This document shows, in pieces, positions 1 to 29,265 of a stretch of DNA of 29,265 nt. The stretch covers positions 1-29,265 of the IMG/VR virus record IMGVR_UViG_3300021963_000491; one strand, 5' to 3'. Numbering within the stretch: the stretch's first letter is position 1; each line of letters starts with the position of its first letter. Source of the stretch: a virus. Made by a program: the position numbers and the translations under genes. The notes under the pieces were generated by a model. That model saw nothing but the letters and a program-made list of their open reading frames with translations, did not search any database and had not been told where the DNA came from.

Positions 1-127
1 AGTTAATTAACATCAACAAAAGAAAAGAAAGAAAAAGAAAAAAGGTAAAAAGAAAAAGAAAGAAAAGAAAAAGCTCCCCCAAGAAAAACAAACTGCCTCA
101 CTCTTAAAAGAGTAGTTGCTCGTTCCA
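1..127. repeat. 127-bp direct repeat, left copy (contig-end overlap)
   Basis: Bases 1-127 are identical to 29139-29265. The length, exactly 127, equals a common maximal assembler k-mer, so I read it as the overlap of a circular assembly. The unique genome would then be 29138 bp. It falls in the noncoding junction between the 63-aa membrane gene and the 49-aa gene. A genuine short terminal repeat cannot be excluded from sequence alone. Confidence 0.93.
18..71. repeat. Homopurine mirror repeat (H-DNA-like)
   Basis: Plus-strand bases 18-71 are A/G only except T46. They read as a mirror repeat about the GG at 44-45: G at 22, 27, 31 and 37 mirror G at 67, 62, 58 and 52, with A between them. The only mismatch is A43 against T46. 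Long homopurine mirror repeats are the known sequence class that can fold into intramolecular triplex DNA. The minus-strand transcript here would be a long C/U tract. The same tract recurs at 29156-29209 in the duplicate contig end. Confidence 0.85.
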
Positions 128-204
128 AGCATTGGTGTATTGCAAGTGTAGTCATTGGTTACTGAGCTTTGACTTACTCAGGAATAGTGCTGCTGTCATA
201 TCTT

Positions 205-248
205 AAAACAATAAAACCCCAAAGAACGTATGCGCCCGTTCAGAGGGG
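205..248 (-). terminator. Intrinsic terminator-like hairpin ending the sigma-factor operon
   Basis: On the minus strand CCCC, a UCU side, GAACG, an 8-nt loop (GGCGCAUA), CGUUC, a UUU side and GGGG form a stem with a symmetric 3x3 internal loop. UUUUAUUGUUUU follows immediately. It lies about 100 nt past the stop of the 63-aa gene, the last gene of the 1886-346 operon. The U tract makes termination the best reading. The internal loop weakens the stem. Confidence 0.6.
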
Positions 249-301
249 AATTATTAAACCTTAAATCAATTCTATGTCTAACAGTAATCTTGCGCATGAG
301 A

Positions 302-309
302 CAAATATA
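302..309 (-). promoter_or_regulatory. Possible -7 box without a matching -33 box
   Basis: The minus strand reads TATATTTG, a full match to the Bacteroidetes -7 element TAnnTTTG. No TTG lies 19-21 nt upstream, so this is only half a promoter. If used, transcription would start near 296 and meet the hairpin at 205-248 after about 90 nt. Confidence 0.25.
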
Positions 310-345
310 AAAATGTAAATTAATTACACGTACTATTGTGGAAAA

Positions 346-537
346 CTATTTCGGTTGTTTAAAACGTAGCACTGTGATGTATATCCAAAAAGGCAGCCAT
401 ACAAGCCCTGTAAATGCAATGCCCACATAAGCATACCAATGGTAATTAGATAAGTGCCTCTGATGTCTGTAAACGTTCAGAGATAAGATTGTGAAGTGAA
501 GTAGGAAGCCTACTAAGTAGATTGTTAATAGTGTCAT
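346..537 (-). CDS. Small two-helix membrane protein (63 aa)
   Basis: The function is unknown. The 63-aa product has two hydrophobic stretches, about residues 3-22 and 36-57, separated by a polar His/Arg-rich loop (YRHQRHL), and a short basic tail ending KQPK. This fits a small inner-membrane hairpin protein. The start codon overlaps the stop of the 176-aa gene by 4 bp, so the two are translationally coupled. It is the last gene of the operon that begins with the VRR-NUC gene. A superinfection-exclusion or host-membrane role is possible for such a protein, but nothing in the sequence shows it. Confidence 0.7.
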   Translation of the reverse strand: MTLLTIYLVGFLLHFTILSLNVYRHQRHLSNYHWYAYVGIAFTGLVWLPFWIYITVLRFKQPK

Positions 538-1064
538 AGTTTTTTTCTTTTAGCTCTTCGTTTTTTAGGTTTAGGCTCAGGAGTGAGCTCTAAGTTAGTT
601 AATTCAGTTAATGCTTGAGCTGATTCTACTTTAGCCAAGTCTCCTTCTAACTGCTTCTCTAACTTAGTTAGCAGCTCATTCATGCAGGGAGTACAAGATG
701 TGAAGCTCTTACCGTCTCTGATTCCTAAATACTCTCTTCTCAGCTTAAAGAGCTTAGCCATCTCTCCAGGTGCTAACCTTCCGCGCTTTCTAATCTCTCT
801 GATATGCTCAAGCGTTGGCATCTTCCAATCTTTTTCCTCTAAGATGGGCCATAACTTAGCTGGGCAGTCAGTAGCTGCATAGCTTGCTAAGTGATCTACC
901 GGGCAGCCGCAAGGCTTAAAGGTTACCTCTCCAATAGTGTGAGGTCTCTTAAATGGATTAATTGCATTTACAGGAGGCCCACAAGTGCCGAACTGCTTGT
1001 TATAGACAGGGCATTCTTTGCACACCTTAACGCGTGCTTCGAAGTCAGTGCTGTTTATCATCAT
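534..1064 (-). CDS. Cys-rich, probably zinc-binding phage protein (176 aa)
   Basis: The molecular role is unknown. The N-terminal half has paired cysteines: CKECP near residue 15, C28, CGCP near 52, a Cys in DCPAKLW near 67, and later CTPC near 124. This pattern suggests one or two structural zinc sites. The middle is helical and charged. The C-terminus is a lysine/arginine tail (KPKKRRAKRKKL) that could touch nucleic acid. The start overlaps the sigma-factor stop by 4 bp. Coupling to a sigma factor and a nuclease suggests a role in late transcription or DNA handling, but this is inference from position. Two consecutive Met codons leave the exact start open by one residue. Confidence 0.75.
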   Translation of the reverse strand: MMINSTDFEARVKVCKECPVYNKQFGTCGPPVNAINPFKRPHTIGEVTFKPCGCPVDHLASYAATDCPAKLWPILEEKDWKMPTLEHIREIRKRGRLAPGEMAKLFKLRREYLGIRDGKSFTSCTPCMNELLTKLEKQLEGDLAKVESAQALTELTNLELTPEPKPKKRRAKRKKL

Positions 1065-1561
1065 ATCTGTAGTGAATTTCTAAGTGTTGTTTTAGCTTTC
1101 TTAATTGTTCTGTAAAGATAGTTCAAAGGTATACCAGTCTCTTTAGCTAATTCCTGATAGCTGAAGTCATCTAAGGCATAGAGAAAGAATAACTCTCTCT
1201 CAAAGTAGGGCAGCCTGCTGATGAAGATATCTAACTGCTCATTCTCTAATCTCATCCCTACGCTTTTGTTTACATCATCTATAATATCATCTTTAAGGTC
1301 ATTGCGTATCTTTTCGAATCTTAAACGGGTATAATTAAATGAGCTATTACTACAGCGTGCAGAGAGTCTAATAGCATTGCTCACGTAGTTATTGAGCTTA
1401 CCTCTATCGTGAATATCCTGAAGCTTATCTTTATCTGATTCCAATATCTTAAGCAGCGTATCGTGCAGCAGCTCATCGGCCAAGTCTTGACGAGTAACAG
1501 TTGCTGCTACTCTGCGCCACTCATTGTAGCATTTATTTATTTCTGAGTGATAGGTACTCAT
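1061..1561 (-). CDS. Sigma-70/ECF-like RNA polymerase sigma factor
   Basis: This is probably a phage sigma factor that redirects host RNA polymerase, most likely to late genes. The 166 aa carry a region-2-like segment (about residues 25-42, DLADELLHDTLLKILE). A region-4-like helix-turn-helix follows at about 114-160: LPYFERELFFLY, then FSYQELAKETGIPLNYLYRT and a basic helix KKAKTTLR. The length fits ECF-type factors. The gene overlaps the VRR-NUC gene by 29 bp upstream and the Cys-rich gene by 4 bp downstream. The structural operon, which starts beyond the next terminator, shows no host-type promoter, consistent with but not proof of control by this protein. Confidence 0.8.
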   Translation of the reverse strand: MSTYHSEINKCYNEWRRVAATVTRQDLADELLHDTLLKILESDKDKLQDIHDRGKLNNYVSNAIRLSARCSNSSFNYTRLRFEKIRNDLKDDIIDDVNKSVGMRLENEQLDIFISRLPYFERELFFLYALDDFSYQELAKETGIPLNYLYRTIKKAKTTLRNSLQI

Positions 1562-1886
1562 CTATTACTTGTTTAGCCTCATCGAAGCTCTTGCATGTGA
1601 CTGCATGGTAGCCGTTGTTAATTAAATTTGCTTGCCAATCTTTCTGAGATTGACTCATTACACCCTTAGCTGTTTTCATTTCTATAGCTAATCCAAAGAA
1701 TGGGCCTTGAGCGTTGTAGATAAAGATATCAGGGAAGCCTTTAACATATCCTGTTTTCTTCATCTTCACTGCCTGTTTCATAGAGGTACGAACACCACCA
1801 GCTGAAGCGCAATAAAGTAAGTTAGGATATTGTGCGTTAATGTATTTAATAACAGCCTCTTGTATTAAGGCTTCCTCATTCTTCAT
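1533..1886 (-). CDS. VRR-NUC domain nuclease
   Basis: This is a 117-aa protein consisting almost entirely of a VRR-NUC fold, a PD-(D/E)XK-type nuclease module known in phages and repair enzymes. The N-terminus has the family's E-x4-Q-x-A pattern (EEALIQEAVIKYI). GFPDIFIY near residues 50-57 supplies the catalytic Asp, and IEMKTAKG near 68-75 supplies the E-x-K pair. SQSQKDWQANL near 78-88 is the conserved Q-x-x-W helix. A role in resolving replication or packaging intermediates is likely for such stand-alone enzymes. Its promoter lies so close that the transcript may begin at or next to the start codon. No internal Met would keep the fold, so this start is needed. Confidence 0.88.
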   Translation of the reverse strand: MKNEEALIQEAVIKYINAQYPNLLYCASAGGVRTSMKQAVKMKKTGYVKGFPDIFIYNAQGPFFGLAIEMKTAKGVMSQSQKDWQANLINNGYHAVTCKSFDEAKQVIDEYLSLRNK

Positions 1887-1890
1887 GATT

Positions 1891-1922
1891 CAAAATTAGA
1901 CTATTAACTTAATCTAAATCAA
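1891..1922 (-). promoter_or_regulatory. Host-type promoter of the VRR-NUC/sigma operon
   Basis: Reading the minus strand: TTG (1922-1920), 21 nt, then TAATTTTG (1898-1891), matching the Bacteroidetes consensus TTG-N19..21-TAnnTTTG. The start codon A is at 1886, only five bases past the -7 box. The predicted transcription start is therefore at or within a base or two of the ATG, so the mRNA could be leaderless. The -33 side lies within 5 bp of the DnaA-box repeats. Confidence 0.65.
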
Positions 1923-1926
1923 CATC

Positions 1927-1950
1927 TTATTCACATAGTTATTCACATAG
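1927..1950. promoter_or_regulatory. Two tandem DnaA boxes (12-bp direct repeats)
   Basis: The plus strand reads TTATTCACATAG twice in immediate succession (1927-1938 and 1939-1950). Each copy contains TTATTCACA, a perfect match to the DnaA-box consensus TTATNCACA. The sites are 12 bp apart, so both face nearly the same side of the helix. This phage also encodes a DnaA domain IV protein (6988-7476). The site sits in the largest internal noncoding gap. Either host DnaA or the phage protein could bind here. Confidence 0.75.
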
Positions 1951-2184
1951 GATTAAGCGCCATATCTTTGGCTCAAGAATTTGCTTTTGGTTTAGCAATG
2001 ATTATTGATTTCTGAGATAGGCTTGCAAACGTGCAGGCCTATTTTAGTTTTATAGCCTTATGCGTATAATTTTTAGAAAAATTCATGCAAGTAATTCGGC
2101 TGTGCTCCGAATTGATATAGATTATTTTACACAAAATGCATATTAAAGTGTGTAATATCCCTCATAAAGCACTTTTAAGTACGA

Positions 2185-2208
2185 TAAAGTGTGCTAAATA
2201 ACACTTTA
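2185..2208 (-). terminator. Hairpin just past the large terminase gene
   Basis: A perfect 8-bp inverted repeat, TAAAGTGT/ACACTTTA, with an 8-nt loop, begins three bases past the terminase stop codon. No U tract follows on the minus strand, so termination would be weak. Related copies of the half-site lie at about 2144-2155 and 2164-2177. A repressor operator or an origin-associated element is therefore an alternative. Confidence 0.4.
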
Positions 2209-2210
2209 CG

Positions 2211-3530
2211 TTAGATAAACGCGTACTTAGTATAATTTCTATTGAGCTCAAAGTAAGCTCTCATCATAATAGCATCTGCAATATCGGGAGAGATTCCACC
2301 GGTGCGCTGGCTGATAGTATCTTTTGATGTTACTCTGAGCTTACCTTCCTTATCAGGATCCACTCGCCTAACTAATTCTAACTCTTTAACTATATCCTCC
2401 TGCCATTTAATTGGTAAGGTAATCTCATTCTTATCTATGAGCTCGCCTAACCTAAAGTAGCAGTCTGCTTTTAAGTTCATGTATTGAGTGCCTCTCACTG
2501 CTTTACTACCATTCATAAATTCCCTACAGCGTAAGCTATCTACAAGGCCACCTCCTACCCCATCAGCATCTGCGAGCACGTTGCTTAATCTTATGCCATG
2601 CTGATTCATTAAGCGCTGTATTTCTGCCTTAACTTCATCCTGTCTTTTTTGGCGCAGTATTACTATATCAATACAGCTTAATCCTTTCCACACACAAAGC
2701 ACAGTTCTATCTTTACCAAGCCGCGCGATATCGGCAGTGATATATCCCTCACCTACATTCATTGGCTCTCTGAAGCATCTGATTAATTCATCATACATGT
2801 ATAATCTATCTGAGCTGTTATCAAATTCCCAATCTCCCTCAAGCAAGCGCTTTCTATCTGCTTCAGGTAATCGGGTAAGGCTTGTAACGTAGCTATCGGG
2901 TAAGTGTATATTATCTCCAGGTAGGGCCTGCACGAATGCTCTATGCTCAGGCAGATTCTGATTCTTGTAGGGTAAGTAGAATTGATTGTATATCCATCCC
3001 TTCGAAGGATTACACGTGAGTAATATCTTTGGCTTTAATCCAAACTCGTTAAGCTTATAACGAATACGTGAGCTGACAATAGAATAAGCCTTCTCAGTTA
3101 TCTCAGTAGCTTCATCTATAAATACATCAGTAACTTCTAACCCTCCTAAGTCAGTCATCATAGGATCAGATGGGTAGAGAAACAAATCGGCTAAGATTAT
3201 CTCTGAGCCATTGCTGAACTTAATGATGTGGCTCTGCTGATTATAGATAAAATCTTCGCCTGCTTTTAAGCCTATCTCGTTAGCCACCTGAAAGAAGGTA
3301 GCCATTGTAGTCTTTTTAAGAGTGTCTAACTTGGCTCGGCCAATGAGTGAACGTGTACCTGGGTATTTTAACCTGCGTAATATCTGCCACATGCAGCCGA
3401 GCATAGTCTTTCCACCGCCTGCAGCTCCACCGTAGAGGATAGTTTCTACATCTGAATCTACTGATAAGAATTTAAGTGCCTCACTTTGTCTTGTTAGAGG
3501 CTTGAAATTGTATTCTATTTGTCTCGCCAT
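2211..3530 (-). CDS. terL: Terminase large subunit
   Basis: This is the DNA-packaging motor ATPase and nuclease (439 aa, normal length). The ATPase half shows a Walker A-like loop, YGGAAGGGKT (about residues 34-43), and a Walker B segment, VFIDEATE (about 136-143). A motif III-like LLTCNPS follows near 170. The nuclease half starts at ITADIARLGKDRTVL (about 264), with acidic residues at ADADGVGGG (about 322) and SPDIADAIMM (about 414), the RNase H-like metal-binding triad. It acts at the portal with the small subunit. The start overlaps the metallophosphoesterase stop by 16 bp. The small-terminase candidate lies about 2.6 kb away across the contig ends, so the two subunits are not adjacent. 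Confidence 0.95.
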   Translation of the reverse strand: MARQIEYNFKPLTRQSEALKFLSVDSDVETILYGGAAGGGKTMLGCMWQILRRLKYPGTRSLIGRAKLDTLKKTTMATFFQVANEIGLKAGEDFIYNQQSHIIKFSNGSEIILADLFLYPSDPMMTDLGGLEVTDVFIDEATEITEKAYSIVSSRIRYKLNEFGLKPKILLTCNPSKGWIYNQFYLPYKNQNLPEHRAFVQALPGDNIHLPDSYVTSLTRLPEADRKRLLEGDWEFDNSSDRLYMYDELIRCFREPMNVGEGYITADIARLGKDRTVLCVWKGLSCIDIVILRQKRQDEVKAEIQRLMNQHGIRLSNVLADADGVGGGLVDSLRCREFMNGSKAVRGTQYMNLKADCYFRLGELIDKNEITLPIKWQEDIVKELELVRRVDPDKEGKLRVTSKDTISQRTGGISPDIADAIMMRAYFELNRNYTKYAFI

Positions 3531-4393
3531 TGTACAAAGTTAGGCACAATGTACGTACTATCAATAGGTTTAGTTACTCTCTCTAAGTTCAGCTCCATCA
3601 GGTAAGCACCCAAAGGTTTAGGAGGTCTCATGCGCTCTACGTGAAAGCCCATGTAACCTTCATCATACTCTTCTTTATAGCTTGCTGTTCTAATGTGATG
3701 CACATAGCGCATATTAATTCTGTAACCACCATTGTGAGCGAAGGCTAACTCTTCTACCATATCGGCATGGTGATAAAGCTCGTGAACGTGGCCGCTCCAA
3801 ATGCAATCAGCTCCATCTATCATCACACCCATTCGGTTATTTTGAATAACTCCCTTAGTTACTACTCCTCCTCCTCCTGATCCATGGTAATACTTTGTCT
3901 TGAATACAACAGCAGTAGTTTTATTTTTAGCGACTCTATGAATCCACCACCCACCATAGCCACCTACTAATACATTGCTGCCTGCTTCTCTGTTTAATCC
4001 GCTAACAAAGCGCTCTATTAAATCGGTTTCACAGTTCTTAATGATAGCTGTTTCGTGATTACCATAGCCAACAAATACCATCAGGTGAGCATAAGGCTTA
4101 AACCAATCTATTGCAGTATTAACAAGCGCATCTAAGTAGTTAGCTACGTTATGCTCCGGGCGAATGTCATTCTTACTTCTGCGAGGATCGTACTTGCCTT
4201 GCATAGCACAGAACAAATCTCCATTCACAGCGAAATAGATGTTTTCAGCTAAGCACTTGTCTAAGTGAGCTTTGAGTAGCTTCCTGTCGCAGTGAGGATT
4301 ATCCCAGTGCACATCTGACATCATGAGGAACTTATCCCCACTCTTGCACGTTGTGATTATTATATTTCTACCCTCGCGAGATGATGTAATCAT
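3515..4393 (-). CDS. Calcineurin-like metallophosphoesterase
   Basis: The 292-aa protein shows all the standard metal-binding motifs: SDVHW (D-x-H, about residue 26), NGDLF (about 58), GYGNHE (about 109), YYHGSGGGG (about 170) and GHVHEL (about 202). Such enzymes hydrolyse phosphodiesters or phosphomonoesters with a dimetal centre. The natural substrate here is not evident. Nuclease or nucleotide-processing roles are both possible. The gene overlaps its upstream 116-aa neighbour by 26 bp and the terminase downstream by 16 bp, so it is co-transcribed with terL. Position suggests a role in DNA maturation or packaging, but that is inference. Confidence 0.88.
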   Translation of the reverse strand: MITSSREGRNIIITTCKSGDKFLMMSDVHWDNPHCDRKLLKAHLDKCLAENIYFAVNGDLFCAMQGKYDPRRSKNDIRPEHNVANYLDALVNTAIDWFKPYAHLMVFVGYGNHETAIIKNCETDLIERFVSGLNREAGSNVLVGGYGGWWIHRVAKNKTTAVVFKTKYYHGSGGGGVVTKGVIQNNRMGVMIDGADCIWSGHVHELYHHADMVEELAFAHNGGYRINMRYVHHIRTASYKEEYDEGYMGFHVERMRPPKPLGAYLMELNLERVTKPIDSTYIVPNFVQWRDK

Positions 4394-4718
4394 TAGTAAT
4401 TATATTAGATTTAAGCTCCTGAAAATGCTTCTTAAATTCGTTGTAAGGCACATCTATTACTATCCCGTTATCAATGCCCTGCATCAGTGCTATTGTGCGC
4501 TGACCTACGTAGTAAGTGCCATCACTTCTAAATTCTACTTCAGCCTGGATGCCCACGCACTTTCTTGCATCAAACATAAAAGGCACGTTATCGGCATAGG
4601 TAGCCTCCATGCCTATCTCATCTGAGTAGTTCCATTGTACTACGTATGTGCTGCATAGCTCAGGCAGCAGCTTCGCATTTAAATCTACTACTTCCTTTTT
4701 CTTCTTAAATAGATTCAT
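4368..4718 (-). CDS. Uncharacterised 116-aa protein before the metallophosphoesterase
   Basis: I do not recognise this protein. I start it at 4718 (MNLFKKKKEVVDL). A longer upstream frame to 4844 exists but would run through an intrinsic terminator and into the preceding gene. After a basic N-terminus the chain is a mixed alpha/beta globular sequence with VEFRSDGTYYVGQR in the middle and no membrane segment. It ends overlapping the metallophosphoesterase gene by 26 bp and forms a three-gene unit with it and terL. No promoter match is evident between the terminator and this gene, so expression may depend on read-through. Confidence 0.65.
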   Translation of the reverse strand: MNLFKKKKEVVDLNAKLLPELCSTYVVQWNYSDEIGMEATYADNVPFMFDARKCVGIQAEVEFRSDGTYYVGQRTIALMQGIDNGIVIDVPYNEFKKHFQELKSNIITNDYIISRG

Positions 4719-4731
4719 GTGCTTTAGATTA

Positions 4732-4759
4732 ATAAAAAAGCCCAGCGTATAGCTGAGCT
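4732..4759 (-). terminator. Strong intrinsic terminator closing the early operon
   Basis: On the minus strand AGCTCAGC, a 5-nt loop (TATAC) and GCTGGGCT form an 8-bp stem with a single G-U pair, followed by a T-rich run (TTTTTATT). It is 27 nt past the stop of the 116-aa gene 4786-5136 and 14 nt before the start of the gene at 4718. It is the clearest terminator in the window and separates the early block from the metallophosphoesterase/terL unit. Confidence 0.85.
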
Positions 4760-4785
4760 CTCCTATTAGATAGTGGAAGAAATGA

Positions 4786-5136
4786 CTAAAATAAACTAAG
4801 TTGTGGTTTAATAGCGACCTCTTTACCTGGTATTGGTATCTCACCCATTGCTATAAGAATGCCGTCAAAGCGGCCATTAAAGTTAGAAGTAATTAAAGCT
4901 TGTTTCATCTCTGATTTAACCAATGCTATAGCCTCTTCTTTCGTTGCGCTAACATCTTCCTCTTCCCAAGATAAAGGCCTGCTGATAGATGTGCTAATAC
5001 CCTGGATGTGATATGTGCGAGCATAACCATTTTTATTCTTAGCTATTTCATAATGAGCTAAAACTCCACCAGCTTTATAGTACATAGTATCTCCATTCGT
5101 GCAGATACCATCTTCATCGTAAATGTACTTACTCAC
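4786..5136 (-). CDS. Uncharacterised 116-aa early protein
   Basis: I do not recognise the family. The sequence begins MSKYIYDEDGICTNGD and looks soluble. A beta-rich first half is followed by a helix rich in Glu/Lys (SATKEEAIALVKSEMKQAL, about residues 63-82) and the C-terminus PQLSLF. The start overlaps the HTH gene by 4 bp. The intrinsic terminator lies just downstream, making this the last gene of the early operon driven from about 9456-9487. Confidence 0.65.
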   Translation of the reverse strand: MSKYIYDEDGICTNGDTMYYKAGGVLAHYEIAKNKNGYARTYHIQGISTSISRPLSWEEEDVSATKEEAIALVKSEMKQALITSNFNGRFDGILIAMGEIPIPGKEVAIKPQLSLF

Positions 5137-5327
5137 AGCTTCTCCTCCCGAATCTCTATTCTAAATAGTTCTTTGAGTATTTCTATCTCATGATCCTTAA
5201 AGTTGCTTATGCCCTGCTCACGCAGGCAGTAATTACTTTGCTCTATGCCTAATTTATAAGCCAGGTAGTCTTGCTTATAACCGTAAAAAAGTCTATAGCA
5301 CTTAATTGATTTGTGGAATGGTATCAT
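5133..5327 (-). CDS. Small Cro/XRE-like helix-turn-helix protein (64 aa)
   Basis: The 64-aa protein has the layout of a compact XRE/Cro DNA-binding domain. A first helix (SIKCYRLFYGYKQDYLAYKLGI, quoted in parts: SIKCYRLFYGY then KQDYLAYKLGI) is followed by a turn and a recognition-like helix (EQSNYCLREQG). A last helix, HEIEILKELFRI, is reminiscent of the final XRE helix. It probably binds DNA or RNA polymerase as a regulator. Its target is unknown. It overlaps both neighbours by 4 bp in the early operon. Confidence 0.6.
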   Translation of the reverse strand: MIPFHKSIKCYRLFYGYKQDYLAYKLGIEQSNYCLREQGISNFKDHEIEILKELFRIEIREEKL

Positions 5328-5569
5328 GATTTTTCAAATTCTTTAGTTAATTTTTGTATTTGTTCTTGGCATTTTTCAATCTCATAATCAATAATGCTTT
5401 CATAATTTTCATTACTGATGTAAACTATAGAAATTGAATAGCCAAATTCTTTAGGTATGTAAAGCTCAGGCTTTCTTTTTTTAGCTCTTGTTAAGTCTAC
5501 TATTTTAGTTCTTAAATCATCTATCTCTTCATGAATATAGATAAGCTCTTGAAATCTTTCTCTCGTCAT
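5324..5569 (-). CDS. Uncharacterised 81-aa helical protein
   Basis: The product is unrecognised. Residues 1-35 (MTRERFQELIYIHEEIDDLRTKIVDLTRAKK in outline) and 58-81 look like amphipathic or coiled-coil helices. A short beta-like stretch, YSISIVYISNENYE, lies between them. No catalytic motif is visible. It overlaps the 247-aa replication-block gene by 4 bp and the HTH gene by 4 bp, so it belongs to the early operon. Confidence 0.6.
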   Translation of the reverse strand: MTRERFQELIYIHEEIDDLRTKIVDLTRAKKRKPELYIPKEFGYSISIVYISNENYESIIDYEIEKCQEQIQKLTKEFEKS

Positions 5570-6309
5570 GATTTCTCTTTGTTAATTTGTTTAATAATAT
5601 CAATATAAACTATTCTGCTTAACTCTATCTTCTTAGCATTAATGAAATCCTGCTCAGTGCCTTCATTGCGAAGCTTGTTAGCATCCTTCCATCTTTGCGC
5701 TATGCGCTGCTCTGCTAAGTCATCCATGCGCTCCCAAACTTCAGGCATCCAATCAGACTTTTTATAAATGCCTTGGCGAAATAGGCGCTGGCAGTTGTAA
5801 GGTGCAGATATCTCTACCCATGTTTGCTTGCCATTTTTGTAGCGCTCAGCATCAGCATGCAAATCATCTATAGGATTAGTAGGAGTGTATTCTCTTGGCT
5901 CAGCTTCAGGCAAGATAAGCGCTTTATTCAGCTCTCGCCATGTCTTAGCCTTGTATTCTTCGTAGCGTTTAAACACATCAGCCATAAATGAGATACTGAA
6001 TAAGTTATAAGCATCTACCCTATCCCATTCCTTACCCACAGCATTTAATAAAAAGGCATTCTGCCAATCCTTAATACTTGTAGTCCGATAAGTATTTTGT
6101 GTAAGTTGTTGTAATAGAGTTACTTCTATGTCTGAAGGTAAAGCCTTAATAGAATTGATTACAGCAGCTTGAGCAATGAGCTCTCTAAACTCCTTTTCAA
6201 ATAATGAGTGAAGCTTAGGTGAGTTAATAGCCTCTACCATGTTAATCTCTTCAGCGCTTAGTGAACGACTGAAGCTCTGATGTGCTAATGCGCCCAATCT
6301 TTTGCTCAT
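5566..6309 (-). CDS. Replication-block protein of unknown function (247 aa)
   Basis: This looks like a conserved Bacteroidetes-phage type found in replication modules, although I cannot name a family with certainty. It is largely helical. The core LTQNTYRTTSIKDWQNAFLL (about residues 69-88), then LNAVGKEWDR and an aromatic segment YNLFSISFMADVFKRY, is the most distinctive part. A basic/polar C-terminal third follows. There is no Walker motif, so it is not a helicase on its own. A primosome-assembly or DNA-binding role would fit its place beside the DnaD/O-like 107-aa protein. The start at 6309 overlaps that gene by 59 bp. Confidence 0.65.
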   Translation of the reverse strand: MSKRLGALAHQSFSRSLSAEEINMVEAINSPKLHSLFEKEFRELIAQAAVINSIKALPSDIEVTLLQQLTQNTYRTTSIKDWQNAFLLNAVGKEWDRVDAYNLFSISFMADVFKRYEEYKAKTWRELNKALILPEAEPREYTPTNPIDDLHADAERYKNGKQTWVEISAPYNCQRLFRQGIYKKSDWMPEVWERMDDLAEQRIAQRWKDANKLRNEGTEQDFINAKKIELSRIVYIDIIKQINKEKS

Positions 6310-6574
6310 CTTGTTGTGATTTAGATTCGTTAATACTACGTGCTTTCCACTGATCCGCGGCTGCTCGCCAGCTCTTCATGGAATTTCTGCCTACCTTCCA
6401 TCCATTAGACTCGTAGAATGTGTAAAAGCGCTTAGCTAATACTACATCTTGCGTATAATCTATGATGTCTGCAAGTGATGGAGGGGTGAATTTAGTAGAG
6501 GCTGCACGCTTTGTTTCAAGCGCTCGCACCCTCTCTTCAAGCGCTTCAATGCGCTTTAATAAGATTGTTGTCAT
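6251..6574 (-). CDS. Replication-associated protein with O/DnaD-like C-terminal motif (107 aa)
   Basis: The N-terminus is a short coiled coil (KRIEALEERVRALETK, about residues 7-22). Residues 29-78 read FTPPSLADIIDYTQDVVLAK, then RFYTFYESNGWKVG and MKSWRAAADQWKAR. The pattern F-x-PP-S plus FY-x-YESNGWKVG plus M-x-W-x-AA-x-x-W is the terminal motif I know from phage replication initiators and DnaD-like proteins of Firmicutes and Bacteroidetes. Here it stands almost alone, without the usual winged-helix N-terminal domain. It probably takes part in initiation or helicase recruitment. It overlaps the 247-aa gene by 59 bp. Confidence 0.6.
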   Translation of the reverse strand: MTTILLKRIEALEERVRALETKRAASTKFTPPSLADIIDYTQDVVLAKRFYTFYESNGWKVGRNSMKSWRAAADQWKARSINESKSQQDEQKIGRISTSELQSFTKR

Positions 6575-6588
6575 TTGGTTTAAGATTA

Positions 6589-6972
6589 TTAATTATTCAA
6601 CAAATATAGAAGAAATCTCTTCCACCATGGCAGTGCTACTGCTTTTTTTATTGGCTGAGTCTTAGGCATATTGACTAAACCAAGCATATCAGTATCAGGT
6701 TTTGATGCCTGAATATCACTGTAGTATTTATTCTTTGCATCAATAAATTGCTTGAACTTATCTTGTCTTAAATGCTTTACTGCCTCCCATTCGCGTGTTC
6801 CTACTTTCTTAATGATGCCTACCTCTCTCATGATTTGCAGGTATTGCTTACCCATTCTTTCATGCTTGAGAGCGGCGCTTGGTGTCATGCCAGCATTGAC
6901 TAAAACACACACGCTTTTTACTCTCTCTATTGTTACCTTACCGGTATCGTACGTTAAACTTAATTGCTTCAT
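6589..6972 (-). CDS. Putative HTH-type small protein (127 aa)
   Basis: The family is not recognised. The N-terminal half (TIERVKSVCVLVNAGMTPSA, about residues 14-33, then ALKHERMGKQYLQIMREVGI) looks like a helical, possibly winged-helix DNA-binding fold that could recognise a site. Residues 70-85 form a basic helix. The C-terminus is hydrophobic and aromatic (LPWWKRFLLYLLNN), which could attach it peripherally to the membrane. It follows the DnaA-like gene after a 15-bp gap. Confidence 0.6.
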   Translation of the reverse strand: MKQLSLTYDTGKVTIERVKSVCVLVNAGMTPSAALKHERMGKQYLQIMREVGIIKKVGTREWEAVKHLRQDKFKQFIDAKNKYYSDIQASKPDTDMLGLVNMPKTQPIKKAVALPWWKRFLLYLLNN

Positions 6973-6987
6973 GGTTTAGTGATTTGA

Positions 6988-7476
6988 TTATTGAATTAAT
7001 TTATAAAACACTTTATTCAGATGCTCGTTATTCAGATGGCGAAGAATCTCCTCTACCTTTTCTCTATAAACTCTATCAGTCTGAATCATATTATCCACGT
7101 GGCTAATCGCGTAAAGGATTGTAGAATGATCTCTAAGGAATATAGCACCGATGTTATGCAAGCTCATGCTGGTACCATGTCTAATAACCCACATGCATAT
7201 CTGCCTGATATCATTTACCTCTCTTACTCGGCTTCTGCCTTTTAAGTTAGGCCAATCTGTGTAGCCTTTATCTAAAAGAATCTCAAGCATTCTATTAGCC
7301 TTAGCCTCATTCATGCTCTCGGCTATTCCATTTATAGACTTCCACTTTAGCTCAGGAATGTTACTGTTGTTCACAGCTCTTACCAGGTTATCTATTCGTC
7401 TACGTGCATTCTGCTGCATCTCAGCAGGAATCAAAAGCAGGATATCTGCTATTTTTCTATCTATTACTTTACTCAT
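6988..7476 (-). CDS. DnaA domain IV-like DNA-binding protein
   Basis: This 162-aa protein resembles only the C-terminal DNA-binding domain of DnaA, with no AAA+ ATPase part. Residues about 80-148 match domain IV. The region begins GRSRVREVNDIRQICMWVIR, continues with SLHNIGAIFLRDHSTILYA, and ends with a final helix EKVEEILRHL. RDHSTILYA corresponds to the DnaA signature GGRDHTTVLHA, which reads DnaA boxes. The N-terminal 75 aa are helical and unfamiliar. It probably binds DnaA-box-like sites, possibly the tandem pair at 1927-1950, to start phage replication or to compete with host DnaA. It overlaps the upstream HTH gene by 4 bp. Confidence 0.82.
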   Translation of the reverse strand: MSKVIDRKIADILLLIPAEMQQNARRRIDNLVRAVNNSNIPELKWKSINGIAESMNEAKANRMLEILLDKGYTDWPNLKGRSRVREVNDIRQICMWVIRHGTSMSLHNIGAIFLRDHSTILYAISHVDNMIQTDRVYREKVEEILRHLNNEHLNKVFYKLIQ

Positions 7477-7691
7477 TTGCTATCCTTCATTAGTTCTAAA
7501 ATGTATGGTATCTCTTCCTCAGTGATATTAGCAAGCTTACCTATGTGACTAACCTTCATAGTGCGAGGCTGCTTAATATACTTTTGAGCTGTTGGATAAC
7601 TCACCTCAAGCACTTCAGCGAACTGAGCCACAGTCACAAAGTGACTGCGAACCCAGCTGTGAAATGGAGTGAGCTTAGAATGGCATTTCAT
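7473..7691 (-). CDS. Small helix-turn-helix regulator (72 aa)
   Basis: I start this at 7691 (MKCHSKLTPFHSW). A start five codons earlier (7706) is possible but overlaps the SSB-like gene more. FVTVAQFAEVLEVSYPTAQK is a typical helix-turn-helix, followed by YIKQPRTMKVSHIGKLANIT and a closing helix, as in Cro-like phage regulators. It likely binds an operator in the phage genome, perhaps near 9450-9530, but no matching operator can be assigned. The start overlaps the SSB-like stop by 17 bp and the stop overlaps the DnaA-like start by 4 bp. Confidence 0.68.
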   Translation of the reverse strand: MKCHSKLTPFHSWVRSHFVTVAQFAEVLEVSYPTAQKYIKQPRTMKVSHIGKLANITEEEIPYILELMKDSK

Positions 7692-8292
7692 CGTCGCTTG
7701 CTTCATCTAATTTAGTATTAATTGGTGAACTAACTTTAACATCTTCCTCTTTAAGCCATGCTAAGAATATCTCAGCAGCCTCTAAAACCTCACTCGGCTT
7801 TGCCCCTCTCTTATCGCAAAAAACTACAGCATTATTTAGCGCTACTGATCTGCTGATAGAATTCTGCACTTCAGGTGATTCTTTGCGCGGAGTGTATGCT
7901 GATTGCACTATGCCTTTCCCTGCTCCATTAAATGGATTAGGATTCTGCAGCTTAAAGTTGGTAGTCTTTCTGCCTGTTGGTCCAGTGCGCTCTTCACTTG
8001 TGTAGTGAATGGTAGCACCTACTGCAATCTTTGGGCTCTGCATATCCTTAACTCCTACCTGACCTACTTCGCCATTCTCTAATACAATATCAAAATAGTG
8101 AATATCACCATTTGAGCTGTTCCATGTTCTAACGAATTTCTGACTTTTAACGATTCCTTGATTCATAACTGTTTGTTTTATTTTATTTTGATTAATATAC
8201 GTACTTAACTTTTCTGCTAACTTTTCTTCCATCTCATCCCAATCAATTGATGGCTTGAGCTTGTTCCAATCAGGCTCTCTATTGTAGCTCAT
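7675..8292 (-). CDS. SSB-like single-strand DNA-binding protein
   Basis: I choose the start at 8292 (MSYNREPDW), overlapping the 55-aa gene by 14 bp. The upstream 19 codons lack support. The middle of the 205-aa product (about residues 50-120) is beta-rich with aromatic and basic residues (FVRTWNSSNGDIHYFDIVLE, then GATIHYTSEE and KTTNFKLQNPNPF), consistent with an OB fold. The strongest sign is the C-terminus, an acidic tail ending DDEMPF. It matches the DDDIPF tip by which bacterial and phage SSBs recruit partner proteins. It would coat single-stranded DNA during replication. The call rests on layout and tail, not on a full domain match. Confidence 0.7.
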   Translation of the reverse strand: MSYNREPDWNKLKPSIDWDEMEEKLAEKLSTYINQNKIKQTVMNQGIVKSQKFVRTWNSSNGDIHYFDIVLENGEVGQVGVKDMQSPKIAVGATIHYTSEERTGPTGRKTTNFKLQNPNPFNGAGKGIVQSAYTPRKESPEVQNSISRSVALNNAVVFCDKRGAKPSEVLEAAEIFLAWLKEEDVKVSSPINTKLDEASDDEMPF

Positions 8293-8446
8293 GGGGATTA
8301 TTGATGAAGTGCGCTCTCCAATTTTCGTAGGCAGTTGTGCCTTTAGCATATTGAAGATGCTGTATCATTTCATTGTAGCTCAGTGACTCTCCCGACACCG
8401 AGCTCTGCACGCAGATGAAGCGGCTTTTAGCTCTTTCAGATAACAT
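8279..8446 (-). CDS. Small early protein (55 aa)
   Basis: The longest frame here begins at 8539, but I start at 8446 (MLSERAKSRF) because the upstream 31 codons lie inside the 76-aa gene. That leaves 55 aa, largely helical and polar, ending YENWRAHFINNPHELQ. The start overlaps the previous gene by 11 bp and the stop overlaps the SSB-like gene by 14 bp, the tight packing seen in the rest of the operon. The function is unknown. Confidence 0.55.
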   Translation of the reverse strand: MLSERAKSRFICVQSSVSGESLSYNEMIQHLQYAKGTTAYENWRAHFINNPHELQ

Positions 8447-8666
8447 AGCGGTCAGACATAAAATAATCGTGTACGTTGTTCTCATCTTGGCTTTCGAACT
8501 GGTAGAGAAAAGTGCCGTCATCAGGCAACACCTCACCATGCTTTTTAGCTGTTGAGAAATCAGTTAGTGAATAGGAGTGAGCTGATGTGTACAGTCTCCA
8601 TGTGCAAGCTTCGGCATCCCACCGACTTACGATTACCCTTCCGGTAATTTGATTTGGTTTATTCAT
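8436..8666 (-). CDS. Small early protein (76 aa)
   Basis: The family is unrecognised. It is a soluble, beta-rich sequence (ITGRVIVSRWDAEACTWRLY near residues 7-26) with an acidic, polar C-terminal half (FESQDENNVHDYFMSDRYVI). It has no membrane segment and no obvious catalytic motif. It sits 20 bp after the 76-aa gene at 8687 and overlaps the 55-aa gene by 11 bp. It is probably one of several small early host-takeover or accessory proteins. Confidence 0.6.
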   Translation of the reverse strand: MNKPNQITGRVIVSRWDAEACTWRLYTSAHSYSLTDFSTAKKHGEVLPDDGTFLYQFESQDENNVHDYFMSDRYVI

Positions 8667-8686
8667 GATTATTAATTTTTGCTAAT

Positions 8687-8917
8687 TTATAAAACTTTTT
8701 CTATCTCAATCAAAAATCCTTCACCTTCAATTGAATATTCTGTGAACTCTTCCTGGAATGGCAGAGTCTCTTTGAAGTTGTAAAGGTCGAATAGCATGAG
8801 TGCCATCTGCTGCGCTACCTGAAAGGTCTCTGCTTCGAATTGTGTAGGAATGTTGAGCCTATGGTATAAGCTGATTCTATCCTCGCGTAGTGGAGTTACT
8901 TTTAATAGGTAGCTCAT
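8687..8917 (-). CDS. Small early protein (76 aa)
   Basis: The family is unrecognised. The sequence begins MSYLLKVTPLREDRISLYHR and has a central helix (AETFQVAQQMALMLFDLYNF, about residues 29-48). It ends in an acidic strand-like stretch, EGEGFLIEIEKVL. The alternation of short strands and a helix suggests a small alpha/beta domain. The start overlaps the 60-aa gene by 4 bp. Confidence 0.6.
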   Translation of the reverse strand: MSYLLKVTPLREDRISLYHRLNIPTQFEAETFQVAQQMALMLFDLYNFKETLPFQEEFTEYSIEGEGFLIEIEKVL

Positions 8918-9096
8918 AACTCCACCTCCTTACTAACTAACACTGTGTGTGTCTCTCTGAAGTTAATAGCCAGCGTGTATTCAGCGAAGGCTTCTTCATA
9001 GGTGTCAAATACCTTAGTATAGCTACCATTAATTTTTAAGTAGTAGCGAGTACCATCGTACTTCGCGATTTCAACAATTTCAAAAAGTGTTTTCAT
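8914..9096 (-). CDS. Small early protein (60 aa)
   Basis: The product is unrecognised: 60 aa with a strand-turn-strand start (FEIVEIAKYDGTRYYLKING) followed by FDTYEEAFAEYTLAINFRE, a strand-helix layout. It is soluble, and no motif points to a reaction. It overlaps both neighbours by 4 bp in the early operon, which supports it as a real gene. Confidence 0.6.
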   Translation of the reverse strand: MKTLFEIVEIAKYDGTRYYLKINGSYTKVFDTYEEAFAEYTLAINFRETHTVLVSKEVEL

Positions 9097-9323
9097 TTAT
9101 TTAACGTGTTTGGGGTTGGTAATTCTTTCCATGATGTTTTTTCAAGATCGTTTATTACTTCTTGAATTTCTTGCAGTCTTAAATCGCAGCATTCATCCCA
9201 TTCTGCATTGCCACATTTCATATCTTCCCAATGACATTTCGCCAGTTTAAGTGCTGAATTAATAGTCCTTACTTGCTCTTTAAAGAGAAGAGGAATTTTG
9301 CATATTGCTATTTCTTCGTTCAT
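9093..9323 (-). CDS. Small early helical protein (76 aa)
   Basis: The product is unrecognised. It is helical with three cysteines in its middle (AKCHWEDMKCGNAEWDECCD, about residues 28-47) and a C-terminal helix (LQEIQEVINDLEKTSWKEL). The Cys/His cluster could bind a metal, but the spacing fits no family I know. Its ATG overlaps the stop of the 37-aa membrane gene by 4 bp and its stop overlaps the 60-aa gene by 4 bp. Confidence 0.6.
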   Translation of the reverse strand: MNEEIAICKIPLLFKEQVRTINSALKLAKCHWEDMKCGNAEWDECCDLRLQEIQEVINDLEKTSWKELPTPNTLNK

Positions 9324-9433
9324 TTGCTTATATGATTTGGTTGTGATTCTAATTTAGCTGTGTCTGCATCGAATGATCCTCCGATGAGTAGGCCTGCTAT
9401 TAGCATGGCGAGAAAGAGTAGTGCTTTTTTCAT
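9320..9433 (-). CDS. Small signal-anchored peptide (37 aa), first gene of the early operon
   Basis: This short frame starts MKKALLFLAMLIAGLLIGGS, which is a typical signal sequence or membrane anchor: two Lys then about 17 hydrophobic residues. A polar tail ending NHISK follows. The stop overlaps the next start by 4 bp (ATGA), and a good promoter lies 23 bp upstream, so it is very likely translated. The 37-aa product would be exported or anchored in the inner membrane. Its function is unknown. Exclusion or envelope-directed peptides are common in this position in phages. Confidence 0.65.
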   Translation of the reverse strand: MKKALLFLAMLIAGLLIGGSFDADTAKLESQPNHISK

Positions 9434-9455
9434 TTGCTTATTGATTTAATTTTAG

Positions 9456-9487
9456 CAAATGTACTACTATATTTTAGAAAAGCAAAA
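9456..9487 (-). promoter_or_regulatory. Host-type promoter of the early operon
   Basis: On the minus strand TTTTG (9487-9483), 19 nt, then TACATTTG (9463-9456) matches the Bacteroidetes promoter consensus TTTG-N19-TAnnTTTG almost perfectly. Transcription would start near 9451, giving a leader of about 18 nt before the ATG at 9433. A second -7-like box, TAACTTTG, is at 9514-9507 but has no paired -33 element. This is the best host-type promoter in the window. Confidence 0.8.
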
Positions 9488-9533
9488 GAAACCTTACTAA
9501 TTATAGCAAAGTTATTAACAAAAGAATGTTAGT

Positions 9534-9932
9534 TTAGAAGAATAGAGTGAAGATAATACCCCCTATAAATGAGATGGGAATACCTATAAGCGCTGTATTG
9601 CGCCACGCTTCTTTACGTGCAGTCTGCTTGTATAAATCTTCCTGAGATTTGATTAACTGCTGTGATGTCTTTTCGTTGGTTAGCGCCCATGCATCTATAG
9701 ACTTCTGCTGATCCTTAATAACAATGGCTGAAATGCTATCCGATTTTGATAGTGTTATAAACTGAGTCTTAAGATAGTCACGCTCTGCCTTTAACTTGAG
9801 CAGCGCTCTTACTTCCTTAGTCGTTAGACTGACCAGGGTATCTCTCACCGGCAAGCTCTGAGAGTAGATTGTGCATGGCTCTGCGAAGCCCATGCCTATC
9901 AAGAGAATCAATAGCACTAATGTTTGCTTCAT
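9534..9932 (-). CDS. Signal-peptide and C-terminal-helix protein, spanin-like partner (132 aa)
   Basis: The N-terminus is a signal sequence (MKQTLVLLILLIGMGFAEPC). A long periplasmic coiled-coil-like region (about residues 36-105) follows, and then a C-terminal transmembrane helix (ALIGIPISFIGGIIFTLFF). It starts inside the upstream 115-aa gene in another frame, overlapping it by 116 bp, much as lambda Rz1 starts within Rz. There is a Cys at residue 20, but the residues before it (AEP) do not make a good lipobox. It is the last gene of the structural/lysis operon. A spanin-like role in outer-membrane disruption is plausible. Holin-associated membrane protein is the alternative. Confidence 0.6.
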   Translation of the reverse strand: MKQTLVLLILLIGMGFAEPCTIYSQSLPVRDTLVSLTTKEVRALLKLKAERDYLKTQFITLSKSDSISAIVIKDQQKSIDAWALTNEKTSQQLIKSQEDLYKQTARKEAWRNTALIGIPISFIGGIIFTLFF

Positions 9933-10164
9933 ATCTTTCTTTATTTCTTTCTAATTCCTCGCTAAGCTCTTCAATCTGAAGCATGCGCTGCACGTTGGTA
10001 GCTTCTAAGCTATCTATAACTTTAGTAGCTCTATCAGCTCTGCGCTCATATCCTTCAATAGTCTTTTCATCCTGCTTAATTCTGATGTATAAAGTCTGAA
10101 TGATTATGCAGATGGTGATGGCTACAGCTATAACAATAGCGCCTTTAATTTGATCCTTCGTCAT
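9817..10164 (-). CDS. Inner-membrane spanin-like protein (115 aa, Rz-like topology)
   Basis: An N-terminal transmembrane helix (GAIVIAVAITICIIIQTLYI, about residues 8-27) is followed by a long charged coiled coil (about 28-92) with regular Leu/Glu/Arg spacing. This is the N-in, C-out layout of inner-membrane spanins such as lambda Rz. Spanins join the membranes in the last step of lysis of Gram-negative hosts. The gene follows the holin-like gene with a 20-bp overlap and contains the start of the 132-aa gene in a different frame. The call is by topology and context, since spanins share little sequence. Confidence 0.62.
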   Translation of the reverse strand: MTKDQIKGAIVIAVAITICIIIQTLYIRIKQDEKTIEGYERRADRATKVIDSLEATNVQRMLQIEELSEELERNKERYEANISAIDSLDRHGLRRAMHNLLSELAGERYPGQSND

Positions 10165-10384
10165 TGCTTTTCTTTTTATTGGTAAAGATAGATTCTATCA
10201 CTGTTAATCCTAACCCACCACCTGCTAAAATAAGCAGACCATCGAACATAAATTCAGGGCATTTGTAATCAGTAAATGTACCAATGTATGAAAGGTTAAT
10301 GCAAACGAGTAGAGCCAATATAGAAGCCACTCTTTTGCTACTTGCATCGGTCTCATTACTGAATACACTCTTAAGCCATTTCAT
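10145..10384 (-). CDS. Holin-like membrane protein (79 aa)
   Basis: The protein starts MKWLKSVFSNETDASSKRVA and has two hydrophobic helices, about residues 20-38 and 46-66 (FDGLLILAGGGLGLTVIESI). It ends in a polar, charged tail. The size, the two helices and the place between a cell-wall enzyme and a spanin-like gene fit a class II-like holin. I recall similar MKWLKS...SSKR proteins in Bacteroidetes phages. It would form lesions in the inner membrane that release or activate the lysin. The start overlaps the 58-aa gene by 4 bp. Confidence 0.65.
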   Translation of the reverse strand: MKWLKSVFSNETDASSKRVASILALLVCINLSYIGTFTDYKCPEFMFDGLLILAGGGLGLTVIESIFTNKKKSNDEGSN

Positions 10385-10557
10385 CTGCGCTTTTTATTCA
10401 TCTTGTAGATGGTAAAGATTGAAGCCGCTGCTGATAAGAGTAAACAAATAATCTTAAGTGCGAATTCTATATCTAACATCCATGCAGGTACACTAAGTAA
10501 AATACTGCTCACTGTACCGGTTACTCCTTCCGCTATCTGTTGTTCTTTACTGCTCAT
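10381..10557 (-). CDS. Small membrane protein in the lysis cassette (58 aa)
   Basis: This frame starts MSSKEQQIAEGVTGTVSSIL and has a moderately hydrophobic first segment (about residues 11-28). A clear transmembrane helix follows (FALKIICLLLSAAASIFTIY, about 32-51), then a basic end, KMNKKRR. It overlaps the lysin gene by 11 bp and the holin-like gene by 4 bp, so it is well placed for translation. It could be a second holin, an antiholin or a lysis accessory protein. The sequence does not decide. Confidence 0.65.
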   Translation of the reverse strand: MSSKEQQIAEGVTGTVSSILLSVPAWMLDIEFALKIICLLLSAAASIFTIYKMNKKRR

Positions 10558-11092
10558 GTAATAAAGTGTAAGTAATCGCTTTTTTATTCGATTTGATACA
10601 AGCTTGCATTAGCTCTTTAAACTGAGTTGGATTATTCAACACTTGGCATCCTGCGCTCCACTTATCTACATTCTTAGATTCAGTAGATTCATTAGCTCTG
10701 TGAATGTTAATTCCAAATAGGCCAGTATCTTCTTTACCTTGCTCCTCAGCTACGCTATCCTTATCAGCATCTCTGAACACGGTTACTTTTTTAGACTGAA
10801 CTAAAGCGCTGTATTTGCCCTGATGCAACCCAATAACCCAAGTGTCTACATATTGCCCTGCCTTAAGTACAGCAGTTCCAAGTTTATTCATGGGATTATT
10901 CAGCCAAAAAGTACCTGGATTAGTTGTTCCAGTGTACCACTTAACCTCATTGCCCTGCACCAAGCCTATTAGATCGTCAAATTTGTTAGGCTCGTTAGCT
11001 TTGCTACGGATGCCCACAATGTGAATGGTAGGCCATTTGTAGCCAAGCTCGGTAAATTGAGCCTTAAGCTCGTCTATTGTTGGTGCTTTCAT
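10547..11092 (-). CDS. L,D-transpeptidase-like cell-wall enzyme, candidate endolysin (181 aa)
   Basis: The C-terminal half shows FGINIHRAN (about residues 126-134) followed by KWSAGCQVL (about 143-151). This recalls the L,D-transpeptidase (YkuD) signature, where a His and then S-x-GC supply the catalytic His and Cys. Upstream segments (TFWLNNPMNKLGTAVLKAGQ, DTWVIGLHQGKYSALVQ) fit the beta-rich body of such enzymes. No signal peptide is visible, as expected for a holin-released lysin. Direct placement before holin- and spanin-like genes supports peptidoglycan cleavage for lysis. Peptidase, transpeptidase and unrelated hydrolase activities cannot be told apart from sequence alone. Confidence 0.6.
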   Translation of the reverse strand: MKAPTIDELKAQFTELGYKWPTIHIVGIRSKANEPNKFDDLIGLVQGNEVKWYTGTTNPGTFWLNNPMNKLGTAVLKAGQYVDTWVIGLHQGKYSALVQSKKVTVFRDADKDSVAEEQGKEDTGLFGINIHRANESTESKNVDKWSAGCQVLNNPTQFKELMQACIKSNKKAITYTLLHEQ

Positions 11093-11177
11093 TCTTTCTT
11101 AATTCTTTGTCGCGTTTAGATAAATAAACTTTAAGCTTGCGCTCATAGTCTTTACGTGTTTTCTCTTCCTTTGTCAT
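11064..11177 (-). CDS. Possible small charged protein (37 aa)
   Basis: A short frame begins MTKEEKTRKDYERKLKVYLS and is almost entirely charged helix, rich in Lys, Arg and Glu. It lies 6 bp after the connector gene and overlaps the start of the lysin gene by 29 bp. It fills the only gap in this stretch of the operon. Such short lysine-rich frames can arise by chance in A-rich DNA, so the call is tentative. Confidence 0.4.
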   Translation of the reverse strand: MTKEEKTRKDYERKLKVYLSKRDKELRKNESTNNRRA

Positions 11178-11183
11178 GCTTTG

Positions 11184-11756
11184 TTAATTAGTGAAATCTC
11201 TTACGTTGAATCTGCTCCAAGCACTATCGTAATTTCTACCCTCGCTAAATGCTACAGTGCTCTGCCTGTTTACTTTGCGGAGAGGATGAATATCCGGGAA
11301 GTTATTAGATGTGTATTCAGGGTAGCTGCTGCTATTGTCGCACAAGTAATCTACTAATCTCTGAGTGTACCACTGTGCATTTTCACGCGCTTTCTCTACC
11401 AATGAATCCATCTCACCTTTAGTGATGGCTGTAGTGTTCTCAGATTGGCGAGTAACTAAGTTACCATTATCATGCTTATACATTAAGAATGGATAAAGCT
11501 CTACCATTGTCCACCAAGCTGTAGGCTTAACGATGTATTCATTTAATAAAGTCTCATAGACTCCGCTTAACGTGCCATTCTCTATCTCTGTTTTAATCTT
11601 ATTGGTAAGATCAGTACCAAGGTACAAAGTCATGTACTTATCTTGAGCCAGATACATCGCAGGTCTAATTAAGTTAGTATCTACAGCCTCGTTTAACTGA
11701 GTGTACTTCTTTAAGAATTCCTCGTTAATGAATAATATTTCGGGTGCTATTGCCAT
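11184..11756 (-). CDS. Head-tail connector-like protein (190 aa)
   Basis: The protein (MAIAPEILFINEEFLKKYTQ) is mostly helical, with aromatic segments such as KPTAWWTMVELYPFLMYKHD (about residues 77-96). The C-terminus contains DSAWSRFNVRDF. It resembles the Bacteroidetes-phage family found next to portal genes (DUF6712-like, from memory), which I take to be a head-completion or connector protein. It directly follows the portal with a 19-bp gap, as connectors usually do. No enzymatic motif is visible. Confidence 0.62.
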   Translation of the reverse strand: MAIAPEILFINEEFLKKYTQLNEAVDTNLIRPAMYLAQDKYMTLYLGTDLTNKIKTEIENGTLSGVYETLLNEYIVKPTAWWTMVELYPFLMYKHDNGNLVTRQSENTTAITKGEMDSLVEKARENAQWYTQRLVDYLCDNSSSYPEYTSNNFPDIHPLRKVNRQSTVAFSEGRNYDSAWSRFNVRDFTN

Positions 11757-11775
11757 TGTGTGTTAGTGTTTATTG

Positions 11776-14127
11776 TTATGCTGGATATCTGCCGTTATTC
11801 GGTAAGTCATACGTGCGAGTGTTAGCTGTAGCGAAGTCTTTAGCTATATCTTTAAGAGGCATTCCTGCACGAATAGCTTTGGCCACTGAGATAGGATTAG
11901 ATGAATCTAAGCCATTATCTGCAATGAATCTTCCTTTCTCACGCTTTCTAAAATAAACTCTGCGCTCCCAGTAATGTTTACAATTGACTGAGCCTTTGTA
12001 TAACCACACGCTATAGGTAGAGCCATTGTGGCCCATGTTAGGATTAACTGAGTTGCTATCTGAACTCATTGCAGTTAAATCTTCGTAACGATAAACATAA
12101 CCAGCTTTAGCAGCGCTTACCATTTGTCTGCAGAACTTGCGGCTGTTAGCGCTTAGATTCTTAGAGTAAGAATAACGAATCTTATAAAGTCCGCTATCCA
12201 TTTCAGAAGGTAAATCAGGATCTGCATAGCTGCGAACTGATGCAAGATTAACAGGCTCAGCTTCGATTAATTCCCACTCATCCTCATCTACTATCTCGCC
12301 CTTATCTTCTAAAAATTCACACCACCAATTCTCATCATCTTCGGTAAAAATTGGAGGCTTCTCTTGTGGATCGGCTGAAAGCTCAGCTTTATATCTGTTG
12401 TAAATTGCAGTAGCCCAGTCTCTCCCTGCATCACCTCCCCATAACTGCCATGCTACTCTGCCTGCTGTTGGAAAGCCTTCCTCTCCCTGATTCCATCCTG
12501 TAGCTTCCTTATCTACAGCGTGACGTTCAAAGTAGCTGTACATTCGTGTAATGGTCTCATAAGATAGATTACGCTTATTGCTGATATCGCGAGCTCTCGC
12601 TACTCCTACCTCAGTACCCCCTCTGCCATATTCCTCTCTCCACTTTAAACCTAACTCAGCCTCTGCGGCCATCTCGTTAGTAGGCTCGAATGACTCAGGA
12701 ATCTCTAAATTAGTCTTTTTTTTTTGAGCAGATAGCTTAGCTACTGCACTTCCCTGCGATGGCTCAAACATTGCCGTAGCTACATCTATTGGAAGTTGTA
12801 GGAACTGAACTAAGAATACAATAGCTTGCTCTTTAGTTAATGTTCCTGCTCCTACACTTGCTACAATTTCAAGTGCTGAACTAATTTGAGCACCATTATA
12901 AGTAACATCACTTACTGAAGCGCCTGCTGGTGCTACAGGTGCAGGTGCATTTACATCAGTTGTTGCATTATCTGCAATAGCTGTAGGTGCTATTTGTGGC
13001 GCTGCCTCAGCTGCATCAGCGAATATATCATTAGACTCAATGTATAAATCAGCCACAATGCCCATGCCCTTAAATATCTCTTCAAGTGAATCAGTTATAA
13101 TCTTTTGATATGGCTCAATGATGTTTCTGTTAAAGATGCGGTAAGCGCTCTTCATCTCATCAGCGTTGCTTCCTAATCCTCCTGCATCACGAATACCAAA
13201 TAATAGAGGTGAAGTAACTCTATGCGCTGCTAAGATGTTTTCTCTTGACTGCACGCTTAATTCTTGCCACTGCTTATCAGCATCACTCATAGGCACTAAG
13301 TCTAAACGTGGTGCTCTATCAGCTGATTCGTTAAATGTGAATACTACCTTACCTGCTTTCTTAGCACCCACCATTGTCTCCCAATTTCTGCGAATAGCCA
13401 TCTGCTCTTCAGGATCAGGGATGCCATTGTTCATGTGCAAGAAATAGCTTGGTGCCATTCCATTGCTTAAGAATGCTCTATAAAATTCGCTAATGTCGCG
13501 AGTGATTTCAATGTAGTTAATAGCACTGTAATAATCAGGCTTAGGATAGTAAGCAGAGCCTGGTGTCATCACTCCAATAAACAACACTTGCGAAGGCTCA
13601 TCTGCTTTCGTTGTTGGATTGTACATCGGGATGAACACAGGGATGTTTTTCTTCTTACGTGTATCACTCCAATCTTTAGAGTAGTAGATACCAGGTATAA
13701 TATCTTCTTCGTTAGCTACAGCTAAGCGGCAGTTCTCGTATGGTAAGTGATTAATCTTAGCAATGGTGCTTCTATCTACTGACCAAATCACCTCTAAGTA
13801 ATAGCCGCCCTGCATCTTTGCATCCAATGCTATTGGCCTGCGAATAGTATTTAATTTAAGTCTATCTATCTCGCGTTGAGCAGCAGGATTATTGCTCTTA
13901 ATTTCCTTCCCTGCTATCATAAATGAAATGCTCATAGTTAGAGCAGAGTGCACAGGAGAGGCATAGTACAAATCAATGAGATAATTGCTAAACAAGTTAG
14001 CCTCGCCAAGTGTTACCCATCCTTTGGGAGTCTCTTTCTCGGTAGCTTCTTGTGGCATTGCTGCTCCAAGATTCACTAACATTGGTGCTGAGGTCTGTGC
14101 TATATTATCCATTGTACGTGATGTCAT
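11776..14127 (-). CDS. Portal protein fused to two further head-associated modules (783 aa)
   Basis: Residues 1 to about 365 look like a phage portal: SPVHSALTMSISFMIAGKEI, then LEVIWSVDRSTIAKINHLPY, and the late motif HRVTSPLLFGIRDAGGLGSN. A low-complexity Ala/Pro/Thr linker (about 370-405) follows. A second module at about 480-595 carries GRGGTEVGVARARDISNKRN, RMYSYFERHAVDK and AWQLWGGDAGRDWA, a conserved phage domain. The last 190 aa (RYSYSKNLSANSRKFCRQMV, NPNMGHNGSTYSVWLYKGSV, NCKHYWERRVYF) resemble the C-terminal part of MuF-type minor head proteins. The portal ring is the DNA entry channel. The fusion presumably delivers the minor head parts with it. The start overlaps the upstream gene by 23 bp, and Met6 at 14112 is an alternative start. 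Confidence 0.8.
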   Translation of the reverse strand: MTSRTMDNIAQTSAPMLVNLGAAMPQEATEKETPKGWVTLGEANLFSNYLIDLYYASPVHSALTMSISFMIAGKEIKSNNPAAQREIDRLKLNTIRRPIALDAKMQGGYYLEVIWSVDRSTIAKINHLPYENCRLAVANEEDIIPGIYYSKDWSDTRKKKNIPVFIPMYNPTTKADEPSQVLFIGVMTPGSAYYPKPDYYSAINYIEITRDISEFYRAFLSNGMAPSYFLHMNNGIPDPEEQMAIRRNWETMVGAKKAGKVVFTFNESADRAPRLDLVPMSDADKQWQELSVQSRENILAAHRVTSPLLFGIRDAGGLGSNADEMKSAYRIFNRNIIEPYQKIITDSLEEIFKGMGIVADLYIESNDIFADAAEAAPQIAPTAIADNATTDVNAPAPVAPAGASVSDVTYNGAQISSALEIVASVGAGTLTKEQAIVFLVQFLQLPIDVATAMFEPSQGSAVAKLSAQKKKTNLEIPESFEPTNEMAAEAELGLKWREEYGRGGTEVGVARARDISNKRNLSYETITRMYSYFERHAVDKEATGWNQGEEGFPTAGRVAWQLWGGDAGRDWATAIYNRYKAELSADPQEKPPIFTEDDENWWCEFLEDKGEIVDEDEWELIEAEPVNLASVRSYADPDLPSEMDSGLYKIRYSYSKNLSANSRKFCRQMVSAAKAGYVYRYEDLTAMSSDSNSVNPNMGHNGSTYSVWLYKGSVNCKHYWERRVYFRKREKGRFIADNGLDSSNPISVAKAIRAGMPLKDIAKDFATANTRTYDLPNNGRYPA

Positions 14128-14515
14128 TATCTATTGTTAAATTCGGCTCAGTATAGCGTGGAGTAGTAATATCTTCAACGATTAAATACCCCTTCTCAAT
14201 TACTCCCTCTACTGCCGCATTGGTAGGATCTAAGTTAGTGCTGCTATTTTGGCCATAAACTATGTACGAGAATCTCGCTGGGTAGTTAATTAATAGGCTT
14301 GCAGCTGTTGGTGTGTTGGCGTTTGTGCCAATCTGAATGGTAGTGTACCTATCATTTTCAGCTATCTTGGTAGGGATAGCGTAAAGCTTCTGAAGTGTCT
14401 GCTCGTTAGTTAATTCAAGCAGATAATGTGTGTATGTATTAGACAGCAAAAGCTCCCCTTGCTTGAGTGTCAAGTAGAGGAGCTGTGCTGCTGTATTTTT
14501 GAGTAAATAAATCAT
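14105..14515 (-). CDS. Conserved structural-module protein (136 aa)
   Basis: The precise role is not known. The protein begins MIYLLKNTAAQLLYLTLKQG and is beta-rich throughout (YTHYLLELTNEQT, ASLLINYPARFSYIVYGQNS, GYLIVEDITTPRY). It has no membrane helix or enzyme motif. The location between the tail-tube candidate and the portal, with a 23-bp overlap into the portal gene, points to a small virion or head-tail joining protein. I recall similar ~130-aa proteins in Bacteroidetes siphophages. Confidence 0.6.
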   Translation of the reverse strand: MIYLLKNTAAQLLYLTLKQGELLLSNTYTHYLLELTNEQTLQKLYAIPTKIAENDRYTTIQIGTNANTPTAASLLINYPARFSYIVYGQNSSTNLDPTNAAVEGVIEKGYLIVEDITTPRYTEPNLTIDNDITYNG

Positions 14516-14539
14516 GCTTTAAAGATAGCACAATTTAGT

Positions 14540-15088
14540 TTACAATGTACCTGCTTCTACAGTAACAGTTGCGAAGTCTTCAAATGGAGTATCTCCAGCG
14601 CCTTGATCAAGTAAGTATGCCTTATCTTTCTCCTCGCCTGTGAAGGTCACGGTATATCCTACGAGGTCACCCTTGGTAGTACCGGTAGTAGTAGTGAATG
14701 CAGTAACCTCAACACCATCTTTGTAACCACACATCCAAATGTTATCGTTATTATCTTGTACAAAAAGTACGTTGCGACCTTTAGCGATGTTTTGAAGTTG
14801 TAGTGAACGTGCAGCAGTCATTCCATGGAATGAAGCTACGATAGTTTGAGTGTAGTATACAGTACCATTTTCAATAGAGATTGTAGCCTCTTCAGTAAAT
14901 GATCCTGTGTGCTTAGGTAATTCGAATTCGTAAACGCTACCTGTGTTAAGAGCAGTAACTAAGTTACTTGTTCCGTCAATAGTAGCAGTGTTTGCGAATG
15001 TAGAGTAATCTCCAAGATAGATGGCTTTAATGCCACCGATAGCCTCTTTACAATTTACTAAAAATCCTGCGGTAGTTAGACAGCTCAT
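14540..15088 (-). CDS. Major tail (tube) protein candidate (182 aa)
   Basis: The 182-aa product is beta-rich and Thr/Gly-rich, with a helix near residues 89-103 (MTAARSLQLQNIAKGRN). It has the repeated strand pattern of phage tail-tube proteins, e.g. ATISIENGTVYYTQTIVASF and LVGYTVTFTGEEKDKAYLLD. The size is typical. It directly follows the major capsid gene, behind a strong hairpin that could set a lower expression level. It would polymerise around the tape measure. The main alternative is a capsid decoration protein. Confidence 0.68.
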   Translation of the reverse strand: MSCLTTAGFLVNCKEAIGGIKAIYLGDYSTFANTATIDGTSNLVTALNTGSVYEFELPKHTGSFTEEATISIENGTVYYTQTIVASFHGMTAARSLQLQNIAKGRNVLFVQDNNDNIWMCGYKDGVEVTAFTTTTGTTKGDLVGYTVTFTGEEKDKAYLLDQGAGDTPFEDFATVTVEAGTL

Positions 15089-15125
15089 GTGTTTTTTATT
15101 ATTTAATTAGTTAAATATTCTTTGC

Positions 15126-15159
15126 AAAGAATGGGCAGCTCTTAGCCAACCCACTCTTT
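15126..15159 (-). terminator. Post-capsid hairpin, probable attenuator or partial terminator
   Basis: Minus-strand AAAGAGTGGG pairs with CCCATTCTTT over 10 bp (one G-U). Inside, GGCT pairs with AGCT around a 3-nt loop. It begins 17 nt past the capsid stop. No long U tract follows. A partly overlapping palindrome, ATTCTTTGCAAAGAAT (15117-15132), shares the CTTT arm and could compete. A stable hairpin here could protect the capsid mRNA 3' end or reduce read-through. Confidence 0.6.
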
Positions 15160-15176
15160 TAACAAAGGAGTATTAA

Positions 15177-16106
15177 TTAGGGATTCATGAATCCTAAGAT
15201 AGCCTCAGCAGGAACTGCTACTTGCGTACCAGCGCGGAACTTCATAACCATTCTTACGTTGTCTGATCCATCAGTTACAGACATATCTACAACCTTCACC
15301 TCATTGAAATCAGATACAGTGTCAGTACCGAAGAACAAGTTTTCAGGCTTAGCGAACAATGCTACGTTGTCAGGAATACCTGGGCAAACATAGATTTCGT
15401 ATCCATCGAACATCAATGGGTAGTTAGAAGCAGCGTTGAACTGTTGCAAATATCCCAAAGCGCTTAACGCTTGGCGGTAAAGTTGAGCAGTCTTACGGTT
15501 AACGTAAAGCTTAACAGATGCGTCTCCAATCAATGTAGCAGGAAGTGCAGCCATCAAAGTCTCAAGAGATGCAATAACGTTAGATGAAGTGAATGCGTTA
15601 GCGAAGTCAACATCAGGAGTACCACTCTTAGCAGTATCCAACACTTTCAAAATACCATTGAAAGCAGTGTAAGAAGAGCTCTCAAAGTTACCTTGCCACA
15701 AAGTGTATTCGATATTCTCAGCTACTTTACCTGAAAGATGCGCGATTAAGAAATCAGCGAAGTTAGCAGGGATAGTATCGTTAGCAAATCCGCGGCCTGT
15801 TTGAGCAGCTTCCCAATCTTTTGCGAATTGGTCTTTACAAACTTCAACGTTTACTTTAAGGTCTGTAACAGTCAATACACGCTCAGCCAAAGTCAAAGTA
15901 GAGTCTGCATTGTCGAAGTCACAACCCCATGCTTTTACGATGTCAGTAGAAGCTAACGTCTTAAGTACCATCTTGTACTTAACATTCTCTTTTACTGTGA
16001 TGTAGTTGTTAGCAATAGTGTCTCCTGACAATACTGCTGCGCTGATATACGGCAGAGCTAACTCGCCAGCATATGAGCTTGAAGAAATGGTTAAATTAGT
16101 TGCCAT
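15177..16106 (-). CDS. Major capsid protein
   Basis: The 309-aa protein is the best major capsid candidate. It has the right size, a Thr/Ser-rich N-terminus, and a central helical domain (RGFANDTIPANFADFLIAHL, then AENIEYTLWQGNFESSSYTA). A late domain has LYVNRKTAQLYRQAL and DGYEIYVCPGIPDN. The C-terminus reads VRMVMKFRAGTQVAVPAEAI, the beta-rich ending typical of HK97-fold capsids in these phages. It follows the protease and scaffold, the canonical head-assembly order. The A-rich leader upstream suggests strong translation, and a hairpin follows downstream. Confidence 0.82.
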   Translation of the reverse strand: MATNLTISSSSYAGELALPYISAAVLSGDTIANNYITVKENVKYKMVLKTLASTDIVKAWGCDFDNADSTLTLAERVLTVTDLKVNVEVCKDQFAKDWEAAQTGRGFANDTIPANFADFLIAHLSGKVAENIEYTLWQGNFESSSYTAFNGILKVLDTAKSGTPDVDFANAFTSSNVIASLETLMAALPATLIGDASVKLYVNRKTAQLYRQALSALGYLQQFNAASNYPLMFDGYEIYVCPGIPDNVALFAKPENLFFGTDTVSDFNEVKVVDMSVTDGSDNVRMVMKFRAGTQVAVPAEAILGFMNP

Positions 16107-16133
16107 TTTTTTTGTTTGTTTTTATGTTTGTTT
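16107..16133 (-). promoter_or_regulatory. A-rich tandem-repeat leader of the capsid gene
   Basis: Between the scaffold stop and the capsid ATG the minus strand carries AAAAACAAACA twice, separated by T, then a run of A up to the start codon. There is no Shine-Dalgarno sequence. In Bacteroidetes, initiation is known to depend on A-rich upstream DNA more than on Shine-Dalgarno pairing, so this is a likely strong translation-initiation region. Confidence 0.6.
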
Positions 16134-16706
16134 TTATTTGAGTTTATTAATCATAGCGTAGGCACGTTGCTGTGCAGTCATGCGAGACATATCTACGTGT
16201 TGTGTTGGTGCTGTTTGACGAGCTTGCTTAACAGTTACTGCTGCTGGTGCTTGTGAAAGCTCTACAATTTTCTTTTCAGCAGCGCTAAGCTTAGCTTCGA
16301 ATTCAGCAATGATGTTGTTAAGTAGTCCTTCTACTTGCTCTTTTGAGTAAGTCTCAGCTACTTCTTGCTCTACAGTAATCTCTACTTCAGGCTTTTCTTC
16401 TACAACATCTTCAATAGATGCAATAACTCCACTTGCTACAACGATTTTCTTACCGTTGTCTAAAGTGTATTCGCCATCTGCAAGAGGTGTAGGATTGCCG
16501 TCTGCATCCATTACGAATATCTCTACTCCCTCAGCCCATTCTGCTGCTGGTGAATAGATCATAGTACCATCAGCCAAAGCGCCCTCTGCCATCATCTCTA
16601 CCTTGGTAGATTCTTCAACGGCAGGAGTCTCTTCTACTGACAATTTCACCCCATGCTTTGAAAGCTGTGGAGCGAACTTTTCTAAAATTTCAGAAATCAT
16701 GTTCAT
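16134..16706 (-). CDS. Capsid scaffold-like protein (190 aa)
   Basis: The gene lies between the protease and the capsid, the normal place for a scaffold. The 190-aa chain is acidic and low in aromatics. A middle beta-like region has ALADGTMIYSPAAEWAEGVE and PLADGEYTLDNGKKIVVASG. A coiled coil (about residues 116-155, KEQVEGLLNNIIAEFEAKLS) leads to a basic C-terminus (MTAQQRAYAMINKLK), as expected for a capsid-binding tail. It would direct prohead assembly and be degraded by the neighbouring protease. Confidence 0.75.
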   Translation of the reverse strand: MNMISEILEKFAPQLSKHGVKLSVEETPAVEESTKVEMMAEGALADGTMIYSPAAEWAEGVEIFVMDADGNPTPLADGEYTLDNGKKIVVASGVIASIEDVVEEKPEVEITVEQEVAETYSKEQVEGLLNNIIAEFEAKLSAAEKKIVELSQAPAAVTVKQARQTAPTQHVDMSRMTAQQRAYAMINKLK

Positions 16707-16731
16707 GTGTTATAATTATTAGTGGAAAAAA

Positions 16732-17325
16732 TTAAGAATTCATTTCAAGTGCTTGAGCCAATTCAGCCAACAGCTTCTCTAAGTCTTTCTCTTCTACGTT
16801 CTTCTCAGTTAATGGTGTAAACCATCCCTCAATAGAAAAGCCTTTAACCTCGCCATTCTTTACAGCTGCCCAAGTAGCATCATCATCTACCTTCACACCA
16901 ATCATCCAAGTGCCATCAGGAAGCTCGAAGCCGTAGTTATCACCTTTATCAGCTCCAAACTTAATCCATGATTCTACTACTGTAAGATTGTTTACAGGCA
17001 TCTCATGCTGGATAGTATGGTTATGGTGCATGTTACGCTTAAGGAACTCTTGAGCAGTTTGCTCTATGGTCTCTTTAGAGTAAGTGATAAAGTACTTCTC
17101 TCCATTGCCATCGTATCTAACTATAGGCTGATTAGGAATCAATGCAGGGCCATACAGCATACGCTTCTCTCCATCTTCTACGCGAGCGAGCATTAGATTC
17201 TGTTTGCTTAGCGCTACAAAGTCTACCATTATAGCAGGCTCACTAACTAAGCTTACAGCGTAGACTCCCATGTTAGAATCATCTTCGCCTAAGCCGTATT
17301 CTATTAACTTCAATTTATCATTCAT
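16732..17325 (-). CDS. XkdF-like prohead serine protease
   Basis: The protein resembles the XkdF type of prohead protease seen in PBSX-like and Bacteroidetes phages: MGVYAVSLVSEPAIMVDFVA near the N-terminus, then FLKRNMHHNHTIQHE (His-rich, about residue 85), LTVVESWIKFG and GEVKGFSIEGWF (about 165). The conserved H and S (HH...H and GFSIEG) fit the herpesvirus-protease-like catalytic His/Ser. It matures the prohead by cutting scaffold and possibly capsid. I start at 17325 (MNDKLKL), overlapping the 52-aa gene by 8 bp. The start at 17349 would add eight residues and overlap more. Confidence 0.8.
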   Translation of the reverse strand: MNDKLKLIEYGLGEDDSNMGVYAVSLVSEPAIMVDFVALSKQNLMLARVEDGEKRMLYGPALIPNQPIVRYDGNGEKYFITYSKETIEQTAQEFLKRNMHHNHTIQHEMPVNNLTVVESWIKFGADKGDNYGFELPDGTWMIGVKVDDDATWAAVKNGEVKGFSIEGWFTPLTEKNVEEKDLEKLLAELAQALEMNS

Positions 17326-17476
17326 TATCGTATGTTTCTGATATTTCAAATAGTATAGCGTTCACAACCTCATCAATTATAGCCTCAGTATCTTCAAGCT
17401 CTGTTCTATCAATTTCAGATAGAGCATTTCTTACTCCTCTCGCTACGCACTTTTTAAGTAGTGGAAAGTTTGCCAT
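17318..17476 (-). CDS. Small helical protein between tape measure and protease (52 aa)
   Basis: A 52-aa frame starts MANFPLLKKCVARGVRNALS and is almost entirely helical, with an acidic C-terminal half (ELEDTEAIIDEVVNAILFEI). It begins 5 bp after the tape-measure stop, and its end overlaps the chosen protease start by 8 bp, exactly filling the gap. The function is unknown. It has no membrane helix or metal motif. Confidence 0.62.
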   Translation of the reverse strand: MANFPLLKKCVARGVRNALSEIDRTELEDTEAIIDEVVNAILFEISETYDNE

Positions 17477-17481
17477 ATTCG

Positions 17482-19656
17482 TTATAAATAAGATTGATCA
17501 ATAATCTTTTGTCGCGCTTCTAACGCGTTGGCTACATTGCCTGCTAACACATAAGTCTCTACTGTACCTGGGCCATTAGGATTAAACTGCCCACCGCTGA
17601 AGTCAATAGCCGGTGCATTAGCTTGAGTAGTGCTATCAGTATTGCCAGTCTGATTCATTGACGTATCAGGACTTGTTCCACCGAATTGAGTCTTAGCAAT
17701 CTTAGCCACGTTAGCAAATCCCATTACACCTACTGCTACTGCTTGCGCTATTTTAACTGATGTTGGAACTGTCTCAGGTGAGTTAAGTGCTTTAACAATA
17801 GCTGCATAAGTATCTACTAAAGACATAGCTATATTTAAAGCTTTGTTAGTGTTGAATTGTCTCTTAGCAGTTTTCTCAGTGCGTGCAGTGAAGCTCTCGT
17901 TAAGTGCAGTTAATGCAGTTAATCCTTGCTTAACTGTATCCACTCTTAACTGCGTTTCGGCCTCTGCATATTTCTTAGTAATATCTAATTCAGCCTTAGC
18001 TTGTTTGTCTTTTAATACTTGTGCATTTTGACCATAGTATTCAGCCTCAGTAATAAGTTGAAGATAATGCTCTCTTACTTGTTTTAATTCTAACTCTTGA
18101 GCAGATAAACCACCTTCGTAAATACTCTCTTGAATTGTCTCAATCATTGTCTGCTCATCAGCCATAGCTTGAGCGTACGCATCATTATAAGCTTTTTGTA
18201 GTCCAAGTTTTTTATTGATCTTGTCCTGCTCAAGTTTATACTCTCTTTCGTTTTGACTAATCAATAATTCAGATACCGCATTGGTATACCACTCTTCCAC
18301 AAGTAATAAGTCAGCACCATTCTTTTTAGCCTCTTTCTTTTTCTTTTCGTACTGCTGTCTTATCAACTCTAATTCATAAGCATCTGCTGAGTTAAATGAT
18401 TTGAATAAGTCATTTCTAAGCTCTTGCTCAAAATCATTACGAGCATCTATTTTCGCTTGTCTTGCATCAGCTGCCTCTTTTTCAATTTGCGCTTCAGTCT
18501 TTTTAATTACATCTTGAAGTAATTTAATGTCTGCTTCGGTTTGTTTAATTCCAAATATATCAGCATCTTTCCAAACCTTCTCGTTGTTATCTTTTACTTG
18601 CTCACCTAATGAAGCTACAAAGTCAGCAGCTCCACCCATTTCAGTAGTTACATTAGCTTGTAATGCTTGCTGCTCTTTTAACTTTACATTAGCCTCATCT
18701 AAAAGTTGATTTAACTTTTGAGTAGATTGTTGCTTTTTTAATTCAGTTGCTTGAGCATCACCTAATAATCCATAAGCTTCTACTAATCCATCATTATACT
18801 CTTTTTGTGCGCTGGCTGCATTAACTGCTAATTGATTTTGAAGCTCTATTTTTTTATTATAAGACTCTTGTAATTTTTCTTTGTCTCTACTTATTTCAGC
18901 AATACGCATCTGCGTTTCTTGCTGTTTAATCTGATTCTTTAATAATTGCTCCTGAAGTCTATACTGAACAAATGAAGAATCACCATAAGCCTTGCTCAGA
19001 GCTATTTGCTTTGTTAAGCTTTGCTCTTGTTTTTTCATAGCCTCAAGCGACTTCTCCAAATAGTATTTTACTTTAGCTACTCCATTAGCTTGGTACATTT
19101 CAAATAGAGCAGTAAGCTCTTCCCAGTATGCAATAATTCCTGCAATAATACTTGCTAACAATAATAATGGATTAGCAGCAATAGCTTTACCTAACGCTTT
19201 TACACCCGCAACACCAGCTCTAAATGCAGCACTTAATCCTTCTCCTAAAGCTTTAGTATCAATTCTATTGATATTCGCTGTTACTAAATTTAAAGATTGT
19301 GTTAAACCTTCAAAATCTAAGTTCATTATCTGCTCACCCATCATTCCGAATGAGTTGCGTAAACCTTCAACAGCAGGGCCTGTATTACCTCTTACAGCAT
19401 CAGCAGCATCATTCATCCTATCCTTAAGCTCACCCATTTTAACGGATAGCTCATTGAATTTCTCAGTGCCTGGATCGTATTTATCTTGCTCTTTTCTTAA
19501 CTCAGCATATTGCTGCTTAAGGCCTTTAGTAGCCTCTTCAACCTTAGTAGTAGAATCATCTACTTTCTTAAGCTCTTTGTTAATCTCCTCTAATCCTACA
19601 AAAGTTCCATCATCATTGAAGAGGAGCTTTAATATCATTTCTTGTGGTGCTGCCAT
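17482..19656 (-). CDS. Tape measure protein
   Basis: The 724-aa protein sets tail length. It is long and helical with extended coiled coils (about residues 15-90 and 190-600) rich in Gln, Lys, Glu and Ala. A hydrophobic segment (about 155-176, AANPLLLLASIIAGIIAYW) follows a Gly/Ala-rich stretch. A second hydrophobic part occurs near 625-665. The C-terminus is polar and Gly/Asn-rich. At roughly 1.5 Å per residue it would specify a tail of about 110 nm, a siphovirus-like tail. The start codon shares one base with the stop of the 65-aa gene. It lies before the head genes instead of after them. Confidence 0.85.
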   Translation of the reverse strand: MAAPQEMILKLLFNDDGTFVGLEEINKELKKVDDSTTKVEEATKGLKQQYAELRKEQDKYDPGTEKFNELSVKMGELKDRMNDAADAVRGNTGPAVEGLRNSFGMMGEQIMNLDFEGLTQSLNLVTANINRIDTKALGEGLSAAFRAGVAGVKALGKAIAANPLLLLASIIAGIIAYWEELTALFEMYQANGVAKVKYYLEKSLEAMKKQEQSLTKQIALSKAYGDSSFVQYRLQEQLLKNQIKQQETQMRIAEISRDKEKLQESYNKKIELQNQLAVNAASAQKEYNDGLVEAYGLLGDAQATELKKQQSTQKLNQLLDEANVKLKEQQALQANVTTEMGGAADFVASLGEQVKDNNEKVWKDADIFGIKQTEADIKLLQDVIKKTEAQIEKEAADARQAKIDARNDFEQELRNDLFKSFNSADAYELELIRQQYEKKKKEAKKNGADLLLVEEWYTNAVSELLISQNEREYKLEQDKINKKLGLQKAYNDAYAQAMADEQTMIETIQESIYEGGLSAQELELKQVREHYLQLITEAEYYGQNAQVLKDKQAKAELDITKKYAEAETQLRVDTVKQGLTALTALNESFTARTEKTAKRQFNTNKALNIAMSLVDTYAAIVKALNSPETVPTSVKIAQAVAVGVMGFANVAKIAKTQFGGTSPDTSMNQTGNTDSTTQANAPAIDFSGGQFNPNGPGTVETYVLAGNVANALEARQKIIDQSYL

Positions 19657-19853
19657 TATGCTATGCTATAAATTATTAATCCAATTAAGCTTACTAACCC
19701 TATTAGTATAGTGTAATTAATAGCCCTTATTTGCCACACCTTTAAGCGTGCGTGATGGATACCACTTGCTTGGTGAAATTCTTTACTCTTGCCAGGTACA
19801 CCTGAGCGCAATAAAGTCATACTATAGATAATATCTTCGTAAGGATTTGTCAT
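19656..19853 (-). CDS. Small single-helix membrane protein upstream of the tape measure (65 aa)
   Basis: The first 42 residues are polar (MTNPYEDIIYSMTLLRSGVP, then HQASGIHHARLKVW). The end is one transmembrane helix (INYTILIGLVSLIGLIIYSI). It overlaps the large tail protein gene by 4 bp and shares a base with the tape-measure start. It might act in tail assembly at the membrane or be a minor tail protein. No family is recognised. Confidence 0.65.
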   Translation of the reverse strand: MTNPYEDIIYSMTLLRSGVPGKSKEFHQASGIHHARLKVWQIRAINYTILIGLVSLIGLIIYSIA

Positions 19854-22800
19854 ATTATAGGTGTACGTTGGAATTTAGTTTGAGTGTATTGAATCGTTGC
19901 GCTGACTACAGCAGTCTTACCTGTGGTCTTACATGCGATGTATGGCGCTATCTTGTTACTGACAACAGGCATGTATAAATCAAATAGGTTAGCACCCCAT
20001 CCATTACTAAACTGATTAACTAAAATTGGATTAGAGCTGTATTGAGTTGTTTTATCTTTCCATATCATTGAGCTATATTCAAGGCTTGCTACCTTACCTG
20101 TGAAATCAGTTACATTGTAATCGTATTCGAGAATTGAGATGTAAACCTTAACCATCCACACCGTCTCAGTTGGCATAGCAATAGTGCCACCATTTACTCC
20201 ATCCAATAGCAGATTCACGTTAGTTGGATTAGATGTAAGTGAAGCTAACCCCATAAGCTGAATAAAGCCATGTTGTGAGCGACCTGGTATAGTTGTTCCA
20301 AAGTCAGAAGTACCATCGTACCAAGTACCACCGCCAAAGTGCACCCCTCTTACATCTGCCTCTGCCCATCTGCCCATCACAGTAGTACCTTCTAAATTAG
20401 GTCTAATGAAGTTGCGATAGCCCATAGCTTGGCTGTAGTTATTGTTAGGACTAATGCCATGCCCTAAGCCACTAACAAAGATGCGCTCGTTATTATTCTC
20501 AATGGATGCTCGGTTTACGTTACCCATTCCGGTAGCACTCTTTTGATTACCGCTTGTGTTAGTAATATTGCTACCTCCTGTATTATTAGGACTGCTAATT
20601 ATTCCACCTGTGCCATTCGTTGGAGTAGATGCAAAGCATCGGCCCTTTACTGTTGTCCAAGTGTAGCCGTAATATTCGCAGCACTCTTGTGAGCCATAGC
20701 TTGTGTTGCCATCGTAATCTAAGAACTCTACCGCTCCTGTGCTTACGTTAATGGTAGATGGAGTGTATTCACAAAGCGCTCCAATATCAAGTAATCGGAT
20801 AAGCTTGCACTTAGTTACTTGCTCATCTGCTACTATGTAATCAGTTAGCTCTATTACTCTCCACCAAGAATCTTTAACCCAAATCTTATCATTAAACTTT
20901 AAGCCAAATACATCGGTTACGCTAAGCTTAAAATAAGCTTCCATTATCTTCTGCTCATTATCATAAAGCTCAGAGATATACTGCCTCCAATATCTATCCC
21001 ATAGCGTATGCAATGGCATTGCTTCGATTGGATGCGGAGGAATCTCCTGCCCAAAGTTCAAGTCATTTGTACCTATCTGAGTTGGAATAGATTCGTAGTG
21101 AGATAGTAAAGGAATAACAGTGAAGCTTGCATCTTCTGCTACCTCATCATACACCATAACTACAGCGCTCTCTGCGAAATCTCTTCTGTAAAGAATGCGC
21201 GGACCAGGTGTCATAAACTCTCCTGTCTCATTAAAATACTTCGGGATGATGTAATTAGTGTTAGGGATAAGGTCACAAGGTGAAGCTCCAAAGGTTAATT
21301 CAACAGTGTAGTCACTTGTGCTAAAGTCATTACCTGCATCGGTTAAGCGTAGCTCTCCATACACTCTTTGAGCACCGCTCTTATATTTAGCATTAAAAAA
21401 ATCTCCCTGCTCTTTGTAGCTCCACTTAAGCACTCTCTTTCTGATATCAGATGCAGGAGTAAGCACAATGTCTTTAGATAGGTCAAGCTTGCCTGTCCAA
21501 TCGTAATCATCACCACTTCCCAAATATTCCACCATCGGAATAATCTCTACTGCGTTAGGCATGTTAGGATTAGGAACTAAAACAGCATTAAACATCTTAA
21601 GAATGTCGCGTAGGTAATCTACCTGCTTCATCTCAGGTGCATTCTTTTCAAAGCTTACAGGCTGCGCTTGTAATTCTCCTGTTACAAATGAAATACCTAT
21701 AGTACATGCAGCACCAAATAAAATAGTCTGAGCGCTGCCAGCATGAGCATAAACATAGTAACGTATCTCATCACCTACTTGCATGTCTAAAGTGTAGGTA
21801 GCGTAAACTACAGGATCAACAGGAGATTGAATATATTGTCCTGTTGAAAAATCATATTCTATAACTGTATCTGAAATAGCACTACCCGCACCCATTGGGT
21901 AAAGCGTTTCTATGCCATCTCTTGTAACACCTAAAACAAAGTCATATGCATTCTGAGCAAATGCTACTGCACCTGGAATAGTAAAGTTAGCATTGATATA
22001 AAAAGTAGCTAAGAAATTACCTTGTGAAGTGTAGACGTTAGAAGCAAAGCTGTTGGAAGGATCACTTGCCTCAGTCCATCCTGTGAGCTGTTTTTTAGTT
22101 TGCCCATTAGGAGCAGGATCATTAATAGTAACTGAAGTTGTAGCTCCTGCAAATGCTGCTAAGAATTTAGCCTCGTCATTACTTAATGGGCCAAGCGTTA
22201 GAGGATTAGTTATGTAAGGCACGTACATTTTTTCAAGCTCTTCATCTAAAGTAGTGCCTGTATAAGTAAAGCCTGCCTCAGTTATAATCTTGTTAAGTAA
22301 CCACTTGGCTTGCACTGCTAAAGTTAACTCAGAAGTGTAGATAGGATTAACAGAGCTAAATATCCTTCTGCTTCCTATAGCTGTATCTTCGCTCCAATTC
22401 TGCCCCTTATCCGTTAGCGTATAGCACGCTGCGAGTTGGAACAAATCACCATCGTTAATAGCAATTATATTCTCATAAGTATTTTCATGAGCTAACTCAG
22501 TGTAGTCTAAATCCTTTAATAGCTTATCTCCAATGCTTCGCGCTAAATCAACAGTCTCTCCAAAGAATGCTATTACGAACTCATGCGTCTTACCCTGTTG
22601 AGTGATGGCCTGCTTAAATTGTATGTGTCCTTCAGCAATGGGTAAAGTATCTACGGAAAGAGTAGCCTCTATCTTACGAAGTACATTAATTTGCGTAGTA
22701 TCATCATTAAGCAAGTTTGCGTTATACTGCTGCCCAAAGAAATCTACGTTAGCCTTCGTTGCAGGGATTCTAAACTCACGCGAGAAAGCACCCCTGGTAG

Positions 22801-22918
22801 TGAACTCAGAGATGCTGTTGAAGTTAGAAGAGTAACTGATGCTCTCATTCTCGTACAAGTCTACTACTACAGCAGCTCCATTGGTTGCCTTAACTGTTAA
22901 TATTACTGATGGCTTCAT
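19850..22918 (-). CDS. Large tail tip/baseplate-type protein (1022 aa)
   Basis: The protein is beta-rich with few charged helices. The N-terminal part (SYSSNFNSISEFTTRGAFSR, then EFRIPATKANVDFFGQQYN) resembles tail proteins of Bacteroidetes siphophages that form the distal tail structure. The middle (about residues 400-680) keeps this character (WDRYWRQYISELYDNEQKI, DVFGLKFNDKIWVKDSWWRV). The last 300 aa are Gly/Asn/Ser-rich, with SGLGHGISPNNNYSQAMGYR and WAEADVRGVHFGGGTW, repeats that recall trimeric adhesin or fibre heads. It probably joins the tail tip to a receptor-binding part. It overlaps its neighbours by 4 bp on each side. Confidence 0.7.
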   Translation of the reverse strand: MKPSVILTVKATNGAAVVVDLYENESISYSSNFNSISEFTTRGAFSREFRIPATKANVDFFGQQYNANLLNDDTTQINVLRKIEATLSVDTLPIAEGHIQFKQAITQQGKTHEFVIAFFGETVDLARSIGDKLLKDLDYTELAHENTYENIIAINDGDLFQLAACYTLTDKGQNWSEDTAIGSRRIFSSVNPIYTSELTLAVQAKWLLNKIITEAGFTYTGTTLDEELEKMYVPYITNPLTLGPLSNDEAKFLAAFAGATTSVTINDPAPNGQTKKQLTGWTEASDPSNSFASNVYTSQGNFLATFYINANFTIPGAVAFAQNAYDFVLGVTRDGIETLYPMGAGSAISDTVIEYDFSTGQYIQSPVDPVVYATYTLDMQVGDEIRYYVYAHAGSAQTILFGAACTIGISFVTGELQAQPVSFEKNAPEMKQVDYLRDILKMFNAVLVPNPNMPNAVEIIPMVEYLGSGDDYDWTGKLDLSKDIVLTPASDIRKRVLKWSYKEQGDFFNAKYKSGAQRVYGELRLTDAGNDFSTSDYTVELTFGASPCDLIPNTNYIIPKYFNETGEFMTPGPRILYRRDFAESAVVMVYDEVAEDASFTVIPLLSHYESIPTQIGTNDLNFGQEIPPHPIEAMPLHTLWDRYWRQYISELYDNEQKIMEAYFKLSVTDVFGLKFNDKIWVKDSWWRVIELTDYIVADEQVTKCKLIRLLDIGALCEYTPSTINVSTGAVEFLDYDGNTSYGSQECCEYYGYTWTTVKGRCFASTPTNGTGGIISSPNNTGGSNITNTSGNQKSATGMGNVNRASIENNNERIFVSGLGHGISPNNNYSQAMGYRNFIRPNLEGTTVMGRWAEADVRGVHFGGGTWYDGTSDFGTTIPGRSQHGFIQLMGLASLTSNPTNVNLLLDGVNGGTIAMPTETVWMVKVYISILEYDYNVTDFTGKVASLEYSSMIWKDKTTQYSSNPILVNQFSNGWGANLFDLYMPVVSNKIAPYIACKTTGKTAVVSATIQYTQTKFQRTPII

Positions 22919-24195
22919 GCTGTGTAATCGTTGCTAAATTTCAATGTCAATTCTAAGTCTGTTTTCGCAAAGCTGCGAGTCTTAATAGCCACGTAGTTAT
23001 TAGATTCAATGACCACAGGAGTAGCGCTTCCATCTGCTCCAATCATATAAACTGATTCAGAGTAGATAAGATTCTTAAGATATTCGAACTGTCCTTCTGT
23101 TAAATAGTCAGTGCGCATGCGCATCATCTTTTCAACGAATGGGCTGCGCTCAGTTAACCCTCTATCGTATGTGTTAAATCCGAACTCAGTTTTTTCATCT
23201 GCTGTGCCGTAGTTACCCACTACCTTTCTATATCTCTTGCGCTCTATTGAGTAAGAATCTTCGGAACGTTTAGTAAAGTTGAAATAGTCCCATCCACCTC
23301 TGCTGTTAGTCCATCCTAATCTAATCTTATCGAATCTGCATTCGTCAGCTGCTTTGAATACTGCTATTGATCGTGCACATGGTGAGCCTCCCGAAGTTCT
23401 GAAGTTTAATATGTAGTGATGCCATGCCGCATCTAACGCAAACATCTCATTGATGTTAGCAGGCAAGAGAGGCAGGTGATTAATTGTTCCTGCTGCAATT
23501 ACGCACGCTAAAGTGTCAGTCTGAATAGGTGAGCCTGCAGCATTGAATTGAATAATCTGCACCTCATCTATCGCGTTGCCTGTTAAAGTAGTGCCATCAT
23601 CGGCAGGAATAGTAAGCACCCCGTAATCATCATTATATCCTGTTATGCCTATCGTGTTAGCGCCTAAGCTGTACTTGGCTAATACATCATCCATTGCATA
23701 GGTGCTTCTAACTAAATCACTCATGATGTAGCTCGTTGCTGAGCTCAGCGCAAAGTGAGTAGCTGGATTAGGATTAAAGCCATCAGAAATCTGAAAAGCT
23801 GCATTGATTAAAGCGCTGCCATCTAATGGGTAAGGAGTATCCTGCACTACGAATACACCAAGCACCTCATAACCTTCTTTGATTATTGTGCTAATACCAA
23901 AAATATTACGCGATGTAGCTGCATCTTGTACCGTTGTAGATGCAAATAATGAAGGTACAGCATCAGTGCTGTTTACTCCTAAATCCATTGCAGAGCTAAC
24001 TACAGGGTTAAGGTCAAATACTAAAGCGCCATTGATGTTAGGCTGCACGTAAAAAGTATTGGTAGTAGTGCCGTTGCTTACTTCTATCACATAGCGAAAG
24101 CCAGGCTGTCCTATGTTAGAAGATGTAGCCACCACGATAAGCTTCTGCTTAAGCGCAGTAAAAACGTATGGCTGCTGATGTATTGTAATTGCCAT
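22915..24195 (-). CDS. Tail protein, probably distal/minor tail (426 aa)
   Basis: The protein is beta-rich from its start (MAITIHQQPYVFTALKQKLI). It has a mixed central region and a conserved-looking stretch DECRFDKIRLGWTNSRGGWD, then YFNFTKRSEDSYSIERKRYR (about residues 286-325). The C-terminus, FAKTDLELTLKFSNDYTA, is also strand-rich. Its place between the HK97 gp10-like gene and the 1022-aa tail gene, with 2- and 4-bp junctions, marks it as a tail structural protein. The specific role is not certain. Confidence 0.68.
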   Translation of the reverse strand: MAITIHQQPYVFTALKQKLIVVATSSNIGQPGFRYVIEVSNGTTTNTFYVQPNINGALVFDLNPVVSSAMDLGVNSTDAVPSLFASTTVQDAATSRNIFGISTIIKEGYEVLGVFVVQDTPYPLDGSALINAAFQISDGFNPNPATHFALSSATSYIMSDLVRSTYAMDDVLAKYSLGANTIGITGYNDDYGVLTIPADDGTTLTGNAIDEVQIIQFNAAGSPIQTDTLACVIAAGTINHLPLLPANINEMFALDAAWHHYILNFRTSGGSPCARSIAVFKAADECRFDKIRLGWTNSRGGWDYFNFTKRSEDSYSIERKRYRKVVGNYGTADEKTEFGFNTYDRGLTERSPFVEKMMRMRTDYLTEGQFEYLKNLIYSESVYMIGADGSATPVVIESNNYVAIKTRSFAKTDLELTLKFSNDYTA

Positions 24196-24197
24196 TA

Positions 24198-24821
24198 TTA
24201 GACAGGTTTAATATTAGTTAATTTTCTCGTTTGATTTAAGATATAGATGTTCACAGCTTCCCCCATTGCCTCGTTAAGCTGCGCTCCATATTCAGGTAGT
24301 GTCTCAAGATATGCATCTCTCCAATAGTACAGTGGTGCAATACCTTTCTTTTCAATGCTCTTCGCCATGGCATTAGCCACTCTTAAGCGCTGCGCTTCGT
24401 CTCTATTGATTGCTGATTTAGCGAACTTAGTTCTTCGCCCTGTCTCACCTATTGAGCGTAGCTTAATCTTCTTTAAGTTCATCCAATTAAGAATGGCCTC
24501 TACAGGAGGCTTGGCTGCGCTGGCTGCGAATCGTGTGTCTATTCCTTTGTAATTGCTCTCCTTACCTTGCCTACCATATTCCACCCATTTAGCGTAGTCA
24601 GCTGATGAGTTGAATGATATAGATGGAGTAGTACCGGTTACATCCATGTCATAGTAAAGCGAAGCTGCAAGGGTACCTGTTGTGTTAGCTCTGCGCTTCT
24701 TGCCGTATCTCGTTTGCTGTATTCTAATGTTAGAGCGTGCGCGATCAGTAACGGATTCTCCGAAATCTAAAAGCACATCGTATAGCGCTCCCTGTTCAAA
24801 CAGCTCAGCTAAGATGCTCAT
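24198..24821 (-). CDS. HK97 gp10-like head-tail completion protein (207 aa)
   Basis: The N-terminal helix and loop VTDRARSNIRIQQTRYGKKR, then GTLAASLYYDMD, SISFNSSADYAKWVEYGRQG, are the hallmark of HK97 gp10-like tail-completion proteins (SADYAxxVExG). The C-terminal half has FAKSAINRDEAQRLRVANAM and RDAYLETLPEY. It acts at the junction of head and tail. The gene starts inside the stop of the 42-aa gene (4-bp overlap) and ends 2 bp before the 426-aa tail gene. Confidence 0.8.
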   Translation of the reverse strand: MSILAELFEQGALYDVLLDFGESVTDRARSNIRIQQTRYGKKRRANTTGTLAASLYYDMDVTGTTPSISFNSSADYAKWVEYGRQGKESNYKGIDTRFAASAAKPPVEAILNWMNLKKIKLRSIGETGRRTKFAKSAINRDEAQRLRVANAMAKSIEKKGIAPLYYWRDAYLETLPEYGAQLNEAMGEAVNIYILNQTRKLTNIKPV

Positions 24822-24946
24822 GCTGGCTCCTCATCAGGTATCTCCTCTGTTACTACTTCATATTTTCCCCACTCAATAGCTTCTTGCTTGTCGAGCGTTT
24901 CGATGTAACCGCTATCGGTAATCATTCTATACTTTGTTATTATCAT
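24818..24946 (-). CDS. Small conserved-looking tail-module protein (42 aa)
   Basis: This short frame starts MIITKYRMITDSGYIETLDK and ends EEIPDEEPA. Its ATG shares one base with the stop of the fibre gene (TAATG), and its TGA overlaps the next ATG by 4 bp, so it fits exactly between two certain genes. The strand-turn-strand start and acidic end suggest a small folded domain. Its function is unknown. Confidence 0.7.
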   Translation of the reverse strand: MIITKYRMITDSGYIETLDKQEAIEWGKYEVVTEEIPDEEPA

Positions 24947-27318
24947 TATCTTGAAGTTGTTAATCTGTTTTCGTATCCAAAATAATCGCAAAACACATTT
25001 CTATTTGTTGTTCCAATAGATTTTAATATACCTTGTTTGATATTAAATCCTCTTGCGTTTGTTGCAGATATAAATGTTGGGATATTGGTGGTATGTGTAG
25101 CAACTAAACTTCCGTTAATATAAAATGCAACTGATGTTCCAGATGAATTTACTTCAATTCGTAATTTTGTCCAAGTATTTGCAGATACAACAGTTGAAGT
25201 AGTTGTTAGTGTTCTAACGCTTCCTGCACTTGTAACACATTGCCAATTAGGAGATGCAATTGTTCCATTAGCTATACCACCTTCATCGTAAGTAAAAAAA
25301 GTGCCATTAGATTCACTTGCTGTTGTTGGAGAATCACCAAATCCGCTTACAAATCTAAATCTTTCTAAGGAGGTAGATAGTGTTTCAACATTTATATAAG
25401 TTTCATATATCCAACTTCCTCCACCAAATACAAATTGTTTTCCAACAAATGATTCACTTATATGATTTGCATAAGCTGTAGAAGTTGTTCCTGTTTGGTA
25501 CTGACAAAATCCTATTTGATTTGATGTTTGATTTGGTATATTGTTAGAGGTTCTTTGTGTAGTTGCTCCTGTTCCTGATGCTACTTGTTGTAAATAAGGT
25601 TGGCCATTACTTGAAATAGAACTTCCTTCAAAATCAGTAAAAAATTGAACTCCGCGTTTATATTTATCAATTATAGATAAATTATTCACAGCATCAACAG
25701 TTGGAAATTTAACTCCCGTTCCGTCTACCGCTAAAGAGTTCTGTTTGTTCGCTGTGTTTTCTTTGAGGTTCAACGCTGTTTGCGTTGCACTTGAAACAGG
25801 CTTGTTTGCGTCGCTTGTATTGTCTACGTTGCCAAGACCTACAAAAGTTTTATCAACGGTTTCATTCTTCCAAAGTGAAGATGCGCTTTCATAAATTAAC
25901 GCTTGGTTATCTGTTGGCGAACTGATATACACGTTATGCAATTCGTCCAACTCCCAACCATTCATCACCTTCACATAAATCTTTCCGTGAATAGCGTGAG
26001 CGTATTCAACGTAACCGATAACAACGATGTGTCCTGTCGCTCCTGTTGGCTTGACGTTGGTAATTGCTCCTGCCGTTGTTGGAGACAAATAAAGCACATC
26101 TCCATCTGACCACGTTTCACCTTGCAGACTTCCTGTTGTGTTAATCTCCTCAAGATTTCCAACAGTCATTATAAAGCCTTCTTGATTCGTTGCTATCGTC
26201 TCAGTAACTACACCAATGGTATCCGCGCTATTCGTATCGTTGTTTGCTTGTGCAAGTGCTACCGCTAAACGCTGACCTTGCGCTCCGCTGATTCTTACCG
26301 CTTGATAAGCAGCCTTCGTTAGTGTTGTGTTTGGTGTTACTTTGTTCACTACGCGAGCGACCAAGTCAACCCCATTCTTCAAAATAACAGAACCGCCTTT
26401 TAAAGTAGTCTCTGAACTACCAATACTATCGTTCCATCGCGTTGTTCCAACCGCTGCCGTTCCTGTTGGAGATGTGTCTAAAGACAATTGCCCTGCCTTT
26501 AATTCGAACTCGCCTAAGTCAACGTTGCCTGTAGCGCCTGTGTAAGGAACTTTATTCGTCTCCAAAGATGAAACGTCGCTCTGTAGTGCTGTCACATCAG
26601 TCTGAAGCGCTGCGATATCATCAACGATGCTGATGATGGTAGCGCATTCAGGTAAATCTTCGCAGGTTATACCTACTTGGTCAATGAGCTGATACCATCC
26701 TTTTACTCCACTGCTATTAGTACCATAGTAATAAGAGTTACCCGGTGCTTCTACGTCTCCATCTAAGCTAACGAATACCCCATTCTGATCTAAGCTTTCA
26801 ATGAACTGCAAAGCTCCCCATCCATCACTACCCGAATCAGTTGGAGTGTTGTAGTTCCAGCTTGCAGGAATGCTGCATGCGCTCCAATCGTAATCTAACT
26901 GCAGCTCAATAGTACCTGTCACACCGGTTAATGTGTGAGTGTATTGCTCAACGAATGGCTCAGAGCTGACAGGGCGCGTAAGCACCACGTCAGAGCCAAA
27001 CATATTGCCCAAGTAAATCTCGTTAATTAAGTCTTGAAAGATAAGCGAGCAGTCAGTAATTGATTCTGCTTGGTATCCTGTCTTATCTTCTTTATCGCGA
27101 GGTAGGTCAGATATAAATATCTCGAATTGAAATGACCTTGTACCTGGCGAGTAGTTAATAGCGCGAGGCTTAACGTGCAGCCATGGCCACTCTGCCTCTT
27201 TCTCTAAGTCAGCTTGGCTAATCTCACCATGCGTAAACCTACGCAGTTGGAAATGCCCTGCTGCGAACTGTCTAAACCTATCTACTATTACGTTGTATGT
27301 GTAGTTAATTGTGCTCAT
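24946..27318 (-). CDS. Tail-completion domain fused to a receptor-binding fibre with lectin-like end (790 aa)
   Basis: Residues 1 to about 160 (YNVIVDRFRQFAAGHFQLRR, NYSPGTRSFQFEIFISDLPR, VLTRPVSSEPFVEQYTHTLT) look like a stand-alone tail-completion type domain of Bacteroidetes phages. A coiled coil (about 225-255, DDIAALQTDVTALQSDVSSL) then leads into fibre segments: VPYTGATGNVDLGEF, GDVLYLSPTTAGAITNVKPT and the widespread fibre motif VGLGNVDNTSDANKPVSSAT. The last 200 aa are beta-rich with WTKLRIEVNSSGTSVAFYIN, typical of concanavalin/LamG-like lectin domains that bind surface glycans. Base composition changes within the gene: the distal part is A/T-rich and lacks the cleaner codon pattern of the proximal part, so the tip may have been exchanged. 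The fusion couples a joint protein to the adhesin. Confidence 0.75.
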   Translation of the reverse strand: MSTINYTYNVIVDRFRQFAAGHFQLRRFTHGEISQADLEKEAEWPWLHVKPRAINYSPGTRSFQFEIFISDLPRDKEDKTGYQAESITDCSLIFQDLINEIYLGNMFGSDVVLTRPVSSEPFVEQYTHTLTGVTGTIELQLDYDWSACSIPASWNYNTPTDSGSDGWGALQFIESLDQNGVFVSLDGDVEAPGNSYYYGTNSSGVKGWYQLIDQVGITCEDLPECATIISIVDDIAALQTDVTALQSDVSSLETNKVPYTGATGNVDLGEFELKAGQLSLDTSPTGTAAVGTTRWNDSIGSSETTLKGGSVILKNGVDLVARVVNKVTPNTTLTKAAYQAVRISGAQGQRLAVALAQANNDTNSADTIGVVTETIATNQEGFIMTVGNLEEINTTGSLQGETWSDGDVLYLSPTTAGAITNVKPTGATGHIVVIGYVEYAHAIHGKIYVKVMNGWELDELHNVYISSPTDNQALIYESASSLWKNETVDKTFVGLGNVDNTSDANKPVSSATQTALNLKENTANKQNSLAVDGTGVKFPTVDAVNNLSIIDKYKRGVQFFTDFEGSSISSNGQPYLQQVASGTGATTQRTSNNIPNQTSNQIGFCQYQTGTTSTAYANHISESFVGKQFVFGGGSWIYETYINVETLSTSLERFRFVSGFGDSPTTASESNGTFFTYDEGGIANGTIASPNWQCVTSAGSVRTLTTTSTVVSANTWTKLRIEVNSSGTSVAFYINGSLVATHTTNIPTFISATNARGFNIKQGILKSIGTTNRNVFCDYFGYENRLTTSR

Positions 27319-27334
27319 ATCTTTATAGTGGAAA

Positions 27335-28074
27335 TTAAGTTAGCTTTTGTTGCATGCTATTAGCGTAGTCCATCGCATAGGTTAAATGGGTGAATATTGT
27401 TGAGGCTCTTGTCTTGGTAATCGCATCGAACTTCGTTACATCCCTCTCAGCCATCTCTTCGATTACATGCCACCACTGATATACTGAAGCTAATGTTTCA
27501 CCTCTTCGGCTAACTGAGTTATCTCCCTCTTCAGCCTCTCCAGCTCCTGCTCTAAATATTCGGGTGTATTGTTCACTAAATCGTTTCTGAGTGTCGAAAA
27601 AAAAAGCAGCGCAGCATTCACATTGGCTAAATTCATCTTCCTCATTTGAGGCGCATATTTAAGATGCACATCACTGTCATACTCCTCTATCTTGTACTGC
27701 AAGTTAATCTCAGCTGTAACAGGTCTATAGAGAATGCACATAAGTTCAGGCAGCTGGTGAGGGAAGTTCTTACTAAGTTCTGATAGATCTAACCACTCTC
27801 CAAAGGTCATGCTCTTAAGGTTAGGATGAAAGCCGAACTTAATACCATCTATCTCTATGAATTGCTTAAATACCTTCTCATCATTCTTTAAACCATTGGC
27901 ATAAGCTGTCACAATTTTTTCAATTTGTGTGACATCAATCTTACGTATATCATCACGCTTAAGTCCTGTGATGGCTTGTATCTGTGAGATAGTATCTTCA
28001 CCAGAAGCCATGAAGTCTACGTAAGTTCCGAGCGTTTGGTCACTGTACTTAGTGCTTATTATCTTGTCGCTCAT
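27335..28074 (-). CDS. Tail assembly chaperone, predicted -1 frameshift product (246 aa)
   Basis: Slipping -1 on the T run (zero-frame CTT TTT TTT TCG) joins the first 159 residues to an 87-residue frame with no stop until the TAA at 27335-27337. The new part begins FDTQKRFSEQYTRIFRAGAG. It contains LASVYQWWHVIEEMAERDVT, KFDAITKTRAST and HLTYAMDYANSMQQKLT, which looks like a real folded helical domain. It has no good independent start: the first Met (MAERDV) would drop the conserved WWHVI part. Two-frame chaperones of this kind are known upstream of tape measures in long-tailed phages. The sequence evidence is strong but the frameshift is not proven. Confidence 0.65.
27490..28074 (-). CDS. 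Tail assembly chaperone, zero-frame product (194 aa)
   Basis: The 194-aa product carries IDGIKFGFHPNLKSMTFGEW (about residues 74-93), ELMCILYRPV near 110-118 and MNLANVNAALLFFSTLRNDL. I know this pattern (FGF-x-PNL...FGE...YRPI...ALLFF) from Bacteroidetes phage proteins associated with tail assembly. The end is a coiled-coil-like charged helix (TPEYLEQELERLKREITQLA). A T9 run lies under the LLFF codons (27597-27605), and an open -1 frame continues past its stop. This matches the G/GT arrangement of lambda-type tail chaperones. It starts 4 bp inside the terminase-like gene and precedes the fibre gene. Confidence 0.68.
   Translation of the reverse strand: MSDKIISTKYSDQTLGTYVDFMASGEDTISQIQAITGLKRDDIRKIDVTQIEKIVTAYANGLKNDEKVFKQFIEIDGIKFGFHPNLKSMTFGEWLDLSELSKNFPHQLPELMCILYRPVTAEINLQYKIEEYDSDVHLKYAPQMRKMNLANVNAALLFFSTLRNDLVNNTPEYLEQELERLKREITQLAEEVKH
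27597..27605 (-). promoter_or_regulatory. T9 slippery sequence for -1 frameshifting
   Basis: Nine consecutive T on the minus strand provide a T-TTT-TTT heptamer in the zero frame of the tail chaperone gene. The frame reached by a -1 slip is open for 88 codons. A run of nine equal bases is also a common place for sequencing errors, so read-level support should be checked. Confidence 0.65.
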
Positions 28075-28481
28075 ATGTTAGTGCCGTCTATAGTTATGTT
28101 AATGCTCTTTATCTCTGTGCTCAGCTCTTGCCTTTCGATGTACCCTCTCTGCTTGCCTTGTGTCTTAAGGTAAAAGATAACAGCAGATGTGTTAGGTGCA
28201 TCTTTAATAGTTACTACCTCACCATCGTGAGTTAAAGCTTGGCGCTCTGCTCCCTCCATCAGCTTCTTAAGCTGCGATTCTGCAAAGTCTAACGCTACAT
28301 TCTTCAGCGAAGCTACAGCAGCTGCATATTCAGCATCATCTTTTAGCCATTCGTAATGAGTCTTACGTGCTATGCCTATCTTCTCTGCTGCCTCAGTTAC
28401 ATTACCAAGCGTAGACGTAAGTGCCTGAAGCATAGCATCTTTTTTGAGAGTAACATTTTGTCCTTTGTCTTCCTCGCTCAT
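28071..28481 (-). CDS. Small terminase subunit-like HTH protein (136 aa)
   Basis: The protein has an N-terminal helix-turn-helix (ALTSTLGNVTEAAEKIGIAR, then KTHYEWLKDDAEYAAAVASL, about residues 17-55). A helical middle (ALDFAESQLKKLMEGAERQA) and a C-terminal part with SAVIFYLKTQGKQRGYIERQ follow. This is the layout of phBC6A51-type small terminase proteins: site recognition by the HTH and oligomerisation by the helices. It would select phage DNA for packaging with TerL. TerL is about 2.6 kb away across the contig join and not adjacent. The gene overlaps each neighbour by 4 bp. An HTH regulator is the alternative. Confidence 0.7.
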   Translation of the reverse strand: MSEEDKGQNVTLKKDAMLQALTSTLGNVTEAAEKIGIARKTHYEWLKDDAEYAAAVASLKNVALDFAESQLKKLMEGAERQALTHDGEVVTIKDAPNTSAVIFYLKTQGKQRGYIERQELSTEIKSINITIDGTNI

Positions 28482-28831
28482 GCTAACTTATTCTTAAAGT
28501 GTGTTATTAACTGCTCCATCTTACTATCATAGTATTTAGCAAATGTAGTAAAACCTTCGTTATCAGCTTCATAAACTCTAAACATTATACCCCTCAATCT
28601 CTGAGATGGCTTCTTAAGCGTATCTTCTAACTCTGATTTAAGTGATTCTACAGCATCTAACTCCTCACGTCTGAAGCTCTCATCTTTGAATGCAAGATAA
28701 CCGAACTGATTAGCTGTGCCAAATAGCTCAGCTGCTTGTGCCGGTGAGAGTTCGTTAGTGCCAAAGGTAAGCTTAAGAGTCTTATCTTTTCTTGTGCCTA
28801 CGCTTTCAAGCTGTGCTGGTATTAATATCAT
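28478..28831 (-). CDS. Conserved phage protein before the small terminase (117 aa)
   Basis: The product begins MILIPAQLESVGTRKDKTLK and continues LTFGTNELSPAQAAELFG. The C-terminal half has SQRLRGIMFRVYEADNEGF and FAKYYDSKMEQLITHFKNKL. I recognise this pattern (LIPA...RKDKT...GTxELxP...QRLR...FxxFYxxxM) from many Bacteroidetes phages, but its function is not known to me. It is soluble, with mixed strands and helices and a helical end. It is the second gene of the structural operon and overlaps the terminase-like gene by 4 bp. Confidence 0.75.
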   Translation of the reverse strand: MILIPAQLESVGTRKDKTLKLTFGTNELSPAQAAELFGTANQFGYLAFKDESFRREELDAVESLKSELEDTLKKPSQRLRGIMFRVYEADNEGFTTFAKYYDSKMEQLITHFKNKLA

Positions 28832-28872
28832 AAATTTAGATTACAATCGAAAAAAACTATAATAATTTTGGA

Positions 28873-29022
28873 TTACGATCCACAATATAGGCAAGCCTCA
28901 TCCTCTCCACCCTCACCTGCATTTAAGATGCGCTCACATTCTTTATCTACTTGTTCTTCACTCCAGTTAGGATTAAACATTTTCACTTGTGCCTTCAAAA
29001 AGTTATAGCTATTGTCACTCAT
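28873..29022 (-). CDS. Small protein with C-terminal Cys pair, first gene of the structural operon (49 aa)
   Basis: A 49-aa frame starts MSDNSYNFLKAQVKMFNPNW, continues with an acidic helix (SEEQVDKECERILNAGEGGE) and ends ACLYCGS. Codon use and the folded look of the sequence support a real gene. It is the first frame after the AT-rich repeat region and 41 bp before the 117-aa gene. The C-x-x-C end might bind a metal or take part in redox chemistry, but nothing more can be said. Confidence 0.65.
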   Translation of the reverse strand: MSDNSYNFLKAQVKMFNPNWSEEQVDKECERILNAGEGGEDEACLYCGS

Positions 29023-29138
29023 TTTTAATTAAGATTAGTAATATTAGTAATAGTTTAGTAAGATTAGTACTATTATTAGTGTAATAAGCTTTAGCTATTA
29101 GCTTAAAGCAGTTAGCTTATTAGCTAAGCTATAGCTAT
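29023..29138. repeat. AT-rich iteron-like repeat region before the structural operon
   Basis: The region is very AT-rich and has two repeat families. ATTAGTA or a one-base variant occurs at 29034, 29043, 29054 (TTTAGTA), 29063 and 29075 (ATTAGTG), at spacings of 9-12 bp. TTAGCT occurs at 29091, 29098, 29112 and 29120, with AGCTAA/TAGCT pieces in inverse orientation between them. It sits directly upstream of the first gene of the structural operon (start 29022). I see no TAnnTTTG box here. It could be a replication or segregation site, an operator array, or a late promoter read by the phage sigma factor. Confidence 0.55.
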
Positions 29139-29265
29139 AGTTAATTAACATCAACAAAAGAAAAGAAAGAAAAAGAAAAAAGGTAAAAAGAAAAAGAAAG
29201 AAAAGAAAAAGCTCCCCCAAGAAAAACAAACTGCCTCACTCTTAAAAGAGTAGTTGCTCGTTCCA
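29139..29265. repeat. 127-bp direct repeat, right copy (contig-end overlap)
   Basis: This is an exact copy of bases 1-127. Joining the two copies makes the intergenic junction continuous from 345 down through 1/29139 to 29023, with no gene interrupted. That supports a circular or circularly permuted molecule. Confidence 0.93.

Follow-up and report, generated by a model that had tools for sequence, protein, structure and literature searches.

A predicted divergent control region with tandem DnaA boxes and a putative antisense small RNA in a probable flavobacterial phage

Promoter boxes on both sides of a DnaA-box pair

The window, the whole stretch of DNA analysed here, is an IMG/VR virus record of 29,265 nt. 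Its two ends share a 127-bp repeat, by which the window closes to a circle of 29,138 bp, and all of its inferred genes are carried on the minus strand. The large terminase has its best matches in Flavobacterium phage 11b (47%) and Cellulophaga phage phi10:1 (45%), from which we infer that the host is probably a flavobacterium. A strongly biased polypurine/polypyrimidine tract at 1-75 and 29139-29213 is kept in the junction gap of relatives. An unlisted short open reading frame of about 50 aa (28874-29021, minus strand), which starts MSDNSYNFLKAQVKMF and falls below the ORF cut-off, is kept in relatives as well.

The noncoding region at 1887-2210 had been picked out by a sequence-only reading as a candidate replication origin filling the largest internal noncoding gap. 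Once the circle is closed by the 127-bp repeat, however, the gap at 29022-345, which is partly conserved, turns out to be larger. The first part of the region and the genes beside it hold the following features.

1061..1561, minus strand: gene for an ECF-type sigma factor, second behind the putative promoter P_L (TIGR02937, 45.5 bits, cut-off 42.9)
1533..1886, minus strand: gene for a VRR-NUC nuclease, first behind P_L (PF08774, E 7e-9)
1891..1898, minus strand: −7 box of P_L, TAATTTTG, 4 nt before the VRR-NUC ATG (5 nt in many relatives)
1927..1935, plus strand: DnaA box A, TTATTCACA, an exact match, with two alleles in relatives
1939..1947, plus strand: DnaA box B, TTATTCACA, an exact match, covering the −33 zone of the putative promoter P_R
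1963..1970, plus strand: −7 box of P_R, TATCTTTG (TATATTTG in many relatives), preceding a predicted small RNA

Relatives were gathered by a protein search with the neighbouring VRR-NUC gene, which gave 80 contigs, and 71 distinct copies of the element were aligned. Because the pattern used to extract the alignment contained TAATTTTG, the conservation of TAATTTTG is to be judged from the unbiased protein-search set, and there the P_L −7 box was found in all 80 upstream regions. The whole cassette is kept in 79/79 complete upstream regions of this set, the 80th contig being incomplete at that place. The −7 box of F. johnsoniae reads TAHHTTTG, with transcription beginning 4-5 nt beyond it (PMC6847099). 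The −7 boxes and the start-site spacing in the element agree with this rule, and the distance of 4-5 nt between TAATTTTG and the ATG predicts a leaderless VRR-NUC mRNA that starts at its AUG. What is conserved around the DnaA boxes is the pair of −7 promoter boxes, together with an intrinsic terminator and the body of a predicted small RNA whose targets are conserved too. Judged from these sequences, the region appears to be a conserved divergent control region, with P_L and P_R both as predicted promoters.

Boxes A and B form a perfect 2 x 12-bp tandem repeat, and the perfect DnaA-box match that had been noticed in each 12-mer is indeed present. Measured from the P_L and P_R starts, box A is centred at about −45 and −44 and box B at about −57 and −32, respectively. 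The boxes sit between the two putative promoters, a position where a transcription factor would act. Box B reads TTAT[T/G]CACA in 71/71 distinct elements, the sole variable site being the free N (fifth) position of the DnaA consensus. Box A takes the form TTATTCACA in 42 of the distinct elements and TTGTTAACA in 29. Since the same combination of a weak and a strong box also occurs in bacterial contigs, such as those of Massilia, both alleles of box A look like DnaA sites. The two alleles are separated by two linked substitutions with no intermediates, and a search for a phage protein that tracks the split found no clear partner.

Over the whole window, TTATNCACA was not enriched relative to shuffled sequence (3 found vs 1.59 expected; at least 3 in 18/100 shuffles). 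The clustering of the boxes did hold up, as a same-strand pair within 30 nt arose in just 1/300 order-3 simulated genomes, and we regard the conservation of the pair as decisive. A recurrent TTATTCACA found about 665 bp away in many relatives was set aside; by its distance it lies inside the sigma gene and probably reflects codon choice.

A predicted small RNA and three complementary gene starts

The segment that follows the P_R −7 box carries the features of a small structured RNA, as listed below.

1975..2050, plus strand: predicted small RNA of about 76 nt (75-85 nt in relatives), from fold, covariation and conservation
1981..1998, plus strand: hairpin 1 of the small RNA, with a near-invariant loop, TGGTTTA, that pairs with the target sequence TAAACCA
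1999..2010, plus strand: conserved unpaired segment TGATTATTGATT, in which GATTATT pairs with the target sequence AATAATC
2012..2051, plus strand: intrinsic terminator with a 16-bp stem, an AACG-type loop and the T tract TTTTAGTTTT

At the sequence level, the predicted RNA thus has a promoter and a terminator of its own, and it is kept in 55 distinct versions. Its structure is conserved, as judged from a fold z of −5.3 for the segment, double substitutions at 4 pairs of the terminator, and covariation in hairpin 1, where 13 distinct stems give a pairing score of 37 vs 18.4 for shuffled sequences and 0/5000 shuffles reach the observed score. No Rfam family matched above its gathering score in the window. 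Two of the three hairpins previously proposed here were recovered: that at 2017-2042 was found as 2012-2047 and is the small-RNA terminator, and that at 2185-2208 was found as 2174-2219. The third, at 2093-2113, lies in the stretch from the terminator to the terminase stop, which is hypervariable, and was not upheld.

Another conserved noncoding stretch was seen in the junction gap (202-309, minus strand). It has a TATATTTG −7 box (309-302) followed by about 95 nt and ends in a CCCC..GGGG hairpin and TTTTATTGTTTT. It folds weakly (z −1.5), and is possibly a second small RNA.

Three genes, X (8666), Z (6972) and Y (6574), carry around their starts sequence complementary to the two invariant segments of the predicted small RNA.

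8655..8673, minus strand: target at the start of gene X (8436-8666), AATAATC-ATGAATAAACCA
6972..6992, minus strand: target at the start of gene Z (6589-6972), overlapping the stop codon of the gene for a DnaA domain-IV protein
6576..6590, minus strand: target in the leader of gene Y (6251-6574)
6601..6608, minus strand: gene Y's own −7 box, TATATTTG, 31-34 nt before Y in 26/26 genomes

The predicted leader of gene Y is about 20 nt long and consists almost wholly of the small-RNA target. Outside the element, the motif AATAATC..TAAACCA occurs 31 times on the gene strand and 0 times in reverse among the 26 genomes, compared with 0.0 in Markov shuffles. By inspection, with the starts compared with those of orthologs, the matches sit at the start codons of X, Z and Y. 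Taken alone, raw duplex energies across the genome failed to pick out these targets; the exact motif and the start-site ranking did, X, Z and Y being the top three of 40 gene starts in mean duplex energy. Their lead persists when the folding of both partners is charged, with other genes sometimes higher in single genomes. Complementarity between the RNA and its targets therefore exceeds chance by both motif counts and duplex rankings. Gene Z is absent from 4/26 genomes, and the strict motif is missing at some starts. A loop-variant RNA (L012) retains the standard targets, and, both segments being nearly invariant, RNA and target show few compensatory changes. Neither the target motif nor the element was found in the control phages, Flavobacterium phage 11b and Cellulophaga phi10:1. 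As predictions from sequence, the small RNA and its targets are well supported.

Could the motif act without the RNA? AATAATC..TAAACCA might be a DNA operator or a shared translation-enhancing leader that is not paired with the small RNA. Leaders in Bacteroidota are A-rich with A at −3 (PMC6847099), and in genes Y and Z TAAACCA stands beside the ATG. In gene X, however, the ATG lies between the two halves of the motif and TAAACCA is coding; here AAA and CCA never vary as codons, even though other phage genes use AAG and CCT more often. The orientation bias of 31 to 0, the variable spacing of the halves, and the location of the motif's opposite strand within a structured, terminator-ended RNA also speak against an operator or leader, which we consider very unlikely. 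We prefer pairing between the small RNA and the three gene starts.

A DnaA domain-IV protein and the question of an origin

The gene whose stop codon overlaps the target of gene Z encodes the proposed binder of boxes A and B.

6988..7476, minus strand: DnaA domain-IV-only protein (DnaA-IV), 162 aa, PF08299

A profile search matched this protein to the C-terminal part of DnaA only (PF08299, residues 77-126, E 1.7e-14, 54 bits vs a gathering cut-off of 31.5), and an AAA+ ATPase domain is absent from it, in agreement with the sequence-only reading. The basic loop and the recognition helix are kept, with R83, R91, Q92, H117 and T119 invariant in 30 sequences; at residue 116 the window has D, where most relatives have H. 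An AlphaFold model built with the 30 sequences was poor (mean pLDDT 50) and for this reason was not taken into a fold search.

The suggested pairing of the tandem boxes with a headless DnaA gene was borne out in relatives. A PF08299 protein is encoded in 26/26 long element-bearing records; in the opposite direction, the element was never missing from contigs that have the DnaA-IV gene and enough downstream sequence (39/39), where it lies 4.8-6.5 kb downstream of the gene. This association is strong across contigs that all belong to one phage group and thus form, phylogenetically, one lineage. It suggests that the element and DnaA-IV work together, with DnaA-IV as the putative protein bound at the boxes. 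Alternatively, the boxes might answer to host DnaA only, in which case the switch would sense the replication state of the host and DnaA-IV would act elsewhere and might, for instance, inhibit host initiation. Box B does hold the bacterial consensus even though residue 116 of DnaA-IV varies between D and H, which speaks for the host protein. The strict co-occurrence of element and DnaA-IV is better explained by joint action of the two, although a single phage group may simply have both in its core. We regard control by host DnaA only as possible but doubtful, and keep DnaA-IV as the preferred binder.

Whether the boxes serve an origin was judged from the sequences around them. If the region were the phage replication origin, DnaA-IV or host DnaA would bind the boxes and open an AT-rich stretch, and the plus-strand RNA would be a primer or a regulator. 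Such a stretch does adjoin the boxes, and tandem boxes with the same 12-bp spacing recur in 62 bacterial contigs, in settings that resemble chromosomal oriC or the region upstream of dnaA only by eye. A polymerase or helicase of the phage's own was absent among the proteins scanned, which would fit reliance on such an origin, as would a protein (7675-8349) that ends DDEMPF, like the acidic tip of single-stranded DNA-binding proteins. Of the parts of a DnaA-dependent origin, the box cluster is present, with two tandem boxes in 71/71 elements and box A in two alleles. In the alignment of relatives, judged by eye, no conserved array of DnaA-trios (as defined in PMC8235120) was found beside the proximal box, where an unwinding element (DUE) would be expected, and the 8-9 bp next to box A are among the most variable positions. 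No GC-skew switch was found at the boxes; the skew is monotonic here, but all genes lie on one strand. DnaA-IV lacks the AAA+ domain, and conservation in the region falls on promoter boxes, a terminator, and an RNA whose targets lie at gene starts. Of the initiator/origin reading, therefore, the link between boxes and DnaA stands by co-occurrence, whereas origin function, perhaps nested in the same region, is not supported, and we hold it to be unlikely.

A proposed switch and its relation to known systems

We think it fairly probable that the region is a DnaA-box-controlled divergent early/late switch with an antisense small RNA, and not primarily an origin. The two DnaA boxes would lie between two promoters of flavobacterial type. 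From P_L, a leaderless mRNA for the VRR-NUC nuclease and the ECF sigma factor would be made, and from P_R an antisense RNA of about 76 nt that would end at the intrinsic terminator. The loop of this RNA and the adjacent unpaired segment would pair with the translation-start regions of X, Z and Y, most likely to block rather than promote their translation. The protein bound at the boxes would most likely be phage DnaA-IV, or else host DnaA, in the role of a transcription factor that activates, rather than represses, both promoters. Genes X, Y, Z and DnaA-IV are called early because they lie upstream in the gene order; DnaA-IV made early could then induce the sigma factor and the small RNA at the same time and so move the phage from early to late expression. 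In its fullest form the proposal is more tentative: a beheaded DnaA may act as a transcription factor that fires two divergent promoters from one pair of boxes, with the ECF sigma factor opening late genes and the antisense RNA closing early ones.

If true, a single pair of DnaA boxes would make up a single-site early-to-late switch. The proposal also suggests a use for stand-alone phage DnaA DNA-binding domains, which are usually labelled replication initiators. For a phage group represented by dozens of metagenome contigs, a small RNA is here predicted along with its promoter, its terminator, three conserved targets and the site that likely controls it. No description of a phage DnaA-IV regulator of this kind was found in the literature covered, which was limited. 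The single pieces are of known kinds, and their combination appears new. Bacteroidota are unmentioned in a review of phage small RNAs (PMC12197685), and small RNAs of their phages seem little described.

The predicted RNA resembles OOP of lambda, which is 77 nt long and antisense to a regulator gene of the phage; OOP's promoter, pO, has a part in the replication of the phage DNA as well (PMC12197685). Whereas OOP acts as a cis-antisense RNA on a single gene, the RNA predicted here would have three targets, distant and imperfect, at the starts of early genes, and DnaA boxes accompany its putative promoter. P22 sar is likewise a phage antisense RNA, of 68/69 nt, that lowers the synthesis of a phage protein (PMC12197685). 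It differs in coming from another phage group, in having a single target, and in being without DnaA boxes.

Cellulophaga phage phi10:1 encodes a similarly short protein, gp034 (L375 16259-16720), which is annotated as 'DnaA protein' and with PF08299 and is too short for an ATPase; phi10:1 differs in having no element or target motif, and its DnaA boxes are scattered rather than clustered. A bacterial basal origin, with DnaA boxes and DnaA-trios, is similar in its tandem boxes beside AT-rich DNA, but promoters and an RNA are found here in place of a conserved trio array or a skew switch. DnaA is established as a transcription factor in bacteria, as in the autoregulation of dnaA. Bacterial promoters under DnaA control likewise use DnaA boxes as operators; in the phage, by contrast, the candidate binder is a domain IV of the phage's own without an ATPase.
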